A DNA stretch of 64,000 bases from a virus. The notes beneath the pieces were generated by a model. That model had not been told where the DNA came from. It did no database searches and saw nothing but the letters and a program-made list of their open reading frames with translations. Below are positions 1 to 64,000 of this stretch, in pieces. Position 1 is the first letter of the stretch. Every line of letters begins with the position of its first letter. The stretch lies in the IMG/VR virus record IMGVR_UViG_3300010389_000001, positions 1 to 64,000 of that record, one strand, 5' to 3'. The position numbers and the translations under genes are program-made.

Positions 1-11
1 CACGTAAGGAG

Positions 12-44
12 TCGTCGGCAGCGTCAGATGTGTATAAGAGACAG
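12..44 (+). other. Nextera Read 1 adapter (artefact)
   Basis: These 33 bases match the Illumina Nextera read-1 adapter and end in the 19-bp Tn5 mosaic end (26-44). This is library-derived sequence left on the contig end, so bases 1-44 should not be interpreted biologically and the true left flank is unknown. Confidence 0.97.
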
Positions 45-452
45 GTTAAAGATGTTAATTTTGCATTGAAATTAAAAGAAAAATTAACAAAATATAATTT
101 TAATATAATGGGACATCCCAAACCATATAACTATAAGAAACATATTGATGAAGCAAAGCTGGCAAAACTATACATAAGCACCTCTATTTCTGAGACAAAA
201 TCTCAAACTCTTATGGAAAGTTGGGCAAGCGGAGTTCCGTCGGTTACTCACCCAAAAGTTTATCTGCATGGAATAAATTATGAAACCGGAATAATAACAA
301 ACAAGACTATAGAGGATTATGCAGAAGCTATAGCTGAAATAATGGAAAATTCAATTTTGCACAGTCGCCTTTCAAATGGAGCTTATCAGTTTTGCATAAA
401 CAATTTTTCTAAAGATGTCCTCCTGAGGCAATATAGCGATCTAATTAAATAG
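45..452 (+). CDS. Glycosyltransferase, C-terminal fragment
   Basis: The C-terminal ~135 residues of what looks like a GT4-type glycosyltransferase. The stretch SETKSQTLMESWASGVPSV resembles the donor-sugar binding E-x7-E region of GT-B enzymes: first Glu, then MES, then a G-x-P turn. The N-terminal domain is missing because the contig starts in adapter; the GTG at 30 lies inside the adapter and is not a real start. Such phage enzymes usually glycosylate DNA bases, virion proteins or host surface glycans, but the substrate cannot be read from this fragment. Low GC, like the genes that follow. Confidence 0.7.
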   Translation, partial: VKDVNFALKLKEKLTKYNFNIMGHPKPYNYKKHIDEAKLAKLYISTSISETKSQTLMESWASGVPSVTHPKVYLHGINYETGIITNKTIEDYAEAIAEIMENSILHSRLSNGAYQFCINNFSKDVLLRQYSDLIK

Positions 453-544
453 TTATATTAATAACTACACAATCTACAGATAGTTTAGTTTGCTACAGCC
501 AAATTGACTGTAAGCATTTTACTTTTTAAAATGTTTGTGCAGTT

Positions 545-772
545 ATGAAAAAAAGATTTTTATTGTTAAGCTCAAAAAGATCAGGTATAGTGAAGTCTGT
601 AATAAAGTTCAAATTAGAGTTTTATGAAAAAGAAAAGCGCAGCGCATGTTGGAATGACTTAAAGAAAAAACTCTTATCGGATCTTAAAGAAGAAGGGCTT
701 GATAGAGAGGAGATAAGAGAAGCTATAAATCTTGCTTATATAGAATGGGGAAGATTATCTAGAATCAGGTAG
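545..772 (+). CDS. Hypothetical basic protein
   Basis: 75 residues, Lys/Arg/Glu-rich and predicted mainly helical. The second half (KKLLSDLKEEGLDREEIREA) looks like two amphipathic helices with a turn. No recognisable family. The ATG has no strong Shine-Dalgarno sequence, so the start is uncertain. It lies alone between the glycosyltransferase fragment and the HExxH protein. Confidence 0.5.
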   Translation: MKKRFLLLSSKRSGIVKSVIKFKLEFYEKEKRSACWNDLKKKLLSDLKEEGLDREEIREAINLAYIEWGRLSRIR

Positions 773-824
773 TCTAACAAAGCATTTAAGCTATTAATAT
801 TTTAGCCTAACCTGAGAGAAGGCT

Positions 825-1169
825 ATGTTTCCAATATTCGTAGAAAATAGCAAGATTCCAGTTATAGCTTCTTATTTTAATTCTATTGATACTTGGGCTA
901 TTTCAATTGGCTTTTTTGTATTTTGTCGGGGTGAAATAAGTGACTTAACGCGCCGGCACGAAACTATTCATTATCACCAGTGGCGGGAGCTTGGATTTGT
1001 TCTCTTCCCTTTGCTGTATGGGCTTTACTACTTTTTTAATATGGCGAAGGGAATGAGCGAAGAAGAAGCTTATTACGCCATTCCGTTTGAAAGAGAAGCT
1101 TACGATCACCAGGAGACAGAGGGCTACCTTGAGTCTAGAAGATTTTTTGCCTGGATCGATCACATTTGA
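825..1169 (+). CDS. HExxH-containing small protein (zincin-like)
   Basis: 114 residues with an HETIH motif (H45-E46-x-x-H49) followed by a hydrophobic helix (residues ~58-70) and FEREAYDHQ, whose acidic residue could be the third zinc ligand. The arrangement recalls small metallopeptidase-like phage proteins. It is preceded by GAGAGAAGG at suitable spacing. Protease activity is an inference from the motif only; no signal peptide is obvious, although the N-terminal half is hydrophobic enough for membrane association. Confidence 0.65.
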   Translation: MFPIFVENSKIPVIASYFNSIDTWAISIGFFVFCRGEISDLTRRHETIHYHQWRELGFVLFPLLYGLYYFFNMAKGMSEEEAYYAIPFEREAYDHQETEGYLESRRFFAWIDHI

Positions 1170-1191
1170 TTATTTTTGGAGTTATTTAATA

Positions 1192-1380
1192 ATGAATATC
1201 ATCATTAAATTTACATTTTTATGCCTAATTTCCTCAGCCTTTTTTATTCCAGCCTGCTCCAGTGCTGCAAAAAAGAAGCAAAAAGCCAATGCTGCAAAGC
1301 AGGCTGCAGAAGATGAAATTCTGGATATGCTTGAAGAAATAGAATTTGACGAAGATCTCCCCGAAGATACTGGAGCATAA
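1192..1380 (+). CDS. Small lipoprotein
   Basis: 62 residues: positive N-terminus, hydrophobic core FLCLISSAFFIP, lipobox-like IPAC with the lipidated Cys at about residue 22, then a Lys/Ala-rich and finally acidic tail. This is a type II signal peptide pattern. An upstream in-frame start would run into the preceding gene, so the ATG at 1192, directly before the signal peptide, is preferred. It could be a spanin-type or superinfection-exclusion lipoprotein, but there is no partner to decide. Confidence 0.6.
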   Translation: MNIIIKFTFLCLISSAFFIPACSSAAKKKQKANAAKQAAEDEILDMLEEIEFDEDLPEDTGA

Positions 1381-1385
1381 AGATT

Positions 1386-2033
1386 ATGAGAAATAGGCTC
1401 AATAAGCTATCATATTTTTTAAAAATAGCGTCAGAAGATGAAGATCCGATCACATCAAAATCTAGATTAGATCGACTGGATCACCTTCTAAAGCTGGCAA
1501 GCAAATTAGGTCCAGAAAATAAGAGATCCCCCTATAAGGCTATCTTTAAAGTTGCCGGGGAATTTGAAGGGCAATGCAAAATCTACAATGTAGAGGAAGA
1601 CTCTGAAGGCGAAGCCTTGGAGGAAGAGGGCTTAGATTATTACAAGATTCTAGATGATATAGAAAACCTATTCGAGGCTGTTGGAATAAGAATATCTAGA
1701 AACGAAGGATTCTATGAAGCGTGCATAAGCCCAGATAAAAAGGTCATGGGGGCTTCTGTTTTATCTAAAGAAATCTACGACGGAGAGCCAAAGTTAAGAT
1801 TCTCTGTTGCCGTCTCACCAGAAGCTCAGAACAAAGGAATTGGAAGATTTCTTACTGAGAGCATTGTGAATGAGAACAAGGCAGAATGGGCTATTGAAGC
1901 TTGGGTTGTAAATCCAAATATGGCCAAATTATTAGAGAGCCTTGGTTTCGAGGTCCAGGGCGGAGGCGAATGGTCCCAGCATAATCCCATAATGGAATTA
2001 CCAGGATCCGGCAGCTTGGATTGGCTAAATTAG
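1386..2033 (+). CDS. GNAT-family acetyltransferase with N-terminal helical module
   Basis: 215 residues. The C-terminal half carries the GNAT acetyl-CoA loop: a beta strand (LRFSVAVSP), then QNKGIGRFL, matching the Q/R-x-x-G-x-G/A pattern, followed by a helix and a strand with NP-N (AWVVNPNMAKLLESLGF). The N-terminus (LNKLSYFLKIAS, then LDRLDHLLKLASKLG) resembles the helical module seen on many other proteins in this window. Substrate unknown. It starts 5 bp after the lipoprotein stop and ends at a strong terminator. Confidence 0.72.
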   Translation: MRNRLNKLSYFLKIASEDEDPITSKSRLDRLDHLLKLASKLGPENKRSPYKAIFKVAGEFEGQCKIYNVEEDSEGEALEEEGLDYYKILDDIENLFEAVGIRISRNEGFYEACISPDKKVMGASVLSKEIYDGEPKLRFSVAVSPEAQNKGIGRFLTESIVNENKAEWAIEAWVVNPNMAKLLESLGFEVQGGGEWSQHNPIMELPGSGSLDWLN

Positions 2034-2069
2034 AAAAAATTTTATAAGACTTTATTTAATCATTTTATA

Positions 2070-2102
2070 AGCAAGGGCCTTATTGATAGCCCTTGCTTTT
2101 TT
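2070..2102 (+). terminator. Rho-independent terminator
   Basis: Hairpin AGCAAGGGC / GCCCTTGCT with a 10-nt loop followed by six T, directly after the GNAT gene. Confidence 0.9.
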
Positions 2103-2436
2103 GATATTTAAAAGCCAAAATTAAATATATAACTTATAAGCAAAAGGGGCAATCCAACTAGGTTTGTCCTAGCCTTTAAATTAGTATCCTTTTTCTTAAT
2201 GATTTTCATCATTATTTTAAAGCTTTCTTAACTTATTCTTAGATAGATGATCCTTATATCCTTAAAAACCCTTGATTATCAATCTTTTTTATTTTATATG
2301 GTTTTATACAAAATTTATAAAGTGGGATAAAGTGGTAGCCCCGTGTGAATAAGTGGGAAAAAGGGGCAAGACAACCCTCGATTTTTATACTAATAAAATG
2401 GCGAGGAATGCAAAGGGAATTTTGAAGGAGTCTGAT
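2103..2436. other. AT-rich gene-free stretch
   Basis: About 330 bp of AT-rich sequence after the terminator. I see no repeat or promoter-motif copy. An in-frame GTG at 2353 precedes the next gene but has no Shine-Dalgarno sequence, so the segment is treated as leader or promoter region. Confidence 0.5.
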
Positions 2437-3108
2437 ATGATGAATAGGTTATCTTATATTTCAAGCTACTTAAAACTGAATGGCTTCGAGGCGGAAGCAA
2501 GTTTGGTTAAGCGCCTGATAAAGCAAGCCAAAGAAGAGAAGCAAGAAATCATAATTAGCTTTATTGAGAACTTTGACAAAAGGCACATAGGAGAAGGAGC
2601 AACCCATTCTCAATTCAATGGAACCAAGGAAGAGTTGGAAGATCTAATTCGAAAAAACCTTCACAGAAGGGTTCCTTCGGGTCAAAGGAAAGATACTTTT
2701 ATCGTGCCCTTACCGCCCGATAATTTTCGCTCGGGCTTGGTAACGGTTGATCCAAATGATCCGGATGTTTATGAGGTAGAGCAACATCAGCTTGATAATC
2801 CCAGATTACCCCTAATAACCACAAGGTATGTAAAGAACAGGGAAAAGCCCCAGGCCAAAATTGCCCAAGCAGTAATAACAATGAATGACCTGCATTATGA
2901 TGAAAGGGAAAATGCCTTCAAGACCCTCGTAACCGTCGTTACCATAATCGCTTCCGATATAGAAAACGAGCCAATGAACCCCCAGGCAATGGAAAGAAAC
3001 AAATCCTATGGCATGGATACCCGATCCGAAGATGATTACCAAGCCGCCCTGGAAGAATCCAAAAAATATTGGGCAAGCAAAGCTTTCCCGGCCCCAAAAG
3101 GGAAATAA
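2437..3108 (+). CDS. Hypothetical protein with N-terminal helical module
   Basis: 223 residues. The ATG at 2437 is chosen over an upstream GTG because AAGGAG sits 7-12 bp before it and because it places the module MMNRLSYISSYLKLNGFEAE at the very N-terminus, as in the other module-bearing proteins here. The middle contains a Thr/His motif (GEGATHSQFNG) and proline-rich linkers; it ends EESKKYWASKAFPAPKGK. No known fold recognised. Confidence 0.7.
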   Translation: MMNRLSYISSYLKLNGFEAEASLVKRLIKQAKEEKQEIIISFIENFDKRHIGEGATHSQFNGTKEELEDLIRKNLHRRVPSGQRKDTFIVPLPPDNFRSGLVTVDPNDPDVYEVEQHQLDNPRLPLITTRYVKNREKPQAKIAQAVITMNDLHYDERENAFKTLVTVVTIIASDIENEPMNPQAMERNKSYGMDTRSEDDYQAALEESKKYWASKAFPAPKGK

Positions 3109-3111
3109 GAG

Positions 3112-3387
3112 TTGGGAGATTTAATTTCTTTAAAAGATTGGGCGGCCAGGGCCAAAGAAGCCAAAGAAGCCAAAGATCCAAGCAAGCCTCTTTATCCCAT
3201 TCTTTTTTTAACCCCAACCCAATGGGATATCCTTTTGGAAAACCAAACCCTCCCCGCCATTCTTTTTTTAACCGAAGAAGAAATTGATGCCCTGCCCCAA
3301 ACCATCCCCGACCCAAATGAATTAAAGAAAGAAAAAAGAGCCCTTTCCGTGGCCGCGCTTCTTTGGGCCATGACGCCCAAGGGCTAA
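3112..3387 (+). CDS. Hypothetical protein, close-packed partner of 2437
   Basis: 91 residues starting at a TTG three bases after the preceding stop. ISLKDWAARAKEAKEAK is followed by two similar segments (PLYPILFLTPTQWDILLE and TLPAILFLTEEEIDALP), an internal repeat. SLKDW resembles the SMKDW near the C-terminus of the protein at 35738. The start codon is uncertain. Confidence 0.5.
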   Translation: MGDLISLKDWAARAKEAKEAKDPSKPLYPILFLTPTQWDILLENQTLPAILFLTEEEIDALPQTIPDPNELKKEKRALSVAALLWAMTPKG

Positions 3388-3705
3388 CCCCCAAAAGCAA
3401 TCCAAATTAAATTATCCCGGGTTTAATTTTTTGATAAGAAATAATAAATTCCCCGGTGTAATAAGAAAGGTTAAGATCTAAAGATTCCCCAATACTATAA
3501 GAAATAGAAATCCTCTCTCGCACCAAAGTTATTTCTTATTAAGCATAAGTCTTACCTAACCAAATAAGACGGAGCTTTTATATTAAAGATCTAACCATAT
3601 ACCCATAGATTTCCCTTTAAGCTAAAGAAATGTTTTATTTCTTATGGGTTAGCCATAATGCAAAACCTTAGTCTGTTTATAGTGCAGAATCTTATTAGGG
3701 TAGGC

Positions 3706-3830
3706 TGCAAAGCTTTAATGGATTTAAAAAAACTGCAAAGCTTTATTTGGGATATACTGCAAAGCTTAAAAAAACTGCATAGCTTTATTTAATGCAGAAA
3801 ACTGCAAAGCTTAAAAAAACTGCAAATCTT
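3706..3830. repeat. TGCAAAGCTT repeat cluster
   Basis: Copies at 3706, 3734, 3758, 3776 (TGCATAGCTT), 3803 and 3821 (TGCAAATCTT), with related TGCAGAAAA words at 3793 and 3838. They are separated by A-tracts, with spacing of 17-28 bp. Iteron-like. Confidence 0.8.
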
Positions 3831-3916
3831 TTTTGGTGCAGAAAATGGGGGTGACGGAGGTACCGCGCTGGCGCGCGGTGTCAAGTGGGAATATGTCATA
3901 TAATTGTAAAAATTTG

Positions 3917-4071
3917 GTCAAATGTTTGTCAAGCAAATGTCAAGAGAATGTCAAGTGTCAAAAGGTTGTCAAGTGTTTGTAAAGTGTTTGTCAAAAGGTT
4001 GTAAAGCAAATGTCAAAAGTATGTCAAAGTTATGTGACGGGCTGTCACACATTTGTCACACGACTGTCACA
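3917..4071. repeat. 11-bp-phased GTCAA array
   Basis: GTCAA/GTAAA/GTCAC words begin at 3917, 3928, 3939, 3950, 3957, 3968, 3979, 3990, 4001, 4012, 4023, 4034, 4044, 4055 and 4066: all steps are 11 bp except one of 7 and one of 10. About one helical turn apart, they would present the word on the same DNA face. It ends just upstream of the promoter at 4079. Confidence 0.9.
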
Positions 4072-4078
4072 TAAGAAA

Positions 4079-4107
4079 TTGATCTCATATCCTAGTCCGG
4101 TTATATA
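4079..4107 (+). promoter_or_regulatory. Conserved promoter, copy 1
   Basis: -35 TTGATC, 17-bp spacer containing TATCCTAGTCCGG, -10 TATATA. Drives the gene at 4154; the phased GTCAA array lies immediately upstream. Confidence 0.85.
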
Positions 4108-4153
4108 GTTGGCGAGGGGGCAACGCTTCACCCGCCCCGCTCTGGAGGTTCCC

Positions 4154-5074
4154 ATGGCCGTTGCATCCAAGCGTATCGTCGAGAACACCCTGGTCGCGAC
4201 CCTCGCGGCTCGCGGGTGGGCAGCAGGGGGTTCCCCCCTGGCCCAATCGTGGGCCACCGGTTGGGCGGCCCGTTGGGCCGTCGCTATCGAGGCGTCCTCC
4301 GAACGGGGGGAAGGCAAGTACAATTACACCCTGCTCGCCGAGCCCTTCAATTGCGGGCGTGGTATGCAGGTCTGGGATGCTGCATCCCCTAGCGGTCTCC
4401 TGCTGTCTATCAAGGGCAGTGCGAACCCGGACGCCATGCCGGGTACGGTCCACGTTACCACGGGGAAGCCCGTGGAGGGTGTTATCTCGGCGGCGCGCCG
4501 TGGAGCGCGCATCCCCATTGCCTTCGCTCGGGGCTACGTCGCGCCGGGCTCCGTTCCGGCCGGTACGGAGGGGGCTATCCGCCCCGCCGAAGGGGTGCAG
4601 GTCAAGGTGTTTGACCTGGGTCCTGCAATCCGTGCGTGCGCGGATATTCGAGTCCGTCGTGAGCGGGGGCACGGTGATACCGTGTATTTCGGGATCACCA
4701 GCGCGGGATACCGCGTTCTAAAGGTGAACCTGGCGCACCTCCGGCCCCTCACCGGGTGGCTGGACGCCGCCGGCCTGGACGCATGGGCGAGCGACCAGCC
4801 GGTGGGCTGGTCCAGGAAGGACCGGCACGCTGTCGCCCAAAAAGCCGGAGTCCGGTTGTTCACCAACCACCAGGTGCGCGTGGCCGGGCGCCACGTCTGC
4901 ACGCTTCAGCCGGAAGAGGCAGCCCTCCTTCGGCAGCTCCTCGACGCCCCCGAGGGCGAGTACGTCCGCTTCTGCCGAGTGCAGAAGAACAAGCTCGCTA
5001 ACAAGCTGCGCGGGCATGTGTCCATCCAGAGCAAGAGGAAGACTAAGAAGTGCGAAGGGGGCTACTACCTCTAG
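4154..5074 (+). CDS. Hypothetical protein, GC-rich region
   Basis: 306 residues. ATG 4154 follows TGGAGG; the upstream TTG at 4109 lies at the expected transcription start and is rejected. The Ala/Trp-rich N-terminus is followed by a beta-rich middle and a basic C-terminus (NKLANKLRGH, then SKRKTKKCEGG). The last 120 residues, with a predicted helix-strand pattern and basic tail, could bind nucleic acid. No family recognised. It is the first gene after the phased repeat array, a position often held by a replication or regulatory protein, but nothing in the protein proves that. Confidence 0.6.
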   Translation: MAVASKRIVENTLVATLAARGWAAGGSPLAQSWATGWAARWAVAIEASSERGEGKYNYTLLAEPFNCGRGMQVWDAASPSGLLLSIKGSANPDAMPGTVHVTTGKPVEGVISAARRGARIPIAFARGYVAPGSVPAGTEGAIRPAEGVQVKVFDLGPAIRACADIRVRRERGHGDTVYFGITSAGYRVLKVNLAHLRPLTGWLDAAGLDAWASDQPVGWSRKDRHAVAQKAGVRLFTNHQVRVAGRHVCTLQPEEAALLRQLLDAPEGEYVRFCRVQKNKLANKLRGHVSIQSKRKTKKCEGGYYL

Positions 5075-5099
5075 CCCCCGGGCGTCCTCACGCCCATAC

Positions 5100-5137
5100 G
5101 CCCATCGATCCCCCCGGGGGTCGGTGGGCTTTTTTTT
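5100..5137 (+). terminator. Rho-independent terminator
   Basis: Long GC-rich hairpin starting GCCCATCGAT and closing GTCGGTGGGC, then eight T. Confidence 0.9.
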
Positions 5138-5297
5138 GTAAACATTTTGCCCCCCCATGGGGGCGTGTGTGCTCGCTCCCTACGGTCGCCGGGCAAACTG
5201 TTTACATAAGCAAGTGTCAAGAAAGGGTCAAGAAAGCTTGACGCTTGTGCGTATGCGGTTAGGGCTCCCTTTCTTTCGTTGGGGCAATCTGTTTACA
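5137..5297. repeat. 16-bp word cluster A
   Basis: One reverse copy (5137-5152) and two forward copies (5191-5206, 5282-5297) of GGGCAA-N4-TTTACA between the terminator and the next promoter. Confidence 0.9.
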
Positions 5298-5315
5298 CAA
5301 GCATGTGAGCAAAAA

Positions 5316-5344
5316 TTGATCTCTTATCCTAGTCGGGTTATATG
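5316..5344 (+). promoter_or_regulatory. Conserved promoter, copy 2
   Basis: TTGATC, 17-bp spacer with TATCCTAGTCGGG, TATATG. Drives 5367. Confidence 0.85.
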
Positions 5345-5366
5345 GTAGTGTAAGAAGGAGCAAGCA

Positions 5367-5690
5367 ATGCAGCCTGAAGCCCCCCACACCCTTCCACACC
5401 CGCCTGCAGGCTGGGTGTGGGAATTCGAAACTTTCCCAAGCGGATGGGTCGAGGTAGACGGACTCGTGTCCGCGCTCGATGCCGATGGGCCGCGCGTGTC
5501 CATCTTCGAGCCGGGCGTCGACCCTGCCGAGGACCTCGATTGGGAAATTATCCTTAGCGCTTCGCGCGTGGACGCGGACGAGGAAAACAACCTCGCTCGC
5601 GAAGAGTTCCCCCGGGGGACCCCGCGCGAGGTGGTGCTGGCCTGCGCAGTGGAGCTAGCTCGCTCATTCGTGAGCCTTAGCCAGCCCTGA
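5367..5690 (+). CDS. Hypothetical acidic protein
   Basis: 107 residues with an acidic centre (VDPAEDLDWEIILSAS) and a C-terminal helix. AAGGAG precedes the ATG. GC-rich codons. No family recognised. Single-gene transcription unit between its own promoter copy and a strong hairpin. Confidence 0.65.
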   Translation: MQPEAPHTLPHPPAGWVWEFETFPSGWVEVDGLVSALDADGPRVSIFEPGVDPAEDLDWEIILSASRVDADEENNLAREEFPRGTPREVVLACAVELARSFVSLSQP

Positions 5691-5696
5691 CGGCCC

Positions 5697-5724
5697 CCCC
5701 CGGGTAGCAAGAGCTACCCGGGGG
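5697..5724 (+). terminator. Strong hairpin, terminator-like
   Basis: 12-bp perfect stem CCCCCGGGTAGC / GCTACCCGGGGG with an AAGA loop directly after the stop codon. The downstream sequence is only weakly T-rich (CATTGTT), so termination may be inefficient. Confidence 0.6.
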
Positions 5725-5742
5725 CATTGTTCGCTCTGGAAT

Positions 5743-5879
5743 TGTAAACATTTTGCCCGGGGCATCCAGCCCCCGTGACGGCCTCCGGTGGGCGGCTGGG
5801 CAATCTATTTACATAAGCATGTGATGCTTCGGGCAAAATAGTTACATAGAGTTACACGCGTGCGGGCAAACCATTTACA
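5743..5879. repeat. 16-bp word cluster B
   Basis: Reverse copy 5743-5758; forward copies 5798-5813, 5831-5846 (GTTACA variant) and 5864-5879. The last ends 7 bp before the -35 box at 5887. Confidence 0.9.
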
Positions 5880-5886
5880 GAGATTA

Positions 5887-5915
5887 TTGATCTCTTATCC
5901 TAGTCGGGTTATATA
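5887..5915 (+). promoter_or_regulatory. Conserved promoter, copy 3
   Basis: TTGATC, 17-bp spacer, TATATA. A 16-bp word ends 7 bp upstream. Drives the P-loop gene at 5935. Confidence 0.87.
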
Positions 5916-5934
5916 GAAGTGTAAGGAGGTTGCC

Positions 5935-6432
5935 ATGCTGAACACCCGAGAAACCCAGCCCACCCTGATTATCGTCAGGGGACTCCCGGGCGCGGGCAAG
6001 AGCACCATCGCCGAGGAATTCGGCGCGCCCGTGCGGGAAGCTGACAAGTTTCCCGGGCTCTACACGTACCACTCCGATGGGCGCGTGGAGTTCCACGGCA
6101 TGAGCCGCATCGAGGGGATGCCGATGATAGCCAGGGCTCACACCTGGTGTCAAAACCAGGTTCGCGAAGACTTGTCTCGGCTGCCGCCTGTGGCGGTCGT
6201 TGCGAATACTTTCACGCAGGGCTGGGAGTTTGCGCCCTACGTGGAGATTGCGAAGGCTGCGGGAGCCCGCATTGTTGTTATCGACGTGTTCGATTCGGGC
6301 TACACCGATGAGGAGTTGGCCGACCGGAACACCCATGGTGTTCCCGAGCACGTTATCGCCCGTATGCGGGCCAATTGGGAGACCGATTGGCGAGCCGCCG
6401 ACCCCCGGCCCCCTTGGGAGAGGGGAGAGTAG
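5935..6432 (+). CDS. P-loop kinase-like protein (polynucleotide kinase type)
   Basis: 165 residues. Walker A GLPGAGKST at residues 16-24 follows a hydrophobic strand (TLIIVR). A second strand with D (ARIVVIDVFD) fits Walker B, and a later basic helix may form the lid. The size and GLPGAGKS signature match the AAA_33/polynucleotide-kinase-like group common in phages, usually acting on nucleic acid ends or small metabolites; the substrate cannot be assigned. AAGGAGG precedes the ATG. Confidence 0.75.
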   Translation: MLNTRETQPTLIIVRGLPGAGKSTIAEEFGAPVREADKFPGLYTYHSDGRVEFHGMSRIEGMPMIARAHTWCQNQVREDLSRLPPVAVVANTFTQGWEFAPYVEIAKAAGARIVVIDVFDSGYTDEELADRNTHGVPEHVIARMRANWETDWRAADPRPPWERGE

Positions 6433-6447
6433 GAGCCGCCCCTCCGG

Positions 6448-6590
6448 GGGCAATCCATTTACATAAGTGTGTAAACATTTTGCCCGGGTCTTTGACTGGA
6501 GCTGGCCTCCCGCCGGGCAATCTATTTACATAAGCATGTTATGCTTCGGGCAAAATGGTTACACAAGTTATACAGGGTCTCGGGCAAAAT
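6448..6590. repeat. 16-bp word cluster C with 38-bp dyad
   Basis: Forward 6448-6463 and reverse 6470-6485 form a dyad with 6-bp centre TAAGTG; forward copies at 6515, 6548 and 6575 follow before the next promoter. Confidence 0.9.
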
Positions 6591-6615
6591 GGTTACAAAA
6601 GCATGTGAGCAATAA

Positions 6616-6644
6616 TTGCTCTCTTATCCTAGTCGGGTTATAGG
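6616..6644 (+). promoter_or_regulatory. Conserved promoter, copy 4
   Basis: TTGCTC, 17-bp spacer with TATCCTAGTCGGG, TATAGG. Drives 6664. Confidence 0.85.
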
Positions 6645-6663
6645 GTAGTGTAAGGAGGTTACC

Positions 6664-6978
6664 ATGGGAAACAAGGTTGTGGTTAATAGCTGCTACGGCG
6701 GCTTCAATCTGTCCGAGGACGCGAAGCGGCTGTTCAATCAGATCCAGATTGACCGGCACCTGCCGGTCACGGATTGGGATGCGATCTGGGTGGGCGACAT
6801 CCCGAGGCACCACCCGATCCTGGTTCGGGTGGTGGAGCTGCTGGGCGAGAGGGCCGGAGAACGCTACTCCGATCTCCGGGTCGTGGAGATTCCTGGGAAT
6901 CAGTACCTGATTTCCGAGTATGATGGATTTGAGTCGATCCAGACTCCGGAGGGGATGAACTGGACCTTCATTGACTGA
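6664..6978 (+). CDS. Conserved phage protein (CYGGF family)
   Basis: 104 residues. The N-terminal strand and motif VVVNSCYGGFNLSEDAKRLF, and the C-terminal ISEYDGFESIQTPEG, are hallmarks of a small conserved phage protein of unknown function that I recognise from several phage genomes. The alternation of strands and helices suggests a compact alpha/beta fold. AAGGAGG precedes the ATG. Monocistronic. Confidence 0.75.
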   Translation: MGNKVVVNSCYGGFNLSEDAKRLFNQIQIDRHLPVTDWDAIWVGDIPRHHPILVRVVELLGERAGERYSDLRVVEIPGNQYLISEYDGFESIQTPEGMNWTFID

Positions 6979-6992
6979 GGGTCGCCCCTCCG

Positions 6993-7065
6993 GGGCAATC
7001 TATTTACATAAGTATGTAAACAGTTTGCCCGAGCATTCCTTGGGAGCCCAGGCAATCTATTTACT
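6993..7065. repeat. 16-bp word cluster D with 38-bp dyad
   Basis: Forward 6993-7008 and reverse 7015-7030 (centre TAAGTA), then a forward variant at 7050-7065 ending 7 bp before the next -35. Confidence 0.9.
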
Positions 7066-7072
7066 CAGATTA

Positions 7073-7101
7073 TTGATCTCTTATCCTAGTCGGGTTATAG
7101 G
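7073..7101 (+). promoter_or_regulatory. Conserved promoter, copy 5
   Basis: TTGATC, 17-bp spacer, TATAGG. Drives 7124. Confidence 0.85.
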
Positions 7102-7123
7102 ATAGTGTGAAAAGGAGAAGGCA

Positions 7124-7348
7124 ATGCCCTACGCTGACGACGGACAACTCTACCGCGCGCGAATCAGTGAAATCCTCTCGCGCCTGAACGAGATGCGCGA
7201 TGCACAGCTCCAGCGCACGCTGGAGGCCGCTCGCAGCGGCAATATGGTTGATCCGACGGTGATCGAGTATGATCACCAGAGCGCCGTGTACGAGATGCTC
7301 GCGGACGCCATCCAGGTGGTGGTGGAGGTGGCCTACGCTCCCCGGTAG
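7124..7348 (+). CDS. Hypothetical small helical protein
   Basis: 74 residues, almost entirely predicted helix (ISEILSRLNEMRDAQLQR, then YEMLADAIQVVVEVAYA). An AAGGAGAAGG Shine-Dalgarno sequence precedes the ATG. GC-rich codons. No family recognised; monocistronic behind its own promoter copy. Confidence 0.6.
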   Translation: MPYADDGQLYRARISEILSRLNEMRDAQLQRTLEAARSGNMVDPTVIEYDHQSAVYEMLADAIQVVVEVAYAPR

Positions 7349-7377
7349 GCCGGCGCTCCGTCTGGAGGCCCCTCGCG

Positions 7378-7451
7378 GGGCAATCTGTTTACATACTTAT
7401 GTAACTATTTTGCCCGAGGCAGCGTTGTGATATTCGGGCAATCTATTTACA
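7378..7451. repeat. 16-bp word cluster E with 38-bp dyad
   Basis: Forward 7378-7393 and reverse 7400-7415 (centre TACTTA), forward 7436-7451, plus a degenerate copy near 7471-7485. Confidence 0.88.
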
Positions 7452-7495
7452 TAAGTGCTCTGCCTTGAAAAGCAAAATATTTACAGAGAAATTCA

Positions 7496-7524
7496 TTGAC
7501 TCTCACAGCTCACCTTGTTATGAT
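7496..7524 (+). promoter_or_regulatory. Sigma70-like promoter without the conserved spacer
   Basis: TTGACT, 17 bp, TATGAT: closer to the sigma70 consensus than most others here, but the spacer lacks the TATCCTAG block. Drives 7545. Confidence 0.8.
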
Positions 7525-7544
7525 AATGAAGTAAGGAGGTTTCC

Positions 7545-7898
7545 ATGACTGATTACGCCGACCTTGTTTCTCAGGCCGACCGGGCGCGGGCAGACATCGC
7601 GCACCTTCATCAACTCCATCTTTGGGACGGGGTTGACGTGTCAGCGGCGCTGGCTATGGCAGAGAAGCATCTAGTATGGATTGAGGAGCAGCTCACCGCT
7701 GCTACCATCGAGGTCATTCATGACATCGGCACGGCCCGCTGGAAGGAGCTTCCGGTGCCCGAAGTCTACAGCCCCGAATGGGAGAAATATTCTGCCCTCT
7801 CGCAGAAGCTTGACTCTGCTCGCCGCTACCTCGCCCAGCTCCGGCAGCTCGGCTTCCCGGCAGTACGCTGGTACCACGCTCCCCGCTTCCATGGCTAG
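7545..7898 (+). CDS. Hypothetical helical protein
   Basis: 117 residues, strongly helical with possible coiled-coil segments (LVSQADRARADIAHLHQL and YSALSQKLDSARRYLAQL). AAGGAGG precedes the ATG. No family recognised. Monocistronic. Confidence 0.62.
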   Translation: MTDYADLVSQADRARADIAHLHQLHLWDGVDVSAALAMAEKHLVWIEEQLTAATIEVIHDIGTARWKELPVPEVYSPEWEKYSALSQKLDSARRYLAQLRQLGFPAVRWYHAPRFHG

Positions 7899-7916
7899 CG
7901 GGGGGTTTCCCAGAAT

Positions 7917-7980
7917 TGTAAATGATTTGCCCCGGGACTCTGTCCCGGGCCCCGGCTTCCAGCCGGGCAATCTATTTACA
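7917..7980. repeat. 16-bp word cluster F
   Basis: Reverse 7917-7932 and forward 7965-7980 flank a GC-rich inverted repeat, so the whole segment can fold into a long hairpin. Confidence 0.85.
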
Positions 7981-8024
7981 TAAATGCGCTCCTTTGAAAA
8001 GAAAAATATTTACAGAGAAATCTG

Positions 8025-8053
8025 TTGCCCCTTTTGGTCAGCTCTGTTATGTA
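8025..8053 (+). promoter_or_regulatory. Sigma70-like promoter variant
   Basis: TTGCCC, 17 bp, TATGTA; spacer unlike the conserved block. Drives 8074. Confidence 0.7.
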
Positions 8054-8073
8054 AGTAGAGTAAGGAGGACACT

Positions 8074-8451
8074 ATGTCGGTTCACACTTTTGAATCCTTC
8101 GAACTCTTTCACCACCTTCCGGCGGATGCCCTCGCGGGCCTGCCATTCGCGGTGGCGGAGAAAATGGATTTGGATTTCGTCGAGTGGGGCGGCGTCCATG
8201 GCGAGATCAGCGCGAAGCGCCTCGCGGACGCTGGCATCGAGGATCTCTCTAAGTGGGAGGTTATCGGAGGCAAGCTCATCGACCACAGCGGTTGGTGTGA
8301 CTTCGAGCAGAAAATGGAGTTTCACTATGAGGATCTTCGGATCCTAGTGCGCAAGTCTCATCTCGCGGAAGCCCAGCGGGCTTTCTGCGATGGCCCAGCT
8401 CTGACCCATAATCCTTTTGCGGCCGCTCTCTCGAATCTTCGGGGAGGCTGA
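8074..8451 (+). CDS. Hypothetical protein
   Basis: 125 residues, mixed alpha/beta, with a hydrophobic strand pattern around WEVIGGKLIDHSGW and an acidic central part. AAGGAGG precedes the ATG. No family recognised. Own promoter, no terminator hairpin seen; 16-bp words follow the stop. Confidence 0.62.
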   Translation: MSVHTFESFELFHHLPADALAGLPFAVAEKMDLDFVEWGGVHGEISAKRLADAGIEDLSKWEVIGGKLIDHSGWCDFEQKMEFHYEDLRILVRKSHLAEAQRAFCDGPALTHNPFAAALSNLRGG

Positions 8452-8462
8452 GGCCTCCGGCC

Positions 8463-8579
8463 GGGCAAATTATTTACTTAAGTGTGTAAATGGTTTGCCC
8501 GGGTCTTTGGCTAGAGCCGGCCTCCGGCCGGGCAAACCATTTACCGTAATCTGTATGGTGTTCGGGCAATCTATTTACA
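8463..8579. repeat. 16-bp word cluster G with 38-bp dyad
   Basis: Forward 8463-8478 and reverse 8485-8500 (centre TAAGTG); forward 8530-8545 and 8564-8579, the last ending 7 bp before the next -35. Confidence 0.9.
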
Positions 8580-8586
8580 GAGATTA

Positions 8587-8615
8587 TTGATCCCTTATCC
8601 TAGTCGGGTTATGAG
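8587..8615 (+). promoter_or_regulatory. Conserved promoter, copy 6
   Basis: TTGATC, 17-bp spacer, TATGAG. Drives 8640. Confidence 0.83.
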
Positions 8616-8639
8616 GCAGTGTGAACCCAGGAGGACACC

Positions 8640-8846
8640 ATGGCACGCATCCGCACCACTTACCAGCCCACTCCCGGCGCCAGCGAGGACCAGGTCCTCC
8701 AAATCGCATTTCGGTGCGGCCGGGACCTCGACCCCGACGATCGCCGTGCGCGGTGGATCGATGCCCTCGATGGCGCAGCCTACACGGCTGCGGTGGAGGC
8801 CTACCATGCAGGCCAGGCCGAGGCCTATGAGTGTGAGGGCTGGTAG
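8640..8846 (+). CDS. Hypothetical small protein
   Basis: 68 residues; a Thr/Pro-rich N-terminus then a helix-rich segment (DRRARWIDALDGAAYTAAVE). AGGAGG precedes the ATG. No family recognised; monocistronic. Confidence 0.6.
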   Translation: MARIRTTYQPTPGASEDQVLQIAFRCGRDLDPDDRRARWIDALDGAAYTAAVEAYHAGQAEAYECEGW

Positions 8847-8860
8847 CCACCGGCCCGGCC

Positions 8861-8910
8861 GGGCAAACTATTTACAGAGTAAACATTTTGTTTTGCAAAT
8901 AGTTTGCCCC
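8861..8910. repeat. 16-bp word cluster H
   Basis: Forward 8861-8876, a partial reverse copy near 8879, and reverse 8895-8910. Confidence 0.85.
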
Positions 8911-8915
8911 GGGGC

Positions 8916-9125
8916 TCAGTCTCCCTTGACGGTGCCCCGACAAGCCTTCCGGCTTTGCTCCTTTCGAGCATCCCCGTGGGATCCGGCCCGTCCAGAGTTC
9001 CCGAGAATCATCCCGAGCACTTCGAGGTTCCGTCGAGCCGGGGCAATTTGTTTACCGTTTTCCATTGCCCTCCGACGGGCGCGAGCCTTCCGAGCCTTCC
9101 GACGTTGCTTGTTTGAGCGCGACAT
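8916..9125 (-). CDS. Possible small very basic protein
   Basis: 69 residues with an extremely Arg/Lys-rich N-terminus (SNKQRRKARKARARRRAMEN). AGGAGG with a 5-nt gap precedes the ATG on the minus strand, which is the main argument for it being real. Against it: a 16-bp word (9041-9056) lies inside, no promoter copy is upstream, and the body looks like intergenic sequence. If real, a DNA- or RNA-binding peptide. Confidence 0.4.
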   Translation of the reverse strand: MSRSNKQRRKARKARARRRAMENGKQIAPARRNLEVLGMILGNSGRAGSHGDARKEQSRKACRGTVKGD

Positions 9126-9130
9126 GGCTA

Positions 9131-9143
9131 CCTCCTAAGGAGG
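9131..9143. other. Back-to-back Shine-Dalgarno palindrome
   Basis: CCTCCTAAGGAGG is a perfect palindrome giving an AGGAGG on each strand. Minus: the basic protein above. Plus: a 5-codon ORF at 9153-9170 (ATG to TAG). Confidence 0.6.
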
Positions 9144-9184
9144 ATTAACACGATGAACCGGGAAGGCTAGGAGAAATATCATCC

Positions 9185-9302
9185 GGGCAAATTATTTACA
9201 AATCCTTATTCGGGTGTCGGGCAAACTATTTACAAAGGCGTGTCAAGGCTTCGGGCAAACTATTTACACAAGTTGCACAGGGCTTCGAACAAAATGTTTA
9301 CA
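9185..9302. repeat. 16-bp word cluster I
   Basis: Forward copies at 9185, 9219, 9253 and a variant 9287-9302 (GAACAA start), the last ending 7 bp before the -35 at 9310. Spacing of 34 bp throughout, about three helical turns. Confidence 0.9.
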
Positions 9303-9309
9303 TAGAAAA

Positions 9310-9338
9310 TTGATCTCTTATCCTAGTCCGGTTATGTA
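9310..9338 (+). promoter_or_regulatory. Conserved promoter, copy 7
   Basis: TTGATC, 17-bp spacer with TATCCTAGTCCGG, TATGTA. Drives the ArdC-like gene. Confidence 0.86.
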
Positions 9339-9362
9339 GTAGTGCCACGAAGGAGAAGTATC

Positions 9363-10265
9363 ATGGCTAAGGCATCGACCCTGATTGAAGAAACCGACGC
9401 CCGTATCGCGGAGGGCATCATCGCGAGCATCGATGACGCGGAAGCCCGTGGCGTCAAGTGGGTCCCCGGGTGGGACCGTTCGGCTGGGTTCCCCTCGAAC
9501 CCGGTTACGGGCCGCCAGTATGGCGGAAACTACAACGGGCTCGTGCTGCTGATTGCAGCATCGCAATTCGGCGACAGCCGGTTCGCTGGCCGTAGCCAGT
9601 GGCGAACCAAGGGGAATGTCATTCCCCGGGACACCATTGGGACGAAAATCTTCTTTCCCCGGTTTGTGTGCGTCAAGTGCAACAAGATCGCGGGATTCGC
9701 GAAGAAGTGCTCCGGTTGTGGAGCCCAATTCAAGCGATACACCGACAAGCGGTGCATCGGCTTTGGCGAGTCTGAGGTTTTCAACAATTTGCAAGGCGAA
9801 ACCCCGTTGCCCGAGGCCGGGTCCGATTGGGAAGTTACGTGCGAGGAAGCTCGCAAGATTGTGGAGAAGGCTGGCGCGGATGTCCGCCACGGCGGTGGGC
9901 GTGCGTTCTACTCCCCGAAGGAGGACCGTATTCAGCTTCCCGAGATGGCTTCCTTTCACGATGAAGCGGCCTACTGGGCCACGAGCTTGCACGAGCATGC
10001 ACACTGGACCGGCCATAAGACGCGGCTCGCCCGTCCTGGCATCGTCAACATGACGGGCTTTGGTTCGGCCGAGTACGCATACGAGGAGCTTGTGGCGGAA
10101 ATTTCCGCGAGCTTCCTGTGCAAGCATGCGGGTGTGCAGCGTGAGGGTCTTGACGACCAGCATGCTGCCTACCTCGCCAGCTGGCGAAAGGCTCTGAGCG
10201 ACGACCCTTCCATCATCCGCAAGGCAGCGGGGGAAGCTGGCAAGGTGCTCCGCTACCTGACCTGA
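9363..10265 (+). CDS. ardC: ArdC-like antirestriction protein
   Basis: 300 residues from the ATG at 9363 (AAGGAG upstream). The N-terminal half has the ArdC pattern (W-x-P-W, then NPVTGRQYGGNYNGLVLL). A zinc-ribbon-like insert follows (C103, C106, C116, C119). The C-terminal half is a zincin: HEHAH at residues 210-214, then WTGH, and a downstream Glu helix (YEELVAEISASFL). ArdC proteins bind single-stranded DNA and shield incoming DNA from restriction, which fits an early phage gene. The Cys4 insert is not something I know from the basic family and may add DNA or partner binding. Confidence 0.88.
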   Translation: MAKASTLIEETDARIAEGIIASIDDAEARGVKWVPGWDRSAGFPSNPVTGRQYGGNYNGLVLLIAASQFGDSRFAGRSQWRTKGNVIPRDTIGTKIFFPRFVCVKCNKIAGFAKKCSGCGAQFKRYTDKRCIGFGESEVFNNLQGETPLPEAGSDWEVTCEEARKIVEKAGADVRHGGGRAFYSPKEDRIQLPEMASFHDEAAYWATSLHEHAHWTGHKTRLARPGIVNMTGFGSAEYAYEELVAEISASFLCKHAGVQREGLDDQHAAYLASWRKALSDDPSIIRKAAGEAGKVLRYLT

Positions 10266-10272
10266 TCTGCCC

Positions 10273-10300
10273 GGCCCCGGGAATTCCCGGGGCCTTTCGC
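10273..10300 (+). terminator. Terminator-like 22-bp palindrome
   Basis: GGCCCCGGGAA / TTCCCGGGGCC, a perfect palindrome followed by TTTCG just after the ardC-like stop. Short T-tract. Confidence 0.65.
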
Positions 10301-10312
10301 GCTCGTGTGAAT

Positions 10313-10507
10313 GTAAATATTTTGTTTGCCGGAAATGTAAATGATTTGCCCGGGGTCGTGCCCCGATCCGGCCTGCGGCCGGGGCAAAATGTTTACGTAA
10401 GTGTGTAAAAAGAGGGTAAATTTGTAGGCAAAGTATTTACACAGAGTCACTCACACGCAGGCAAATCATTTACATTCTCTTTGCCTTCCTTCGGGCAATC
10501 TATTTAC
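10313..10507. repeat. 16-bp word cluster J
   Basis: Reverse 10313-10328 (variant) and 10336-10351; forward 10382-10397, 10426-10441, 10458-10473 and 10492-10507. About 200 bp made largely of the word. Confidence 0.88.
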
Positions 10508-10515
10508 ATAGAAAA

Positions 10516-10544
10516 TTGATCTCTTATCCTAGTTGGGTTATAGG
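10516..10544 (+). promoter_or_regulatory. Conserved promoter, copy 8
   Basis: TTGATC, 17-bp spacer with TATCCTAGTTGGG, TATAGG. Drives 10564. Confidence 0.85.
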
Positions 10545-10563
10545 GTAGTGTAGGGAGGTTCCG

Positions 10564-10764
10564 ATGGATTGGCAAAGGTTGATTGCTCTGGCGATGATTG
10601 CAGAGCAGGTTGATGCTTGGCTCACAGCTAAGGTTTGCCTGGCCTTCTTCCAAAAGAATGGCATGGAAATTTCTGAAGATATGTGGCAAGAAGCCGCAAA
10701 GCTGGATATGGAGCTAGAAGGAATGATGATGACGGCCGACGGCTGGATATCCGGGGAAGCGTGA
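10564..10764 (+). CDS. Hypothetical small helical protein
   Basis: 66 residues: an amphipathic or hydrophobic N-terminal helix (LIALAMIAEQVDAWL), then a second helix ending in a Met-rich stretch (LEGMMMTADG). AGGGAGG precedes the ATG. No family recognised. Confidence 0.6.
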   Translation: MDWQRLIALAMIAEQVDAWLTAKVCLAFFQKNGMEISEDMWQEAAKLDMELEGMMMTADGWISGEA

Positions 10765-10814
10765 GAAACCTGGGTCGGGGGGAGAGGGTGACTCCCCCCG
10801 GCCTCTCACCGCTC

Positions 10815-10830
10815 TGTAAATTGTTTGCCC
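10815..10830 (-). repeat. 16-bp word, reverse copy
   Basis: Single reverse copy between 10564 and 10896 genes. Confidence 0.85.
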
Positions 10831-10849
10831 GGGCTTTCCCCATTTTTTA

Positions 10850-10878
10850 TTGCGCTTTTTCTCTGAATCGGTTATCAG
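10850..10878 (+). promoter_or_regulatory. Promoter variant
   Basis: TTGCGC, 17 bp ending AATCGGT, TATCAG; the spacer is only partly like the conserved block. Drives 10896. Confidence 0.65.
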
Positions 10879-10895
10879 TCTTGTAGGAGGTAGCG

Positions 10896-11081
10896 ATGGA
10901 AAAGCATTCCACCCACATCCGGTGCGCGTTCTGCGGCTGGAAAGCACTCAAGTTCCGCAAGCTAAAGTCTGGAAAGACTCGCGGCCCGGATGCAGCCTTT
11001 CAGATGCTGTTTAACCATGCGGCCGCGCATCATCCGGAGCAATTTGACAAGGCTTTTCCCGACCGCTTTGAGGAGGAGTGA
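10896..11081 (+). CDS. Small zinc-finger-like protein
   Basis: 61 residues with C-x-x-C (RCAFCGW) and a distal His pair (AAAHHPEQF) that can complete a C2H2-type site. AGGAGG precedes the ATG. Basic N-terminal half; a nucleic-acid or regulator-binding role is plausible but not shown. Confidence 0.65.
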   Translation: MEKHSTHIRCAFCGWKALKFRKLKSGKTRGPDAAFQMLFNHAAAHHPEQFDKAFPDRFEEE

Positions 11082-11087
11082 GTCGGG

Positions 11088-11306
11088 GGGTAAATTATTT
11101 ACACAAGCGTGTAAATAGATTGCCTGGATGGCTGATGGATATTGTGGCTTCATTCGGGCAATCTATTTACATAATTAGACCCAACCCTCTGGGCAATCTA
11201 TTTACATTGCCTTCCCATCGTTCGGGCAAAATAGTTACCTAATCCATTTCTCTCCCGGGGCAAACTGTTTACACAATCGCCTTGGTCCCCGGGCAAACTG
11301 TTTACA
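11088..11306. repeat. 16-bp word cluster K
   Basis: Dyad 11088-11103 / 11110-11125 (centre CAAGCG), then forward copies at 11156, 11191, 11224, 11258 and 11291; the last ends 7 bp before the -35 at 11314. Forward-copy spacings are 33-35 bp. Confidence 0.92.
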
Positions 11307-11313
11307 TAGAAAA

Positions 11314-11342
11314 TTGATCTCTTATCCTAGTCGGGTTATATG
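11314..11342 (+). promoter_or_regulatory. Conserved promoter, copy 9
   Basis: TTGATC, 17-bp spacer, TATATG. Drives paralogue A (11382). Confidence 0.87.
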
Positions 11343-11381
11343 GTAGCGTGAGGGACGAACCCTCGCAGGAGGTAAACAACA

Positions 11382-11783
11382 ATGGCTAACATCTTCACCA
11401 CCGAGACCACCGAGAGCGCCGTCCAGAACATCAAGGGCACCATGCGCGTGTACCGCGACGACGACGGAGAGGCTTACGTCTCTTTTGCAACGAACAAGGG
11501 GAAGGGCAGCGGTGCCCAGGTTATCCCCGTCGCTGAATTCGCCGATTGCGTTGCAGCCTTGGCGGAAATTTCTTCCAACGGTCTGCCTGAAGTGGAGGAG
11601 GAAATCTCTACCTCCGAGTCGATTCGTCGCACGGCAGCTCTGTCCGATGGGGTTATTTCCTTCCGGGTTCGCTCCGGAAAGGGAGCTAAGCCTGCCAAGG
11701 TTTCCAGCGATGAACTTGCCGACGTGGTAAAGCTTCTCCAGGGAACCGTCAAGGCTGTGGAGAAAGCAGCGAAGGATCTCTAG
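11382..11783 (+). CDS. Repeat-domain protein, paralogue A
   Basis: 133 residues, one of three paralogues (others at 17372 and 34141 minus). Two similar halves: VSFATNKGKGSGAQVIPV near residue 30 and ISFRVRSGKGAKPAKVS near residue 90, each followed by an acidic helix (FADCVAALAEI; LADVVKLLQGTV). The F-x-x-(N/S)-(K/R/G)-GKG motif repeats, so this is an internally duplicated small domain. Function unknown; the GKG loops could bind phosphate or nucleic acid. AGGAGG precedes the ATG. A covarying hairpin follows the stop. Confidence 0.72.
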   Translation: MANIFTTETTESAVQNIKGTMRVYRDDDGEAYVSFATNKGKGSGAQVIPVAEFADCVAALAEISSNGLPEVEEEISTSESIRRTAALSDGVISFRVRSGKGAKPAKVSSDELADVVKLLQGTVKAVEKAAKDL

Positions 11784-11796
11784 AGCGAAGGCCCAT

Positions 11797-11835
11797 GGCA
11801 CGCGGGCTAAAGCGTGCCGCCCCTTGGGGCGTATG
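11797..11835 (+). terminator. Conserved hairpin after paralogue A
   Basis: GGCACGC-GGGCTAAA-GCGTGCC (11797-11818) followed by a second small GC hairpin. The same loop type and a compensated stem occur at 17821 and 30512. It could terminate or process transcripts; there is no T-tract. Confidence 0.6.
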
Positions 11836-11842
11836 CCTGAAA

Positions 11843-11858
11843 TGTAAATAAATTGCCC
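11843..11858 (-). repeat. 16-bp word, reverse copy overlapping a leader
   Basis: Reverse copy immediately upstream of the GGGGAGG Shine-Dalgarno sequence of the 11871 gene. Confidence 0.85.
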
Positions 11859-11870
11859 GGGGAGGTGCGC

Positions 11871-12128
11871 GTGCTTGCAAACGTGCTGGACCTTTCTAAC
11901 GCTCATGTTCCGGGCCCAACTCCAAATTGGGGACGGGTGCGCGTGGTTGAGCATGAATTCGGATGGATTGTCTTTATCTCTGGTGACCTTGGAGATAGGG
12001 AGGCCCGTCGAACGGTTCCCGATTGGATGCTTGGAATTTGGAAGCATGCTGTAAATGAGGGCTGCATCGCTGTCATATTCGACAGAGACGCGGACGTGGA
12101 TGATCGTTTTCTGAAATTCAATTGGTGA
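11871..12128 (+). CDS. Conserved phage hypothetical (DLSNAHVP family)
   Basis: 85 residues from GTG 11871, chosen because GGGGAGG lies 6-12 bp upstream. The opening VLDLSNAHVPGPTPNWGRVR followed by EFGWIVFIS resembles a small conserved family I associate with actinobacteriophage and other phage genomes. The compact alpha/beta pattern ends in an acidic turn (IFDRDADVDDRF). Function unknown. It has no promoter copy of its own, so it is probably read through from paralogue A. Confidence 0.65.
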   Translation: MLANVLDLSNAHVPGPTPNWGRVRVVEHEFGWIVFISGDLGDREARRTVPDWMLGIWKHAVNEGCIAVIFDRDADVDDRFLKFNW

Positions 12129-12134
12129 GCTAAT

Positions 12135-12172
12135 GGAAGGTCGGCGAAAGCCGAACTTCCTTTCTTTGTTTT
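12135..12172 (+). terminator. Rho-independent terminator
   Basis: GGAAGGTCGGC-GAAA-GCCGAACTTCC stem with a GAAA tetraloop, then TTTCTTTGTTTT. Confidence 0.85.
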
Positions 12173-12173
12173 C

Positions 12174-12322
12174 TGTAAACATTTTGCCTGAGCTTCTTTG
12201 TAAATATTTTGCCCGGGCTTGTGTGTTGGTATCCGGAAAGCAAGGGGATATTACTTATCAGGTAATATCCCCGGGCAAAACGTTTACTTAATTGGTGCGC
12301 ACACGCAGGCAAACTGTTTACT
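12174..12322. repeat. 16-bp word cluster L and hairpin
   Basis: Reverse 12174-12189 and 12199-12214; forward 12273-12288 and 12307-12322, the last ending 7 bp before the -35. Between them lies the inverted repeat GGGGATATTAC / GTAATATCCCC (12244-12272). Confidence 0.88.
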
Positions 12323-12329
12323 CAGAAAA

Positions 12330-12358
12330 TTGCTCTCTTATCCTAGTTGGGTTATAGG
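12330..12358 (+). promoter_or_regulatory. Conserved promoter, copy 10
   Basis: TTGCTC, 17-bp spacer with TATCCTAGTTGGG, TATAGG. Drives 12378. Confidence 0.85.
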
Positions 12359-12377
12359 GTAGCGTAAGGAGGTTGAG

Positions 12378-12680
12378 ATGAGCAACTTGGTTGGTGCGCC
12401 GGAAGAGGTTTTGGTTGTCCACAGGCTTCTTGTGGAAAACGCTGAGGAAGCAGGGTACGATGCCTCCTTTGTGTATTGTCGCGAAGAGAGGTGCTATCCT
12501 GACTACGAGCCTTCGGGAAATTGGCTCGTCGGGCCAAACATGGAAGGCTTCGGAGGCACCATGGTTCGCACGTCTGCTGGTAATTGGTTTTACCGCGAGG
12601 CATGGAGCGGCGAGGACATCCCGATGAAGGCTGGCTTTGAAGAAGCCAAGTCCGATGCATCATGCTGGTTCACGGGGTGA
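12378..12680 (+). CDS. Hypothetical protein
   Basis: 100 residues, Gly/Trp-rich C-terminal half with several aromatic turns (TSAGNWFYREAWSGED) and an N-terminal helix. AAGGAGG precedes the ATG. No family recognised. Cys residues are scattered and do not form a clear zinc site. Confidence 0.6.
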   Translation: MSNLVGAPEEVLVVHRLLVENAEEAGYDASFVYCREERCYPDYEPSGNWLVGPNMEGFGGTMVRTSAGNWFYREAWSGEDIPMKAGFEEAKSDASCWFTG

Positions 12681-12692
12681 CCCGCCCCTCCG

Positions 12693-12827
12693 GGGCAATC
12701 TATTTACAGAGCCTCCGGGCAAAATGTTTGCAAAACAAAATGTTTACCCTGTAAATAGATTGCCCGGTGGCTTTGGCTCAAACAAAATATTTACTTATCT
12801 CTGAGCCAGCAGGGCAAATCATTTACA
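12693..12827. repeat. 16-bp word cluster M
   Basis: Forward 12693-12708 and 12717-12732, reverse 12750-12765, partial forward 12779-12794, forward 12812-12827, the last ending 7 bp before the -35. Confidence 0.88.
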
Positions 12828-12834
12828 TAGAAAA

Positions 12835-12863
12835 TTGATCTCTTATCCTAGTTCGGTTATATG
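12835..12863 (+). promoter_or_regulatory. Conserved promoter, copy 11
   Basis: TTGATC, 17-bp spacer, TATATG. Probably drives the whole run 12883-14206. Confidence 0.86.
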
Positions 12864-12882
12864 GTAGCGTAAGGAGGTTGGA

Positions 12883-13023
12883 ATGGAATGGACGGAAATT
12901 TACGTGGCTATCTACAGGGCTACGTGCGATAGGTGCGGGCATGCGGGTCAAGGTTGGTTCTGGATTAAGGGGACCCATGATAGGGGAACCCTCTGCATTG
13001 ACTGTTACCACCGGCAAGGTTAA
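12883..13023 (+). CDS. Zinc-ribbon micro-protein
   Basis: 46 residues with two CxxC knuckles (ATCDRCGH and LCIDCYH), a classic small zinc ribbon. AAGGAGG sits before the ATG and the promoter copy is directly upstream. Likely a protein- or nucleic-acid-binding accessory factor; specific role unknown. Confidence 0.75.
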   Translation: MEWTEIYVAIYRATCDRCGHAGQGWFWIKGTHDRGTLCIDCYHRQG

Positions 13024-13034
13024 GGGAGGCTCCT

Positions 13035-13223
13035 ATGGAAGATGAATTGGAATATCACCAATGCGACCGTGATTCGTCTTGGTGGGAAAATGATTATCAG
13101 GGAATTCCCCTTGCGAGGGTTTGCGATAGATGTTATGAAGCTAAGATGGCACGTTTCCGTCCGGAGATTCTCACCGGGTATTCTCAAGGCGACGTTGACG
13201 AGCCAATCGACCCCGATTGGTAA
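13035..13223 (+). CDS. Conserved small phage protein (DYQGIPL family)
   Basis: 62 residues: YHQCDRDSSWWENDYQGIPL, then VCDRCYEAKMARFRPEIL and an acidic tail. This arrangement is a widespread small phage protein of unknown function with a CxxC pair. GGGAGG precedes the ATG. Second gene in the run that starts at 12883. Confidence 0.75.
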   Translation: MEDELEYHQCDRDSSWWENDYQGIPLARVCDRCYEAKMARFRPEILTGYSQGDVDEPIDPDW

Positions 13224-13281
13224 TGGGTCGCCTGATTCCTTCTAAAGAATTGGATAAAGCAACACGCACAAGAGGTTTATC

Positions 13282-13503
13282 ATGGCAAACTCAGACGTGA
13301 TCAAGGCATGGGTCCGCGAGGAAGCGTGCAGTTCACAAAACCTTAGCACCGATGGTATTTCTCTTTGGAGTTATCGTCTTAAGATTGGAGATACTATCTG
13401 CGGAAAGAAGGTCGTGTATGACCACACGTCCAATGGTCTAGGGTTTGTTTCCAGAACAACATCTAAGCATGTGGGTCTCGCTAAGTATGAATGCTCCAAG
13501 TAA
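13282..13503 (+). CDS. Hypothetical small protein
   Basis: 73 residues; predicted beta-rich C-terminal half (IGDTICGKKVVYDHTSNGLG), basic end. Weak Shine-Dalgarno sequence (AAGAGG). Overlaps the next gene by 14 bases. No family recognised. Confidence 0.6.
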   Translation: MANSDVIKAWVREEACSSQNLSTDGISLWSYRLKIGDTICGKKVVYDHTSNGLGFVSRTTSKHVGLAKYECSK

Positions 13504-13666
13504 ACCAGGCTGGTATTGGTATAATGATGGTGGAGAATGGGAGGTAGTATTGGTTAGGGGAAATAAATTCCTTTACGTCAAGAGGCTTTCGGGTTATACT
13601 CAGTCGGGCGTGCCACTCTCATGCGTGCGTGGAACTTGGGGCTCTGAAGTTAAGCGAGGTGAATAA
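13490..13666 (+). CDS. Small KPGWYWY protein
   Basis: 58 residues from the internal ATG 13490. The N-terminus SKPGWYWYNDGGEWEVVLV followed by a beta-rich body is a recurring small phage protein pattern (PGWYW box). Starts inside the end of the preceding gene, implying translational coupling, and its stop overlaps the next start. Confidence 0.65.
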   Translation, partial: NAPSKPGWYWYNDGGEWEVVLVRGNKFLYVKRLSGYTQSGVPLSCVRGTWGSEVKRGE

Positions 13667-14097
13667 TGGGCATCACAATCTTTCTAGAAGAAGAATACGG
13701 CTACCGTTACTGGCTGTGGGAAACGGGCATGGACGCGGAAGCGCTCATGTGGTGGTGGTCTAGCCTTTCCTCTGTCGATGAATACTTCTTCGATCCTACA
13801 GGGCTTCCTGGAAAGCTTACGCAGCTGTTTGACTTTACGGACACGCTTGTGGCTAACGTCCTCTCTGAAGATATTGAAGAGGATATTAAGAATAAGAAGC
13901 TAGAAAAGCTGTTTCGCAGTAATCCTATCTGGATTAAGAGCGGAGATATGGGCTATGACCCTCACGCGACCCATGTGGACGTGCCTGGACTAACGGACGG
14001 GTGGACCGCGCACGTCCACATGAACGATGATTCATGGATTAAGCCGCCTGGTAATAAAGAGATATGCCTTGGAGGTAACGATGGTTCGAACCGCTAG
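13666..14097 (+). CDS. Hypothetical protein, aromatic-rich
   Basis: 143 residues, rich in Trp/Tyr at the N-terminus (YRYWLWETGMDAEALMWWWS) and ending in a basic, Gly-rich tail. Its ATG overlaps the preceding stop (TAATG). No family recognised. Translationally coupled within the 12883-14206 run. Confidence 0.62.
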   Translation: MGITIFLEEEYGYRYWLWETGMDAEALMWWWSSLSSVDEYFFDPTGLPGKLTQLFDFTDTLVANVLSEDIEEDIKNKKLEKLFRSNPIWIKSGDMGYDPHATHVDVPGLTDGWTAHVHMNDDSWIKPPGNKEICLGGNDGSNR

Positions 14098-14206
14098 AAC
14101 CCTTGGTTACATAATCCTTAGCTTTCTGGATTATGTGGCCGAAAGAAGAGATAGCAGAGTGGGCATTAAAGATGCTGTTCAATCTGCTTTGAGACGCCCG
14201 GTTTAA
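14081..14206 (+). CDS. Micro-protein, Arg-rich
   Basis: 41 residues (begins VRTARTLGYIILSFLDYVAE), with a hydrophobic helix then a basic helix. GGAGG precedes ATG 14081; it overlaps the previous gene by 17 bases and ends at a terminator. Possibly membrane-associated. Confidence 0.55.
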   Translation: MVRTARTLGYIILSFLDYVAERRDSRVGIKDAVQSALRRPV

Positions 14207-14220
14207 TCCGGGCTTTGTTG
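14196..14220 (+). terminator. Rho-independent terminator
   Basis: GCCCGG-TTTAAT-CCGGGC then TTTGTTG, overlapping the last codons of the 14081 gene. Confidence 0.8.
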
Positions 14221-14234
14221 TGCCTTTCTTTGGC

Positions 14235-14258
14235 CTTATTACTTAGCTAAGTAATAAG
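14235..14258. repeat. 24-bp perfect palindrome
   Basis: CTTATTACTTAG and its exact reverse complement back to back. Its core (TTACTT..AAGTAA) is shared with the palindrome at 16815. Confidence 0.85.
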
Positions 14259-14261
14259 CTC

Positions 14262-14400
14262 AGGCAAAATGTTTACTTAAATCTGAGATTCCCTCGGGCA
14301 AAATATTTACATTAAATGTGAGAACTACTTACATTCCATCGGGCAAATTGTTTACTTAACCAGTAAGAGGCCATTACATAACATAGTAAATGGTTTGCCC
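14262..14400. repeat. 16-bp word cluster N
   Basis: Forward 14262-14277, 14296-14311 and 14341-14356; reverse 14385-14400. No conserved promoter follows; minus-strand genes begin beyond. Confidence 0.87.
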
Positions 14401-14493
14401 GGCGCGCTTTTTGTTTTCTATCTTTTCTGAATAATTAAGACTCAAGTTATTATTTGGGAAATAAATAATAACTTAACTCTACCTTAATAGGGG

Positions 14494-14694
14494 CTAATGA
14501 TTATTTTTCAAAATCCATTTAATCATCCAAGTCGCGGTAACCAGATGAGGATTCTCTGGATTGTTAATATGAAGGTTTCTTAGAAGCCAGCGAAGATTAG
14601 GATTCGTTAGATTCTTTCTCATTTGGGGAACCGACATTTGATCCAAAACCTTTTGGAGTTCCGCCTTCTGATTGGTCAGATCCTTAACAGACAT
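14494..14694 (-). CDS. Hypothetical small protein (minus strand)
   Basis: 66 residues, helical (VKDLTNQKAELQKVLDQMS, then NPNLRWLLRNLHINNPENP). AGAGGG lies upstream of the ATG at weak spacing. It follows the Bfd-like gene on the same strand and could share its transcript. No family recognised. Confidence 0.55.
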   Translation of the reverse strand: MSVKDLTNQKAELQKVLDQMSVPQMRKNLTNPNLRWLLRNLHINNPENPHLVTATWMIKWILKNNH

Positions 14695-14818
14695 AATCTA
14701 TAGCCCTCTTTGTTAAAAGATTTCTACTGGTTTGTTTTGTTATTTGACTTGCTTTGTTAGATGCCCCTCGCGCGGGGGGCGAGAAGGGGGCGTGTGCGCG
14801 CGGAAGAACGCGTTAGCT

Positions 14819-15028
14819 TTACGGGCTTTTTTCTCTTTTTGAAGCTCCGGGCGGAGTCGGGCTGATCTTCTTTCGGATCCTTAGCTTTTCTTGAATATCT
14901 AACTCACACATCCCACAACATGATCCAGCTCCGGAAGCTTGAGTTATTTCATGAAGATCCTTTGCTCCCCTGTCAATTAAGGCCTCTACTGCTTTGTCTG
15001 TAATTCCTTTGCAGATGCAGAGTATCAT
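14819..15028 (-). CDS. bfd: Bfd-like [2Fe-2S] ferredoxin
   Basis: 69 residues with Cys at 4, 6, 38 and 41 (ILCIC ... SGAGSCCGMC), the same C-x-C-x31-C-x2-C spacing as bacterioferritin-associated ferredoxin. Bfd reduces ferric iron in bacterioferritin to release stored iron; a phage copy could mobilise host iron, or serve as a 2Fe-2S carrier. The C-terminal ~20 residues are a basic, proline-containing extension. Served by a near-consensus sigma70 promoter unlike the conserved promoters. Confidence 0.85.
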   Translation of the reverse strand: MILCICKGITDKAVEALIDRGAKDLHEITQASGAGSCCGMCELDIQEKLRIRKKISPTPPGASKREKSP

Positions 15029-15064
15029 TGCTTTGCCTTTTTGGGGAGTCCCCTTGTTAAGTGT

Positions 15065-15093
15065 ATAATAAATTACCAGATTGATTTTGTCAA
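15065..15093 (-). promoter_or_regulatory. Consensus sigma70 promoter for bfd
   Basis: On the minus strand TTGACA, 17 bp, TATTAT, about 35 bp upstream of the ATG. It lacks the TATCCTAG spacer block, so it is probably read by host RNA polymerase alone. Confidence 0.85.
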
Positions 15094-15338
15094 CTATTTT
15101 TTTTAAAAAGTTATTCCGACCATTGCGAGCCCGATGTAATCTATCTTTCTTTGATCTTCTGCCCGGTTATTTGCGGGGCAAAAAAAGTTGTAAAAAAATT
15201 CTTTTGTCTTTTTAATCATTTTCTTTTCGCCTTTCTAATCTTTATTTATTTTGGCTGCGGCTAGCCGCCGGTTGCCCCTGGGGTTTTTATAACCCGTTTT
15301 CCTCATGGCCGCCCCATTTTTTTGGAGCCAACCCTATG
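15094..15338. other. Gene-free pyrimidine-rich stretch
   Basis: T- and C-rich on the plus strand with a small GGTTGCCCC / GGGG inverted segment near 15270-15300. No gene or repeat copy until the word at 15339. Confidence 0.5.
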
Positions 15339-15354
15339 GGGCAAAATATTAACA
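15339..15354 (+). repeat. 16-bp word
   Basis: Forward copy (TTAACA variant) ending 7 bp before the -35 at 15362. Confidence 0.85.
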
Positions 15355-15361
15355 GAAAAAA

Positions 15362-15390
15362 TTGATCTCTTATCCTAGTCGGGTTATATA
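15362..15390 (+). promoter_or_regulatory. Conserved promoter, copy 12
   Basis: TTGATC, 17-bp spacer, TATATA. Drives 15410. Confidence 0.86.
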
Positions 15391-15409
15391 GAGGTGCAGG
15401 GAGGTTGGA

Positions 15410-15736
15410 ATGGGACTTGACCAATACGCTTTTGCTGTGAAGGACGATGAGCGGATCGAGATTATGTACTGGAGGAAGCATGCCAACCTCGAAGGTTGGA
15501 TGGCTGATCTTTATAAGCAACGCGGTGGAAAGGGGCAGTTTAACTGCGTTGACTTGAAGCTCTTTGAAGATGATATTCTTCGATTGAGAAAAGAGCATCG
15601 TGAGCTTCGCAAGGCTTCCGGGTTCTTTTGGGGTGAATCAAGTCTGGCAAAGGTGGAAAATACTCACGAGTTTATTCAGAAGGCTTTGCAATATCAGAGC
15701 GAAGGCTATGATATTATCTACACCTCCTGGTGGTAG
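15410..15736 (+). CDS. Conserved phage protein (MGLDQYA family)
   Basis: 108 residues starting MGLDQYAFAV, with a strand-helix MYWRKHANLEGWMADLYKQR and FNCVDLKLFEDD. This is a very widespread phage protein, sometimes labelled phosphoglycerate kinase in databases, a name I do not believe is supported. Function unknown. AGGGAGG precedes the ATG. Confidence 0.8.
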   Translation: MGLDQYAFAVKDDERIEIMYWRKHANLEGWMADLYKQRGGKGQFNCVDLKLFEDDILRLRKEHRELRKASGFFWGESSLAKVENTHEFIQKALQYQSEGYDIIYTSWW

Positions 15737-15739
15737 GGA

Positions 15740-15935
15740 TTGTTAGCAATAAAGCTAGCTACTTTATTGCGGCATAATGGGCGAGAGTTACTCCGGGGTT
15801 CGACTCCCCGGTCGTCAAGAGACGGAATTTGGCCAGTAACCACTCGGTTTCTAAATAAGCGTTGTGGCTAATGCTTATTTAGAGGCGAAGGGAAAGGCGG
15901 GTTATGAAGCCACTTGTAACCCGCCCGACCCTGAC
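15740..15935 (+). ncRNA. Candidate structured RNA with tRNA T-arm-like hairpin
   Basis: Consecutive hairpins: GCAATAAAG/CTTTATTGC; CGGGG-TTCGACT-CCCCG (a perfect tRNA T-arm, but no matching acceptor or anticodon arms); CTAAATAAGC/GCTTATTTAG; and GGCGGGTTA/TAACCCGCC. No ORF. It is read through from 15410 and ends before the next repeat word. Identity unknown. Confidence 0.55.
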
Positions 15936-15944
15936 CCAGCCGCT

Positions 15945-15960
15945 GGGCAATCTATTTACC
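15945..15960 (+). repeat. 16-bp word
   Basis: Forward copy ending 7 bp before the -35 at 15968. Confidence 0.87.
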
Positions 15961-15967
15961 GAAATTA

Positions 15968-15996
15968 TTGCTCTCTTATCCTAGTTCGGTTATAGG
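15968..15996 (+). promoter_or_regulatory. Conserved promoter, copy 13
   Basis: TTGCTC, 17-bp spacer with TATCCTAGTTCGG, TATAGG. Drives 16016-16700. Confidence 0.86.
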
Positions 15997-16015
15997 GTAG
16001 TGTGGGAGGTGATCG

Positions 16016-16222
16016 ATGGAATGGACGGCTACTTCAATTCTCTCCGGGGTCGAGCGGACCTTGGTTGTCCCTGGCTTGACCGAGGACGCCGTAACCCGTT
16101 GGCAGGCCGGTGAGCTAATCCAGAATGCTATGCCGGATATTGATCCGGAGTGGCGCGAGTTTGTTATGACCGGGATTACTCCCGATGAATGGACCAATCT
16201 TATTGGCGAGGGAGGTGAGTGA
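16016..16222 (+). CDS. Hypothetical small acidic protein
   Basis: 68 residues; a Trp-containing C-terminal half (DPEWREFVMTGITPDEWTNL) and an acidic end. GGGAGG precedes the ATG. First gene of a three-gene operon; its stop overlaps the next start (TGATG). Confidence 0.62.
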   Translation: MEWTATSILSGVERTLVVPGLTEDAVTRWQAGELIQNAMPDIDPEWREFVMTGITPDEWTNLIGEGGE

Positions 16223-16431
16223 TGGCCTTTGGAATTCGTCGCCGCAGTCGGAACAGTGATGCTTACGAAGTTTGTATCACCAATATGTATGGAATGGTTC
16301 GACTAGAAGATTTCTGGTCGCCATATAAGGGTGCTACAAAAGAAGAGTGTGAAGAGTATATCGAGCGGATTAAAGCCGCATCAAAAGAGATTGAGAAAGA
16401 TATTCTCGGAAGGAGAAGGAGAGGTGAGTGA
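16222..16431 (+). CDS. Hypothetical basic protein
   Basis: 69 residues (begins AFGIRRRSRNSD) with strands then a long helix (KEECEEYIERIKAASKEIEK) and an Arg-rich tail. Start overlaps the preceding stop. A nucleic-acid-binding helix is plausible; no family recognised. Confidence 0.6.
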   Translation: MAFGIRRRSRNSDAYEVCITNMYGMVRLEDFWSPYKGATKEECEEYIERIKAASKEIEKDILGRRRRGE

Positions 16432-16700
16432 TGGAAGGTAATGCTGATAATGAGCGTCCCTTGTGGAGCCCTTCTCCGCGTCAATCTCCGCCATCATATG
16501 GAGAGGTTCCTCTTCAATTGCTTCGCTGGGGATTGGGGCGCGGAGAGTTTACTAGCCGTCAAGCTTCAGAGGGACTTAATGTTGCTTATCGTGTCGCGGT
16601 TAGAGGGGTAAATAAACTCGCCGATCTTGGATTGGCTGTTGACGTTGGAAAGGATCGGCAAGCCACGCTGTGGACCGTTTCTGTTTCCTGGTCTGATTAA
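16431..16700 (+). CDS. Winged-helix-like protein
   Basis: 89 residues. After a proline-rich N-terminus (SPSPRQSPPSYG) the segment WGLGRGEFTSRQASEGLNVA, followed by AVRGVNKLADLGLAVDVG, reads as helix, helix-turn-helix and wing, as in small MarR/DprA-type DNA-binding domains. Possibly a regulator of the nearby repeats or promoters. The ATG overlaps the previous stop (TGATG). Confidence 0.55.
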   Translation: MEGNADNERPLWSPSPRQSPPSYGEVPLQLLRWGLGRGEFTSRQASEGLNVAYRVAVRGVNKLADLGLAVDVGKDRQATLWTVSVSWSD

Positions 16701-16740
16701 CTAATTCCTCCGGGGTAAGATCTTGGCATCTACCCCGCCG

Positions 16741-16814
16741 GGGCAAACTATTTACAAAGCCCCGGGGCAAAACATTTACAAAACAAAATATTTACATTGT
16801 AAATGTTTTGCCCC
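16741..16814. repeat. 16-bp word cluster O
   Basis: Forward 16741-16756 and 16765-16780, partial forward near 16783, reverse 16799-16814. Confidence 0.87.
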
Positions 16815-16860
16815 GGCCTTGTTACTTCGCGAAGTAACAAGGCCTTTGAGGCTTTTTATT
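16815..16860. terminator. Bidirectional terminator, 30-bp palindrome
   Basis: Perfect palindrome 16815-16844 (half-site GGCCTTGTTACTTCG), followed by a T-rich run. It lies between convergent genes, so it can serve both strands. Confidence 0.8.
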
Positions 16861-17140
16861 CCGCCCTCACAACCTCCCCTGTAAACATCCCATAGACAAC
16901 CTCTAGGAGATTTTCTTTCCCAAGGTCTTCGGGGTTTACATAATTCCCCCATGGCACAGGAGACGTGGTGTAAGTGCCATTCCACTCGCCACCTAGAATC
17001 ATGACAGTTTCCTCATGAGACTTGGGGACAGTTACCATAGTGTCTCCCCTCTTATATGAGACTCCAACACGGGTCAGTTGCATAGCAGACTTCTCAAAGC
17101 CAAGCTTCCGCATCCGGGCAAAAAAGCTACGTCGGGTCAT
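16856..17140 (-). CDS. Hypothetical protein (minus strand, own promoter)
   Basis: 94 residues: a basic N-terminal helix (RRSFFARMRKLGFEKSAM), then a beta-rich part and an acidic C-terminus. AGGAGG precedes the ATG and a minus-strand copy of the conserved promoter lies upstream, so expression is well supported. Function unknown. Confidence 0.72.
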   Translation of the reverse strand: MTRRSFFARMRKLGFEKSAMQLTRVGVSYKRGDTMVTVPKSHEETVMILGGEWNGTYTTSPVPWGNYVNPEDLGKENLLEVVYGMFTGEVVRAE

Positions 17141-17159
17141 GGGCTACCTCCTACGCCTC

Positions 17160-17187
17160 TACATAACCCGACTAGGATAAGAGGCAA
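17160..17187 (-). promoter_or_regulatory. Conserved promoter, copy 14 (minus)
   Basis: Minus-strand TTGCCT, 16-bp spacer with TATCCTAGTCGGG, TATGTA. Drives the 16856 gene. Confidence 0.83.
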
Positions 17188-17208
17188 ATAATTTGGGGCG
17201 GGGCCTCC

Positions 17209-17249
17209 GGGCAAACTATTTACATAATCCCAGGGGCAAACTGTTTACC
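17209..17249. repeat. 16-bp word cluster P
   Basis: Forward 17209-17224 and 17234-17249; the second ends 7 bp before the -35 at 17257. They lie between divergent promoters. Confidence 0.88.
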
Positions 17250-17256
17250 GAAATTA

Positions 17257-17285
17257 TTGACCTCTTATCCTAGTTCGGTTATATG
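17257..17285 (+). promoter_or_regulatory. Conserved promoter, copy 15
   Basis: TTGACC, 17-bp spacer, TATATG. First of two promoters before paralogue B. Confidence 0.86.
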
Positions 17286-17325
17286 GTAGTGTGAGGAGGG
17301 GGAGGCAGAAAAAAGCGAAAAACGC

Positions 17326-17354
17326 TTGACCCCTCATCGCCAGCCTGTTAATCC
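17326..17354 (+). promoter_or_regulatory. Second promoter of paralogue B
   Basis: TTGACC, 17 bp, TAATCC; no conserved spacer block. It lies between promoter copy 15 and the ATG at 17372. Confidence 0.5.
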
Positions 17355-17371
17355 ACCGTAGGAGGTATCCG

Positions 17372-17803
17372 ATGGCTAACATCTTCAGCAACGACAGCAA
17401 CGAGAGCCCGCTCACCGTTATCCGCCAGACCATGAGCGTTTCGCTCGACGACGGGGGAACCCCGGTTGTCAGCTTTGCCACGAACCGTGGCAAGGGTTCG
17501 GGCGCCCAGACCATGCCGGTCGACCAGTTTGATGCCTATGTGGCTACTCTGGAGGGTTACGTCGCTGATGGCATTCCAGAGGGAACGCCAGAGGAAAACC
17601 TGACTGCTGCGGAGTCTGTGACCCGCACTATCAAGCTGGATGACGGGGTTATCTCGTTCCGTGTCCGGTCTGGTAAGGGCGCGAAGCCCGCGAAGATTCC
17701 TTCCGAGGACTTCGCGGAGACTGTCAAGCTGCTTCGCTCGACTGTTGCGGCCGTTCAGTCTGCGGGGGAGGGCCTTACCTCTTCCGATGACAGCGACGAG
17801 TAA
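17372..17803 (+). CDS. Repeat-domain protein, paralogue B
   Basis: 143 residues, closely similar to 11382 and 34141. Same two-fold layout: VSFATNRGKGSGAQ near residue 35 and ISFRVRSGKGAKPAK near residue 94, each followed by an acidic helix, with an acidic Ser-rich tail. AGGAGG precedes the ATG; two promoters in series suggest high or dual-phase expression. Ends at the covarying hairpin plus a strong terminator. Confidence 0.74.
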   Translation: MANIFSNDSNESPLTVIRQTMSVSLDDGGTPVVSFATNRGKGSGAQTMPVDQFDAYVATLEGYVADGIPEGTPEENLTAAESVTRTIKLDDGVISFRVRSGKGAKPAKIPSEDFAETVKLLRSTVAAVQSAGEGLTSSDDSDE

Positions 17804-17820
17804 ACGCTCGCACACCCGCT

Positions 17821-17842
17821 GGCACACCGGGTAAAGTGTGCC
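17821..17842 (+). other. Conserved hairpin after paralogue B
   Basis: GGCACAC-CGGGTAAA-GTGTGCC. The enclosing 29 bases (17815-17843) recur identically at 30506-30534; a stem-compensated relative is at 11797. Confidence 0.75.
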
Positions 17843-17856
17843 ACGTTTTATTAACC

Positions 17857-17890
17857 GGGGGAGCGCGACTTTTCGCGCTCCCCCTTTTTT
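17857..17890 (+). terminator. Rho-independent terminator
   Basis: GGGGGAGCGCGA-CTTT-TCGCGCTCCCCC then six T. Confidence 0.92.
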
Positions 17891-17909
17891 GTGTCCGCGC
17901 GCCAGTTTA

Positions 17910-18154
17910 TGTAAACATTTTGTTTCCCCTTATCTAAGGGTCGACCACATGCGCCCGCGCAAAATATTTACAAAACTTGGGGCAAAATGTTTACAAAGGC
18001 TAAATGAAAATGATTTTCAATTAGATTACTATGTAATATAGAATAAAATGAATTTTTATATTATATATACTATGTAATAGTAATATTTCAGGGGCCTAAG
18101 AATTTTTCTGGTTAGCCCTTTAGTCCGCATCATTCTCAGGGCAATCTGTTTACA
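17910..18154. other. Gene-free stretch with repeat words and an AT island
   Basis: Word copies at 17910 (reverse variant), about 17957, 17979 and 18139 (forward). Between 18003 and 18090 lies an AT-rich island with the direct repeat ACTATGTAATA twice and the hairpin GAAAATGATTTTC. No gene. Confidence 0.7.
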
Positions 18155-18205
18155 CAAAGTTCTGATCCACCCTGTAAAGAGATTGTGAAGGCAGCCAGGA
18201 ATTTC

Positions 18206-18233
18206 TTGCACCATATCCCGGCTCGGTTATATG
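18206..18233 (+). promoter_or_regulatory. Conserved promoter, copy 16 (TTGCAC type)
   Basis: TTGCAC, 16-bp spacer CATATCCCGGCTCGGT, TATATG: first of the second promoter subtype, which dominates from here on. Drives 18294. Confidence 0.86.
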
Positions 18234-18293
18234 TAGGCGAGGGTAGCGAAGCACGCCAAACCCTCGCAACATAGAAAGAAGGGATAAGACGTT

Positions 18294-18746
18294 ATGTCCA
18301 AGACTCCTAGTGACCTCTCTCCAGTTGAAGCTATGGCCCTTGCTCAAGCTATCCGTATCTCGGATTGCAATGATGTTTCTGCTTTGCCGGAACAGACCTC
18401 TCAACCCGTGGACTTTACTGTCCATGTAAAGGGGAATGTTACGCGCGGCGTAGGCACTCCCAGGCGGGGCACTAACCGCGCACGTACGAGCGCAAGCATG
18501 ATCATGCTACTTGTGTCCTCTGGCGTTACTCGCAACCACTCTCCACGTCAGATTATCGAGAAGTGGTCAGAGATTGGCACGCTTGATAAGGATGGTTTCA
18601 GCCTTCTCTATGAGTCTCTTTCCGATGAAGAGAGGGCGCTTTATGATGAGTGCATCTCTCTTTTTGAACAAGAGATTGTTGGAAAGCTGCCTCTTATCCC
18701 TGTAAAGGGTGGAGTAAAGTTTAAGGGTAACATTACAAAAGAATAA
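18294..18746 (+). CDS. Hypothetical phage protein
   Basis: 150 residues. A strand segment (VDFTVHVKGNVTRGVG) is followed by basic TPRRGTNRARTSASMIMLLVSS and a helical C-terminus, then a last strand (GGVKFKGNITKE). The layout resembles a small conserved phage protein of unknown role that pairs a beta element with a helical middle. Leader of about 60 nt with AAGAAGG upstream. Ends at a strong terminator. Confidence 0.62.
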   Translation: MSKTPSDLSPVEAMALAQAIRISDCNDVSALPEQTSQPVDFTVHVKGNVTRGVGTPRRGTNRARTSASMIMLLVSSGVTRNHSPRQIIEKWSEIGTLDKDGFSLLYESLSDEERALYDECISLFEQEIVGKLPLIPVKGGVKFKGNITKE

Positions 18747-18752
18747 GGTTAT

Positions 18753-18775
18753 GGCGCCCCGTTTGGGGCGCCTTT
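18753..18775 (+). terminator. Rho-independent terminator
   Basis: GGCGCCCC-GTTT-GGGGCGCC then TTT. Confidence 0.8.
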
Positions 18776-18794
18776 AACCGGCTCTTAAACTTTA

Positions 18795-18822
18795 TTGCAT
18801 CATATCCAGGCTCGGTTATAGG
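18795..18822 (+). promoter_or_regulatory. Conserved promoter, copy 17
   Basis: TTGCAT, 16-bp spacer CATATCCAGGCTCGGT, TATAGG. Drives the GP88-type gene. Confidence 0.86.
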
Positions 18823-18841
18823 TAAGTGTAGGGAGGTTACC

Positions 18842-19480
18842 ATGAACTTGACGGAAGCAAAGCTGATTACTGGCCATAAGTCTGGACTCGGAAAGCCCAG
18901 TAAGATGCCCGGTTTCTCTACTGCTATCTCTCCAAAGTCTTGCAAGGTTGGCTCCAAGCTTGCCAAGGTTGAGGGGTCTGTTTGCTCTAAGTGTTACGCT
19001 TTCAAGGGAAACTATACCTTCCCTGGTGTTGTGGCCGCTCATAAGGCGCGAGAGGCCGCGCTCTCTCATCCCCAATGGGTTGAGGCTATGACCCTGCTTA
19101 TCGGTCATTACACCGATGAGTCTGATCCTTACTTCCGGATTCATGATTCCGGAGACTTGCAGGATGAAAACCACCTTATGTTGTGGGTTCAGGTTGCCCG
19201 TAACTTGCCTTGGGTTAACTTCTGGATGCCCACTAAGGAAAGCAGCCTAGTAAAGCAGGTTATGTCAAAGGTTTCTGACTGGCCAGAAAACCTGACTATC
19301 CGCATCTCTGCCCCGATGATTGGGAAGTCTCCTCCGGCTTCTATGGCGGGCTACCTTACCTCGACTGTTCAGGCAGAGGAAGGCGAAGAGTGCCGCGCTT
19401 ACACCCGAGATAACAAGTGCGGTCCCTGCCGCGCCTGTTGGGATAAGCGGGTGCAAAACATCGATTACCATGTGCAGTGA
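18842..19480 (+). CDS. GP88-family phage protein
   Basis: 212 residues matching the 'gene product 88' family of mycobacteriophages and other phages: N-terminal TGHKSGLGKPSKMPG, SVCSKCYAFKGNY with a CxxC, FRIHDSGDLQ, WMPTKESSLVKQV, and a C-terminal Cys cluster (RDNKCGPCRACWDKR). At least six conserved Cys suggest a metal or Fe-S site. Function is not established. AGGGAGG precedes the ATG. The next gene follows 12 bp later. Confidence 0.85.
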   Translation: MNLTEAKLITGHKSGLGKPSKMPGFSTAISPKSCKVGSKLAKVEGSVCSKCYAFKGNYTFPGVVAAHKAREAALSHPQWVEAMTLLIGHYTDESDPYFRIHDSGDLQDENHLMLWVQVARNLPWVNFWMPTKESSLVKQVMSKVSDWPENLTIRISAPMIGKSPPASMAGYLTSTVQAEEGEECRAYTRDNKCGPCRACWDKRVQNIDYHVQ

Positions 19481-19492
19481 TTGGAGGTAACA

Positions 19493-19807
19493 ATGGAATA
19501 TAAGACGCATAATAACGCGCAGATTAACCCCACTGGCACCCACTTGCAGGGTTATCTAAATGCTGGATATAACGAACTAGTAAGGGCCTTTGGGTACCCG
19601 CAAGGTTCAGATGGTTATAAAGTCGATGCAGAGTGGACTATTAAGTTTTCCAGCGGGGAAGTAGCTACTGTTTATAACTGGAAGAATGGCATTAACTATT
19701 GCGGTGCCTCTGGCCTTCATGCGAGCCAGATCACACACTGGCATATTGGCGGGTTTAGCGAAGAGGTTGTCGACCTTGTAAAGTCGGCCCTCGGCCAGGA
19801 TCAATAA
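19493..19807 (+). CDS. Hypothetical protein
   Basis: 104 residues; Tyr/Asn-rich N-terminus then alternating strands (AEWTIKFSSGEVATVYNW) and THWHIGGFSEEV near the end. GGAGG precedes ATG 19493. Co-transcribed with the GP88-like gene. This looks like a conserved phage small protein that folds as an alpha/beta unit; function unknown. Confidence 0.65.
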   Translation: MEYKTHNNAQINPTGTHLQGYLNAGYNELVRAFGYPQGSDGYKVDAEWTIKFSSGEVATVYNWKNGINYCGASGLHASQITHWHIGGFSEEVVDLVKSALGQDQ

Positions 19808-19809
19808 AA

Positions 19810-19825
19810 AGTAAATAGTTTGCCC
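19810..19825 (-). repeat. 16-bp word supplying a Shine-Dalgarno sequence
   Basis: Reverse copy whose flank CCCGGAGG serves as ribosome binding site for 19836. Confidence 0.82.
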
Positions 19826-19835
19826 GGAGGCCACA

Positions 19836-20033
19836 ATGTCTTATACCGCTATCGTTGCTCGCGGAGATAATTCTTCTTTTTTTGAGTCTTTTCAATTTGA
19901 AAGCTCGCATGATAGGGGCGAGGCTTTCAGCCATGCACGCCTATTGGTAGAGGTGAGGGGAAGTCTGAATGACAACCTAAAGCTTGTAGCCATTGTTCCG
20001 GGCCGACATGAAGCTTGGTCTAATCTAAAGTAA
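19836..20033 (+). CDS. Hypothetical small protein
   Basis: 65 residues: strand (SYTAIVARGD), helix (RGEAFSHARLLVEV) and strand (NLKLVAIVPGRHE), a compact alpha/beta unit. GGAGG precedes the ATG. Third gene in the 18842 operon. No family recognised. Confidence 0.62.
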   Translation: MSYTAIVARGDNSSFFESFQFESSHDRGEAFSHARLLVEVRGSLNDNLKLVAIVPGRHEAWSNLK

Positions 20034-20056
20034 TTTAGATAACCAAAAATATAACG

Positions 20057-20130
20057 AGCCATTACATGCTTCGGAGGCATTCCAAACCCTCCCGTCACTC
20101 CGAAGCATGTAATGGCTTTTGCTTTTTATT
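20057..20130 (+). terminator. Terminator with a 20-bp stem
   Basis: AGCCATTACATGCTTCGGAG and its exact complement around a 21-nt loop, then TTTTGCTTTTTATT. Confidence 0.92.
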
Positions 20131-20145
20131 GTAAATATTTTGCCC
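20130..20145 (-). repeat. 16-bp word, reverse copy
   Basis: Between the terminator and the hsp20 promoter. Confidence 0.85.
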
Positions 20146-20146
20146 G

Positions 20147-20172
20147 AAGAACTTTTTTTAAAAAAAGTTCTT
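20147..20172. repeat. 26-bp palindrome touching the hsp20 -35 box
   Basis: AAGAACTTTTTTT and its reverse complement abut; the right end overlaps the TTGACT at 20171. Confidence 0.75.
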
Positions 20173-20198
20173 GACTTTTATTTATTCGTTCTTATTTA
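20171..20198 (+). promoter_or_regulatory. hsp20 promoter
   Basis: TTGACT, 16 bp, TATTTA; no conserved spacer block. Leader of about 70 nt before the ATG. Confidence 0.6.
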
Positions 20199-20272
20199 CC
20201 CTATTGGCGAGTCAAAATGACCGTCATAAACTCCGCACCTATACAGGGCGGAAGATCAAATAGGAGAAAAAA

Positions 20273-20743
20273 ATGAGATACAAGAAAAGAGCTTTATTTG
20301 AGCCGAGCAAAGCAGAAATTATTACGCCGTTTGACACGCTTATAAATCAAGTAATGAATGATGCTTTTCCGCAATTTAATAAATCATTTGGGGATGACTT
20401 CTTTGCCAAGGGAGCTTATCCGAAAGTAAATGTCTTGGATAAGAAAGATGCCGTGGTTATTGAGGCCGCTGTTCCCGGATTATCCGGAGATGATATTGAT
20501 TTAGAGTTAAAGGAAGATCTGCTCACAATCCGAGGAAAATCAAACCAAGCTGGCCATGGAGATGACGAGTTTGTGAGAAGAGAGATAAAAAGATCTTCTT
20601 TTCAAAGATCTTTTTCTCTCGGCCAAAATTTGGATTCGACAAAAATCTCGGCTTCTTGTTCTAATGGAATTCTAACCATCAGGATTTCAAAGATAGCCGA
20701 GGACAAGCGGCCCGAGGAAGCAAGAAAAATAAAAATTAAATAG
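20273..20743 (+). CDS. hsp20: Small heat-shock protein, Hsp20 family
   Basis: 156 residues. The alpha-crystallin domain spans about residues 48-140: YPKVNVLDKKDAVVIEAAVP, then GLSGDDIDLELKEDLLTIRG, then FQRSFSLGQNLDSTKISASC and NGILTIRISK, with the typical conserved GIL and final I-x-I/K-x-K. The N-terminal arm is short. An ATP-independent holdase that protects unfolding proteins; also found in cyanophages and other large phages, probably supporting virion assembly or stress tolerance during infection. AGGAG precedes the ATG. Confidence 0.92.
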   Translation: MRYKKRALFEPSKAEIITPFDTLINQVMNDAFPQFNKSFGDDFFAKGAYPKVNVLDKKDAVVIEAAVPGLSGDDIDLELKEDLLTIRGKSNQAGHGDDEFVRREIKRSSFQRSFSLGQNLDSTKISASCSNGILTIRISKIAEDKRPEEARKIKIK

Positions 20744-20823
20744 CGTCCTTGGTATAATAGTTGAGGGAGCGATAATTCCGCTCGAATAACTAAGAACGAT
20801 TATTAAAATTCATAGGAGATAAT

Positions 20824-21003
20824 ATGAATCAGGTTCAGGAAAAATGGGAAGAGCTTAAGACTCTTGTTGCTTCTTTGGAGGCGGACGTTGAGAAGAATGC
20901 TGCTGGTAACGCTGCTGCCGGTCGACGCGCCCGCAAGGGTCTAAGAGAGCTAAAGACTCAGGCTGCAGATTTAGTTAAGCTAACTCTCGGCAAGGAGGCT
21001 TGA
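20824..21003 (+). CDS. Histone H1-like (Hc1-type) protein
   Basis: 59 residues: KWEELKTLVASLEADVEKNA, then AAGRRARKGLRELKTQAADL, matching the Hc1/bacterial histone-H1-like pattern of an acidic helix followed by G-x-R-x-RK-x-L-x-ELK. This family compacts DNA in chlamydiae and occurs in other bacteria and phages. The Lys/Ala-rich tail of longer Hc1 proteins is absent. AGGAG precedes the ATG; it lies 4 bp before the next gene. Confidence 0.75.
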   Translation: MNQVQEKWEELKTLVASLEADVEKNAAGNAAAGRRARKGLRELKTQAADLVKLTLGKEA

Positions 21004-21007
21004 TCCA

Positions 21008-21556
21008 ATGAGGGCGATTATCTTTTTCTTAATTGCCCTTTTATCCATCGCTTGCACGTCAAGCGGCAGTTCAAGCGATGGCCCCAACCCCCTGCTTGTG
21101 GCCGCCCAATGCAGCCAAAAGCTTGGTTATCATCCTTGCAACTTTACGCTAAAAGATCAGCGAGATAAAAGAGTTTCTCTTTACGATTTTAGGGGAGAAC
21201 CTTTTATTCTTGACTTTAGCACAATGTGGTGCGGTCCATGTATGAATGCGGCCTCAGATGTTCAAATGGTTGCAAATAGATATGGAATTCATTATATAAC
21301 GGTCTTGCTTGAAGATAGATTCTTTATTGATCCAGATTTAGAAGATGCAAAGGCCTGGGCTGATGAATATGGTATCGATGAACCAGTCTTGCAGGGTTCT
21401 TCGGATATGGTTTTTCCTCACCCCGATCTTGGTTGGGAGGTTAATACCCTTCCTACATTTTATCTTATAAATGAAGAGATGAAGCTTGTAGGGATCCAAG
21501 AGGGTTATAACCAAAGGGTTATTGATTCAAGCATTGAATGGCTGCTCGCGCAATAA
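21008..21556 (+). CDS. TlpA/thioredoxin-like lipoprotein
   Basis: 182 residues. Signal peptide MRAIIFFLIALLSIAC with lipobox LSIAC (lipid Cys 16) then a Ser/Gly linker; thioredoxin fold with FILDFSTMWCGPCMNAASD (active-site CGPC, residues 75-78), a helix, and cis-Pro loop LPTFYLINE. TlpA/ResA-type proteins reduce or isomerise disulfides outside the cytoplasmic membrane. Two further Cys (C35, C44) precede the domain. It may keep virion or envelope thiols reduced, or support cytochrome-like maturation. Confidence 0.88.
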   Translation: MRAIIFFLIALLSIACTSSGSSSDGPNPLLVAAQCSQKLGYHPCNFTLKDQRDKRVSLYDFRGEPFILDFSTMWCGPCMNAASDVQMVANRYGIHYITVLLEDRFFIDPDLEDAKAWADEYGIDEPVLQGSSDMVFPHPDLGWEVNTLPTFYLINEEMKLVGIQEGYNQRVIDSSIEWLLAQ

Positions 21557-21577
21557 ATTTACATAATAAAATAAAGG

Positions 21578-21609
21578 AAGGCCAGAGGGTGGTGAATCCC
21601 TCTGGCCTT
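21578..21609. terminator. Bidirectional terminator
   Basis: AAGGCCAGAGGG / CCCTCTGGCCTT around an 8-nt loop. The minus-strand exit CCTTTATTTT is T-rich, so it also ends the minus transcript from 21678. Confidence 0.75.
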
Positions 21610-21677
21610 GATGCAGGAGGTTGGGGTTATTTTTTCGAGCCTTCCCCTTGCTCGGAGGGTCCGTGCCCCTCGCCGGA
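21610..21677 (-). ncRNA. Possible short minus-strand RNA
   Basis: A minus-strand promoter copy (21678-21706) faces the terminator about 100 nt away, and no ORF with a ribosome binding site lies between. A small antisense or free RNA of about 90-110 nt would result. Confidence 0.35.
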
Positions 21678-21706
21678 TCTATAACCGGGCCAGGATAAGG
21701 GGGAAA
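21678..21706 (-). promoter_or_regulatory. Conserved promoter, minus copy
   Basis: Minus strand: TATCCTGGCCCGGT spacer and TATAGA -10 are intact; the -35 is TTTCCC, a departure from TTG. Confidence 0.6.
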
Positions 21707-21733
21707 TTTTTGGATCCCCGAATGCCGGGCATC

Positions 21734-21749
21734 GGGCAAAATGTTTACA
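21734..21749 (+). repeat. 16-bp word
   Basis: Forward copy between the minus promoter and the promoter at 21778. Confidence 0.87.
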
Positions 21750-21777
21750 GAGCGATCTAAAAACTTTTCTTTTTTTC

Positions 21778-21805
21778 TTGCACCATATCCAGGCCCGGTT
21801 ATATG
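21778..21805 (+). promoter_or_regulatory. Conserved promoter, copy 18
   Basis: TTGCAC, 16-bp spacer CATATCCAGGCCCGGT, TATATG. Drives 21849 onward. Confidence 0.87.
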
Positions 21806-21848
21806 GAGGTGCAGGGCGGATAAAGCCCTATGAAGCAGGAGGCAGGTC

Positions 21849-22151
21849 ATGGTGACGGTAGCATACAATGGCGATAATTACTACTTTTCCAACGGAAGCT
21901 GGTATGGTTTGAGTCGCGGTAATCGTCGTAATTGTTCTGGCTTCTATCCCGGAGATAACACAAAGGCTCCGCTTTGCGTTTTCCCTGATTTGCGGAAAGT
22001 TGCCATAGAACAAGGTGTTAGCCCTGCTTTGCTTCAGCGTTCTGCACAATCTGATCTAACTGAAGATGATTCGACCGATGAGGCTCCAAAGTCTAGAAAG
22101 ACTCGTCAATCCCGAGCCAAGAAGAACTCTAACTCTATCTCTATCTTTTGA
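21849..22151 (+). CDS. Hypothetical protein with basic Ser/Lys tail
   Basis: 100 residues: an aromatic-rich start (YNGDNYYFSNGSWYGLSRGN) then an acidic linker and a basic tail (KSRKTRQSRAKKNSNSIS). AGGAGG precedes the ATG. No family recognised. First of a five-gene block reaching 23576. Confidence 0.6.
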   Translation: MVTVAYNGDNYYFSNGSWYGLSRGNRRNCSGFYPGDNTKAPLCVFPDLRKVAIEQGVSPALLQRSAQSDLTEDDSTDEAPKSRKTRQSRAKKNSNSISIF

Positions 22152-22161
22152 GAGGTGAATT

Positions 22162-22404
22162 ATGATCTCGACAATGACCGAAGAAGAATTGGAGGCAGCT
22201 TTGCAGCAGTTTTTTGCGGACGGAGGTGAGGTTATTCAGCTTCGAGAAGCAACTAAGAGGGACCAGGAAAAGGCGGCTCGTCGCGCTTATCATGAGGATA
22301 AGGCTCTGTGCGGAAATCAGCGAAGCATTGAGATTGTTGAAAGAGAAAGAAAGAAGGAAGCTTCCTTTATCTTTTCTCGGACAGAGCGTGAGCGCGTAAA
22401 CTAA
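22162..22404 (+). CDS. Hypothetical charged helical protein
   Basis: 80 residues, highly charged and helical (EEELEAALQQFFADGGEVIQ, then ATKRDQEKAARRAYHEDKAL). AGAGG precedes the ATG. No family recognised. Confidence 0.6.
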   Translation: MISTMTEEELEAALQQFFADGGEVIQLREATKRDQEKAARRAYHEDKALCGNQRSIEIVERERKKEASFIFSRTERERVN

Positions 22405-22453
22405 TTTGTGCGCCCGCGTGTGGAAAAAGCACGCGGGCCTTGTGAGGGCGGTT

Positions 22454-23041
22454 ATGCCTAACTGGTGTTCTAACACAATGCGGGTAACCGGGCCAAAAGA
22501 AATTTTGGAAGCCTTTGTTCAAAGGGCTAATGGTCCCACTTCATCTTATAATAGTTTTAATGGAGAAAGCTGGGATGCTTTTGATGATGTAAGAATCTCC
22601 GCCATTGTTTCTGGCATGCCGGAGCCTGGTGAGGTATCTGAACTTTCTTTTCATGCTCTGCATCCCGTTCCTGAGCAAATTCAGAAACTTGGTTTCGATG
22701 ATGGAGTTGCCCTAAAAGCAGCTAAAATTGCAGGTGTTGAGTATCCCGGTATGGGCGGCTATGGTTGGCAGTCTGTAAATTGGGGAACGAAATGGGAAGC
22801 CTCCATTGGTTATTGTCAAGCTACTGATAACGAAGCCTTTTATGATTTTGATACAGCTTGGTCTCCACCTATCGCTCTTTATGAGCATATTGCCGCAGAA
22901 TGGCCGCAGCTTACCTTCCATGTGACATGGAGAGAAGAAGGCATGGCATTTGAAGGCGAAGCGGAATATGCCGAAGGTGATGTAGTCTTTTTTGAAGAAA
23001 ATCAAATCGAATGGACCGATGAGGAAGAATACGATGAATAA
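22454..23041 (+). CDS. YubB/DUF1281 ferredoxin-like protein
   Basis: 195 residues starting MPNWCSNTMRVTGP, the signature opening of the YubB ferredoxin-like / DUF1281 family found on plasmids and phages; also WGTKWEASIGYCQATDNEAF and LYEHIAAEWPQLTFHVTW, typical of that family's second half. Acidic C-terminus. Function unknown. ATG 22454 preferred because the family starts there. Confidence 0.82.
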   Translation: MPNWCSNTMRVTGPKEILEAFVQRANGPTSSYNSFNGESWDAFDDVRISAIVSGMPEPGEVSELSFHALHPVPEQIQKLGFDDGVALKAAKIAGVEYPGMGGYGWQSVNWGTKWEASIGYCQATDNEAFYDFDTAWSPPIALYEHIAAEWPQLTFHVTWREEGMAFEGEAEYAEGDVVFFEENQIEWTDEEEYDE

Positions 23042-23252
23042 AGATAACTTTGAAGAATTTATCCTAAAGAAAGCAAGGGAAGAGCCCGAGTTTGCAAATC
23101 AAAACATGGCTCTCCTGAACATGTATAAGAAAGGGCTTGTTGAAGTTTCTTGGAATGAATCTCTTGGAGATTATGATATTCGAGCAACCGTTCTGGGGCA
23201 AGAGTTTTATTACTCTAGTCTGGCGGAAGCATTCGTTCCCGCTGAAGCATAA
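23034..23252 (+). CDS. Hypothetical small protein
   Basis: 72 residues; N-terminal helix then a beta hairpin (LVEVSWNESLGDYDIRATVL). The ATG lies inside the end of the YubB-like gene (8-base overlap), implying coupling. No family recognised. Confidence 0.6.
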   Translation: MNKDNFEEFILKKAREEPEFANQNMALLNMYKKGLVEVSWNESLGDYDIRATVLGQEFYYSSLAEAFVPAEA

Positions 23253-23279
23253 AAGAACACGCACACACGAGGTATAAAA

Positions 23280-23576
23280 ATGAGCAACCAAAACAATCGT
23301 CATATTTGTTACTTTTACCATCGCACTCCCCGTTATAATGTAACGGTAGCTTATCAGCGCGGAGAGGATAACTCGCTGACTTACGGGGCCGCTTTCTGCC
23401 GGCCAGAAGATCAATTTGTAAAGCGGCGGGGCCGGCAAATCGCACTTGGACGCATGCACACTCAAGAGCATGAGCTAATCGCAGGACCCGCACGCTGGGA
23501 AGCTCATGAGGCTATTCTTACGGATCTTTTGCTAAATCGTGAAGTAGATTGGGTTCCCCATAACTTTCGATCTTAA
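23280..23576 (+). CDS. Hypothetical phage protein (KRRGRQIALGR motif)
   Basis: 98 residues; beta-rich N-terminus (ICYFYHRTPRYNVTVAYQRG), the motif FVKRRGRQIALGRM seen in other phage small proteins, and a C-terminal helix. ACGAGG precedes the ATG. Function unknown; basic patch suggests nucleic acid binding. Last gene of its block. Confidence 0.62.
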   Translation: MSNQNNRHICYFYHRTPRYNVTVAYQRGEDNSLTYGAAFCRPEDQFVKRRGRQIALGRMHTQEHELIAGPARWEAHEAILTDLLLNREVDWVPHNFRS

Positions 23577-23582
23577 AAAAAG

Positions 23583-23610
23583 TTGCACCTTATCCGATCC
23601 GGGTTATAGG
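23583..23610 (+). promoter_or_regulatory. Conserved promoter, copy 19 (RNA unit)
   Basis: TTGCAC, 16-bp spacer, TATAGG. No ORF follows for about 500 nt; it drives the RNA region holding tRNA-Arg. Confidence 0.87.
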
Positions 23611-23614
23611 TAAG

Positions 23615-23810
23615 CGTGAGCAGCCAAAAAGGTTGCCAGGGTCCGCCCCCTCCCTTATAATGGGGGCAACCTGGGGGACCGGGGTTGGTCTTTTAATAGC
23701 AATTAAAATAAGTTATAGGTATCTGTGGACGGACCACCTCTGCGTGGTTAAGATGATTTTATAGAAAAAGGTGAAGCGGTTAGCTCAAATACCGCTCATC
23801 GAATAAACTT
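23615..23810 (+). ncRNA. Candidate structured RNA upstream of tRNA-Arg
   Basis: From the promoter to the tRNA: GGTTGCC ... GGCAACC with an inner C-run/G-run stem, then ACCAC/GTGGT, then AGCGGT/ACCGCT hairpins. No ORF. Short blocks (GGTTGCC, TATAATG, GGCAACCTGGG, AAAAAGGTGAA) recur in the 45600-45860 region. Confidence 0.5.
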
Positions 23811-23813
23811 TAA

Positions 23814-23892
23814 GCGCCCGTGGCCAAATTGGATTAAGGCATTGGATTTCTACTCCAACGATTTGCAGGTTCGAGTCCTGCCGGGCGTGCCA
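23814..23892 (+). tRNA. tRNA-Arg (anticodon TCT)
   Basis: Acceptor GCGCCCG/CGGGCGT, anticodon arm TTGGA-TTTCTAC-TCCAA with anticodon TCT, T-arm GCAGG-TTCGAGT-CCTGC, encoded GCCA end. Reads AGA codons, common in the AT-rich genes. Confidence 0.93.
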
Positions 23893-23914
23893 TTTTACAA
23901 TAAACTTTAACACT

Positions 23915-24090
23915 TGGGGCTGTTATCGACGGATAACAGAGTCGGTTGAGGGGTCAGAAGCTCGTAACAAACATTACAATGTTGAGCCTGCACACGCAAT
24001 AGTACATGTAAGAAGAGAAGGTAGCACGGGCTGTGCAATGCTGCTTTCGCCTGACCGTTCTGACCCTCAACCTCCCCTTTCCCTTTTTAA
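23915..24090 (+). ncRNA. Candidate structured RNA downstream of tRNA-Arg
   Basis: Hairpin CTGTTATC-GACG-GATAACAG (23920-23939 region), then a domain of about 130 nt closed by GGTTGAG/CTCAACC and GGTCAGAA/TTCTGACC (15 bp with one bulge). It is followed by a pyrimidine/T-rich run, consistent with a transcript end. No ORF. Confidence 0.6.
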
Positions 24091-24105
24091 TCATGGAGAT
24101 GCGCT

Positions 24106-24255
24106 ATGAGTCTAACCGAAATTCTTGGTCTTCTCTGGGGTATTTACATTCTTTATCATTATTCTAGAAAAGCCCAGCGGCTTGATTCTGCAATCTCTCG
24201 AAGAGATGCTGCTTACCTTTGCATCTCTCTGGCTTTTCTGCTAATGATCTTTTAA
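24106..24255 (+). CDS. Two-helix membrane micro-protein
   Basis: 49 residues: a hydrophobic N-terminal segment (LTEILGLLWGIYILYHY), a short basic loop, and a second hydrophobic helix (AYLCISLAFLLMIF) at the C-terminus. GGAG precedes the ATG. Size and topology suit a small inner-membrane protein (holin/antiholin-like or exclusion), but no family is recognised. Confidence 0.55.
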   Translation: MSLTEILGLLWGIYILYHYSRKAQRLDSAISRRDAAYLCISLAFLLMIF

Positions 24256-24276
24256 TAGATTATTGGAGAGAAATCA

Positions 24277-24525
24277 ATGCCATTTACTTTTACAAAAAAG
24301 GATTTCGTTGTAGTCTTTGCCGGTTTAATTAACGCCCTGGTCTTCGCGGCCTTTCTTTTAATCATAGTTGACTATCCAGTTGCTATGGAGTCTTTTTCCA
24401 AAGCCTTTATGGGCGTCGGCTGGACAACCACTATGATGGCCTCTTTTTTTGCCACCTATCTTGTTTGTCATAAGCTGATGTTGAGTGACGGAGGTAACGA
24501 TGACCGAGGTAACCATTCGGCTTGA
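24277..24525 (+). CDS. Small membrane protein
   Basis: 82 residues with two predicted TM helices (VVVFAGLINALVFAAFLLII and TTTMMASFFATYLVCHKLM) and a polar C-terminus. GGAG precedes the ATG. The size and two-TM topology fit class II holin-like proteins, without lysis neighbours to support that. Overlaps the next gene by 26 bases. Confidence 0.6.
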   Translation: MPFTFTKKDFVVVFAGLINALVFAAFLLIIVDYPVAMESFSKAFMGVGWTTTMMASFFATYLVCHKLMLSDGGNDDRGNHSA

Positions 24526-24673
24526 GTTTATCGAAAACTATAAAGATCCCGAGGAACTTCGCGACGTTGTTTATTGGTATCTAAAGGAATTGATTGAAGA
24601 TAACTCCCTCAACTTCTCTGTTGAGAACTCCAGAGAAGAAGAGGAAGAAGAAATTGTTGGCCATCCAGTCTGA
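24500..24673 (+). CDS. Hypothetical small acidic protein
   Basis: 57 residues from ATG 24500 (GGAGG upstream). Very acidic tail (SREEEEEEIVGHPV). Starts inside the preceding gene, so translation is coupled. No family recognised. Confidence 0.6.
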   Translation: MTEVTIRLEFIENYKDPEELRDVVYWYLKELIEDNSLNFSVENSREEEEEEIVGHPV

Positions 24674-24684
24674 CGAGGGTTTCT

Positions 24685-25356
24685 ATGGGCGCGCATGATT
24701 ATACAGTTACTTATCGTTTTTACGAAAAAGATAAGGTCAAAAGCGCGTGGGCACGGCTTTGCGAAGAAGATGCCTATGACTCTGGTTCTGGCGCTTATGC
24801 TGGAAATGCCACGACTATGGGCGGAGCCATTCAATTCTATGATAAAGCCTTTGGCTCTGAAGCCGAGGCTTATCATTGGGTAATGGACAATCACCGGAAG
24901 TGGGGTAGCCCATACGCTTGCTCTTTTTACCTTCCGAAAGAAAACTCTGCTGCAAAGCAAAGGCGAATTGATAATGCTAAGGCAAAGCTGAGGGAAGAGG
25001 AAAAGAAGAAGGTTGATTTTGTAAATGCAGAAATTGATGCTTTCTCGCAAAGAAGTTCGCAGCTCGTTGGGTGTAGTTGTTGCGGCTCAAAGCTGAACAG
25101 AAAGCTGCTGAACAATGCGAGATTTATGTCGCGAGGAAGCCAATCAGTCTATTCTACAGGAAATCATTATACCTCTTATGGCAGGTTGCCACAATGCCCT
25201 CTTTGCTCTGAATCTCTTTTGAGCAAAACTGTAAATAACAAATTGGAGAGGCTAGACAAGAGGGTTGAGAGAGCCAAGGCTCTTTTGGAGGAAGCTCAAA
25301 AGCCTTCTCCATCAAAAGAAATCGGTTGGGTTGTTGGCGGCTGGGCTGCCAATTAG
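24685..25356 (+). CDS. Zinc-ribbon protein with coiled coil
   Basis: 223 residues. N-terminal alpha/beta part; charged helix (AKQRRIDNAKAKLREEEKKK); zinc-ribbon knuckles GCSCCGSKL and PQCPLCSESL about 50 residues apart; then a C-terminal coiled coil (NNKLERLDKRVERAKALLEE). Probably nucleic-acid or protein bridging. Weak Shine-Dalgarno sequence. Followed by another zinc-ribbon gene. Confidence 0.7.
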   Translation: MGAHDYTVTYRFYEKDKVKSAWARLCEEDAYDSGSGAYAGNATTMGGAIQFYDKAFGSEAEAYHWVMDNHRKWGSPYACSFYLPKENSAAKQRRIDNAKAKLREEEKKKVDFVNAEIDAFSQRSSQLVGCSCCGSKLNRKLLNNARFMSRGSQSVYSTGNHYTSYGRLPQCPLCSESLLSKTVNNKLERLDKRVERAKALLEEAQKPSPSKEIGWVVGGWAAN

Positions 25357-25365
25357 GAGGGTAAA

Positions 25366-25602
25366 ATGCGCGCAACTATTGCAACAAGAAGCGGAAATAA
25401 AGCAACGGGCGATTGCCCTCTTTGTTCAACCGAGGTAAGCGTAAGCCTCGTTGATAGAAATCATAGCTGCAATAATTGCGGGCTTCCATTTGGCGTTAAG
25501 CCTTATTTGAATGGATTCCTTTTTGTTCTAAAGCCTACTTGGGATCCTAATCAGCCGCCCTCTGGAAAGACTATCTCGATTGAAGAGTGGGAGGGTTACT
25601 GA
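25366..25602 (+). CDS. Zinc-ribbon protein
   Basis: 78 residues with C-x2-C (DCPLCST) and C-x2-C (SCNNCGL) knuckles 20 residues apart, then an aromatic/Pro C-terminus. AGGAGG precedes the ATG. Role unknown; may partner with 24685. Confidence 0.7.
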   Translation: MRATIATRSGNKATGDCPLCSTEVSVSLVDRNHSCNNCGLPFGVKPYLNGFLFVLKPTWDPNQPPSGKTISIEEWEGY

Positions 25603-25603
25603 T

Positions 25604-25945
25604 ATGTCTCAAAGGCTTCCAAAAAAGATTCTTATCGCAAAGCATGCCCTTGACTCTCAGAACATCAGCGATGAAACAAGAGCCTTTTATAAAGGCCTGA
25701 TTGCTGGATGGGAGTCTGCAAGACCTAAGCCGGAACCCCAAATCTCTCCGGCCCTGAGAAAGACGATGGCCTTTGTTCTTGGGAAAGAAGAGGGCGCTCA
25801 ACTATGCGGAGAAGCTCAAAAAAAGGCTGACCCTAATCCTGATTCGGATAGAATGTATCAGATTTATTCGAAAAATGAATGGGAGGCTTGGGGCTTTAAT
25901 TCTTTTCGGGATTATTGCTGCTGGCTCGGTCGGACAAACGATTAG
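25604..25945 (+). CDS. Hypothetical protein
   Basis: 113 residues. Helical with RLPKKILIAKHALDSQNISD at the N-terminus and a WEAWGFNSFRDYCCWL C-terminal aromatic segment. ATG 25604 overlaps the end region of the zinc-ribbon gene. No family recognised. Confidence 0.58.
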   Translation: MSQRLPKKILIAKHALDSQNISDETRAFYKGLIAGWESARPKPEPQISPALRKTMAFVLGKEEGAQLCGEAQKKADPNPDSDRMYQIYSKNEWEAWGFNSFRDYCCWLGRTND

Positions 25946-25961
25946 TCCTCCCGCCCCGCCG

Positions 25962-25977
25962 GGGCAAATCATTTACT
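25962..25977 (+). repeat. 16-bp word
   Basis: Forward copy before the promoter at 26005. Confidence 0.85.
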
Positions 25978-26004
25978 TAGTTCGAAACGCCTTGTTAAAA
26001 AAAG

Positions 26005-26032
26005 TTGCACCATATCCCAGGCGGGTTATAGG
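26005..26032 (+). promoter_or_regulatory. Conserved promoter, copy 20 (tRNA-Leu)
   Basis: TTGCAC, 16-bp spacer CATATCCCAGGCGGGT, TATAGG. Drives tRNA-Leu. Confidence 0.87.
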
Positions 26033-26057
26033 TAAGTGCAGGGAGGAAAGCGGTTAA

Positions 26058-26075
26058 GCCGGGATGATGGAATAC
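26058..26075 (+). pseudogene. 5' fragment of a Leu-type tRNA
   Basis: GCCGGGATGATGGAATAC looks like the first 18 nt of a second Leu tRNA. Its acceptor strand GCCGGGA pairs with TCCCGGT at 26820-26826, which is followed by ACCA. The middle is missing. Confidence 0.45.
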
Positions 26076-26160
26076 GGGGCTGTGTCGGAATGGTAGACGA
26101 TGAGGATTTAAAATCCTTTGAGCATAGCTCGTGTGGGTTCGAGTCCCACCAGCCCTACCA
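26076..26160 (+). tRNA. tRNA-Leu (anticodon TAA)
   Basis: Acceptor GGGGCTG/CAGCCCT, anticodon loop TTTAAAA (anticodon TAA), long variable arm, T-arm GTGGG-TTCGAGT-CCCAC, encoded ACCA end. A complete class II tRNA. Confidence 0.93.
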
Positions 26161-26164
26161 TTAA

Positions 26165-26189
26165 AGCTGATGGCAATCCCGAGCTAAAG
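26165..26189 (+). other. Group I intron remnant, 5' core piece
   Basis: ATGGCAATCCCGAGC is the same core block as in the tRNA-Asn intron (30700-30717), but P1-P3 sequence is not found upstream. The remaining core is at 26680-26805. Confidence 0.55.
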
Positions 26190-26660
26190 TTAAGAGTAAG
26201 CGCCCTTATTCTTTCCAGCATGGTTAGGAGATTGGGCGTGACAGTTGGGGCAAACAATTCTAAGATTCGTCAAAGAGTTGTTTAAATGATGTCCGTCAAT
26301 GTGATCGAGTTCAAGCGGGATAGGCTTGCCGTTCCACTTATCAAGGTTGCAGACAGAACATTTAGCCTCAAAGTATCCTTCCTTAAGCAAGCGCAGACGC
26401 AAGCGATGGGAGTTAATAGGATGCTTGTTGGATAGGTATTCAGAAAGCTCTCTCTTGGGAGTATACTTGTTGCCTTTGTTCCAGCCCTGTCCTTTGAAGT
26501 GAGAAGTGTCCACATTCCAGTCTTTAACTGCACTGTGAAATGCTCGATAGGCTCCACCGCCTTTAGAGTTTAATCCCAGGCAGATTAGGGTTTGGCGAAT
26601 AGAGTGAGAGTTTGCTACGGCTTTCTTAAACTCTTCTTCGGTAAATTTTCGATTCTTCAT
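26190..26660 (-). CDS. HNH homing endonuclease
   Basis: 156 residues, minus strand. N-terminal helix-turn-helix-like segment (EEEFKKAVANSHSIRQTLIC) with LNSKGGGAYRAFHSAVKDW; C-terminal HNH with CSVCNLDKW, LELDHIDGHHLNNSLTNLRI, CPNCHAQ (two CxxC zinc ligands and the DH-N-H core). AAAAGGAG precedes the ATG. It sits antisense within the remnant group I intron, probably in its P6 loop. Such enzymes cut intronless alleles to spread themselves. Confidence 0.88.
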   Translation of the reverse strand: MKNRKFTEEEFKKAVANSHSIRQTLICLGLNSKGGGAYRAFHSAVKDWNVDTSHFKGQGWNKGNKYTPKRELSEYLSNKHPINSHRLRLRLLKEGYFEAKCSVCNLDKWNGKPIPLELDHIDGHHLNNSLTNLRIVCPNCHAQSPNHAGKNKGAYS

Positions 26661-26679
26661 TTGATACTCCTTTTGAAGT

Positions 26680-26805
26680 TTGGAGACTTAATGGTTGCTG
26701 CCTACGTGCTTGGACGCATAAGGTAAAGAGAAAGTCCAGACCATCAAAGCCTATACCGGATACGAAAGTATTAGTAGGGGTAGCAGCGAAAGCTGTAGTG
26801 GTAAG
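26680..26805 (+). other. Group I intron remnant, 3' core piece
   Basis: P7 strands GACTT (about 26687) and AAGTC (26733 region), then CCAGACCA and AGCTGTAGTGGTAAG ending in G26805, as at the 3' end of the tRNA-Asn intron. Together with 26165-26189 this is the 3' two-thirds of a group I intron. Confidence 0.6.
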
Positions 26806-26830
26806 CAAAATCCCCCGGCTCCCGGTACCA
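26806..26830 (+). pseudogene. 3' exon-like tRNA fragment
   Basis: Starts right after the intron's terminal G and ends TCCCGGTACCA, complementary to the acceptor fragment at 26058. A complete T-arm cannot be formed, so this is a remnant or atypical tRNA 3' end. Confidence 0.45.
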
Positions 26831-26844
26831 CCTTTTAAATTTTA

Positions 26845-26872
26845 TTGCATCATATCCCAGGCGGGTTATAGG
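26845..26872 (+). promoter_or_regulatory. Conserved promoter, copy 21
   Basis: TTGCAT, 16-bp spacer CATATCCCAGGCGGGT, TATAGG. Drives the deaminase-like gene. Confidence 0.87.
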
Positions 26873-26895
26873 TAGGTGCGGGGAGGGTCGAGCGA

Positions 26896-27270
26896 ATGAA
26901 GGTAAGCAATAACATTGTTGAGCTTGCTATCTGTCAGGCCCGCAAGTCTCCAATGCAATATCGGCATGGAGCGGTTCTTTGGAAGGATAATAAGATTCTT
27001 CAGACAGGCTATAACTTTCCGGTTGTAATGCCAAGGGCGAATACAAAGCAATTTTCTATTCATGCAGAGAGAGACTGCCTAAAGGGTTTGCGGGCAGATC
27101 AGATTTACGGATCCTCTTTGCTTTCAGTAAGAATTACTCTTAAAAAGGAATGGCTAACTTCTTCTAGGCCCTGCAAGGGTTGTATGTCTCTTCTGCGAAG
27201 AAAGGGCGTAAATAAAGTTTATTGGTTTGATTCGGAGGGAAACCTCAACAGAGCCTACCTCCAAAAATAA
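26896..27270 (+). CDS. Cytidine/dCMP deaminase-like protein
   Basis: 124 residues with the zinc motifs of the cytidine deaminase superfamily: HAE at residues 56-58 (SIHAERDCLKG) and PCKGC (C93, C96). Shorter than typical dCMP deaminase (~150-190), lacking the N-terminal extension. May convert dCMP to dUMP for thymidylate synthesis, or act on another nucleotide or RNA base. GGGGAGG lies upstream of the ATG. Confidence 0.8.
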   Translation: MKVSNNIVELAICQARKSPMQYRHGAVLWKDNKILQTGYNFPVVMPRANTKQFSIHAERDCLKGLRADQIYGSSLLSVRITLKKEWLTSSRPCKGCMSLLRRKGVNKVYWFDSEGNLNRAYLQK

Positions 27271-27332
27271 TCAAAAAAATTTGGTGGACTTTTCGGGTCC
27301 GCTGGTTAAGCTGGATGGGCGAGGGGGATTCG

Positions 27333-27497
27333 ATGAAGAAAAGTCTTGAACCGCTTAAGGAAGCATTAGTTGATTTCCTCCATGATCCATTGGGACATTT
27401 TTTAGCGGCATCAGTTTGGATTGTTGTCTTTATTATGGGATGGCTAATCTTTCGAACGATTGCTACTCGCGCACTTCAGATTATTGGAGTAATTTAA
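27333..27497 (+). CDS. Single-pass membrane protein
   Basis: 54 residues with one TM helix (ASVWIVVFIMGWLIFRTIA) after a basic/acidic N-terminus. GAGGGGG precedes ATG 27333. No family recognised. Confidence 0.55.
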   Translation: MKKSLEPLKEALVDFLHDPLGHFLAASVWIVVFIMGWLIFRTIATRALQIIGVI

Positions 27498-27504
27498 TTT
27501 TTAT

Positions 27505-27582
27505 GGGGAGATAGCTCAATCTGGTCAGAGCATTCGGCTCATACCCGAACGGTTCTGGGTTCAAATCCCAGTCTCCCTACCA
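27505..27582 (+). tRNA. tRNA with CAT anticodon (Met or Ile2)
   Basis: Acceptor GGGGAGA/TCTCCCT, anticodon arm TTCGG-CTCATAC-CCGAA, T-arm CTGGG-TTCAAAT-CCCAG, encoded ACCA. Because the window encodes TilS, which converts CAU anticodons to AUA-reading lysidine, this could be tRNA-Ile2 and not elongator tRNA-Met; sequence alone does not decide. Confidence 0.9.
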
Positions 27583-27815
27583 TCTTGGGTGCTAACAGCA
27601 ACTTATTATTTGAAGCACAACAAAATGCACCCAGCTTACCAAGGGTAGTTTCAGCAACCTCATATCTTAAGAGGGGCGCGCATTCGTGTGTGCCAATCCA
27701 GTCGGGAAGGCATACTGGCTAATAAATGGTGCCTAAACCCTACCCTGTTTTTTCTTTCATAGGATGCTAACAGCAATCTATACTTACCATTAATTAAGTA
27801 AATGCATCCAGGAGT
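27583..27815 (+). ncRNA. Duplicated structured element upstream of the vWA gene
   Basis: Two copies of one motif: GGGTGCTAACAGCAAC ... AAATGCACCC (about 27587-27635) and GGATGCTAACAGCAAT ... AAATGCATCC (about 27762-27811). The outer stem pairs in both (GGGTGC/GCACCC and GGATGC/GCATCC), i.e. it covaries. The second copy abuts the AGGAG of the next gene. Possible tandem cis-regulator or Y-RNA-like element. Confidence 0.6.
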
Positions 27816-27821
27816 AAGAAG

Positions 27822-29270
27822 ATGAATCCGATTGTCCAGTCTATGATGAATGCCTCCACCACTCTCAACGGTGGGGCAACAAACCTTTCTTCCAACAATC
27901 CCGTTGTTGATTTGTTTTTTCAGATCGGCGCTATGCGCGCGTGGTCGGAAGAGGCTATCATCCAGGCGTTTGAGCGTGCCTTCGCGTACAATCAAGCTCA
28001 AGCTCTAAAGGTTCTTTTCTGGGCGCGTGATATTCGCCAGGGCTCCGGTGAGCGCCGCACTTTCCGGGTTGTCTGCCGGCATCTCGCCCAGAATCATACC
28101 GAACTAATGAACGGCCTTATGCGGCTTATTCCCGAGTATGGCCGATGGGATGATTTGCTTTGCTTCATCAATCCAGAGGCCGAGAAGGCTCCATGTGAGG
28201 AGCAGGCTCTCTTTCTCATTGCTGATGCGCTTTACTCCGGTAACGCCCTGGCCGCGAAGTGGTGCCCGCGTGAACGCTCGTCTAAGCGCGCTCTCGCACG
28301 CAAGATTCGTAAGCATATGAGGCTATGTCCAAGGGAATACCGAAAGCTCCTTAGCTCTACGACTAAGGTTGTTGAGTCGCAGATGTGCGCGGGTGAATGG
28401 GATTCCATTAACTATGGGCATGTGCCTTCGCAGGCTATGTCTATTTATAAGAATGCCTTTGGTCGCCACTCCGAAGAGCGCTGGGCCGAATATCTAAAGG
28501 GACTTGCAAGCGGAACCGAAAAGGTTAATGCTGGAGCCATTTACCCGCATGAGATTATCGGAAAGTATATTTCCCAATATGAAAAGCGTCAGATCCCCGC
28601 TGTTTCGGAAGCTCAGTGGGCTGCTATGCCGAACTGGATGGAGAATAATCCTTACCGGATTCTGCCTGTTGTAGATACTTCTGGGTCAATGTATGGCAGC
28701 TACGCCGAATCCTCTTCCCTAAAGCCCATTCAAGTCTCTGTTGCTCTTGGTCTTTACATTGCTGAGCGTAACGAAGGTCCTTTCAAGGATTGCTTTGTTA
28801 CATTCTCTGAGAATCCGGCAATGCAATATGTGTATGGCGATAACCTAACGGACCGTGTAAATTCGGTATCGTCTGCCGATTGGGGCATGAATACAGATCT
28901 TTACCGCACTTTTGATGCTATCTTGAGCCATGCTCAGCGTGTACGCGCAGCGCATTATGACATGCCAAATGTTGTGCTCATTCTTTCGGATATGGAATTC
29001 GATGTGGGCGTGAGTGTAAACAAGACTGCCATGGAGCAAGCTCGGGAGCTATGGGCTCGTTCGGGCTATGAGTTTCCAAAGATTGTTTTCTGGAACCTCA
29101 ATGCGCGAGGAGGCAATGTTCCGGTTCTCTTCCGCGAAGATGGAACCGCTCTCGTCTCTGGCTTCTCCCCGGCAATTATGAAGTCTCTTCTTTCTGGAGA
29201 GAACTTTACTCCCGAAGGGATTATGCTTCAAACAATTGAGGGAGAGCGATACTCTCAAGTTTCTCTATAA
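27822..29270 (+). CDS. Ro60/DUF2828-like vWA protein
   Basis: 482 residues. The N-terminal half is helical, HEAT-like (RAFAYNQAQALKVLFWARDI, RQGSGERRTFRVV, YGRWDDLL) as in TROVE/DUF2828 proteins. The C-terminal von Willebrand A domain has MIDAS motif DTSGSM (about residues 284-289) and later TDLYRTFDAI and LILSDMEFD. Ro60 relatives ring around misfolded RNAs and bind Y RNAs; neighbouring tRNA and structured RNAs make an RNA role plausible. AGGAG precedes the ATG. Confidence 0.82.
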   Translation: MNPIVQSMMNASTTLNGGATNLSSNNPVVDLFFQIGAMRAWSEEAIIQAFERAFAYNQAQALKVLFWARDIRQGSGERRTFRVVCRHLAQNHTELMNGLMRLIPEYGRWDDLLCFINPEAEKAPCEEQALFLIADALYSGNALAAKWCPRERSSKRALARKIRKHMRLCPREYRKLLSSTTKVVESQMCAGEWDSINYGHVPSQAMSIYKNAFGRHSEERWAEYLKGLASGTEKVNAGAIYPHEIIGKYISQYEKRQIPAVSEAQWAAMPNWMENNPYRILPVVDTSGSMYGSYAESSSLKPIQVSVALGLYIAERNEGPFKDCFVTFSENPAMQYVYGDNLTDRVNSVSSADWGMNTDLYRTFDAILSHAQRVRAAHYDMPNVVLILSDMEFDVGVSVNKTAMEQARELWARSGYEFPKIVFWNLNARGGNVPVLFREDGTALVSGFSPAIMKSLLSGENFTPEGIMLQTIEGERYSQVSL

Positions 29271-29347
29271 AAAGATGCCAAGTCCTCCCGGGTGGCTATA
29301 GGGTTAATTGCACCCATCCACCGCCGGATTTTTCAAAAGGAGTTAAA

Positions 29348-29881
29348 ATGACCGCCGTTGATAATAAAGCTTGGTATGCTGTTCGAGTTCTTTCCGGAAC
29401 CGAGAATAAAGTAAAGTCCGCCATTTCTGTTGCGGCTGGACTAAAGGGTTTGGATAATCTCTTTGATGATATTCTTGTGGTTAATAAGGTCATTAAAACA
29501 TCGAAGAACAAGGAAACTACCGTAAATCTATATCCCGGATATATCTTTGTTAATGCTGACCTCAACAGCGAGGCAAGGCATGTTGTTTCTTCGACGAGAG
29601 GCGTTGTTGGGTTTGTTGGAAACCGAAGGAACCCTCCTCCAATGTCTCAGGCTGAAGTTGCGCGACTTCTAAAGGACGTTGGGATTCCAGATAGCAGCAA
29701 GCCGGCTGTTCCCACTTCTCTTTTCTCCGAAGGAGATTATGTCCGCGTCATTGGAACTGGGCTAGAGGGCCATGTAAAGAGACTTTCTAGCTCTGGAGAA
29801 AAGCTTGTTGTTACAACAAATCTTTTCGATCGCCCCGTGGATACCGAAGTTTCTCCGGACCAGATTCAGAAGATTTCATAG
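29348..29881 (+). CDS. nusG: NusG-family transcription elongation factor
   Basis: 177 residues. NGN domain: KAWYAVRVLSGTENKVKSAI ... ETTVNLYPGYIFVNADLNSE ... STRGVVGFVGNRRNPPPMSQ; C-terminal KOW: EGDYVRVIGTGLEGHVKRLS. The layout follows host NusG/RfaH (usual ~180). NusG binds the RNA polymerase clamp and modulates pausing and termination; a phage copy could retune elongation on phage operons or long structured RNAs. AAAAGGAG precedes the ATG. Followed by the promoter of the large RNA unit. Confidence 0.92.
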   Translation: MTAVDNKAWYAVRVLSGTENKVKSAISVAAGLKGLDNLFDDILVVNKVIKTSKNKETTVNLYPGYIFVNADLNSEARHVVSSTRGVVGFVGNRRNPPPMSQAEVARLLKDVGIPDSSKPAVPTSLFSEGDYVRVIGTGLEGHVKRLSSSGEKLVVTTNLFDRPVDTEVSPDQIQKIS

Positions 29882-29895
29882 TTCTTTTAAAAAAG

Positions 29896-29923
29896 TTGCA
29901 CCATATCCCAGTCCGGTTATAGG
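29896..29923 (+). promoter_or_regulatory. Conserved promoter, copy 22 (large RNA unit)
   Basis: TTGCAC, 16-bp spacer CATATCCCAGTCCGGT, TATAGG. The transcript begins about 50 nt before tRNA-Lys. Confidence 0.87.
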
Positions 29924-29974
29924 TAGGTAGGGAGCGGGGCGTCAGATAAAACAATTTTTCATTCCGTATCCTTC

Positions 29975-30047
29975 GGGCCTATAGCTCAATTGGCAGAGCA
30001 CCGGACTCTTAATCTGTAGGTTCCAGGTTCAAGCCCTGGTGGGCCCA
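29975..30047 (+). tRNA. tRNA-Lys (anticodon CTT)
   Basis: Acceptor GGGCCTA/TGGGCCC, D-arm GCTC/GAGC, anticodon loop CTCTTAA (CTT), T-arm CCAGG-TTCAAGC-CCTGG. No CCA encoded. A phage LysRS is encoded at 47308. Confidence 0.9.
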
Positions 30048-30560
30048 CTCCCCTCACTCAAGCGTACCTATCTCTATTAGCAAACTGGCTGGAGATTAAT
30101 TACCTTCTGCAAGGTTCGAATCCTCGCTGTGAAAAAGATAGGTTGAGGCTATAATATTTAAGACTATAAAATGGAAAAGTAAGGTGAGCCTGGGAAGGCT
30201 CTATCCAGCCTGAAAAATGCCATACAAATGGTCGCCTTTTAGATTATAGAAAAGCGTATGCTCACCACCAACATAGGGTCCGGACTACAGAGAGTGGCTT
30301 TCTCATAAGCCACTCTCTGTAAGACACCCGTGAGCGGGTCGCGCTAATGATGTTGGAAACTAGAGGGAAGTAGGGACTTCGTGCGCCCGAATAACAATAG
30401 ACGTTACTGCCTCGCTTAAATCCAGTACCTCTTATGGTGAAACAATCGGTTCCAGCTATAGCTGGCGTGAAATCTGGAGAGCGGTTATTGATCTTGGGAC
30501 CGCACCCCGCTGGCACACCGGGTAAAGTGTGCCAACCCAAAAATATGATAGTCATTCCTA
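30048..30560 (+). ncRNA. Candidate large structured non-coding RNA
   Basis: About 500 nt without a credible ORF between tRNA-Lys and tRNA-Asn. Nested stems seen: CCTCA+ACCTATCT / AGATAGGT+TGAGG; GGTGAGC/GCTCACC; CCAACAT/ATGTTGG enclosing the perfect 14-bp TACAGAGAGTGGCT stem and ACCCG-TGAG-CGGGT; GAAGT/ACTTC; CCAGC-TATA-GCTGG; GCGGT/ACCGC; and the 30512 hairpin. A T-loop-like AAGGTTCGAATCC lies inside. The context (tRNA array of a large phage) recalls giant ornate RNAs such as GOLLD or ROOL, but I could not test homology. Confidence 0.72.
30512..30533 (+). other. Conserved hairpin at the end of the large RNA
   Basis: GGCACAC-CGGGTAAA-GTGTGCC, within 29 bases identical to 17815-17843. Confidence 0.75.
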
Positions 30561-30633
30561 TTTTTTTGCGTATAATGTTTTTGCATTAATCTTGATGCCC
30601 CTTAGCTCAGCTTTGGTTAGAGCAGCGGACTGT

Positions 30634-31477
30634 CGCGAAAATGGCAGCTTTAAGGAGAAACTCTTAAAGAAAACCAATCAAATTCGGGGAACCCTTTAAA
30701 ATGGCAATCCCGAGCCAAGCCTCAAAAGAGGAAGGTGTAGAGACTATTTTCTAAATAATTAAAACCTCATCTAGAATGAAGGAAGGAACAATGACAACTA
30801 AACGAGCAAAAAGTCTTTTGTTAGCTATGTCTATCGGTGATGGGTCTGTCCGTAAAGATAGACCAGAGCTTCAAATTGGGCATAGTATAAAGCAAAAAGA
30901 TTTTTGTGAAGAAAAAGCAAAATTGCTTGGAGAATGTTTGGAGCGAAACATTAATACCCGCATAAAAACATATGGCGGATATGATTGTATTCGGTTTAGC
31001 GTTACTCATCCATATTTGAAATTTGTTAGAAAGTGGTTATATAAAAATAATCAAAAAACTCTTAACATTAAAGTGTTGAGAAGACTAACAGATGAAGCAA
31101 TTGCTATTTGGTATATGGACGATGGAAGTCTTTATACTAAAAAAAGAAATGGAATACCTCACGCATTTGAGCTTGTTATTTCAACTTGCTGTCCTACAGT
31201 AGAAGAAGCGCAAACAATTTGTGACTTCTTTTATGAAAGATATGAAGTTAAAATGACGATCAAGAAAATGAAAGGAAGATTTTCCGTTCGCTGTGGAACG
31301 CAAAATGCTCGTAAGTTGATACCTATTCTAGAACCTTATTGTATGTCTGGAATGGAATATAAGTTCAAACCAATTTTAGAAAACTAGACGGTTGGCACCT
31401 AAACAGATAAAGCTGTAGGTGATGGGATAGTCCAGACCACAAACAATTTAATTGGCAGTGAAAACTGTAGTGGTAAG
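30634..31477 (+). ncRNA. Group I intron in tRNA-Asn
   Basis: 844 nt. Core: CGGGGAACC then GGCAATCCCGAGC, close to the T4 td intron blocks; P7 strands GACTAT (about 30747) and ATAGTC (about 31427); 3' end GTAGTGGTAAG. The endonuclease ORF lies between P7 5' and P3/P8 sequence. Confidence 0.85.
30791..31387 (+). CDS. LAGLIDADG homing endonuclease
   Basis: 198 residues from ATG 30791 (GGAAGGA upstream; an in-frame ATG at 30776 is possible). Two LAGLIDADG-type motifs: LLLAMSIGDGSV near residue 10 and AIAIWYMDDGSL near residue 110, so a monomeric two-motif enzyme. Encoded inside the tRNA-Asn group I intron; it would cut the intronless tRNA-Asn site to home the intron and may also assist splicing. 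AT-rich compared with its flanks, as expected for an invading ORF. Confidence 0.9.
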   Translation: MTTKRAKSLLLAMSIGDGSVRKDRPELQIGHSIKQKDFCEEKAKLLGECLERNINTRIKTYGGYDCIRFSVTHPYLKFVRKWLYKNNQKTLNIKVLRRLTDEAIAIWYMDDGSLYTKKRNGIPHAFELVISTCCPTVEEAQTICDFFYERYEVKMTIKKMKGRFSVRCGTQNARKLIPILEPYCMSGMEYKFKPILEN

Positions 31478-31551
31478 TAATCCGCGTGTCCTCGGTTCGA
31501 GTCCGAGAGGGGCAGCCATCTATTTAGCGGGCTTACTCAGAGAGGAACAAA

Positions 31552-31725
31552 ATGTATGTTGTCGATATTTGGGACTCGAAGAACCGAGCCGAAGCCGGCC
31601 CGCACTGGGTTACCGGAAAAGATCTAAGTTTGAAGGAAGCGCTTAATAAAGCAAAGAAGTGGGTTGAGGAATCTGATACCCCGGCTATTTATGAGGTTAT
31701 GTACCGAATTGTTGGATGCCTCTAG
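31552..31725 (+). CDS. Hypothetical small protein
   Basis: 57 residues: strand (YVVDIWDSKNRAEAGPHWVT), helix (KEALNKAKKWVEESD), strand (AIYEVMYRIVG), a compact alpha/beta unit. AGAGGAA precedes the ATG. Probably cotranscribed with tRNA-Asn. Confidence 0.65.
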   Translation: MYVVDIWDSKNRAEAGPHWVTGKDLSLKEALNKAKKWVEESDTPAIYEVMYRIVGCL

Positions 31726-31733
31726 GAGAAGTT

Positions 31734-31865
31734 TTGAGTGAAGAACCTCCCACTTATTGGGAATCTTTAATTGCCGGACTAACAATGACCAAGGAAGATT
31801 GGAAGGCCATTCGAAGTTTGGTGCTAATTATTTTATTTGTTTTAACAATGATTTTCTTTGTTTAA
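31734..31865 (+). CDS. Small C-tail membrane protein
   Basis: 43 residues from TTG 31734 (AGGAG 6 bp upstream, overlapping the previous stop). Polar N-terminus and a C-terminal TM helix (RSLVLIILFVLTMIFFV). No family recognised. Confidence 0.55.
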   Translation: MSEEPPTYWESLIAGLTMTKEDWKAIRSLVLIILFVLTMIFFV

Positions 31866-31881
31866 ATGATTGGAGGCTTAA

Positions 31882-32067
31882 ATGGGTCTTGACTTTTTTC
31901 AGACTAGAATGGGGCTCACTCTATTTGAGCGAGACGTTCCAGAATTCCTAAGGTTGCTAGAAAGAATTGCCGACGAGCTTAAGCGCAGCAATGATCTAAA
32001 GGAAGAGGGGATGGAAACTGGAACCAAGCGTTCCTTTCGCGGAACCCTTACTGGCGTTGATTATTAA
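31882..32067 (+). CDS. Hypothetical small protein
   Basis: 61 residues: LDFFQTRMGLTLFERDVPEF then a helix (LLERIADELKRSNDLKEE). TGGAGG precedes the ATG. Third gene in a short run after tRNA-Asn. Possibly a leucine-rich dimerisation helix; no family recognised. Confidence 0.62.
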   Translation: MGLDFFQTRMGLTLFERDVPEFLRLLERIADELKRSNDLKEEGMETGTKRSFRGTLTGVDY

Positions 32068-32076
32068 CAAAGCTTT

Positions 32077-32149
32077 CTGGACGTAGAACAGGGGATGATT
32101 CGCCGCTTTTGGGAAGCGGAGCACGCAAGTTCGATTCTTGCCGTTCAGA
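32077..32149 (+). tRNA. tRNA-Pro (anticodon TGG)
   Basis: Acceptor CTGGACG/CGTTCAG (one G-T), anticodon arm CCGCT-TTTGGGA-AGCGG, T-arm GCAAG-TTCGATT-CTTGC, discriminator A, no CCA encoded. The D-arm is irregular. Confidence 0.82.
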
Positions 32150-32172
32150 TCATTCTATTGATAGGTTGCTTT

Positions 32173-32376
32173 ATGACCAATCTTTTAAAAGAAACTTTAT
32201 TCTTATCCGATGGCGATACAATTAAGTATAAGCCAACGGGACAGATTGGTATTATAATAAGAGAGCATAATCCTGGCGACTCTGCCGAATCTAGCTATGA
32301 GCTAAAGTTATTGGATCCAGACAAAAAGATTTGGGCTTCCGAGTGCGATATTGAGCTTTTATTTGCCGTGGGCTGA
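32173..32376 (+). CDS. Hypothetical small protein
   Basis: 67 residues; beta-rich (DGDTIKYKPTGQIGIIIREH, then YELKLLDPDKKIWASECDIE), resembling a small SH3/KOW-like barrel. Start at ATG 32173 after tRNA-Pro. The following alanine-rich gene starts 2 bp after its stop. Confidence 0.6.
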   Translation: MTNLLKETLFLSDGDTIKYKPTGQIGIIIREHNPGDSAESSYELKLLDPDKKIWASECDIELLFAVG

Positions 32377-32378
32377 TT

Positions 32379-32912
32379 ATGCTAACCTTAGATTCCTTAA
32401 ATCCAGATAAGCCTCTCTCTGTTTTTCTTGCAATTGGCTTTGCAGAGAAAGCCTTCCCGGTTTGGGAAAAAGAATATCCTGAGGATATGAGGCCGAGAAG
32501 GGCAATCGAAGCAGCTAAGGAGTGGCTAAAGAATCCCTCTGCTGCTGCTGCTAATGATGCTCGTGCTGCTTCTGCTGCTTCTGCTGCTTCTGCTTCTGCT
32601 GCTGATGCTGCTGATGCTGCTAATGCTGCTTATGATGCTGCTGCTTATGCTGCTTATGCTGCTGATGCTGCTGCTTATGCTGCTGCTTCTGCTGCTTCTG
32701 CTGCTAATGCTGCTTATGCTGCTGCTTATGCTGCTGCTTTAGTAGTAGATAAAGAAATCTTAATCCACGAAGTAATCTTAGAAAACCTAGACTGGATTCT
32801 GCAATATAAAATAGAGAATGAACAAAGCTTTGCTCAACCAGAGTTGGTCTTTGATTACTTAACCGAAGAACAAAAGCAGAGTTTTCTGTTTAATTTAGAT
32901 GCGGTGGCCTAA
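32379..32912 (+). CDS. Alanine-rich repeat protein, paralogue 1 (Imm5-like)
   Basis: 177 residues. N-terminus LNPDKPLSVFLAIGFAEKAF, then PVWEKEYPEDMRPRRAIEAAKEW; a central tract of Ala with Tyr/Ser/Asp/Asn coded by near-pure GCT repeats (32539-32737); C-terminus EQKQSFLFNLDAVA. The W-E-K-x-x-P-x-D-x-RP-x-x-AIEAA start followed by an Ala/Tyr helix array matches proteins called putative immunity protein (Imm5-like). Paralogues at 44419, 46598 and, distantly, 54922. The repeat tract is prone to slippage. Confidence 0.75.
   Translation: MLTLDSLNPDKPLSVFLAIGFAEKAFPVWEKEYPEDMRPRRAIEAAKEWLKNPSAAAANDARAASAASAASASAADAADAANAAYDAAAYAAYAADAAAYAAASAASAANAAYAAAYAAALVVDKEILIHEVILENLDWILQYKIENEQSFAQPELVFDYLTEEQKQSFLFNLDAVA
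32539..32737 (+). repeat. GCT trinucleotide-rich tract
   Basis: About 200 bp of GCT codons interrupted by TAT, GAT, TCT and AAT within the alanine-rich gene. Long enough for replication slippage; changes of 3n keep the frame. Confidence 0.9.
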
Positions 32913-32947
32913 TTCTAATAATAAAACCATTCGGGGTAGAGGTAATT

Positions 32948-33172
32948 ATGGATCAGGTCATAGGATATATACTAGTTGTTGGTTTCTCATTAGCTTTATC
33001 TACAAGTTTTCTTCTTCATGTTTTTGGTTATCTATACGAAAAGCATAAGGATTATACCAGCGGGCACGTTGAGGAGAGAAAGAACTTTAAGTTGCTTCAG
33101 GGTGGCGTTCGCACTCCACGCGAGGTTGCCGAAGCCAGTTGCGATTCATGTTCCTGCGGCAAGCATAAATAA
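32948..33172 (+). CDS. Small membrane protein with Cys-rich tail
   Basis: 74 residues: N-terminal TM helix (VIGYILVVGFSLALSTSFLL), a charged segment, and a C-terminal SCDSCSCGKHK. GAGGTAATT precedes the ATG. The tail could bind metal; no family recognised. Confidence 0.58.
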   Translation: MDQVIGYILVVGFSLALSTSFLLHVFGYLYEKHKDYTSGHVEERKNFKLLQGGVRTPREVAEASCDSCSCGKHK

Positions 33173-33209
33173 TGACGATGAATCTCATTATTTGAGAGAG
33201 CCCCCCGAC

Positions 33210-33225
33210 GGGCAAAATATTTACA
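33210..33225 (+). repeat. 16-bp word
   Basis: Forward copy between 32948 and 33283 genes. Confidence 0.85.
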
Positions 33226-33282
33226 TTCATTTCTGCTAATAATTTAAGGCTATTTTGAATAACCACTTTTAGGGAGAATAAA

Positions 33283-34053
33283 ATGCTAAAAGATTTAATT
33301 AAAGTATCCAACTCCTTGGATTCAAAGGGCTTCCGGAAAGAAGCTGATGAGTTAGATAGAATTATAAGAAAGCTTGCTCAGGACGTTGGCTACCCCGGCG
33401 GACTGAATATGGAGAACCGATTTGTAGAAATGCCCACTCTTGAGATTGCTACACCTCCAAAGGGAATGTTCCTAATACCTGGTGATAAGACTTATGGCTA
33501 TGTAATGGATGAGGGAAATGCATCTTATACTGCTTATAAGCTGCCAAGAACGAATATAAATGAGACCAATAGATATATAAAGCTTAAGTCAGGGCTTACT
33601 GCAAATCTGGAAGATAGAGTTCTTCCGGCGGCCGGCATTACGACCCCCATGAAAGAGCACCCAGGGAATGTCGACGAGATACCCATGACAAGGTCGGATG
33701 AGGAAGAGGCATCAACTCCTGAGGTTGATGATCCTTATCTTGCATCAAAGCTTAGACCACTCCTAGAGGCAGTCGAGGCTCAGTATGGCGATGCTCTCAG
33801 GATCCCCGAGGATAATAAAAACGTTAAACAAATTGCAGCCCTTCTAGGCAAGGAGCGCCTTGATATATGGAGAGGAATCTCTACTGCTAAGCTAAAGAGA
33901 ATTGTTGAAAAAGCTATCCGCAAAGCCGAAAAGAGCAATGCTTCAGACGATGCTCTTTTCGCCGAAGCTTCAAGAAAAGAAAAGAGAATCTCCAAGATTG
34001 CTTCTCTTCTATCCGGCGAGTTTAATGGATTGGCAAAGTCTGTAAGGCGATAA
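33283..34053 (+). CDS. N-module protein (33.3 kb)
   Basis: 256 residues. Module LKDLIKVSNSLDSKGFRKEA plus DELDRIIRKLAQDVG at the N-terminus, then a Pro/Met-containing middle and a C-terminal helical region (RLDIWRGISTAKLKRIVEKA) that could be a second helical domain. No known catalytic motif. GGGAG precedes the ATG. It is isolated from the 36-43 kb group but built the same way. Confidence 0.7.
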   Translation: MLKDLIKVSNSLDSKGFRKEADELDRIIRKLAQDVGYPGGLNMENRFVEMPTLEIATPPKGMFLIPGDKTYGYVMDEGNASYTAYKLPRTNINETNRYIKLKSGLTANLEDRVLPAAGITTPMKEHPGNVDEIPMTRSDEEEASTPEVDDPYLASKLRPLLEAVEAQYGDALRIPEDNKNVKQIAALLGKERLDIWRGISTAKLKRIVEKAIRKAEKSNASDDALFAEASRKEKRISKIASLLSGEFNGLAKSVRR

Positions 34054-34056
34054 TCC

Positions 34057-34072
34057 GGGCAAAATATTTACA
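34057..34072 (+). repeat. 16-bp word
   Basis: Forward copy just after the 33283 gene. Confidence 0.85.
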
Positions 34073-34088
34073 TTTCTAAATAAAGGTT

Positions 34089-34124
34089 CCCCTCTCAGCA
34101 GATTACTGAGAGGGGTTTTCTTTT
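34089..34124. terminator. Bidirectional terminator
   Basis: CCCCTCTCAG-CAGATTA-CTGAGAGGGG then TTTTCTTTT; lies between convergent genes. Confidence 0.85.
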
Positions 34125-34140
34125 GTTACCCCGACTTATA

Positions 34141-34569
34141 TCAGTCTTCGTCAGACTCCTCCGGAGCAACAGAAGCTCCAGCCGATTGAACTGCCTCAAC
34201 CGTAGAAGCAAGAAGAGAAATAACTTCCTCAAAAGCATCCAGCGGAATTCGAGCGGGCTTAGCTCCCTTGCCACTACGCACCCGGAATGAAACCACTCCG
34301 CCCTCACAGCCAATCGTAGAGCGGATTGTATCGGTCACAGAGGGTTCGGTAGCCTCAGACTCAAAGCCGGCCTCCACGAAGCTCTGAAGGCATTCAACAG
34401 CTTCAGCAAATTGGGAAACAGGAATAACTTGAGCGCCAGTCCCCTTGCCACGATTCGTAGCAAAAGAAACAACAGGCTGACCCGAATCATCGAGAGAAAC
34501 AGACATAGTGGAGCGAACAACCTGAATGGGAGACTCAGTGTTATCGGAACCAAAGATTGCGGTAGACAT
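34141..34569 (-). CDS. Repeat-domain protein, paralogue C (minus strand)
   Basis: 142 residues from the ATG at 34569 (AAAGGAAAG upstream). Same two-fold structure as 11382 and 17372: VSFATNRGKGTGAQVIPV and VSFRVRSGKGAKPARIPL, with acidic helices and an acidic end (APEESDED). Own minus-strand promoter copy and a bidirectional terminator. Its presence in the AT-rich half ties the two compositional zones to one genome. Confidence 0.74.
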   Translation of the reverse strand: MSTAIFGSDNTESPIQVVRSTMSVSLDDSGQPVVSFATNRGKGTGAQVIPVSQFAEAVECLQSFVEAGFESEATEPSVTDTIRSTIGCEGGVVSFRVRSGKGAKPARIPLDAFEEVISLLASTVEAVQSAGASVAPEESDED

Positions 34570-34611
34570 ATTTTCTTTCCTTTTTAGGGGGGCGGGACCA
34601 TCCCACACCAC

Positions 34612-34639
34612 CCCATAACCGAGCTAGGATATAGGGCAA
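34612..34639 (-). promoter_or_regulatory. Conserved promoter, minus copy (paralogue C)
   Basis: Minus strand TTGCCC, 16-bp spacer TATATCCTAGCTCGGT, TATGGG. Confidence 0.83.
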
Positions 34640-34945
34640 GAAATTTTTTATTTTCATTAGAGAAGGATCTGACAGCTCATTACTCCGCCCAAGGAATCAA
34701 AGGAATTATAATAAAAATAATTTTTATTATAATTCCCGCAGACCGGGCACCCCGGGGCAAAATGTTTACTTAGCCATCAAAAACTTCTTTAACTTTTTTT
34801 ACGAACTTATTACTCAGCCTTCTGCTAATAATTTATAATATCATGAGATTCAAGGAGTCTCCTTCAGGCTAACTTGGCCGAAGGCAAACTATTTACAAAG
34901 GAAATCATTCAGCCCCCCGTTAGCTGTCTGTAGGAGAAAACAAAA
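34640..34945. other. Gene-free stretch with palindrome and repeat words
   Basis: Contains an AT-rich palindrome (half-site GGAATTATAATAAAAA, about 34699-34736) and 16-bp words at 34755-34770 and 34882-34897. No gene; it separates the divergent paralogue C and the 34946 gene. Confidence 0.7.
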
Positions 34946-35488
34946 ATGATTAAAGATCTAATTCGTTTAGCTAACCATCTAGACTCTATTGGACTTCATA
35001 AAGAAGCCGATACTTTAGATAAAGTTGCAATTACACTTCAGCCGGATGAGGATTATAATGATGAAATAACAAATGCCGATCCGATAATAGATGCCGCAGA
35101 GAACCTTATAGCCAGGGTAGAGAGGGGCGCAGAAAATGATCCTGCCATCCTCGAAGATGAAAGAGCAAGAGAATCGGCTGGAGATCATCGTCTATATGCG
35201 AAACTATATGAGGAGCTAGAGAGCGGGATATTTAATCTGGCAAAGCATATGGTTGATTCTGGAGGGACAATAGAAGATGTAGCTAGCCAGCTAGAAGATT
35301 CAAAAGAAGGAAGCTTTGGTTATTATTTAGAAAAAGAAATAGTCGAAGAATATGTGCAGGCTCTTATAGATATTGCAAACAAACTCTTTAGAGAAGAGCT
35401 TCCCCCCTTCGAGCTTAAACCAGAGGTCCTAATATCAAAGGCGAATGAAGCTCTAATGTCCGAGCCTTTACCGGAAGCACCCTTCTAG
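34946..35488 (+). CDS. N-module protein (34.9 kb)
   Basis: 180 residues. Module IKDLIRLANHLDSIGLHKEA / DTLDKVAITLQ, then an acidic helical body (RLYAKLYEELESGIFNLAKH). No known domain. AGGAG precedes the ATG. A 16-bp word and a terminator follow. Confidence 0.7.
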   Translation: MIKDLIRLANHLDSIGLHKEADTLDKVAITLQPDEDYNDEITNADPIIDAAENLIARVERGAENDPAILEDERARESAGDHRLYAKLYEELESGIFNLAKHMVDSGGTIEDVASQLEDSKEGSFGYYLEKEIVEEYVQALIDIANKLFREELPPFELKPEVLISKANEALMSEPLPEAPF

Positions 35489-35506
35489 AAATAATCCCAA
35501 CCCCCA

Positions 35507-35522
35507 GGGCAATTTATTTACA
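35507..35522 (+). repeat. 16-bp word (last copy seen)
   Basis: Forward variant; I find no further copy between here and 64 kb. Confidence 0.82.
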
Positions 35523-35544
35523 AAAGAACCAACCCCCCATTAAA

Positions 35545-35572
35545 GAAGGATCTAAACCATCCTTCTTTTTTT
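35545..35572 (+). terminator. Rho-independent terminator
   Basis: GAAGGAT-N7-ATCCTTC then seven T. Confidence 0.88.
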
Positions 35573-35573
35573 C

Positions 35574-35601
35574 TTGCATCTTATCCCCGCCGGGTTAGGG
35601 G
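35574..35601 (+). promoter_or_regulatory. Conserved promoter, degenerate -10
   Basis: TTGCAT, 16-bp spacer with TATCCCCGCCGGG, but -10 is TAGGGG. About 135 nt upstream of 35738; probably weak. Confidence 0.55.
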
Positions 35602-35737
35602 AGGGCGAGGCCCCCGTTAGATGCAACAGTAATAGCACTTAACTGACCATTCTAATGGAAGAAATTCAAACAAACTAAAGATAATCCGATAAAGACTTAT
35701 CTGGTATTATTTAACCAAAAGAAAAGGAGCCCAAGTT

Positions 35738-36277
35738 ATGTCAGACCAAACGAGCCAAAGGTTATTCTATCTTCACAAGGTAGCACCCAACCTCTATTCT
35801 CTTTATTCTCTAAAAACAGACCATCGCATTTTATCCGGAGTGACTCTAGAAGTCGCTTCGGATTTTTTGTTTTTAAATGAGCCGACCCACCCGGCTCTAA
35901 CTCACGAATGGATTTCTCAAAAGCTTAATGGAAAGTCCGACAAAGATACCGCTCACCTAACCTTCTCTATCAATAGCCTTCCAAACCCAGATCAAAATGA
36001 TCTTTCCATTATTCCCAGCAATCCTTTTTTCAATCCGCCCGGTTTAGATCTTTGTTCAGACTTAAAAGATTACCATCTTCTAAAGATGGACCCCCTCTAT
36101 AACTCTATAAGAACATACAGCAATCATCCCTTAGAGGAAACTTCAATGGAGTCTATGCTTTATAGATTCCTCCAAGAAGAGTTAGAGGCAGATAAGACAA
36201 AAAGCTCTCCCCCCACTAGGGAAGAAGCAAAAGTTATTTCAATGAAGGATTGGAAGACCTTAGACGTAGAAGACTAA
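35738..36277 (+). CDS. Hypothetical protein
   Basis: 179 residues. Hydrophobic/Leu-rich N-terminus (RLFYLHKVAPNLYSLYSLKT), a Pro/Asn-rich middle, and a C-terminal charged part ending VISMKDWKTLDVED; SMKDW resembles SLKDW in the 3112 protein. AAAAGGAG precedes the ATG. No family recognised. Confidence 0.6.
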   Translation: MSDQTSQRLFYLHKVAPNLYSLYSLKTDHRILSGVTLEVASDFLFLNEPTHPALTHEWISQKLNGKSDKDTAHLTFSINSLPNPDQNDLSIIPSNPFFNPPGLDLCSDLKDYHLLKMDPLYNSIRTYSNHPLEETSMESMLYRFLQEELEADKTKSSPPTREEAKVISMKDWKTLDVED

Positions 36278-36301
36278 GACAACTTTTTCTAATTTATTAA
36301 G

Positions 36302-36339
36302 GACCCCTTTTCTCCCAGGAGCGAAGGGGTCTTTTTTTT
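36302..36339 (+). terminator. Rho-independent terminator
   Basis: GACCCCTT / AAGGGGTC stem then eight T. Confidence 0.85.
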
Positions 36340-36856
36340 GGGGCAAAGAGGGCCTTTTTTTTGAGAATTAGAAGGCCTTTTTTTCTGAGGATCAGAGGGC
36401 TATATAATTCTGGAATAATTCTTGGGGTTTTTAGGGAAATTGGGGAAAGCCACGCAGCGCAGTTTTTCGCTTTTCCCAATTTTCCCCAAATTCCATATAA
36501 GTTTTTCCGGACCCACTAATCCGGAAAGAGCCTGACCCAAAAAATTTTCTATATATTTTTTTTGGATTTTTCATATAAGCCTATAAGCGCACGCGCGTGC
36601 GGACGCGCGATAGGGGCGGCCATGGGGCCTGCACGCCGGAAACCGAGGAAAGAAAGCCGGGACCAAAAAAGCCTCTGAGATAATGGGGCCCAGGGCTTTT
36701 TGATTTTTGATTTGCCGAGGTCTTTGTCCGGAAAAGATAAGAGCCAAACCGCCTGGTCCCCCCGGTCGGTGAGGATATACTAATTAAGTTTTATTTGATG
36801 TTATGTGGGTTTGGGCATAATGAACAATAACTTATTAGGATAAAGGGAAGCTAAAA
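36340..36856. other. Gene-free junction with inverted repeats
   Basis: About 500 bp: repeated AGGCCTTTTTTT blocks (36345-36385), an imperfect inverted repeat AAATTGGGGAAAGC / GCTTTTCCCAATTT (36438-36482), and a 14-bp GC palindrome CGCACGCGCGTGCG (36588-36601). It separates the repeat-word zone (left) from the N-module zone (right). No gene seen. Confidence 0.65.
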
Positions 36857-36991
36857 ATGTTAAAAGACTTAATTAGTTTAGCCAATGCCTTAGGTGAAAA
36901 TGGCTTAAGAGCAGAAGCAGATTACTTAGATAAGATTATAGTCTTTCTTTCCGATCATGGGTTTGAGGCCATTGAGCAACTGGGCTATTAA
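36857..36991 (+). CDS. Stand-alone N-module micro-protein
   Basis: 44 residues that are almost only the shared module: LKDLISLANALGENGLRAEA then DYLDKIIVFLSDHGFEAIEQ. GGGAAG precedes the ATG. Either the module folds and acts alone, or this is the truncated start of a former larger protein; the next gene begins only 26 bp later. Confidence 0.65.
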   Translation: MLKDLISLANALGENGLRAEADYLDKIIVFLSDHGFEAIEQLGY

Positions 36992-37017
36992 CCCAATACT
37001 TAGTACAAGGGGATAAG

Positions 37018-38115
37018 GTGTTTAACAAGTTAATCAATTTAAAAAAGACTCTATTATCTCTTAACCTTAAGGCTGGAGCCCAAGAGGTTGAGAGGCTAAT
37101 TAAATTAGCTGTGCCGATAGAGGCTGTAATATCTCCCGGGGAAACATCCATAAGATATAACGAAGAAGATGAAGATGAGGAACCCGAATGGAAAGATGAA
37201 GAGCCCAGAGTAGAACCTCCTTATGTTTCCGCTTATCCGACGCGGAGATGGTACGGTTCTTTATCCGCTCTCGGAAACTCTGTTATACTTATTCCAATGT
37301 CTTTTTCATTATTAGAAGAAGATGATATATGGGCTTTATCCAATATCTTTGGACTGGACTATGAATCTGATTCCGCTTCTCTTTTAGAAAAGATAAATGC
37401 TTTTTCTGCTTTTTCATATAAGGCCAAAAATAAGCTTGGAGACAGACATACTCTTAAAGAGCATTATCCAAATCTATGGAAAGCAATATCGGAAATCTTA
37501 GCGAAAAAGGGCTTAAGAGAAGAAGAGGTTATTTATTTAATCTTCGATGAAGATGAGTCTCCAGATCCAAGAATACTTTTGGACCCCGAGTTTTTTGCTC
37601 ACGACATTGGACATATAGATGCAGAGCTTGGCCTTCGTGGCGAAGGATATGAGGTAATGGATCTTTATCATTCTATATGGGGCTTCTTATTCGAAGCATC
37701 TAGATTATATAAATCTGAAGACGGCGATTCTTTGGCTATTGCCTTAAGCGATGATGAAGATGGGGAGCATTATGATTATGATGATATCAACGAGATGACC
37801 CGAAAGTTCTTTCCTCAAAATGTTTTCAGTGGCGACTACGGCGGTGATCCAAGCGATGAAGTTAACGATGTAATCTCGGCAGCATTAGCGGGAGAGTTAA
37901 AGGCAGAAATTCCGGAAACGATAACTTTTGAGGACGAGAAATATCATCTAGAAGAATCTAGAAGAGATGATTTGCTCAAACTAATATCTAACTTTAAAGA
38001 CCAGTTTATGAAGCTAATTAAAACCAAAGGCTCTGAAGATAAATGGGGTTATAAGGGACCGCTGGGCGAAGCCCGAGGTCATGTTATTGTTTACTCTGTT
38101 AACTCTGTTAACTAA
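37018..38115 (+). CDS. N-module-like protein (37 kb)
   Basis: 365 residues from GTG 37018 (AAGGGG upstream). A divergent module (FNKLINLKKTLLSLNLKAGA, then QEVERLIKLAV) precedes a large body with acidic patches and FFAHDIGHIDAELGLRGEGY, an HD/H-rich segment that might bind metal. C-terminal basic helix. No family recognised. Confidence 0.65.
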   Translation: MFNKLINLKKTLLSLNLKAGAQEVERLIKLAVPIEAVISPGETSIRYNEEDEDEEPEWKDEEPRVEPPYVSAYPTRRWYGSLSALGNSVILIPMSFSLLEEDDIWALSNIFGLDYESDSASLLEKINAFSAFSYKAKNKLGDRHTLKEHYPNLWKAISEILAKKGLREEEVIYLIFDEDESPDPRILLDPEFFAHDIGHIDAELGLRGEGYEVMDLYHSIWGFLFEASRLYKSEDGDSLAIALSDDEDGEHYDYDDINEMTRKFFPQNVFSGDYGGDPSDEVNDVISAALAGELKAEIPETITFEDEKYHLEESRRDDLLKLISNFKDQFMKLIKTKGSEDKWGYKGPLGEARGHVIVYSVNSVN

Positions 38116-38241
38116 GTTTTTATAATTATTCCTTGATCTTAACCAAACCGGCTTGCGCAAGATCAAAGTCTCTATTAATTTTTAAAAATAAGTTATATCA
38201 TTTATTATGATGAACTTTTATTACCTTAGGAGAATTTAAAA

Positions 38242-38862
38242 ATGCTAAAAGAATTAGTAAGGCTAGCTAATGCTTTAGACCAGAGAGGCTTGCAGAAAGA
38301 AGCCGATGCTTTGGACTCAATAATTCAGAAGTCTGCGGCTTCTTGGCCAACAGACGATTATGATTTTTTTGATTTTATAGATGAAACGCGAGATTTTAAA
38401 GGGGATGAGTCTTGGCATCCATCGGATGCCAATAGGGATGAGGCTAAAGAAATATTAGAATTCGACCCTGCAGCTTTCTTTATATATAGATTGCACAAAA
38501 GCTACCCAGATTTGGGCGAGAAAGCTGTACACAAAATAAAGCCGGGATTCTTTTTTTCCCGAAGACTCGATAAAGATTATCCGGACTTAGCCCAGGAATT
38601 TGCAACAAAACTTGCTGAATACCCGGGCTATAAAAGGGAATACTTTGACTTAGGTCTGCATGAAAGAGAAGAGTTCGCGGAAGTCACAAAGAAGGCCGCA
38701 ATAAGTTGGGCCGAGCATACAATGAATCCGGAAAGAGCATTAAACAGAATGGAAAAGTGGTTTCCCACTACGGTCAAAGCTATCAGAGATAACCTAGCGG
38801 ATAGCCCGGAACTGCTAGAGAAAAAGCCATTCCGCAGACGTAAACGGCAATCCTTAGGATAA
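38242..38862 (+). CDS. N-module protein (38.2 kb)
   Basis: 206 residues. Module LKELVRLANALDQRGLQKEA / DALDSIIQKSA; the middle has repeated FFIYRLHKSYPDLGEKA and FFSRRLDKDYPDLAQEF segments, an internal duplication; basic C-terminus (KKPFRRRKRQSLG). AGGAG precedes the ATG. Unknown function. Confidence 0.7.
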   Translation: MLKELVRLANALDQRGLQKEADALDSIIQKSAASWPTDDYDFFDFIDETRDFKGDESWHPSDANRDEAKEILEFDPAAFFIYRLHKSYPDLGEKAVHKIKPGFFFSRRLDKDYPDLAQEFATKLAEYPGYKREYFDLGLHEREEFAEVTKKAAISWAEHTMNPERALNRMEKWFPTTVKAIRDNLADSPELLEKKPFRRRKRQSLG

Positions 38863-38940
38863 AGAAACTGCAGACAAGGCAGGCAGATTAAAAAATTTTC
38901 GCGCCTGAATACAAACTAGACAAACTTACTAGAGAATAAA

Positions 38941-39609
38941 ATGCTTAAAGATTTAATAAAGTTAGCAAATGATTTAGACTCAAAGGGCTTAAGAAAAGAA
39001 GCCGACTATCTAGATAAGGTTATAAGGAAGCTTTCATCAGACTTAGATCTAGAAAACCCATGGGATTTAGATTATGTGCCAGAGGTAGAGCCGAGGCTTT
39101 CGCCCGAGAGTCTTGAGTCTATAGACCCCAAAATTCCTCTTCAGCATTTCCGTGATTCAAAAGATAACTATATTCGGAACATCAGTCGGGTGTTAGGAGA
39201 ACTTAAGGAGGTATGGGGTGATGCGCTTATGAAACCTTGGGCGAAGACGCTGGGCGGGCCTCTATGGTTCTCTGAAGAACCCGGCGAGCAAGGCATCATA
39301 TGGGATGAGGTCAAACGCTTCATGGAAAAGATTAAGAATGGACCGGAAGGAGTTGATACTGAACTAACTTACGATTTTGTTATAGGGACACTTGAAGATA
39401 AAGAGCAAGAGAAATTAGGCGAAGCTATAGAAAATCTTTTTAAACAAATCAATAGAGCGAAAGAGGCGGCCAAGACAGCGAGGAAAGAAAGTCTTAAAGC
39501 CAAAATTAGGCAGCATAAAGAAGGATATGACGATGGTCCTCAGGAGACTTTCGAAAAGGAGATGATTGTTCCATCGGGCGCTCCAGACATTGACCATCCC
39601 ACTTACTAA
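38941..39609 (+). CDS. N-module protein (38.9 kb)
   Basis: 222 residues. Module LKDLIKLANDLDSKGLRKEA / DYLDKVIRKLS at the N-terminus; body with a long charged helix (EAIENLFKQINRAKEAAKTA). Start supported by the module. No known domain. Confidence 0.7.
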   Translation: MLKDLIKLANDLDSKGLRKEADYLDKVIRKLSSDLDLENPWDLDYVPEVEPRLSPESLESIDPKIPLQHFRDSKDNYIRNISRVLGELKEVWGDALMKPWAKTLGGPLWFSEEPGEQGIIWDEVKRFMEKIKNGPEGVDTELTYDFVIGTLEDKEQEKLGEAIENLFKQINRAKEAAKTARKESLKAKIRQHKEGYDDGPQETFEKEMIVPSGAPDIDHPTY

Positions 39610-39724
39610 TTGTCGCATTACCTCATGAGAGGGAATGGTGATTCATTCGAGTAGCCCGAGCTTTCCTAAAACATAATGTTTAGACTCCCCGGAGGGGGTA
39701 AAAAAAAATCGTTGCGAAAAACAA

Positions 39725-40723
39725 ATGGACAAACAACTTACAACATTGGCAAAGGCTCTTGAATCTATTGGGTTTCGTAAAGAAGCAAGTAGAATTAGAA
39801 AACTGTCTTCCTTGGCCTCCGAAGAGGGCGGTTCACAAGATTATGGATGGCTTAACTATGGGATTACCGAAGAGATAAAGGCGAGAGTCGGAGAGGCCGC
39901 GTTCAACGAATTTATAAGATTAAACAGCGACAAGTTTAATGAGTGGTCGCCAAAGAGGTACTTGGGCTCTGGAAAAGTTGGAACTGCCTGGGAAATCGAA
40001 GGAAGATGGGGGAAGCGGGTCTTAAAGATATTTGATGCTGGCGCTTCTTTAAACGATTTTGAAAAATATAAAGCTATCCAAGATGGCTTATGGAGGGGTG
40101 AGGGGCATTCATCTATGCCAATGGTTTATGGTCTTGGCAAATTAAAGGTTCCTGCCCAGTTCTATAATATTAAATCTCCATCTGAGCATAACAGGCGTTA
40201 CCCCCAGTTAGCTTGGGTAATTATGGAAAGAGTGAATACGCCTCAGACAATCGCCGAAGATTATGTTGAACATAATCCCCATTTAATGAACAAAGATGAT
40301 GGTGATCATAAAATAAATAAAATTCCAATAGAAGATGTGCCTATTCCTCTGTGGAATTCTTACGAAAAAGATCCTTATGATTCTTTTTTGACTAAATTTG
40401 TTACTTATATGACTACCCATATAGTATGGGATATGGTCAAGACTTATGATAAGGCCGTAGCTCTCGCAAGAGCCGATGAGGAAGACCCTGAAGATCCCGA
40501 TGTTTTAGAAGAAATCAAATGGTCTATGGAGAAAGATATAGAGTGGAGCGAATCTTACGGAGAAGAATCTCTTGGAGCTTTTGAGACGGTGCTTGGGCTC
40601 AAGCAAGGATGGGAAGAGGAATGGGCCGAAGCTATTATAGCTAACCTAAAAGCGGAACGAGGAGATTTGCACGGATTGAACGTGGGGCTAAGAGGCGGGA
40701 AGCCGGTATTCTTTGATGGTTAA
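39725..40723 (+). CDS. Protein-kinase-like protein with N-module
   Basis: 332 residues. A divergent module (DKQLTTLAKALESIGFRKEA / SRIRKLSSLA) precedes a kinase-like fold: glycine loop LGSGKVGTAWEI, beta3 Lys in KRVLKIF, hinge AWVIMERV, catalytic loop GDLHGLNVGL and metal-site PVFFDG at the C-terminus. The protein ends at the DxG-like motif, so the activation loop and C-lobe helices of eukaryotic-type kinases are absent, as in some small phosphotransferases. Substrate unknown. Confidence 0.72.
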   Translation: MDKQLTTLAKALESIGFRKEASRIRKLSSLASEEGGSQDYGWLNYGITEEIKARVGEAAFNEFIRLNSDKFNEWSPKRYLGSGKVGTAWEIEGRWGKRVLKIFDAGASLNDFEKYKAIQDGLWRGEGHSSMPMVYGLGKLKVPAQFYNIKSPSEHNRRYPQLAWVIMERVNTPQTIAEDYVEHNPHLMNKDDGDHKINKIPIEDVPIPLWNSYEKDPYDSFLTKFVTYMTTHIVWDMVKTYDKAVALARADEEDPEDPDVLEEIKWSMEKDIEWSESYGEESLGAFETVLGLKQGWEEEWAEAIIANLKAERGDLHGLNVGLRGGKPVFFDG

Positions 40724-40805
40724 GTAGTCGCTGATTATATTATCTTGAATATGCTAATTAATTTATATTCTATGTCATAGACGAAACTAGTAAAAGGAAA
40801 TCGAG

Positions 40806-41351
40806 ATGATCAAAGAATTAATTCATTTAGCTAATGCATTAGACTCAAGAGGTCTGCAGAAACAGGCTAATGCCCTGGACTCTATAATAAGAAAGGTTGC
40901 CGAAGAAGAGGGCGAAAGATTTATAAAGGATATGGCAAGACTAGGCGGCGCTCTTAAAGAGGAGAGTGAAGGTGGCTCTGTGGTCAACTGGTTTCTCAAT
41001 GGCGCCGATGCTCCATTTGGCGACGAAGAAGCGATGAGTGAGTATAAACTTAATAATCATATTGGAAAGGCAGAAAAAGATTCTGGCGACAACTGGACTG
41101 TAACTGTCTGGAATCCTGAGTTAGAGTATCCAGTCGAAAGAAGCTATTCTGGAGAAGAGGCCAAAACTTTGGCTGAAGTTGGAATGACTCAAGATATTTT
41201 AGAGATGGAACCACTAAAGATGGTTCCAGAAGGCTATGAGTTTTCTGACCAAGAAGTTCCTGCCTATGAATCCGGAAGTCTTGATTCGCCAGAAGAGGTG
41301 GAAGAGCCTGACTTGGGCGTTCCGCCTTACATTAGCGATTTAGGGCTATAA
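40806..41351 (+). CDS. N-module protein (40.8 kb)
   Basis: 181 residues. Module IKELIHLANALDSRGLQKQA / NALDSIIRKVAEEEG; acidic body with a beta-rich part (DNWTVTVWNPELEYPVERSY). Module and ATG fix the start. No known domain. Convergent with the minus gene that follows. Confidence 0.7.
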   Translation: MIKELIHLANALDSRGLQKQANALDSIIRKVAEEEGERFIKDMARLGGALKEESEGGSVVNWFLNGADAPFGDEEAMSEYKLNNHIGKAEKDSGDNWTVTVWNPELEYPVERSYSGEEAKTLAEVGMTQDILEMEPLKMVPEGYEFSDQEVPAYESGSLDSPEEVEEPDLGVPPYISDLGL

Positions 41352-41353
41352 CT

Positions 41354-41899
41354 TTAGTAGCCTAGATCTTTTGCCAATTTATAAACATCATCTGGAGTTG
41401 GATCAAAACTAACTCCAATTAAGCCCAACCCCGTCTCTCTTGCGTATAAAGTAACCGCCCCAATCCTCTCAAGCCATCTGTTGAATTTTGCAATCTCCTC
41501 ATAGGTTGAAAGATCGGACAGACCATGAAGTCGTATAGACTTCTTTTCAGACGCCTCTATTGGATTGCTCTCTTTATCATATAATCTCTTTAATTTATCT
41601 GCGATTGTTTTAAGCTCTCCCTTAGGAACTTTGCTGGGATCTTTTATATAATATATCTCAGACCTCTCCATAAATATTGTTATGCCGTTCATAGGAATCC
41701 AGTCTCCCTCTTTATTTAAATGAGGTGTTCCGGTTCCGGTTGATCTATAAAAAACCTTTGGACTTCCATCTGACAGCCTTACTGCAAGTAATATTCTTCC
41801 TTCGTCGTCTGACCATATTTCGTCTGATGCAAGAAGAATATCTCCTATTTTTTTACCGCTATAAGGCTTAAATATATTTTTAAATTTGCTGAATATCAA
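41354..41899 (-). CDS. Hypothetical protein (minus strand)
   Basis: 181 residues: beta-rich first half (GDILLASDEIWSDDEGRILL, then FYRSTGTGTPHL) and a helical/acidic second half ending PTPDDVYKLAKDLGY. One of few minus-strand genes in this half, ending 2 bp from the convergent 40806 stop. No family recognised. Confidence 0.65.
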   Translation of the reverse strand: MIFSKFKNIFKPYSGKKIGDILLASDEIWSDDEGRILLAVRLSDGSPKVFYRSTGTGTPHLNKEGDWIPMNGITIFMERSEIYYIKDPSKVPKGELKTIADKLKRLYDKESNPIEASEKKSIRLHGLSDLSTYEEIAKFNRWLERIGAVTLYARETGLGLIGVSFDPTPDDVYKLAKDLGY

Positions 41900-42012
41900 A
41901 ATAATTTACTTATCCAATAAAATAAAATATATTAGCAAATATAATGCTTATAATCAACTAATATTAAAGGAATAATGACCGGCAGATAAAATGCCTCCTG
42001 GAGAATAAAGAA

Positions 42013-42327
42013 ATGATTAAAGAATTAGTTAAACTGGCAAATCACCTTGATGCAAAAGGATTAAAGAAAGAGGCTGACTTTTTGGACTCCGTTATAGAGA
42101 AGGCCGCCCAAGCAATGGCTGAGCCGAAGAAGGTTCAATACAAAGTATGCCCTGGTGAATCATGGTCCAGCATATGGGAAGATGCAACAAGGGGCACGGG
42201 CAAGTCTGTCGAGGATAACGTAGCTCTCAATGAAGGTATGGATCTAAGTACGGTACTACAGCCTGGTGATATGCTGACTGTATGGGCAAGACCGGAAGTC
42301 GAGGATACTGCTCAGAAGAGGTGCTAA
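42013..42327 (+). CDS. N-module protein with LysM-like domain
   Basis: 104 residues. Module IKELVKLANHLDAKGLKKEA / DFLDSVIEKAA, then a LysM-like ~50-residue unit: VQYKVCPGESWSSIWEDATR, VALNEGMDLSTVLQPGDMLT. LysM binds peptidoglycan or chitin, so this member could be virion- or wall-associated. Best example of the module fused to a recognisable domain. Confidence 0.72.
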   Translation: MIKELVKLANHLDAKGLKKEADFLDSVIEKAAQAMAEPKKVQYKVCPGESWSSIWEDATRGTGKSVEDNVALNEGMDLSTVLQPGDMLTVWARPEVEDTAQKRC

Positions 42328-42354
42328 AAAAATTATTAATGTAGAGAGGAAGTT

Positions 42355-42792
42355 ATGTCTTTAGTTTTGTTTTTATTTGGTCACGTCTTATCGTCACTCC
42401 TGGTTTATCTTAATCATAGATTTGTTTTGCATGGCAAACTTGGAAAGCTACCTCTTCTAAAAGATTTTAGGCAGTTGCATATCGCTCACCACAGACATGC
42501 TTATGATGACGAAAGGAATCTTCACTTTGAGCCTCTATGGCTCACTGGCTCGTTATTCTTTATAATAGGAGGAATAGGTATTCTTGTCAATGGGTATCTG
42601 GCACTTGGCATGGCTTCCTTTGCTGGACTATATGCCTACAGACATAAGAGAATCCACAATAAAGATGAGTCCTCCTACTTCTCCAAGCACCATAGATATC
42701 ACCATACCAGAAACGGCAGAGTGAATTTTTCTGGAATTTACCCTTGGATAGACAAACTGTTTGGAACCTTTGTAGACTCTAGTTGCCTGTAA
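42355..42792 (+). CDS. Fatty-acid hydroxylase superfamily protein
   Basis: 145 residues. Histidine boxes LNHRFVLHG, HIAHHRHAYDD and SKHHRYHHTR, with several hydrophobic helices (VLFLFGHVLSSLLVYL, FFIIGGIGILVNGYLALGMA). These are features of the di-iron membrane hydroxylase/desaturase superfamily (carotenoid or sterol hydroxylase-like). May modify host lipids during infection. GAGAGGAAG precedes the ATG. Confidence 0.82.
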   Translation: MSLVLFLFGHVLSSLLVYLNHRFVLHGKLGKLPLLKDFRQLHIAHHRHAYDDERNLHFEPLWLTGSLFFIIGGIGILVNGYLALGMASFAGLYAYRHKRIHNKDESSYFSKHHRYHHTRNGRVNFSGIYPWIDKLFGTFVDSSCL

Positions 42793-42850
42793 CCCTTGTT
42801 AAGTATATATAGCTCACGAAAAATTATCTGTCAATTTTTTTTAAAACAAA

Positions 42851-43093
42851 ATGGCTGTGCTATCAATAAAAAGAGATAAGATAAGAGCTTCACACATGTC
42901 ATATGAGCATAAATTTAGAATAACTATTGACTGGCTAAATCGGGTTGGCCTCACCAAAGAGGCGTCCGATTTGACAGCACTCATGCTGGATTGTCGGAAC
43001 CACTCCGAGTTGCTGGAGAAAATAAGATCCCTAAAGATTGAGCGAGCCAGAATGGCGATGCTAAATCGAGCTATGTTGAATAAGGCTTGCTGA
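42851..43093 (+). CDS. Hypothetical protein with divergent N-module
   Basis: 80 residues. KFRITIDWLNRVGLTKEASD then LTALMLDCRNH echoes the module after about 17 extra residues; a start at ATG 42896 would place it nearly at the N-terminus, and no Shine-Dalgarno sequence decides. Basic, helical tail (KIERARMAMLNRAML). Confidence 0.5.
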   Translation: MAVLSIKRDKIRASHMSYEHKFRITIDWLNRVGLTKEASDLTALMLDCRNHSELLEKIRSLKIERARMAMLNRAMLNKAC

Positions 43094-43136
43094 AAGCCGT
43101 GAACTCTATTGTTATGATTGCGGCTTTATGGAGCTT

Positions 43137-43229
43137 ATGAATAATTTTAAAGGTTCTGTTGCCCATCGTGGTGGGGCTGGTTACCCTGATGTGGGGCAAG
43201 GTTTTCCTGCCCCCATTCGATATTCTTAA
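43137..43229 (+). CDS. Possible micro-protein
   Basis: 30 residues (NNFKGSVAHRGGAGYPDVGQ), with GGAG 4 bp before the ATG. Could be real or chance; no homology recognised. The rest of 43094-43314 holds nothing else I recognise. Confidence 0.3.
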   Translation: MNNFKGSVAHRGGAGYPDVGQGFPAPIRYS

Positions 43230-43314
43230 AAAGTAAAGGGAAATTTCGGCCGCATTATTTGCTGCAACAAATAATATCGCAAGCTAATTATTTCTTGATA
43301 GCTGAGAGCGAAGC

Positions 43315-43503
43315 ATGGCCAACTTAAAAAATTTCATAAAGTCCTTGGCGAAATCAAACCTGTCTTTCTTAGCCGGCCTGATATACGGCTCGATTGTAGT
43401 TGCGATTACTTCCTATATAATCCTGGGTCCGGTAGCTTTGGATGAAGAGAATCTATCAGATGTGGATAGATTAAAAGAATGCATCTTTGAAGATGGCGAG
43501 TGA
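43315..43503 (+). CDS. Single-pass membrane protein
   Basis: 62 residues with one TM helix (LSFLAGLIYGSIVVAITSYI) after a basic N-terminus, acidic C-terminal tail. No family recognised. Confidence 0.55.
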   Translation: MANLKNFIKSLAKSNLSFLAGLIYGSIVVAITSYIILGPVALDEENLSDVDRLKECIFEDGE

Positions 43504-43526
43504 TTTGGTAGAATATTCTTTATAAT

Positions 43527-43610
43527 GCTAGGGTGGCCGAGAGGTTGAAGGCACTAGATTTGTAATCTAGTTAGGAGACTACATCGCAGGTTCGAATCCT
43601 GTCCCTAGCT
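43527..43610 (+). tRNA. Class II tRNA with TGT anticodon
   Basis: Acceptor GCTAGGG/CCCTAGC, Ser-type D-arm (GGCCGAGAGGTTGAAGGC), anticodon arm CTAGA-TTTGTAA-TCTAG (anticodon TGT, Thr), a long variable arm (TTAGGAGACTACATC) and T-arm GCAGG-TTCGAAT-CCTGT. Body Ser-like, anticodon Thr; discriminator T, no CCA encoded. Confidence 0.85.
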
Positions 43611-43641
43611 CTTTTTAAAACACTAAAGCTTGGTTGCTGTA

Positions 43642-43848
43642 ATGCTCGATAAAGTTAATTGCAGAGAGTGCGGCGAAGAATACAATCCAAAGAGAGCGGC
43701 TCTTGGATACGCCACCTGCCTTAGTTGCGGTGATGCTAGCGCAAGAGAATTGGCAAGGCATCGCTCTCGCTGTTCTGCTCCAGCTTTCAATAAGGGTGCC
43801 TACCAACCTGTTATGAGCAAAGATGACGCAAAGTGGGTAGGGAAGTGA
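43642..43848 (+). CDS. Conserved phage zinc-finger protein
   Basis: 68 residues: VNCRECGEEYNPKRAALGYA, TCLSCGDASARELARH, then APAFNKGAYQPVMSKDDAKW. The CxxC...CxxC with GYATCL and NKGAYQ-x-(I/V/M) pattern is a widespread small phage protein, DksA/zinc-ribbon-like. May bind RNA polymerase or nucleic acid. Confidence 0.75.
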   Translation: MLDKVNCRECGEEYNPKRAALGYATCLSCGDASARELARHRSRCSAPAFNKGAYQPVMSKDDAKWVGK

Positions 43849-44126
43849 CCGCAATAGATAAAGATCCAAATATTGCGTTGATGCAACTTGATAAAATAGA
43901 AGAAAAGATCAATATTCAGAAGAAATTGATTTCTTCTATAAGAAGCCAAATCCTACTTAAAAGAGATTTCGGTGTTTGCGTAAGCCAGATCGCTGGGCAG
44001 AAAAGAATGTTTAAAAAACAAATTGGATCTAGAAACTTATCTAAAACTGGATATGCCTTAATTCTTTTGAAGTGCGGAAAAGAAGTGAGGGTTCCAGATA
44101 GCCTGTTGGAATGGAATAATGAGTGA
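43845..44126 (+). CDS. Hypothetical basic helical protein
   Basis: 93 residues from GTG 43845, overlapping the previous stop by 4 bases (GTGA). Coiled-coil-like (LMQLDKIEEKINIQKKLISS), basic middle. No family recognised. Confidence 0.58.
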   Translation: MTAIDKDPNIALMQLDKIEEKINIQKKLISSIRSQILLKRDFGVCVSQIAGQKRMFKKQIGSRNLSKTGYALILLKCGKEVRVPDSLLEWNNE

Positions 44127-44208
44127 ATCAACAAAGGAAATGATCGGCCTTATGCTAATGTCCTTTATGCTTTATTCTTTTAGCTTTGCTTATTTGTATT
44201 TTTACTGA
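44119..44208 (+). CDS. Membrane micro-protein
   Basis: 29 residues, Met-rich hydrophobic helix (IGLMLMSFMLYSFSFAYLYF). Starts inside the end of the preceding gene. Toxin-like or exclusion peptides look like this; evidence for expression is only coupling. Confidence 0.4.
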   Translation: MSESTKEMIGLMLMSFMLYSFSFAYLYFY

Positions 44209-44215
44209 GTGATCT

Positions 44216-44425
44216 ATGGATATTGTCGGCGTTAAATTTAGGTTGCCTGGCATTTGGAGAATTAGAGATTTAGATATTCCGGTTACTATAGTTCAATATC
44301 TAGGCCCGAAAGACGGCGAAGACTGGTTTCTAATAGAATCAAAAGACGGCGAAGTTACTGGAGCACCAGCATCACAGTTGTTTGTAGATAAGTTTCCTCT
44401 ATCGGGAATAGAAAGCAAATGCTAA
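44216..44425 (+). CDS. Hypothetical small protein
   Basis: 69 residues; beta-rich (IVGVKFRLPGIWRIRDLDIP, TIVQYLGPKDGEDWFLIESK), probably a small barrel. Its end overlaps the start of the next alanine-rich gene by 7 bases. Confidence 0.6.
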   Translation: MDIVGVKFRLPGIWRIRDLDIPVTIVQYLGPKDGEDWFLIESKDGEVTGAPASQLFVDKFPLSGIESKC

Positions 44426-44901
44426 CCTTAGAGTCACTAAATCCAGATAAGCCTCTCTCTGTTTTTCTTGCGATTGGATTTTCAGAGAAGGCACTCCCGG
44501 TTTGGGAAAAAGAATATCCGAAGGATATGAGGCCGAGAAAAGCAATCGAAGCAGCTAAGGAATGGCTAAGCAATCCCTCTGCTGCTGCTGCTGCTGCTGC
44601 TAGGGCTGCTTATGCTGCTGCTTATGCTGCTGCTTCTGCTGCTGCTAATGATGCTGCTTATGCTGCTTATGCTGCTGCTAGGGCTGCTTCTGCTGCTGCT
44701 TATGCTGCTGTTTATGCTGCTAGGGCTTTAAAGGCAGATAAGGAAAGCTTAATCCACGAAGTAATCTTAGAAAACCTAGATTGGATTCTGCAATATAAGA
44801 TTGAGAATGGACAGAGTTTTGGAGATCCAGAGTTAATTTTTGATTACTTAACCGAAGAACAAAAGCAAAGATTTCTGTTTAATTTAGATGCGGTGGCCTA
44901 A
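44419..44901 (+). CDS. Alanine-rich repeat protein, paralogue 2 (Imm5-like)
   Basis: 160 residues; nearly identical ends to 32379 (LNPDKPLSVFLAIGFSEKAL ... EEQKQRFLFNLDAVA) but a shorter, different Ala/Tyr/Arg tract (44580-44728). The pair differ mainly in the GCT-repeat region, so they behave as length or sequence variants of one gene. Each overlaps or abuts a small beta-rich gene upstream. Confidence 0.75.
   Translation: MLTLESLNPDKPLSVFLAIGFSEKALPVWEKEYPKDMRPRKAIEAAKEWLSNPSAAAAAAARAAYAAAYAAASAAANDAAYAAYAAARAASAAAYAAVYAARALKADKESLIHEVILENLDWILQYKIENGQSFGDPELIFDYLTEEQKQRFLFNLDAVA
44580..44728 (+). repeat. GCT trinucleotide-rich tract
   Basis: About 150 bp of GCT with TAT, TCT, AGG and AAT interruptions, homologous to 32539-32737 but with different order. 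Confidence 0.9.
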
Positions 44902-44917
44902 AGGGGGCGGAGGAGAT

Positions 44918-45226
44918 ATGTCCGGAATATATGATTCTAATGGCAATCTGATTATTGAAAGAAAATCTGTAACGATAAAGCTATCTGATGATGAGGCAGA
45001 GGAGTTATTGGTTGGTCTTGCGACTAATGTAGCCAGACTTCATAGGCTGGGAAGATATAAGTGGTCTCAAGGCATTAGTGAATCTATTGGCTATGGGAAA
45101 AGGCTATCTAGAATATTTGAAGAAGCATGTGACGCAGACCCCCTGTGGTTTGAGGGAATTATTAAAACAATAGACAACAGGGAATTATCCGGAAAAAAAT
45201 CTTTATTTTCCACATATAATATTTAA
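44918..45226 (+). CDS. Hypothetical protein
   Basis: 102 residues from ATG 44918 (GGAGGAG upstream). Acidic N-terminus then a helical part (SDDEAEELLVGLATNVARLH). No family recognised. Confidence 0.6.
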   Translation: MSGIYDSNGNLIIERKSVTIKLSDDEAEELLVGLATNVARLHRLGRYKWSQGISESIGYGKRLSRIFEEACDADPLWFEGIIKTIDNRELSGKKSLFSTYNI

Positions 45227-45232
45227 TTTAAA

Positions 45233-45445
45233 ATGAAAGACTTTAAGATTAAAGAAATTGTTGTTGTAAAACAAAAGGCTTCTGATTCAGGCTGGCCTCG
45301 TCCGCCTAAATATTATCTTGATGAAGAGTCTGCAAAAGATGCCGGCGAGACAAGCTGGGAGAAGGTTGCCGTTCTTTACTGGAAAGATGGATTTAGAGAA
45401 AGGTTTTTTACTCTCACGGAATTGATAGAAAAAGTAAAGCATTAA
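45233..45445 (+). CDS. Hypothetical small protein
   Basis: 70 residues; strands at both ends (FKIKEIVVVKQKA; KVAVLYWKDGFRERFFTLTE) around an acidic helix. The ATG follows closely after 44918's stop. No family recognised. Confidence 0.58.
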   Translation: MKDFKIKEIVVVKQKASDSGWPRPPKYYLDEESAKDAGETSWEKVAVLYWKDGFRERFFTLTELIEKVKH

Positions 45446-45489
45446 TTTGGTCTTCTGTTTAATTCTATTAATTTATAGAAGTATATTGA

Positions 45490-45584
45490 TTGGAACAATC
45501 TGGGGTTATGGTGAAACTGGGATCACGCTAGCCTTGCAAGCTGGAATTCAGGGTTCGAGTCCCTGTAACTCCATATTGTTCCAA
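45490..45584 (+). other. Extended inverted repeat around tRNA-Ala
   Basis: TTGGAACAAT (45490-45499) pairs exactly with ATTGTTCCAA (45575-45584), extending the tRNA acceptor stem by 10 bp, probably a processing hairpin. Confidence 0.75.
45501..45574 (+). tRNA. tRNA-Ala (anticodon TGC)
   Basis: Acceptor TGGGGTT/AACTCCA, anticodon arm CTAGC-CTTGCAA-GCTGG, T-arm CAGGG-TTCGAGT-CCCTG. No CCA encoded. Confidence 0.88.
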
Positions 45585-45589
45585 TATTA

Positions 45590-45858
45590 ACCGCCTTGTG
45601 CAAGATAATGGTTTTCTTGCAGGCAGGTTGCCGCCAGGTTTTAGCTGGCTTTAAGCCTAACCCATAGATGCCTATTTACCTTTTGTGGACAGGATAATAA
45701 TCGTGCCTATCCTGTAAAAAAGGTGAACCGCTATAATGTGTGGCAACCTGGGAGGCTTGCATGGTTTTTCACCTTTCCATCAAAAGCCTGTTTGCTTTAT
45801 TTATTTTCGCGAGGTGAAACCTCTTGATCTCAGTCGAGGGTTAGTAACCGCATCGTAG
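45590..45858 (+). ncRNA. Candidate structured RNA downstream of tRNA-Ala
   Basis: Long stem CCTTTT+ACAGGATA / TATCCTGT+AAAAGG (about 45678-45723), enclosed by GGTTGCC ... GGCAACC (about 45626-45752). Shares GTGGAC, AAAAAGGTGAA, TATAATG and GGCAACCTGGG blocks with 23615-23790, in different order. No ORF. Confidence 0.55.
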
Positions 45859-45868
45859 GGTGGACTGC

Positions 45869-46219
45869 ATGAGTTTGGTGACCAAAAAATATCAAACAGA
45901 GTGTGCAGGAGATTTTGTGCTTTCTGAAAAAGAAGCAGAGCATTTTCGTAGATTTAGCGCAGAGAACTACATTCTGCAATCAAACTTTGGTCTGATTCCA
46001 TTTGATCTATGGCACGAGAAAACGAAGAACAAAGAAGACCCGTTTGATGGAATGCCTGAAGAAGAGGCTCTTGCTGCCAGAAGAAAGTTTAGGAAGCTAA
46101 AAAAAATATTGGCAGCTATTCACGAGGTTCCATATAAAAGAGTATCATTCTCTGGGGTTCTTAGAAATTTTTGGATTTCTCGCACGAACTCTTACTTGAG
46201 AGATAAAGCGGGTCTATAA
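45869..46219 (+). CDS. Hypothetical basic protein
   Basis: 116 residues from ATG 45869. Acidic/aromatic N-terminal half, then basic RRKFRKLKKILAAIHEVPYK and KRVSFSGVLRNFWISRTNSY. A nucleic-acid-binding helix pair is plausible. No family recognised. Confidence 0.58.
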   Translation: MSLVTKKYQTECAGDFVLSEKEAEHFRRFSAENYILQSNFGLIPFDLWHEKTKNKEDPFDGMPEEEALAARRKFRKLKKILAAIHEVPYKRVSFSGVLRNFWISRTNSYLRDKAGL

Positions 46220-46230
46220 GAAGTTAATTA

Positions 46231-46307
46231 GCGGAAGTATCCCCTCGGCCTCCTAAGCTGTTGAAAGGGTAACTGGACACATGCGGGTTCGACTCCCGCC
46301 TTCCGCA
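46231..46307 (+). tRNA. Atypical tRNA-like element
   Basis: Acceptor GCGGAAG/CTTCCGC and T-arm GCGGG-TTCGACT-CCCGC are perfect, but the 45-nt middle does not give a normal D-arm plus anticodon arm; one hairpin with loop CTCCTAA would give anticodon CCT (Arg). Either a degenerate tRNA or a tRNA-like RNA. Confidence 0.5.
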
Positions 46308-46349
46308 CTCTAAAACAATAGAAGAAAACTAAAAGCATTGGAGCATAAA

Positions 46350-46583
46350 ATGAAGGTGAGTATAGGCGCTAAGCTTTATTTGAGTAAGCTTGGGGCTTAC
46401 GGGTTTCACTATCCTAATAACGAGAAGCCTTTAACGGTAACAGCTACCTTCTCTGCAAAGGAGGTTTCCTGGGTCGGAAGTAAGTTTTACTCTGCCATTA
46501 TACCGGATGATCAGGCGACTGCTGTGGATTCAGATGGTAACTTTTATCGAATCAACTACCCGGTCTGGGTTGAAAATTCGTAA
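46350..46583 (+). CDS. Hypothetical small protein
   Basis: 77 residues from ATG 46350 (GGAG upstream). Beta-rich (KVSIGAKLYLSKLGAYGFHY, TVTATFSAKEVSWVGSKFYS), barrel-like. Precedes the third alanine-rich paralogue, as similar beta-rich genes precede the other two. Confidence 0.6.
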   Translation: MKVSIGAKLYLSKLGAYGFHYPNNEKPLTVTATFSAKEVSWVGSKFYSAIIPDDQATAVDSDGNFYRINYPVWVENS

Positions 46584-46597
46584 AATCTAAATTGATC

Positions 46598-47167
46598 ATG
46601 CTGACGTTAAACGCCATACTGCCTGATGCGAAGCTATCCACCTTTCTTGCAATAGAGTTTGCGAAAGAGGCTCTGCCAATCTGGGAGGGGGCGAACAAGC
46701 ATGACGATAGGCCTCAAAGATCGCTGGATACTGTAAGCGAAATTTATGGAGACTTATCCGCCGCTGGAGGCTACGATAGAGCTTATGATGCATACAACTC
46801 AGCGGTACAGGCAACTTTTTCCGCCAAGTCTAAGGCCTCACTATCCAGTGCATATTCAGTAGCTTATGCTGCTTATACTGCGGCACATGCTGCCGCCCAT
46901 GAGCGAGATAAGCTTTTCGGCAGCACAAACGTTAATGCTAGATATAATCTTTCAATAAACTTGAGAACTTCCGCAGATTTTGCATCAGAAGCATTATTTG
47001 AAGTTAGCTATAAGTTTGTAGATAGGATAATAAAAAAAAGCTTAGACCATATTCTTGATTATAATATTGCTAATTCAAGAGGCTTTGGTGATTCAGAAAA
47101 AGTTCTTGAATCATTAAGCGATTTGCAGAAAGAAAAGTTCTTATTCAATATCGAGGTGCTAAGATGA
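46598..47167 (+). CDS. Alanine-rich protein, paralogue 3
   Basis: 189 residues. The start LTLNAILPDAKLSTFLAIEF, then LPIWEG and RPQRSLD, matches 32379/44419, and the end QKEKFLFNIEVLR matches their LFNLD end, but the middle is a diversified helix (AYSVAYAAYTAAHAAAHERD) with little GCT repetition. Suggests an older copy of the same family. Confidence 0.72.
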   Translation: MLTLNAILPDAKLSTFLAIEFAKEALPIWEGANKHDDRPQRSLDTVSEIYGDLSAAGGYDRAYDAYNSAVQATFSAKSKASLSSAYSVAYAAYTAAHAAAHERDKLFGSTNVNARYNLSINLRTSADFASEALFEVSYKFVDRIIKKSLDHILDYNIANSRGFGDSEKVLESLSDLQKEKFLFNIEVLR

Positions 47168-47292
47168 AATTCAATTATTATTGTCGCCATTGTGGTTGTG
47201 GATCTCACGGACCCCTTTGGTTTTTCGGAAGATGCCCAAAGTGCGGAGCGTCTACTTTGCCGAAGGAATGGCTGGATAGCTTAGAATCTTAG
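47164..47292 (+). CDS. Zinc-ribbon micro-protein
   Basis: 42 residues: KFNYYCRHCGCGSHGPLWFF and GRCPKCGASTLPKEW, two CxxC knuckles. Overlaps the preceding stop by 4 bases (ATGA). Directly precedes the LysRS gene. Confidence 0.68.
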   Translation: MKFNYYCRHCGCGSHGPLWFFGRCPKCGASTLPKEWLDSLES

Positions 47293-47307
47293 AGCTGGTG
47301 ATGTAAG

Positions 47308-48588
47308 ATGATTTTTAGATATGTTGACTTGGACGAAGGGGCAGAAATCGCTCTGTCAGCAAGAGTGGTTGGTTTCCGCAGAATGGGCAATGTCTCGTTC
47401 GGGCATATACAAGATGCTACAGGAAGAATTCAGTTTTGTATAAAGAAGAACTCTCTGCATAGTCCGTCTGAATACAAAGAGCTTGTAAAGTCTATAACAA
47501 ATGGCTGCTTCCTCTCCTTGGAGGGAAACATATGGTTTTCAAAGACTGGCGAGAAGACGGTCCTTGTAACCTCTGGAGCTATGCTTTCTAGGCCGGTTAC
47601 ACCAATGCCCTCTAAGTTCTATGGCATAGCGGACGAAGAGAGCCTAATTAGAAAGCGATACCTTCACACGGCGCTAGATGCTGATGCGGCATCGACCTTT
47701 CTTATCCGGTCAAAGGTAATAAGTATTATAAGAGAGTTCTTAACTTCGTCGGACTTTCTTGAGGTCGAGACTCCAATCTTATCTGCTCAGGCATCTGGAG
47801 CTATTGCCAGGCCCTTCATAACTCATCACAATGCATTGGATAAGGATTTTTACCTAAGGATTGCGCCAGAGACTTATCTAAAGATGATGACTGCAGGAGG
47901 ATTCAATAAAGTATTTGAGATTGGCAAGTCCTTTAGAAATGAAGGATTAGATCGGTCTCACGTTCAAGAGTTTACTTCTCTTGAGTGGTATTATGCTTTT
48001 GCTGATTACCAAAAGAATAAGCATTTATTTTCATCACTTATAGGCAGAGTGTTGAATGTCCTAGGTTTCGACGGAGGCTTAGTTCAGCGTGGCGACGTAA
48101 AGCTGGATTTTTCAAATATAGAAACGAAGAAGTATAGGGAATTGTTTGAGGAGTATGGTCTAAATGGCCCGGACTCCTATTCTTCGCAGGAAGCAGATGA
48201 TTTGTTCAAGAAGGTTATTAGGCCGAACATTATACAGCCTCTTTTTGTTGAAGATTATCCGGCTCATATGTCGCCTATGGCTGCAAGAAAGCCTAATGAT
48301 GAATCAACGGTAGAGCAGTGGCAGCTAATAGTGGACGGCTGGGAAATAGCCAAGTGTTATACCGAGCTTATTGATCCAGTCCTGCAGAGAAAACTCCTCG
48401 AAGATCAAATGCAACAAAGGGCCGAAGGAGATGAGGAGGCTATGATGATTGACGAAGCCTTCCTTGAGGCAATGGAATATGGTATGCCTCCACAGTCTGG
48501 TCTGGGCCTTGGCATAGATAGATTAGTTTGCTTGCTTGCAGATAAGCAAACCCTTAGGGATGTTATATATTTTCCGCTAACTAGGTGA
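47308..48588 (+). CDS. lysS: Lysyl-tRNA synthetase, class II
   Basis: 426 residues. OB fold first (VVGFRRMGNVSFGHIQDATG), then class II motif 1 (FLTSSDFLEVETPIL), motif 2 (FEIGKSFRNEGLDRSHVQEF) and motif 3 (GLGLGIDRLVCLLAD) near the C-terminus, with LysRS-specific LRIAPETYLKMM. It lacks the ~50-residue N-terminal helix of host LysRS (~500). Charges tRNA-Lys with lysine; a phage tRNA-Lys is at 29975. It could also act on EF-P or another tRNA. All three motifs look intact. Confidence 0.93.
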   Translation: MIFRYVDLDEGAEIALSARVVGFRRMGNVSFGHIQDATGRIQFCIKKNSLHSPSEYKELVKSITNGCFLSLEGNIWFSKTGEKTVLVTSGAMLSRPVTPMPSKFYGIADEESLIRKRYLHTALDADAASTFLIRSKVISIIREFLTSSDFLEVETPILSAQASGAIARPFITHHNALDKDFYLRIAPETYLKMMTAGGFNKVFEIGKSFRNEGLDRSHVQEFTSLEWYYAFADYQKNKHLFSSLIGRVLNVLGFDGGLVQRGDVKLDFSNIETKKYRELFEEYGLNGPDSYSSQEADDLFKKVIRPNIIQPLFVEDYPAHMSPMAARKPNDESTVEQWQLIVDGWEIAKCYTELIDPVLQRKLLEDQMQQRAEGDEEAMMIDEAFLEAMEYGMPPQSGLGLGIDRLVCLLADKQTLRDVIYFPLTR

Positions 48589-48821
48589 TCGTTTTGAAAA
48601 ATGAAGATTTGCATAATATCGGAATCGTTTTAAATAAAGATAAAATTACGTTGTGCAATGATATGGGCGTTCCAGATTATCTCGGGATTGCCCTTAGCTG
48701 GCTTAATTTATCCAATGAAACTGGAGAAAAGGTTGCCAAAAGAAATTACCAATATTATATTGGTGTCGCCGAAGAATTTGGAATGTGCGAACGAGTAGGA
48801 TCTCCAGCCATTAAGGAGTGA
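48585..48821 (+). CDS. Hypothetical small protein
   Basis: 78 residues from GTG 48585, overlapping the lysS stop by 4 bases. Mixed alpha/beta; no family recognised. Coupled to lysS and to the CYTH gene that follows. Confidence 0.6.
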   Translation: MIVLKNEDLHNIGIVLNKDKITLCNDMGVPDYLGIALSWLNLSNETGEKVAKRNYQYYIGVAEEFGMCERVGSPAIKE

Positions 48822-48823
48822 TT

Positions 48824-49372
48824 GTGAAGCATAAAGAAATAGAATATAAGTATTGGGCAGGCGAGTTATCTAAAGAGGATTTCCTTTTTCGATTAAAGTC
48901 GATAGACGAAATAGATGTTCCAGAGGCCCTTTACGTTGTATCATGTGATGATTATTATATTAAGAAATGCGAAGATCATGCTGACTTTATTAGATTTAGA
49001 AAGGGCGGCAGTGTTTATGAGCTGACAATAAAGGTCAAAGAGGATAAAAATGTTGTAAGAAAAGAGGTGAATCTAAACGTAACAGATAACGATGATTCTT
49101 CGGTAGTGGAGTTCATAAAGCTAACTGGATATAAGAAGGAATTTCAAGTCTATAAGGAAGCTTGGATCTGGCACTTTGAAGACTGCGATGTTTCGTATTA
49201 CACGCTATCCGATGGAAGAAGTGTGGTTGAACTTGAGGCGGTCAGACCAAATACGGTAGAGGATGGGGTAAGGGCAATCTCGTGGTGGGAAAAGTCTCTA
49301 AACCTATCTTCTCTCCAGAAGGAATCCCGATCGCTGTACGAAATCTTTACTGAAGAAAGATCCGTAGAGTAG
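48824..49372 (+). CDS. CYTH-domain phosphatase-like protein
   Basis: 182 residues from GTG 48824 (AAGGAG 6 bp upstream). CYTH signature E-x-E-x-K at residues 5-9 (KEIEYKYWAG), then alternating Arg/Lys/Glu on strands (FIRFRKGGSVYELTIKVKED, VVRKEVNL). CYTH enzymes hydrolyse triphosphates (thiamine triphosphate, inorganic triphosphate) or make cAMP. Substrate cannot be told. Terminal gene of the lysS operon. Confidence 0.82.
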   Translation: MKHKEIEYKYWAGELSKEDFLFRLKSIDEIDVPEALYVVSCDDYYIKKCEDHADFIRFRKGGSVYELTIKVKEDKNVVRKEVNLNVTDNDDSSVVEFIKLTGYKKEFQVYKEAWIWHFEDCDVSYYTLSDGRSVVELEAVRPNTVEDGVRAISWWEKSLNLSSLQKESRSLYEIFTEERSVE

Positions 49373-49433
49373 AGGCGGTAGTAGGCTTTGCGGCTGGGAA
49401 GAAAGGCAGATTTCCTTGTCAATATTAAAAATA

Positions 49434-49461
49434 TTGCATCTTATCCCAGGCGGGTTACGGT
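49434..49461 (+). promoter_or_regulatory. Conserved promoter, copy (49.4 kb)
   Basis: TTGCAT, 16-bp spacer with TATCCCAGGCGGG, -10 TACGGT. Drives 49485. Confidence 0.8.
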
Positions 49462-49484
49462 CTAGTGCAGGAGTAGTTCTTACA

Positions 49485-49910
49485 ATGATGCTTGCATTCT
49501 GCGAGGCGCCACATGGCTCCTATGAAGAGGTTATCTGCGTAGCCAGAAAGAGGCTAGATTCAATGGATGATAGCCTTTTGAGAGATGCCGTAGCAGATGG
49601 ACTACTCGATGATGATTACTCAAAATATGAGCTTAAGGAGTCAGATCTATACAATCTGGACAACCCTTTGGCCATGTATCTGAGAGCCCAAGTAATGGAG
49701 GCTGTAGATATTGTTCTTATATCAATGGATACAAGCCTGCATGTTACCACCAGAATTCTAGATAATAAAAGCTGGGCATTTACTGGCGGGCAAACTCTTG
49801 AGGAATTTCCCTCTGATATATTTAGAAATATACTGATAATAGAGTACTTTAACTTATTCAGGGACATGGGCTCTAAGGACTTTGATTATGAAGATTGCAA
49901 TTCCTGGTAA
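49485..49910 (+). CDS. Hypothetical protein
   Basis: 141 residues from ATG 49485. Acidic with a central hydrophobic helix (RAQVMEAVDIVLISMDTSLH). GGAG lies about 12 bp upstream. Tail YFNLFRDMGSKDFDYEDCN. Starts upstream of 49485 would overlap the promoter. No family recognised. Confidence 0.58.
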   Translation: MMLAFCEAPHGSYEEVICVARKRLDSMDDSLLRDAVADGLLDDDYSKYELKESDLYNLDNPLAMYLRAQVMEAVDIVLISMDTSLHVTTRILDNKSWAFTGGQTLEEFPSDIFRNILIIEYFNLFRDMGSKDFDYEDCNSW

Positions 49911-49939
49911 TCAGTGGTTCCTAAAAATTATTCAATAAA

Positions 49940-49980
49940 CCAATACCCAAGGGAGGTTTTCCTTGGGCATTGGTGTTTGT
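49940..49980 (+). terminator. Terminator-like hairpin
   Basis: CCAATaCCCAAGG / CCTTGGGcATTGG stem then TGTTTGT, between 49485 and 49991 genes. Confidence 0.65.
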
Positions 49981-49990
49981 GGGTGTTGCG

Positions 49991-50263
49991 GTGAGCATTG
50001 TAAACGGCGTCATTATCTTTCTGCTTGGACTAGTGATCGGTATTTATTCCGGGTATAGGATTGCAGGCTTTTTTGCGGTACTAGCCATGCAGACTTTCGA
50101 TTTCAAAAAGATGAAGTGGGAAGAGAGCATCTTTGCTTATCGCCCAAAAAGATTCTCTGATAATCTAAGGCCGGGAGATGTAATTTCATTTACGCTAACA
50201 CCGGACCTTGCAAATATATTTAATGGCATTGCAAGGTTAAAGGAAAAGAATAATGAAGTTTGA
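49991..50263 (+). CDS. Small membrane protein
   Basis: 90 residues from GTG 49991 (start uncertain). N-terminal TM helix (VNGVIIFLLGLVIGIYSGYR) then a basic cytosolic part. Overlaps the ligase start by 11 bases. No family recognised. Confidence 0.5.
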   Translation: MSIVNGVIIFLLGLVIGIYSGYRIAGFFAVLAMQTFDFKKMKWEESIFAYRPKRFSDNLRPGDVISFTLTPDLANIFNGIARLKEKNNEV

Positions 50264-51380
50264 TACGCTATATGGAAGGTCCACCTCTGGAAAGATCAAG
50301 CAGTGGACGGTATCAGTTTTAAAGCTTGCAGATGGAACATGCTATGTAGAGACGGAGCATGGATATATCGACGGCAAGAAGCAACTAGACCAAAGGTTGG
50401 TAGACTCTGGAAAGAATATTGGCCGAGCAAACGAGACAACTGTATATGAACAGGCCTGTTCCGAGGCTCAGTCGGCTTATAACAAGAAGGTAGACGAGGG
50501 TTACTACACATCTCCATCTGATATTCCAAAGGAATCAGAAGGGATGTTTCTGCCGATGCTGGCCCACAGGTACGATAAGCACTATAAAAAGATCAAATAC
50601 CCCTGCCTGGTTCAGCCAAAGTTAGATGGCTGCAGAATGATCGCAAAGAAAGAGGGCGGCAATGTTCTGATGTGGACTAGAAAGGGCAAGCCGATAGAAC
50701 TCTTGGATAAGATTCAGGACCAGCTTTCCAATATTTTAAGAGAAGGTCAAGCAGTCGATGGAGAAGTGTATGTTCACGGCTGGACCTTTCAAAGAATTAT
50801 CTCTGCGGTAAAAAAGAAGTCGGATGATACTGATCTTCTAGAGTATCATATCTATGATGCTCCACATGAAGAATTGCCATTCGAAGAGCGTATGCCACAG
50901 ATTAGTGAGGAATCTAGAGTTTTCCCGGAATATTGTAAGGGCTGGGAAGATCATGGCTCAAATATTGTATTCGTTGAAACCCTAAGGTCCATGTCAAAAG
51001 AAATCTTTGACACCCAAGAGCTTCTATTTACAACAGAAGGCTATGAGGGCATGATGGTGAGAAACGAGAGTAGTCTTTATAAATACAAGCATCGTTCATT
51101 TGACTTGCAAAAGGTGAAGAGGTTTGTTGATGATGAGTTTGAAATCATTGGAGGCAAAGACGGTTCCGGCAGAGAGTCTGGACTAATTATCTTTAGGTGC
51201 AAAACAAAGTCTGGGCTGGAGTTTGATGTAAGGCCAAGGGGCTCTCAAGAGTCTAGGAGGGAGATCTTTGACAACCTCCAATCTTACATTGGAAAAGAAC
51301 TAACGGTAAGGTACCAAGAGCTTACAGATGATGGAGTGCCAAGATTCCCCGTTGGAATTGCAGTGAGAGATTATGAGTGA
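50253..51380 (+). CDS. ATP-dependent DNA ligase
   Basis: 375 residues. N-terminal ~90-residue WGR-like segment (WTVSVLKLADGTCYVETEHG), then ligase motifs: I KLDGCR with nucleophile K123, IIIa-like AVDGEVYV, IV YEGMMVR, V LQKVKR, and an OB domain (GLIIFRCKTKSGLEFDVRPR). Seals nicks during phage replication and repair. The fusion with an N-terminal nucleic-acid-binding unit resembles some phage ligases. Shares an operon with the sigma factor downstream. Confidence 0.9.
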   Translation: MKFDTLYGRSTSGKIKQWTVSVLKLADGTCYVETEHGYIDGKKQLDQRLVDSGKNIGRANETTVYEQACSEAQSAYNKKVDEGYYTSPSDIPKESEGMFLPMLAHRYDKHYKKIKYPCLVQPKLDGCRMIAKKEGGNVLMWTRKGKPIELLDKIQDQLSNILREGQAVDGEVYVHGWTFQRIISAVKKKSDDTDLLEYHIYDAPHEELPFEERMPQISEESRVFPEYCKGWEDHGSNIVFVETLRSMSKEIFDTQELLFTTEGYEGMMVRNESSLYKYKHRSFDLQKVKRFVDDEFEIIGGKDGSGRESGLIIFRCKTKSGLEFDVRPRGSQESRREIFDNLQSYIGKELTVRYQELTDDGVPRFPVGIAVRDYE

Positions 51381-51466
51381 TTTGCCAAAGAGTTCGTAGC
51401 GATGATATAATTTAAGGTTATTTTGCGCAAACAATATAATAAAAAAAACATGGAGAAGATTAGAGT

Positions 51467-52321
51467 ATGTCAACTGCAAGTGTAATTGATTCTGTAATTA
51501 AAAGTAATCCAGTTCTATCTCATCAGGAGCAAGTAGATCTAGTAAACGACTGGCAGCGCAACTCAAACAAACTAAGCTTAGACAAGCTAGTTCTATCAAA
51601 TATGAAGCTAATCAATAAGGAGGCTTTCTCCGCGAAGAAGAAGAACGGCCATCTTTCTTACGATGATCTGGTACAGGAAGGAATTGCTGGCTTGCTAAAG
51701 GCCGCAAATATGTTTGATTCATCTCATGAGGTGAAGTTCATAACTTATGCTATGCTATGGGTCAAGGCTAATATGCGGGCTCATGTTATGAGCAATCGAT
51801 CAATAGTTAAGATGGGAACTACTCGTGATGACAGAGTTCTATTTAACAATTTGTCAAAGGTATCGAGGGAGGCCGACCTCTCTGGGGTCGAGGGAGAGGC
51901 GAAGGTAGAGTATATCTCAAAGCGCTTAGGTGTTGGGAAAGGTTCTGTTAGAAAGATGCTTTGCTCAACCAGGGGATACGACACAAGGCTTGATGCCCCA
52001 GTAAAGTCGGATGATGGCTCAGAGACTCTTCGAGTTACTCTGCTTGAAGATGAGGGTTCTGGCGAAGCCCAGACTATCTTGGACGTAGCGAGTGAGAAGA
52101 AGGTGGCGATACTAGAGGCGACAATTTCATCGCTGCCTGAATCTGAGTCAAAGATTATCCGAGACCGCTATCTTGCTGATAACCCAAAGACCCTTAGGGA
52201 GCTAGAGAAGGAAATGTCTATCTCGCGCGAATGGATTAGAAAGCTTGAGATGCGTGCTTTGAATCGAGTCAAGAAGCGCCTAAAGACAGAGTATGGAATC
52301 TCTGATATGCTAGATATCTAA
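51467..52321 (+). CDS. Sigma-70-family RNA polymerase sigma factor
   Basis: 284 residues. Region 2 (YDDLVQEGIAGLLKAANMFD, FITYAMLWVKANMRAHVMSN), region 3 and a C-terminal region 4 helix-turn-helix (TLRELEKEMSISREWIRKLE). Size and architecture resemble RpoH/sigma-32-type factors. Likely redirects host polymerase to phage promoters, a candidate reader of the conserved TATCCTAG-type promoters or of the genes from 36 kb on. AGAAG precedes the ATG. Confidence 0.92.
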   Translation: MSTASVIDSVIKSNPVLSHQEQVDLVNDWQRNSNKLSLDKLVLSNMKLINKEAFSAKKKNGHLSYDDLVQEGIAGLLKAANMFDSSHEVKFITYAMLWVKANMRAHVMSNRSIVKMGTTRDDRVLFNNLSKVSREADLSGVEGEAKVEYISKRLGVGKGSVRKMLCSTRGYDTRLDAPVKSDDGSETLRVTLLEDEGSGEAQTILDVASEKKVAILEATISSLPESESKIIRDRYLADNPKTLRELEKEMSISREWIRKLEMRALNRVKKRLKTEYGISDMLDI

Positions 52322-52345
52322 AATATTTTTTAGTATAATTTTTTT

Positions 52346-52531
52346 ATGGGCGCTAACGAAGATTACAAAAAATATAAATACATTATATGGAGCCAAGAAG
52401 AAGGCCTCTTTTCTATAGACTCTATATCAGATGATGATCTAAAGTCAATATCAACAGCCTTAAATATAGAGTTGACCAAAAGGGTTGAGGAAGATACCTC
52501 GGCTAAGTTTAAAAAGCTAAAAGACTGCTGA
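52346..52531 (+). CDS. Hypothetical small protein
   Basis: 61 residues; acidic with two short helices (SDDDLKSISTALNIELTKRV). No Shine-Dalgarno sequence clear. No family recognised. Confidence 0.5.
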   Translation: MGANEDYKKYKYIIWSQEEGLFSIDSISDDDLKSISTALNIELTKRVEEDTSAKFKKLKDC

Positions 52532-52600
52532 TTAATCAGTCATTTCTTCGACGGCTTTTGGGCGATTTTATCACCATACTTATAAAACACAAGAATTTTG

Positions 52601-52628
52601 TTGCACATTATTCTGCCTGGGTTATAAG
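52601..52628 (+). promoter_or_regulatory. tmRNA promoter
   Basis: TTGCAC, 16-bp spacer ATTATTCTGCCTGGGT, TATAAG; a diverged copy of the conserved promoter. Confidence 0.8.
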
Positions 52629-52649
52629 AAGTGGGACAGCTTTTATTAT

Positions 52650-53026
52650 GGGGGTGAATAGGTTTCGACGTGGCAATGAGCCTGGATAGTGCAAGCGGTC
52701 TGCGGCAACAAAAGACCTAAATAGTGTTGCAAAACTAATAATTGCCAACAACAATTATCACTACAACTCTGTCGCTCTAGCGGCTTAGTCGTCGGGGCTT
52801 CTAGTCGCCTTGTAACCAAAGGCTAGATAACAGGTAGATCCCTGCGAAAATAAAAAATCAAAATGGCTACCCTCGTTGTATGAGGTGGAGCGCAATAGGG
52901 CAGTGAGCGCTGGTTGGAAAATCTGTCTATCTTTGCTGATTTGTGATAGTAAATCGGACAAGCTTGTGAACGACTTGAATGGTTATTTGTTGCGGACGCG
53001 AGTTTCGATTCTCGCCACCTCCACCA
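52650..53026 (+). ncRNA. ssrA: tmRNA (ssrA)
   Basis: 377 nt. 5' GGGGGTGAATAGGTTTCGAC and 3' GAGTTTCGATTCTCGCCACC ACCA give the tRNA-Ala-like end (acceptor GGGGGTG/CACCTCC). Tag ORF at 52729-52788 encodes AKLIIANNNYHYNSVALAA then stop, ending in the LAA degron type. Rescues stalled ribosomes and tags the product for proteolysis. Confidence 0.97.
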
Positions 53027-53053
53027 CTTTTCAAAAAAGTTAGAGGAGTAGAG

Positions 53054-53992
53054 ATGATTAGGAAAGAGAAAAATCATGTCATAAACTCTATTGTTAGAAA
53101 TTGCTGCATACCAGCGTGGCTTAAAGACTTGGACCCGATCTTGGCAGGGGGTTCGATTCTTTATTTCTACCTGATGTTTGGGGACGAAAATTCTTTTGCA
53201 TCAAAGAAGGTCATGGCAAAGATCAAGATGGTAGATAGATTCAGCGGCAACAAGGAGATCAGAAAGTATCTTTTGAATAAATCAGATGGCATTACCGATT
53301 ACCCTGGCGATGTTGACGTTTGGTTTGCTTCAGAAGAAGCTCTGGCTTCAGCGATGGCTTCTGTTCCTTCCTCAAATGCAATAAAAACATCGAATTGGGC
53401 AAATACCTTTCTCTTGAGAAATAGAGTCTTCCCAAGAATGAGGTCCCTGCAGGTTGTGAAGAAGGTTCAAGAATCCCCAGAGTCTCTCATCGAAAGCTTT
53501 GATCTTGCTAACTGCATGATTGCCTGGAGGGATGACACTCTTTATATTGATGATAGGCTGGATGCGGCGTTTGCTTCCGGTGCCCTTGAGTACGTAAACA
53601 ACCCATATGAAGGCGATTTGACATTTGCCTCAAAGCTATACAATGCTCTGAGGTTATTTAAGTATGCGGATAGGTATTCTTTATCTTTTTCAGATGAAAT
53701 TCACTCTATCATACTTAGTCTATTCCTAGAGGCGGACGATGCTGACTTAAAAGAATATGCCGAGAAAACCAGCTTTCAGAATATCCATTATGGAAAGGTG
53801 TATGCTTCGGAAAATACGGTAAGATCCATGATGCAAAACTTGGCATATAGCATCTCGATCTGGTATGGTATGGAAAATTTCAGAGAAGAAAACCTGGCCT
53901 TCCTCATAGGCCTTAAGTCTAAGGAGCTTTTGGTGACCCAGGAATTCGTTAAATCAGCCTTCGGAGAAGGCGCTAGATCACCTGGATGGTAA
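53054..53992 (+). CDS. Nucleotidyltransferase-like protein
   Basis: 312 residues. NTase-fold hallmarks: LDPILAGGSILYFYL (hG[GS]) and later DYPGDVDVWF (the D-x-D metal pair), spaced by about 60 residues, then helices (SLIESFDLANCMIAWRDDTL). Could be an RNA or nucleotide-adding enzyme or a regulatory NTase; substrate unknown. AGAGGAG precedes the ATG. Immediately downstream of tmRNA. Confidence 0.68.
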   Translation: MIRKEKNHVINSIVRNCCIPAWLKDLDPILAGGSILYFYLMFGDENSFASKKVMAKIKMVDRFSGNKEIRKYLLNKSDGITDYPGDVDVWFASEEALASAMASVPSSNAIKTSNWANTFLLRNRVFPRMRSLQVVKKVQESPESLIESFDLANCMIAWRDDTLYIDDRLDAAFASGALEYVNNPYEGDLTFASKLYNALRLFKYADRYSLSFSDEIHSIILSLFLEADDADLKEYAEKTSFQNIHYGKVYASENTVRSMMQNLAYSISIWYGMENFREENLAFLIGLKSKELLVTQEFVKSAFGEGARSPGW

Positions 53993-54008
53993 AGCCTTTG
54001 GAGGCATT

Positions 54009-54944
54009 ATGCAAAACTTAGGATACGCCTGCATTAACATGACTCTATCAAATGTGTCGCCAAAGAAAAAGGTGACGACTAACAGGAGTATGATCAAAAG
54101 AACTTTCGAGAAAAAAGGATCTCTCTACGCCGGAGAGCTTGCTCTTCAAAATGTTAGGGATTTAACGAAAATCTTGAGATGGAATAACGATAAGAATATT
54201 AAGTTTTTTCGTATATCATCAGAAGTTTTTCCATGGGCGTCAGAGTATTCTATCGCGAGCTTGAGCAATTATTCATCCATCCTTCTGGCGGCACAGGCAG
54301 CAGGAAGGGTTGCTAGTAATTATGGTATGAGGCTGACGGCTCACCCTGGGCCTTTTAACAAGCTGTGCTCTCCGAAGGAGCATGTTGTTAAAAATACAAT
54401 AAGAGACTTAGAGATTCACGGAGAGTTCTTCGATATGCTGGGCCTATCAAGAACTCCATACAACAAAATCAATATTCATGTTGGCGCAGCATATGACTCA
54501 AAGCAAGTCGCACTTGATACGTTCTGTCGCAATTTCGAGAGGCTTCCAGATTCAGTTCGAACAAGACTTACGGTAGAGAACGATGACCGGCCTTCTTTAT
54601 ACTCAACTCACGAACTTTACGATGGAATCTACAAGAGGCTTGGAATTCCAATAGTCTTTGACTATCATCATCATAAGTTTAGAAATGATGGAGAGTCAGA
54701 GGAAGAGGCCTTAAGGCTTGCTGCATCAACATGGGGTGATGTAACTCCTGTTGTTCATTACTCGGAGTCAAGGTCGGAAGAGTACGGCGATCCGAAGATT
54801 AAGGATAATGCTCATTCGGATTATATCTACAATCGCATTGATGACTATGGTTTAGATATTGATATTATGATTGAGGCAAAGGCGAAAGAGTTAGCTCTCC
54901 TAAAGTATAGGGAGGAAAATTGTGGCATACTTGAACCTGAATAA
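54009..54944 (+). CDS. uvsE: UV-damage endonuclease UvsE/UVDE
   Basis: 311 residues. TIM-barrel UVDE features: LGYACINMTLS at the N-terminus, FFRISSEVFPWAS, RLTAHPGPFNKL, INIHVGAAYDSK, RLTVENDDRPSLYS, and VFDYHHHKFRNDG; these carry the His/Glu/Asp metal ligands. Nicks DNA 5' to UV photoproducts and starts excision repair. Its length is typical. Confidence 0.93.
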   Translation: MQNLGYACINMTLSNVSPKKKVTTNRSMIKRTFEKKGSLYAGELALQNVRDLTKILRWNNDKNIKFFRISSEVFPWASEYSIASLSNYSSILLAAQAAGRVASNYGMRLTAHPGPFNKLCSPKEHVVKNTIRDLEIHGEFFDMLGLSRTPYNKINIHVGAAYDSKQVALDTFCRNFERLPDSVRTRLTVENDDRPSLYSTHELYDGIYKRLGIPIVFDYHHHKFRNDGESEEEALRLAASTWGDVTPVVHYSESRSEEYGDPKIKDNAHSDYIYNRIDDYGLDIDIMIEAKAKELALLKYREENCGILEPE

Positions 54945-55521
54945 TCTGTGTTCGCCATATCCAGATCCAGCCTTGTCCCTGAAGGTTGGGCTTCACTTTT
55001 TGGAGTCTGCTGTTCCGGCAGAGTATCGTGTGTCGTGCGCAGCGATTGATCTGGCAAAGAACTATGTATACGGCGATCAGAGTGATCTATCTGCAGATAA
55101 TGCCTCTACGGTATATCATCAGGGTGAGCTTTTCGCTAGGCGGGCCTGTGAGTTGGCTATCAAAAAGCACTTTCAAAGATCTTTTTCATATAGAGCGACG
55201 GCGCGGTTTTGCTGCGCAGTTTCTAGGCTGCACGACAAGCGGCTGGCTAGCAGATACACATTTTATTCCTATGTAAAGTCTTCGATTAGAGCGGCTGCAG
55301 CAGCGCGATATTATTCGAGCAATAATCCTGAAGTAATGAAAGAAGATTCTAATGAAAATCGAGAAATAATTCACGATTATATGGTCTCTATACTTCCTGA
55401 GATAATTGATCACGTTATAGGCAGCCGCTCGGTACTGCTTGATCCAGGTATGATTATGGGCCTCATTAAAGACGAAGAGGTTATGGACAAGTTTCTTTTT
55501 AACTTAGACTCATTGAGGTAA
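54922..55521 (+). CDS. Distant alanine-rich-family relative
   Basis: 199 residues from GTG 54922 (overlap with uvsE). PDPALSLKVGLHFLESAVPA and the ending DKFLFNLDSLR match the start and end of 32379/44419/46598, while the middle is a diverse helix (AAIDLAKNYVYGD, RRACELAIKKHFQ) without GCT runs. Fourth, most diverged member of the family. Confidence 0.62.
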   Translation: MAYLNLNNLCSPYPDPALSLKVGLHFLESAVPAEYRVSCAAIDLAKNYVYGDQSDLSADNASTVYHQGELFARRACELAIKKHFQRSFSYRATARFCCAVSRLHDKRLASRYTFYSYVKSSIRAAAAARYYSSNNPEVMKEDSNENREIIHDYMVSILPEIIDHVIGSRSVLLDPGMIMGLIKDEEVMDKFLFNLDSLR

Positions 55522-55523
55522 TC

Positions 55524-56318
55524 GTGAAGGCAAGTGCAAAGCAGAAGAAAATTTTTGATTCTTTTTTTCTTCATATGAAAAAAAATATCGAAGTAATTAG
55601 AAAGCGTTGGGCAATCAATCTTAAAAATAAAGATTCTGTAATTGACTTTTGGGATTCTCTCAGCAAGGCCGACAAGAAGCGACTTGTCTCGCATCCTAGC
55701 TTTAAACATTATCCCTCATGCAGTTGGTCTAGAACCTCAAGAAAGCCATACGGAGAAGCCATAGGCCATCTTGTATCTAAAAGAATTATGCTGTCTCCAT
55801 CCGACAGGCAGCTTCTAGTGAAAAATGCCGTAGGTGTTTTTGCTGTTTATGCCTTCGATCAGGCAGAGGCTTATGAAAAAATAGCTATGTCGAAAAGACT
55901 CTTTTATTCTACCGATAAGCGAGTTAGGGGCAGGTCGCTAACCTATGCTCCACTCCCAATGATTAAGAGAGAAATGATCTCTGTAATTAGCAGGGGCGAT
56001 TGGAGTCTGACTAATAAGCTTGTAAAAAGAGTTGGATTTATAAACTGCTATAGGCTATTTATTCCGGATAATCTAGAGCGGCTCTCTAATAAGAGATTCT
56101 CTTACAACTATTACTGGTGGACGCGAAAAGCCCTGGAGTTTGCATCAAGGTCGGAAGTAAAGCATTTGGATGATCAGATAGATAGCTGCAATAGCGATTT
56201 AGTCAAGTCAATCCTTATTAGCAAGATGCCTGCAAGCAAGATGTTATTTTATATGAATAATACATCAAAAGGTATGCGTACCGCAGAAGTCCTGCAGCGC
56301 AAACTGGAGATTATTTAA
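55524..56318 (+). CDS. Hypothetical basic protein
   Basis: 264 residues from GTG 55524, 2 bp after the previous stop. Strongly basic N-terminus (KASAKQKKIFDSFFLHMKKN, IEVIRKRWAINLKNK), then helices and aromatic residues (SYNYYWWTRKALEFASR). Likely nucleic-acid binding; no family recognised. Immediately followed by asnB. Confidence 0.6.
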   Translation: MKASAKQKKIFDSFFLHMKKNIEVIRKRWAINLKNKDSVIDFWDSLSKADKKRLVSHPSFKHYPSCSWSRTSRKPYGEAIGHLVSKRIMLSPSDRQLLVKNAVGVFAVYAFDQAEAYEKIAMSKRLFYSTDKRVRGRSLTYAPLPMIKREMISVISRGDWSLTNKLVKRVGFINCYRLFIPDNLERLSNKRFSYNYYWWTRKALEFASRSEVKHLDDQIDSCNSDLVKSILISKMPASKMLFYMNNTSKGMRTAEVLQRKLEII

Positions 56319-57971
56319 ATGTGTGGTTTTTCGGCTTATTATGGCGAAGCGCCAGAACGCTTTGCAGAAGATGGTTTGTCAGTTAGGTATCGAGGCCCAG
56401 ATAATTCGGCGTTCAGAGAGGTGTCGAATAAAGTTGGTATGCTTTTTCATAGGCTTGCCATAGTGGGGCTAGATGAATCTGGAAATCAGCCGCTACATCA
56501 CAATGGTATATACCTAGTCTGCAATGGCGAGATATATAATCATAAGGAACTAATTGAAGCAGAATCCTTTCCAGTAGACACAACATCAGACTGCGAAGTT
56601 ATAATCCACCTGTATGAAAAGTACGGAATATCAGAGTGTCTCAATAAGCTGGATGGCGTGTTTGCCTTTTTCCTATATGATTCCGACAGAGATATAGCTT
56701 ACGCAGCAAGAGATAGGTTTGGCGTTAGGCCGGCATTCTTCGGCATAAGCAATGGAACTCTTTGTGTATCATCAGAAGCAAAGGCAATTGCCAATTTTGT
56801 CGATACCGTATTTCACCTTGAGCCTGGCAGGTACATAGATTCAGTTTCGTTAAGCCAGATAAGCTATTACAGTCTTCCGATTGGGCACACGATTATTGCT
56901 CCAGATATCGCCAGATACACTGAGGGTGTAAAGCGAGAGGTAAGATGGCGTCTCGTTAAGGCGGTCGAGAAGAGGATGATGTCAGACAGAGAGGTTTGTT
57001 GCCTCCTTTCTGGAGGGCTAGATAGCAGCCTGATAGCATCGATTGTATCGATGATGGTAAATGGTTATAGGCTGGTCAGATACGCCGAAAGAGACTCCTG
57101 GGAGTTCTTCGAGGATAAGAAGCTTGATTATAAGTTAAAAACATTTTCAATAGGGATGGATGGCAGCCCTGACCTTGATTATGCAGATATTGCAGCAAGA
57201 TGGATTGACTCTGACCACCATCGAATCGAGCTAACCGAAGAGGAATTCTTATCTAACATTGAGCGAACTATATACGTTACGGAATCGTATGATACAACTA
57301 CGGTTAGAGCCAGTGTTGGCAACTATTTAGTATCTAAGTATATCTCAGATAATACTGATTGCAAAGTAGTATTTAATGGCGATGGAAGTGATGAGGTATG
57401 TTGTGGTTACATATATAACGCTAATGCTCCATCTCCATATGCTTTGCACAAAGAGTCGATGAGACTTGTAAATGAGATTTACTTATTTGATGTACTGAGG
57501 TCAGACAGATCAATAAGCTCTAATGGGCTTGAGGCTAGAACGCCATTTCTGGATAAGGACTTTGTGCAATACTATATGTCCATTGACCCCAGCCTAAAGA
57601 TGTTTGGCTCGAACTATAAGATAGAAAAAGAGCTTCTGAGATCGTCATTTAGGAATGATGGCTTGTTGCCAATGGAGATACTTTGGCGACATAAGTGTGC
57701 TTTTTCCGATGGGGTATCGGCAAAGGAGAAGTCTTGGCATAAGACTCTGCAGGCTCATATAGATTCAGAGATAACCGATGATGAGTTTGAGCAAGAAAGG
57801 ATTTCTATAAAAAATTGTACGCCAGAGCTAAAAGAAAGCCTATACTACAGAAGGGTGCATAGAAAGCTTTTCCCGGAATCCATGGATGATATTATCCCGC
57901 ACTTCTGGATGCCAAAGTGGACTAATGTAAAAGACCCATCTGCAAGAGAACTAGACTCAAACAAGGAATAG
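56319..57971 (+). CDS. asnB: Asparagine synthetase, glutamine-hydrolysing
   Basis: 550 residues. N-terminal class II glutaminase with nucleophile Cys2 (MCGFSAYYG), RYRGPDNSA, NQPLHHNGIYLVCNGEIYNH; C-terminal synthetase with PP-motif LLSGGLDSSL (about residues 229-238) and VFNGDGSDEVCCGY, GLEARTPFLDKDFV. Makes Asn from Asp, ATP and Gln. Together with glutamine synthetase at 61511 it could raise Asn/Gln supply, or amidate another substrate such as a glycan or modified base. Starts at the preceding stop. Confidence 0.93.
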   Translation: MCGFSAYYGEAPERFAEDGLSVRYRGPDNSAFREVSNKVGMLFHRLAIVGLDESGNQPLHHNGIYLVCNGEIYNHKELIEAESFPVDTTSDCEVIIHLYEKYGISECLNKLDGVFAFFLYDSDRDIAYAARDRFGVRPAFFGISNGTLCVSSEAKAIANFVDTVFHLEPGRYIDSVSLSQISYYSLPIGHTIIAPDIARYTEGVKREVRWRLVKAVEKRMMSDREVCCLLSGGLDSSLIASIVSMMVNGYRLVRYAERDSWEFFEDKKLDYKLKTFSIGMDGSPDLDYADIAARWIDSDHHRIELTEEEFLSNIERTIYVTESYDTTTVRASVGNYLVSKYISDNTDCKVVFNGDGSDEVCCGYIYNANAPSPYALHKESMRLVNEIYLFDVLRSDRSISSNGLEARTPFLDKDFVQYYMSIDPSLKMFGSNYKIEKELLRSSFRNDGLLPMEILWRHKCAFSDGVSAKEKSWHKTLQAHIDSEITDDEFEQERISIKNCTPELKESLYYRRVHRKLFPESMDDIIPHFWMPKWTNVKDPSARELDSNKE

Positions 57972-58017
57972 GCACAAGATCTTTTTTTAGTGATGCCTTT
58001 AATATATAGGGGTTATT

Positions 58018-58320
58018 ATGAAGAAAAAGATCTATGGCTATAAGATAAGAAACAAAAAGACGGGCAAGTATTTAGCTTCATCTGGAAACTGGACAAGCAT
58101 TGGTAAGGTCTGGGCAAGAAAGGGCGGAGCTATAAAGAAGCTAAATGACCTTCTAAAAAGAGCGTCAAATGCAGAAAAAAGATGGCATGGCGGGCGAAAG
58201 CCTGATTGGCTAAAAACAAAAGAAGATCTATTGGAAGAGATTTTACAATGCGAAGTAGTAGAATTATCTGAGTCTAACTCATACCCAATAACTTTTGAGA
58301 TAGACAAGATAAAGGTTTAA
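58018..58320 (+). CDS. Hypothetical basic protein
   Basis: 100 residues; Lys/Gly-rich N-terminus (KKKIYGYKIRNKKTGKYLAS) with helical C-terminus (KTKEDLLEEILQCEVVELSE). Its opening resembles a small DNA-mimic or NUMOD-like beta unit. No Shine-Dalgarno strong; no family recognised. Confidence 0.58.
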   Translation: MKKKIYGYKIRNKKTGKYLASSGNWTSIGKVWARKGGAIKKLNDLLKRASNAEKRWHGGRKPDWLKTKEDLLEEILQCEVVELSESNSYPITFEIDKIKV

Positions 58321-58323
58321 TAT

Positions 58324-58629
58324 ATGTCTTTTGCCATTCCATCGGAGAAAGAAACTCCACAAACCCTCTGGAAAAGCCAGAGGGAAATGGGCGGGAGAAT
58401 TCTGCTAAAGATACCTTTTGATTCTACCGAAGCTGATATGCAGGGATTCATATCTACTATGGGGTCGAAAGATAGCGGTCTTCCCGTCCTTACGGTATGC
58501 GTCGCGAAGCCGACAGGTGGTGCCATAGTTTCAACTATAGTCTTCCCGTCATCCGAGAAATACATGGATTTTATTTCTCTAGCCTCTTCGGACTCTCTTC
58601 TTCATTTTTTTGAAGACCAAGCTGTTTGA
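58324..58629 (+). CDS. Hypothetical protein
   Basis: 101 residues; alpha/beta with KIPFDSTEADMQGFISTMGS and a long hydrophobic strand (LPVLTVCVAKPTGGAIVSTI). Starts 4 bp after 58018 ends. Its end overlaps the minus gene at 58571. Confidence 0.55.
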   Translation: MSFAIPSEKETPQTLWKSQREMGGRILLKIPFDSTEADMQGFISTMGSKDSGLPVLTVCVAKPTGGAIVSTIVFPSSEKYMDFISLASSDSLLHFFEDQAV

Positions 58630-58822
58630 CGTAGATCGGGCGATAGAATCCGCCGTAGTCCAAATTCATGCTTAGATTAACGTAAGGACTAATGCTTTCG
58701 GGAATGATTCTGTTTTCAGCACTTAGGGTTTCAGATATATTCCCATAAGTTTTATCTGATCCATATATTTCTGCAATAAAAAATAAAGATATTACAATAA
58801 TAATCAATGATTTATTTTTCAT
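58571..58822 (-). CDS. Secreted/periplasmic small protein (minus strand)
   Basis: 83 residues: basic start and hydrophobic signal segment (KNKSLIIIVISLFFIAEIYG) with a likely cleavage after YGS, then a polar body with Tyr/Leu-rich repeats. AGAGGG lies upstream of the ATG. Convergent overlap with 58324. May act at the host envelope. Confidence 0.55.
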   Translation of the reverse strand: MKNKSLIIIVISLFFIAEIYGSDKTYGNISETLSAENRIIPESISPYVNLSMNLDYGGFYRPIYVKQLGLQKNEEESPKRLEK

Positions 58823-58887
58823 GATCTAATCTCTTGCCCTCTTTTATACCCAGTTTTCAATTATTAGTATAATCGGGAGGAATTTTT

Positions 58888-58915
58888 TTGCACTTTATCC
58901 CGGCCCGGTTATAGC
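58888..58915 (+). promoter_or_regulatory. Conserved promoter (tilS)
   Basis: TTGCAC, 16-bp spacer TTTATCCCGGCCCGGT, TATAGC. Drives tilS; last copy seen. Confidence 0.85.
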
Positions 58916-58937
58916 CCCTATGGAGGAGTGCGCCTTT

Positions 58938-59627
58938 ATGATTAAGATGTTAGGCAGGGTCGATAGAGACTTTATTCTTACCCTATCAGGCGGTGTAGAC
59001 AGCATGGTTGCGCTGGACTTTTTGGCCAAGCGCAATCGAAATGTTTTGGCCCTACATTTCGATCACGGTACGGAGTACGGAGCCAGAGCAAGATCTTTTG
59101 TAGAAGAGGTATGTCTTCTAAACAATATTCCACTGGTAGTTGGTTCTATTAGTCGAGAGAGAGATGCGGGCGAATCAAAGGAGGCTTATTGGAGAGAGCA
59201 AAGGTATAGCTTTTTTGATTCATGGGATGATGAGAGGCACAGCAGAGTAGTTGACTTTGATAATCAATTTTTTAAGAGATCAAAGATTGTTACCTGCCAC
59301 CATTTAGATGACGCCGTAGAAACTTATCTCTTCTCTTCTATCCGTGGAAATGCAAAGCTTATTCCTTATGCTAGGCAGAATTATATTCGCCCATTTTTGC
59401 TGACAAAGAAAAGCGAGATTATCGAATATGCGAATAGGCAGGGGGTTCAATGGCTTGACGATCCTTCTAATGCGAATCAGGACTTTGCAAGAAACTTCAT
59501 TAGGCACACACTTCTTCCAAATGCCCTGCAAGTGAACCCAGGACTTCATAAGACGGTAAAAAAGAAGATTCTGGCTCAATACGAGGCGCAGCAAGATTTT
59601 GAATATCAAATCGATAATTTTTGCTAG
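58938..59627 (+). CDS. tilS: tRNA(Ile)-lysidine synthetase TilS, short form
   Basis: 229 residues from ATG 58938 (GGAGGAG upstream; an ATG at 58920 sits at the transcript start and is rejected). PP-loop SGGVDSM near residue 17, ALHFDHGTEYGARARSFVE, CHHLDDAVETYLFSSIRG, RPFLLTKKSEIIEYA and DPSNANQDFARNFIRH. Ligates lysine to C34 of CAU-anticodon tRNA-Ile so it reads AUA. Only the catalytic domain is present (full length ~320-430). A CAT-anticodon tRNA is at 27505. Confidence 0.9.
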   Translation: MIKMLGRVDRDFILTLSGGVDSMVALDFLAKRNRNVLALHFDHGTEYGARARSFVEEVCLLNNIPLVVGSISRERDAGESKEAYWREQRYSFFDSWDDERHSRVVDFDNQFFKRSKIVTCHHLDDAVETYLFSSIRGNAKLIPYARQNYIRPFLLTKKSEIIEYANRQGVQWLDDPSNANQDFARNFIRHTLLPNALQVNPGLHKTVKKKILAQYEAQQDFEYQIDNFC

Positions 59628-59659
59628 TTTCGATAGACTTCTTCTAACGGGTGACTAGC

Positions 59660-59743
59660 ATGTCGTTGTGGGCCGGATGGTTGGCTTGCACAAAAGCCCA
59701 AGATTATAACGCGGGCATTGAATTTCTAGACAGGAAGTTATAA
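59660..59743 (+). CDS. Possible micro-protein
   Basis: 27 residues (SLWAGWLACTKAQDYNAGIE), with its stop overlapping the next start (TAATG). Weak ribosome binding site; kept because of the coupling. Confidence 0.35.
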   Translation: MSLWAGWLACTKAQDYNAGIEFLDRKL

Positions 59744-60000
59744 TGACTTTTGAAAGAGTCCGAGGCCCAGCCTCAGACCGATACGATTGCTTTAATATTC
59801 GAGACTTTCGAAAGAATGACTCGATTATCGTTCTTGTAGAACGTGGCACACGCCGCCTACGAGGCGTTGTTACTTACGTAGATGAAGAAACAAATATGAT
59901 CTCATTCGTTACAAATGAGGGGGATTATATGACTGACATTAATTCTATCGTTTTCTTGGGAGACCCCAAGGGTGGCTGGCTTGAAAGAGCAGACTCCTAG
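59743..60000 (+). CDS. Hypothetical small beta-rich protein
   Basis: 85 residues; strands DSIIVLVERGTRRLRGVVTY and TNMISFVTNEGDYMTDINSI suggest an SH3/KOW-like barrel. AGGAAG precedes the ATG. No family recognised. Confidence 0.6.
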   Translation: MTFERVRGPASDRYDCFNIRDFRKNDSIIVLVERGTRRLRGVVTYVDEETNMISFVTNEGDYMTDINSIVFLGDPKGGWLERADS

Positions 60001-60265
60001 TTCCCTGGCCTGGTCAGAGGTTCTGGATCTGCTGGATAAGTATCAGTTATCTGCCGATGATGTAATGGCTATCGCAGAAGTTCTTTATGATATGGCTCAA
60101 GACTATCTTGAGGAAGATACACTAAAAAAGAGCGATGCCAATTTGAGCAATCCCTCTAGGGCAATATCAATAAAGTCTAGCGCAAGAAATCCGGCATTTG
60201 ATAGATTCCCTCTCTTTAAACAAAGGTGGGGTCTAGATCCCTCCCTTATTTACGAAGACAACTAG
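59972..60265 (+). CDS. Hypothetical acidic helical protein
   Basis: 97 residues from GTG 59972 (a TTG at 59981 is also possible). SEVLDLLDKYQLSADDVMAI then acidic helix. Overlaps the previous gene. No family recognised. Confidence 0.52.
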   Translation: MAGLKEQTPSSLAWSEVLDLLDKYQLSADDVMAIAEVLYDMAQDYLEEDTLKKSDANLSNPSRAISIKSSARNPAFDRFPLFKQRWGLDPSLIYEDN

Positions 60266-60278
60266 CGTGGAAGGTAAT

Positions 60279-60365
60279 ATGGCAAAAGAAACTGCGGAGA
60301 CCAGCAAGAAGGCTCCCAAGAAGAAAAAGATTATGATATTTGATCAAGATAAAAAAGGAGAATAA
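60279..60365 (+). CDS. Lys-rich micro-protein
   Basis: 28 residues, Lys-rich (AKETAETSKKAPKKKKIMIF). GGAAGG precedes the ATG, and its 3' end carries the AAAGGAG of the next gene. Confidence 0.45.
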   Translation: MAKETAETSKKAPKKKKIMIFDQDKKGE

Positions 60366-60366
60366 C

Positions 60367-60576
60367 ATGAGCACGAAGCCAATCAATAAGACCAAGTCAA
60401 CTAAGTCTGTTCGCCTACGACTAAGCTTGAATCAGCCATCAAAGCGCGCTGGATGCAATCAGCTTAGCATTACCGTGCCTTCAAGCGACTGGCGCATTCC
60501 AAACCAGAGCCTAAGTTTGAGCGTTCGAGATGCCGAGGTTATTCGTCGTTTTCTAAATGAGTACCTTGGCGACTGA
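60367..60576 (+). CDS. Hypothetical basic protein
   Basis: 69 residues; Lys/Ser-rich start then a beta-rich body (KSVRLRLSLNQPSKRAGCNQ, LSITVPSSDWRIPNQSLSLS). AAAGGAG precedes ATG 60367. Ends before a terminator. Confidence 0.6.
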   Translation: MSTKPINKTKSTKSVRLRLSLNQPSKRAGCNQLSITVPSSDWRIPNQSLSLSVRDAEVIRRFLNEYLGD

Positions 60577-60596
60577 TAAGTAGTCTCTTAGAGGGG

Positions 60597-60628
60597 GCCG
60601 GCAGCGAATAGTCGCTGCCGGCTTTATT
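60597..60628 (+). terminator. Rho-independent terminator
   Basis: GCCGGCAGCG-AATAGT-CGCTGCCGGC then TTTATTG. Confidence 0.88.
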
Positions 60629-60663
60629 GCGTTAGTTAAACAAAGTTTTAGACGAGCGGGTAA

Positions 60664-61509
60664 ATGGCAGATAAAGTTCTGATTGTAGATGGTTATAATA
60701 TGATTCACCGCTGCCGCTTTCAGTGGGGTGGGGGATTGGCGAAGGGTGATAATCAAATTGTATATAACTTCTTTAGAACTTTCAAGGCAACTGTTACCCA
60801 GTTTCAGCCAGACGTGGTGTACTTTCCGCTCGACGGCACCCCAAAGGTAAGGCTTGATCTGGATTCGGAGTATAAGGCAAACCGAAAGATTGACGAGTCT
60901 GATCCCGAAGTAGTAGCTTACTGGAAATACTTTAGGGAGCAAAAAAGAGAGATTATTAGATCTCTGCGAGAAAATTATCCAGTTCGGGTAGTTTATCATC
61001 CGGAAAATGAGTGTGACGACTTGATTTATTATCTAGTTAAGCATCACCACTATAATGATGATGTTACAATTGTTTCTTCAGATACTGATTTTATTCAGAT
61101 TTTAAATGAATTTTCAGACAATGTAAAGCTATACAATCCGGTTGCAAAAAAGTATAGAGAAAATACTCCGTATGATTACGTTGCCTGGAAAGCTATGGTT
61201 GGTGACAAGGCGGATAATATTCCTGGAGTTAGAGGCGTAGGCAAGATTGGTGCAGAAAAGATCCTTCTAAAGAAGGGCGGGCTTCAGGAAAAGCTACTCT
61301 CAGATAAGTTTAGAGAGTCCTACGAGAGTTCTTATAAACTTATCAAGTTCCTTGATTTGAAGGAAGAAGAAAGTAATATAATGATAACAAGTTCTGATCT
61401 TGATATCAATGCAATCGAAAGCGATTTTGAAATGATGAACTTTAATTCAATGCTCAAAGCAGATTACCTAGAATCTTATGAGCAAGAATTCAGCAGACTA
61501 AAGAGGTAA
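60664..61509 (+). CDS. Flap endonuclease / 5'-3' exonuclease
   Basis: 281 residues of the FEN/T5-D15/T4-RNase H type: DKVLIVDGYNMIHRCRFQWG (first metal Asp), VVYFPLDGTPKVRLDLDSEY, YHPENECDDLIYYLVKH, TIVSSDTDFIQIL, WKAMVGDKADNIPGVRGVGK with the helix-hairpin-helix GVRGVGKIGA. Removes RNA primers and 5' flaps in replication and repair. Adjoins glnA. Confidence 0.9.
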   Translation: MADKVLIVDGYNMIHRCRFQWGGGLAKGDNQIVYNFFRTFKATVTQFQPDVVYFPLDGTPKVRLDLDSEYKANRKIDESDPEVVAYWKYFREQKREIIRSLRENYPVRVVYHPENECDDLIYYLVKHHHYNDDVTIVSSDTDFIQILNEFSDNVKLYNPVAKKYRENTPYDYVAWKAMVGDKADNIPGVRGVGKIGAEKILLKKGGLQEKLLSDKFRESYESSYKLIKFLDLKEEESNIMITSSDLDINAIESDFEMMNFNSMLKADYLESYEQEFSRLKR

Positions 61510-61510
61510 C

Positions 61511-62560
61511 ATGAAAACTACGATACTTAAGTGCGAATACATCTGGCTTGACGGAAACAAGACCCAGACTCTACGATCCAAGACAAGAGTTCTTTCGCTT
61601 AGAAGCGAAGAGGAGAACTGGAATTTATCACTAAAAGATATTCCGATGTGGTCTTTTGATGGATCAAGCACCAATCAGGCCGAAACAACTGCTTCAGACC
61701 TAGTTCTTAGGCCAGTATTTGCTTGCGTTGATTCGAATAGGGAGAACGGCGTTGTCGTCCTGTGCGATGTTCTTAATCCAGATATGACTCCGCATGAATC
61801 AAATCATAGAGCAAAGCTTATAGATCAGCTTCTGGAGCACAGAGATTCCGACCCGTTCGTGGGGTTTGAGCAAGAGTATTTCCTCTATGACAATAATGGC
61901 GTCATGGGCTGGGAGGAAGATCCGGAGGCTATGAGGCCGCAGGGTCCATACTATTGTGGAGTAGGCACAGATAATGTAGCCGGGAGAAACTTGGTCGAGT
62001 TGCATCTAACCTCCTGCATTAACTCTGGCTTATCTATCGTCGGTGTGAACGCTGAGGTTGCAAAGGGTCAGTGGGAGTATCAGGTTGGTGGTCCCGGAGT
62101 CAATGTTGTTGCTGCCTGTGATCATCTTTGGGTTTCAAGATTCCTTCTTCAGAGGGTGTGTGAGCTTCAGGGTGTTTCGGTATCATTTGATCCAAAGCCA
62201 GTGACCGGAGATTGGAACGGAAGCGGAATGCATACAAACTTCTCAACGAGATCCATGAGAGAAGCTGGTGGCATTAACGCTATCAATAAGGCGTGCGAGC
62301 TACTCGGGGAGGAGTCTGCGCTTATGGCGGCCAGAGCCAATTACGGAGAGGGCCTTGAAAGAAGGCTTACTGGGAAGCATGAGACTGCAAATATCGATGA
62401 GTATTCTTTTGGTGTTGCCGATAGGTCTGCGTCAGTAAGAATTCCTCTTCACGTTTCTAGAGATGGACAAGGCTATCTTGAAGATAGGCGCCCAAACTCA
62501 AACGCTGACCCCTACCGTGTTACTGCGGTACTGGTATCTAGCCTTGGAGGCTTAGGCTAG
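61511..62560 (+). CDS. glnII: Glutamine synthetase, type II (eukaryote-like)
   Basis: 349 residues. Beta-grasp start (CEYIWLDGNKTQTLRSKTRV), then PMWSFDGSSTNQAETTASDL, FVGFEQEYFL (metal Glu), CGVGTDNVAGRNLVELHL, VNAEVAKGQWEYQVGGPGVN, GDWNGSGMHTNFSTRSMRE and SVRIPL. These match GSII (GLN2/GlnII, ~340-370 residues) more than bacterial GSI. Makes glutamine from glutamate and ammonium and would feed asnB. It lacks the GSI adenylylation loop, so should escape that host control. Confidence 0.92.
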   Translation: MKTTILKCEYIWLDGNKTQTLRSKTRVLSLRSEEENWNLSLKDIPMWSFDGSSTNQAETTASDLVLRPVFACVDSNRENGVVVLCDVLNPDMTPHESNHRAKLIDQLLEHRDSDPFVGFEQEYFLYDNNGVMGWEEDPEAMRPQGPYYCGVGTDNVAGRNLVELHLTSCINSGLSIVGVNAEVAKGQWEYQVGGPGVNVVAACDHLWVSRFLLQRVCELQGVSVSFDPKPVTGDWNGSGMHTNFSTRSMREAGGINAINKACELLGEESALMAARANYGEGLERRLTGKHETANIDEYSFGVADRSASVRIPLHVSRDGQGYLEDRRPNSNADPYRVTAVLVSSLGGLG

Positions 62561-62562
62561 TC

Positions 62563-62979
62563 GTGGGCAGAAAAATCGACAAATACTATAAATACCTTGA
62601 GGTTGATCAGGGTAATGGTATTACGGCTTTTGGGTGGACCGATGCTGATTCTATAGATAAGAATCAAGATTATGTATTAAGCTATCCGTCTAGATCAAAG
62701 AAAACTTCAGAAGAAGATCTGGAGTGGTCAAGCAAAGAAGGCTGTAGCGCAACTGCGCTTGTCGATTACGCAACTTACGTTGAGAGGCTAACTGGGGAAT
62801 CTCCGCAGGGCTTCTTCGATGAGTGGGAAGAAAAAATAGACTTATACGATGAATCTAAAGAAAGCTGGAGAGAGGGATCTGCGGAGTTTATATTAAATCT
62901 ATGCAGACTAATCTTGGGAGAGAAAGCTAGCTTCACACAATTTGGAAGAGTTTATAAAAGAGTCAATGTCGAAAGCTAA
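62563..62979 (+). CDS. Hypothetical acidic protein
   Basis: 138 residues from GTG 62563, 2 bp after glnII. Acidic with AFGWTDADSIDKNQDYVLSY and a C-terminal helix. Overlaps the methyltransferase start by 14 bases. No family recognised. Confidence 0.6.
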   Translation: MGRKIDKYYKYLEVDQGNGITAFGWTDADSIDKNQDYVLSYPSRSKKTSEEDLEWSSKEGCSATALVDYATYVERLTGESPQGFFDEWEEKIDLYDESKESWREGSAEFILNLCRLILGEKASFTQFGRVYKRVNVES

Positions 62980-63532
62980 AAAGATCTATTATAGCAATCC
63001 TGTTAATCCGCACAATTTTCGAGATAGAACCAGGCGACAAAGATATGAAACAAAAAAGTCTAATTCCAACGACTTAAATCTATCAATAGCAACGATAAAC
63101 TTCTCTAATGATGAGAACTTGGCCTTCACGATTAGGGGTGCTGCTTGTTTCGGAGTAAGAGACATTTACATTATAGGTTCTGTGCCGCCCAGATCTTTTC
63201 TAAATTCCAGGTCTGGGTCACTGTACGATTACGTAAACATTAAGTCTTTCTCAAGGCCCTCAACTTTTCTGAGATTCTGCAGAGATAATGAGATCGACTT
63301 ATTTAGTTTAGATATTACGGATGACTCACGGTCAATATATGATGTGGAGTTTTCTGCAGAAAAAAAGTCTGCAATCGTCCTGGGGCATGAAACAATGGGC
63401 ATTCCTGCAGAGATCTTGTTTAACAGCAAACATATTCATATTCCGATGCCAGGAGTTGGATACTGTTTAAATGTAAGTCAAGCCGGCACAGTTGCCATGA
63501 GCGAGTTCTTTAGAAAGACACTAACACGATAG
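62966..63532 (+). CDS. SpoU/TrmH-family RNA 2'-O-methyltransferase
   Basis: 188 residues. N-terminal basic region (NFRDRTRRQRYETKKSNSND); SPOUT motif 1 with N (NDENLAFTIRGAACFGVRDI), motif 2 (SAIVLGHETMGIPAEILF) and motif 3 (HIPMPGVGYCLNVSQAGTVA MSEF). Trefoil-knot methyltransferase, ribose methylation of tRNA or rRNA. Fits with the other tRNA-modifying genes (TilS, tRNAs). Confidence 0.88.
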   Translation: MSKAKKIYYSNPVNPHNFRDRTRRQRYETKKSNSNDLNLSIATINFSNDENLAFTIRGAACFGVRDIYIIGSVPPRSFLNSRSGSLYDYVNIKSFSRPSTFLRFCRDNEIDLFSLDITDDSRSIYDVEFSAEKKSAIVLGHETMGIPAEILFNSKHIHIPMPGVGYCLNVSQAGTVAMSEFFRKTLTR

Positions 63533-63541
63533 GGAGCAAAA

Positions 63542-63733
63542 ATGAGCGAAGAAAGAGAAGACTTTATTTACTTTACCTACGACAATCGAACTTCAGGAAA
63601 TGCTGAAGGGCAAGGCGGGAGTGATGAGCGCCGTAAAGTGCAGGTCTCTAGAGAGACATGGGAGAGGGGTTGGCTCAATTACTGGAAGCATGTTGAGCGA
63701 ACTATGGCTACAGAGCTGCCCTCAGAAGAGTAG
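63542..63733 (+). CDS. Hypothetical small acidic protein
   Basis: 63 residues; acidic/Arg-rich (SEEREDFIYFTYDNRTSGNA) with RETWERGWLNYWKHVERTMA. AGGGAG precedes the ATG. No family recognised. Confidence 0.58.
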   Translation: MSEEREDFIYFTYDNRTSGNAEGQGGSDERRKVQVSRETWERGWLNYWKHVERTMATELPSEE

Positions 63734-63747
63734 GTCGAAAAGCCCTG

Positions 63748-64000
63748 TTACCCTTGGCCCACAGCCTCTTTTGCTAGGCTGTGGATTTTCTCTTTTATGG
63801 GACTCCAATGCTTTTCGGATAGATGCTCTGAGGCAAGCTCTATCCCCAAGAGTCCAAATATTTGGAATAGGAAATCTCCGATGCCAAAGATAACGGCCGC
63901 AATCTTTGTTAGCACTGGTTCGGGGGCAGCAAGTAAAGCTAAGCTGATTGTATCAAGTATCAGTGCGATACCGTTTGTAATAGAGAATACTAGGTCTAGC
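63748..64000 (-). CDS. C-terminal part of a hydrophobic protein (minus strand)
   Basis: The last ~83 residues of a protein whose start lies beyond the window. Open in the minus frame ending at 63748: DLVFSITNGIALILDTISLA, LLAAPEPVLTKIAAVIFGIG, DFLFQIFGLLGIELASEH, then a basic end. Two or three hydrophobic helices; possibly a membrane protein or holin-like. The opposite strand has no credible gene here. Confidence 0.6.
   Translation of the reverse strand, partial: LDLVFSITNGIALILDTISLALLAAPEPVLTKIAAVIFGIGDFLFQIFGLLGIELASEHLSEKHWSPIKEKIHSLAKEAVGQG
63759..63796 (+). terminator. Terminator after 63542
   Basis: CCACAGCCT-N8-AGGCTGTGG then ATTTTCTCTTTT; it overlaps the end of the convergent minus-strand gene. 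Confidence 0.8.

Follow-up and report, generated by a model that had tools for sequence, protein, structure and literature searches.

We report here that a 32-residue two-helix tag is common to more than 100 otherwise unrelated proteins of large uncultured bacterial viruses. Judged from sequence, the probable role of this tag is to bring an exchangeable set of proteins into the virion, and we put at roughly 60% the probability of a model in which the hairpin is a docking domain that recruits the proteins fused to it to the assembling head, functionally like the capsid targeting of T4 and P1 but built differently. The window, that is, the whole stretch of DNA that was analysed, covers the initial 64 kb of a virus record of 232,533 bp (G000).

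The module in the window and in the rest of the record

In order to avoid circularity, the search profile was trained on other viruses only (215 instances, G000 excluded) and run over all ORFs of the record, with the best of 37,640 shuffled G000 ORFs giving a noise level of 8.1 bits. An earlier note on this DNA had described a shared N-terminal module on the proteins at 33283, 34946, 36857, 38242, 38941, 40806 and 42013 and had suggested a profile search as a check; ORFs are present at all of these coordinates, and the independent profile recovered the seven with 40-58 bits (E 2.6e-11 to 6e-17). They open with the pattern M-[LI]-K-[DE]-L-[IV]-x-[LV]-[AS]-N-x-L-[DG]-x-x-G-[LF]-x-x-[EQ]-A-[DN]-x-L-D. 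On the plus strand, as for all window copies given here, the module begins ORFs of 256 aa (33283-33378, aa 1-32, E 2.5e-15), 180 aa (34946-35029, aa 1-28, E 1.3e-14), 206 aa (38242-38337, E 3.6e-15), 222 aa (38941-39036, E 9.7e-16) and 181 aa (40806-40901, E 6.7e-15), whose bodies have no assigned function. The C-terminal parts had been described as unrelated and partly LysM-like, and this was confirmed; in the protein at 42013-42327 the module (aa 1-32, E 6e-17) is followed by a LysM domain (aa 43-91, Pfam E 7.6e-4). The 44-aa ORF at 36857-36991 (E 2.6e-11) is almost only module, a tag alone with no cargo body. There are other short tag-only ORFs as well, one of 46 aa being in contig L023. 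Directly after the tagged LysM gene lies a fatty acid hydroxylase gene (42355-42792, Pfam E 2e-11), homologues of which are found in other tag-bearing contigs (L053, L056).

The weaker copies that had been listed fared less well. At 39725-39796 an ORF of 332 aa starts with a diverged module (aa 2-24) that is marginal, with E 0.014 and 12.5 bits compared with 8.1 bits for the best decoy, and the body of this protein, which had been described as kinase-like, has no Pfam family. The internal copy in the 80-aa ORF 42851-43093 is a marginal half-module (aa 29-45, 42935-42985, E 0.0043). The profile did not match the ORFs at 37018 and 1386, the latter being correctly called a GNAT domain protein (E 6e-7), and the ORF that contains 2437 and starts at 2353 gave 5 bits, within noise.

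In total, the independent profile found 10 strong copies in the record, those beyond the window being N-terminal at 69336 and C-terminal at 68751, a putative peptidase with an HEYGH motif seen by eye, and at 132933. In addition, an internal copy in the ORF at 143889 is diverged (E 1.6e-4 with the profile from other viruses). The seven main copies of the window share, pairwise, a mean identity of 66% in DNA and 64% in protein, with third positions agreeing in only 53% of cases at shared residues, a pattern that suggests old copies maintained as protein sequence rather than recent duplicates.

Conservation and predicted fold

The module is most conserved at D13 (99%), A21 (98%), L12 and G16 (93% each), A9 (91%), L5 (90%), and E20 and D25 (88% each). 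AlphaFold2 predicted, for the LysM protein at 42013, helices at residues 2-14 and 18-35 with a pLDDT of 96-98 across residues 1-30, and for a natural three-copy protein three confident hairpins; the predicted architecture is helix, Gly turn and helix. Structure searches with the hairpin gave no significant match; such a search cannot place the module, because a single helical hairpin is too simple. The consensus had zero matches in Pfam at E 10, and PHROGs searches over 105 tagged proteins returned no recurrent family. A kinship with TPR proteins, suggested by an LA-N-x-L...G...EA likeness seen by eye, was rejected, as hhalign against a designed TPR gave a probability of 0.1, the TPR proteins among the structure matches were all non-significant (E around 1 or higher) and the consensus lacks a Pfam match. 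A variant tag, MNKRQIIASLNNIANELDxxGLYKEANxITxVMxRLA, is present on several adjacent genes in a sub-lineage (L144, L159, L175, L181, L189).

Given that helical hairpins are generic and that the structure searches were without a significant match, the module might be a stabilising or dimerising helical cap that was spread by modular recombination and has no common destination. We consider this improbable, as the conservation of Asp13, Glu20 and Asp25 goes beyond what the fold needs.

Distribution among viruses and cellular genomes

Two degenerate DNA patterns for the module matched 57 and 111 stretches of IMG/VR contigs, and profile searches computed homology for 222 instances in 202 distinct proteins, which form about 135 body clusters once the module is masked. 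The designation as N-terminal describes 148 of these instances and has proved too narrow, since a further 32 are C-terminal and 42 internal; such freedom of position would suit a helical cap. The largest number of copies per record, 21, was found in a 223-kb record that shows no TerL or MCP match and may be incomplete.

Applied to 257 Gb of genome sequence from bacteria and archaea, the first DNA pattern matched 59 chance-like stretches and no convincing module. A cellular origin was rejected on these chance matches, and as far as such genome scans reach the module is virus-specific, which speaks against a mere helical cap. Among 50,697 phage isolate records there was no significant match to the tag, to its second subtype or to the 132933 protein. 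The nearest isolates are Bacillus phage G (by MCP, at 53% identity), Tunturi_5 and Rctr197k; the module is absent from these three and from the uncultured record LR745208, in a search that had no positive control among them. When 24 module-bearing records were tested, most of the long ones had a TerL or an MCP from one and the same lineage, which held also when TerL had been replaced; the 223-kb record with 21 copies is among the exceptions.

Several other features of the window were recorded. A tmRNA gene (52650-53026, tag ANNNYHYNSVALAA) and seven tRNA genes (23814-45574) are present, and a LysRS-like ORF at 47308 and a TilS-like ORF at 58920 were seen by eye. Three paralogues carry the motif FRVRSGKGAKPA (11382-11783 and 17372-17803 on the plus strand, 34141-34611 on the minus strand), and this small family has relatives in several related contigs. 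The ORFs at 32379-32912 and 44419-44901 are paralogues with long variable alanine-rich repeats between conserved ends, and the ends of 46592-47167 are similar to theirs. At 30-452 the contig starts with the peptide YKRQ, which we take to be a common artefact of Illumina adapter read-through, so that the left end of the contig may be artificial.

Conserved head-cluster proteins carry the module

Genes for the family of the 132933 protein lie some 6 kb upstream of that for the large terminase. With terminase as the sole criterion for choosing loci, the family turned up in 44 of 80, and many of the other loci are too short to extend that far. Most members have one to three copies of the module, which may be terminal, at either end, or internal. 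Some versions are module-less in contigs that carry tagged cargo (e.g. L254 and L261); a role of 132933 as sole receptor was rejected on this ground, and it is probably not the obligatory receptor. The 143889 family, encoded between the portal and protease genes, has the module in mid-protein, and in hhalign it matched the module across all 33 columns with E 3.5e-9, column shuffles doing no better than 0.01. The 150554 family adjoins the protease-scaffold gene and ends in two related hairpins, for which the profile-profile match was weaker (E 5e-5, shuffles no better than 0.003). Two further candidates were discarded: a diverged module in 134460, plausible by eye, scored no better than column shuffles, and the match of 138275 was restricted to the second helix. 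The ORF at 147332-150544 of the record (L013:7332-10544) fuses the maturation protease and a scaffold-like part in 1070 aa, the two parts being matched in separate genes of phage G; this fused protein or the inner surface of the MCP is a possible candidate for the receptor of the tag.

The conserved carriers thus flank the terminase, portal and protease-scaffold genes, and a tagged slot, described below, lies inside that operon. Both observations, together with the lack of any strong or significant copy in the tail-gene part of G000 in the profile search, weigh against a second alternative, in which the hairpin would dock cargo on another phage-made scaffold, such as the tail, the baseplate, a compartment within the cell or a centre of DNA packaging or replication, that the head-cluster carriers would also visit. 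The slot stands beside the terminase gene, several cargoes are cell-wall enzymes that would suit a tail too, and most tagged genes of the window are outside the head cluster, the seven main ones about 90-100 kb from it, which counts against docking at the head; we nevertheless regard another scaffold as unlikely, albeit the least unlikely of the alternatives. The earlier note had offered a phage compartment, the capsid or a common scaffold as destinations, of which the head or its scaffold is favoured by the carriers in the terminase-portal-protease cluster. Nothing found here points to a phage compartment, and neither a chimallin shell protein nor an import factor is among the families listed (25 in each of two lists).

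A variable slot in the head operon

Between the homologues of 137195 and 138275, immediately ahead of the gene for the large terminase, the operon has a variable slot, which we examined in 64 terminase-selected loci showing both homologues. In 44 loci the slot is empty, the two genes being 7-36 bp apart, and in 20 it holds one or two extra genes. Every one of these inserts (22/22) has an N-terminal module, on nine unrelated body groups that include a LysM-containing cell-wall hydrolase; several of the contigs are closely related, so that the independent events number nearer ten than twenty. In other slots of the same operon only 1 of 57 inserted ORFs, many of them short, is tagged, a contrast that a helical cap with no common destination would not predict. 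A looser count by iterated BLAST gave 13 of 15 tagged, including two untagged ORFs of 81-89 aa that are likely overlapping reading frames; its second round absorbs some tagged genes into other families, and the 22/22 is the cleaner count. Since the loci were not picked by looking for the module, the slot is the strongest single observation of this study. With the hairpin in head-cluster proteins and a slot of tagged genes only, the earlier proposal that many cargoes share one docking module has strong support, and it is this comparative genomics of head-cluster carriers and tag-only slot that makes the head the preferred destination.

Cargo bodies

The tagged bodies that could be recognised include LysM and cell-wall hydrolase domains, PilZ and cupin, a GDSL lipase that also has a peptidoglycan-binding domain, a SAM methyltransferase and the anti-restriction N-terminal domain of ArdC. 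Inspection by eye showed metallopeptidase-like HExxH motifs in 68751 and L189, and the majority of the bodies matched no known family. By analogy, this repertoire fits proteins carried in the particle, such as the T4 internal proteins and the P1 Dar proteins. In L174 a single module stands between an N-terminal part like L211 and a C-terminal part like L047, two bodies that each have their own module in L211 and L047. As L174 joins two separately occurring bodies around it, the module also works as a recombination joint, a property that a helical cap would share.

Discussion

In the model of docking at the assembling head, the hairpin would be a small folded protein-protein docking domain, with Leu5, Ala9, Leu12, Asp13, Gly16, Glu20, Ala21 and Asp25 as near-invariant residues, that brings the fused protein into the prohead core or the inner capsid. 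The cargo would thereby become part of the virion and probably be delivered with the DNA; tagged proteins would, we infer, physically bind the prohead, be packaged and be ejected into the host. In the conserved members of the head cluster the same hairpin would be part of a scaffold or inner-head network, and accessory cargo genes would gain it at the N-terminus, at the C-terminus or internally, which would make them swappable.

Here we also speculate, at slightly less than even odds, that this folded, position-independent virion-loading domain is the general cargo code of a whole lineage of uncultured large phages, in which interchangeable tagged effectors (anti-restriction proteins, envelope enzymes, modifiers) occupy a dedicated slot in the head operon as well as arrays elsewhere, are packaged in the head and are delivered when the phage infects. 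If the tag loads heads, one profile would list the candidate virion cargo of the entire uncultured lineage from sequence alone, and more than 100 proteins with no assigned function would become candidate injected effectors. In addition, capsid cargo loading could then rest on a mobile folded domain and not only on a cleavable leader, and the module could be exploited as a fusion tag for placing chosen proteins in phage particles.

Among known systems, bacterial microcompartments use encapsulation peptides, short helical elements on many enzymes that direct them into a protein shell. The likeness to the module is an analogy only; these peptides are shorter and of cellular origin. The capsid and tail cargo proteins of crAss001 are virion-borne and ejected into the host, according to the available part of that report, which gives no common tag (PMC10172136). 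Phages of the SPN3US/phiKZ type are also large and have a maturation protease and many head-borne proteins, but their propeptides, mostly of 111-254 residues with two of 20-24, are cut at a fixed motif and do not form one conserved small domain (PMC10052503). In P1, a reporter needs no more than the first 30 residues of DarB to reach the capsid, and folding of this targeting region has been suggested to be needed; the Dar proteins, however, have no shared consensus (PMC9024508), whereas here one motif is shared by more than 130 families.

The closest comparison is with T4, in which short N-terminal propeptides steer internal proteins into the prohead core and the set of cargo varies between relatives (PMC9026906). 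Like the capsid-targeting sequence (CTS) of IPI-III and Alt (PMC9026906), the module recurs, often terminally, on accessory proteins that are otherwise unrelated (here 202 proteins with about 135 bodies), and the cargo set varies; the prohead core would, to judge from the genomic association, be the likely destination here too, and the anti-restriction cargo known in T4 has a counterpart in the ArdC-like cargo. The module could be a T4-type propeptide that the maturation protease cuts off during head maturation, as the removable tag envisaged in the earlier note would imply. In keeping with this, the tag is mostly N-terminal on unrelated proteins, the phage encodes a head maturation protease domain and a Glu-Ala dipeptide in helix 2 is conserved (88% and 98%). 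We nevertheless hold cleavage to be the least probable of the readings considered, and the data lend no support to a removable tag. The T4 CTS is an N-terminal peptide of 10-19 residues removed by gp21, whereas the module, a hairpin, is folded, measures about 32 residues and can take any position (74 of 222 instances are C-terminal or internal), with up to three copies per protein, and is also part of conserved head-cluster proteins. The 25 residues after 128 N-terminal tags contain no conserved motif (at most 0.33 bits per position), and the residue two before Glu20 is variable, unlike at T4 and SPN3US sites (PMC9026906, PMC10052503); a cleavage site may lie inside the hairpin. Thus, the module, which we do not file as a T4-type CTS because its size, fold and position differ and no cleavage site is visible, may nevertheless work alike.
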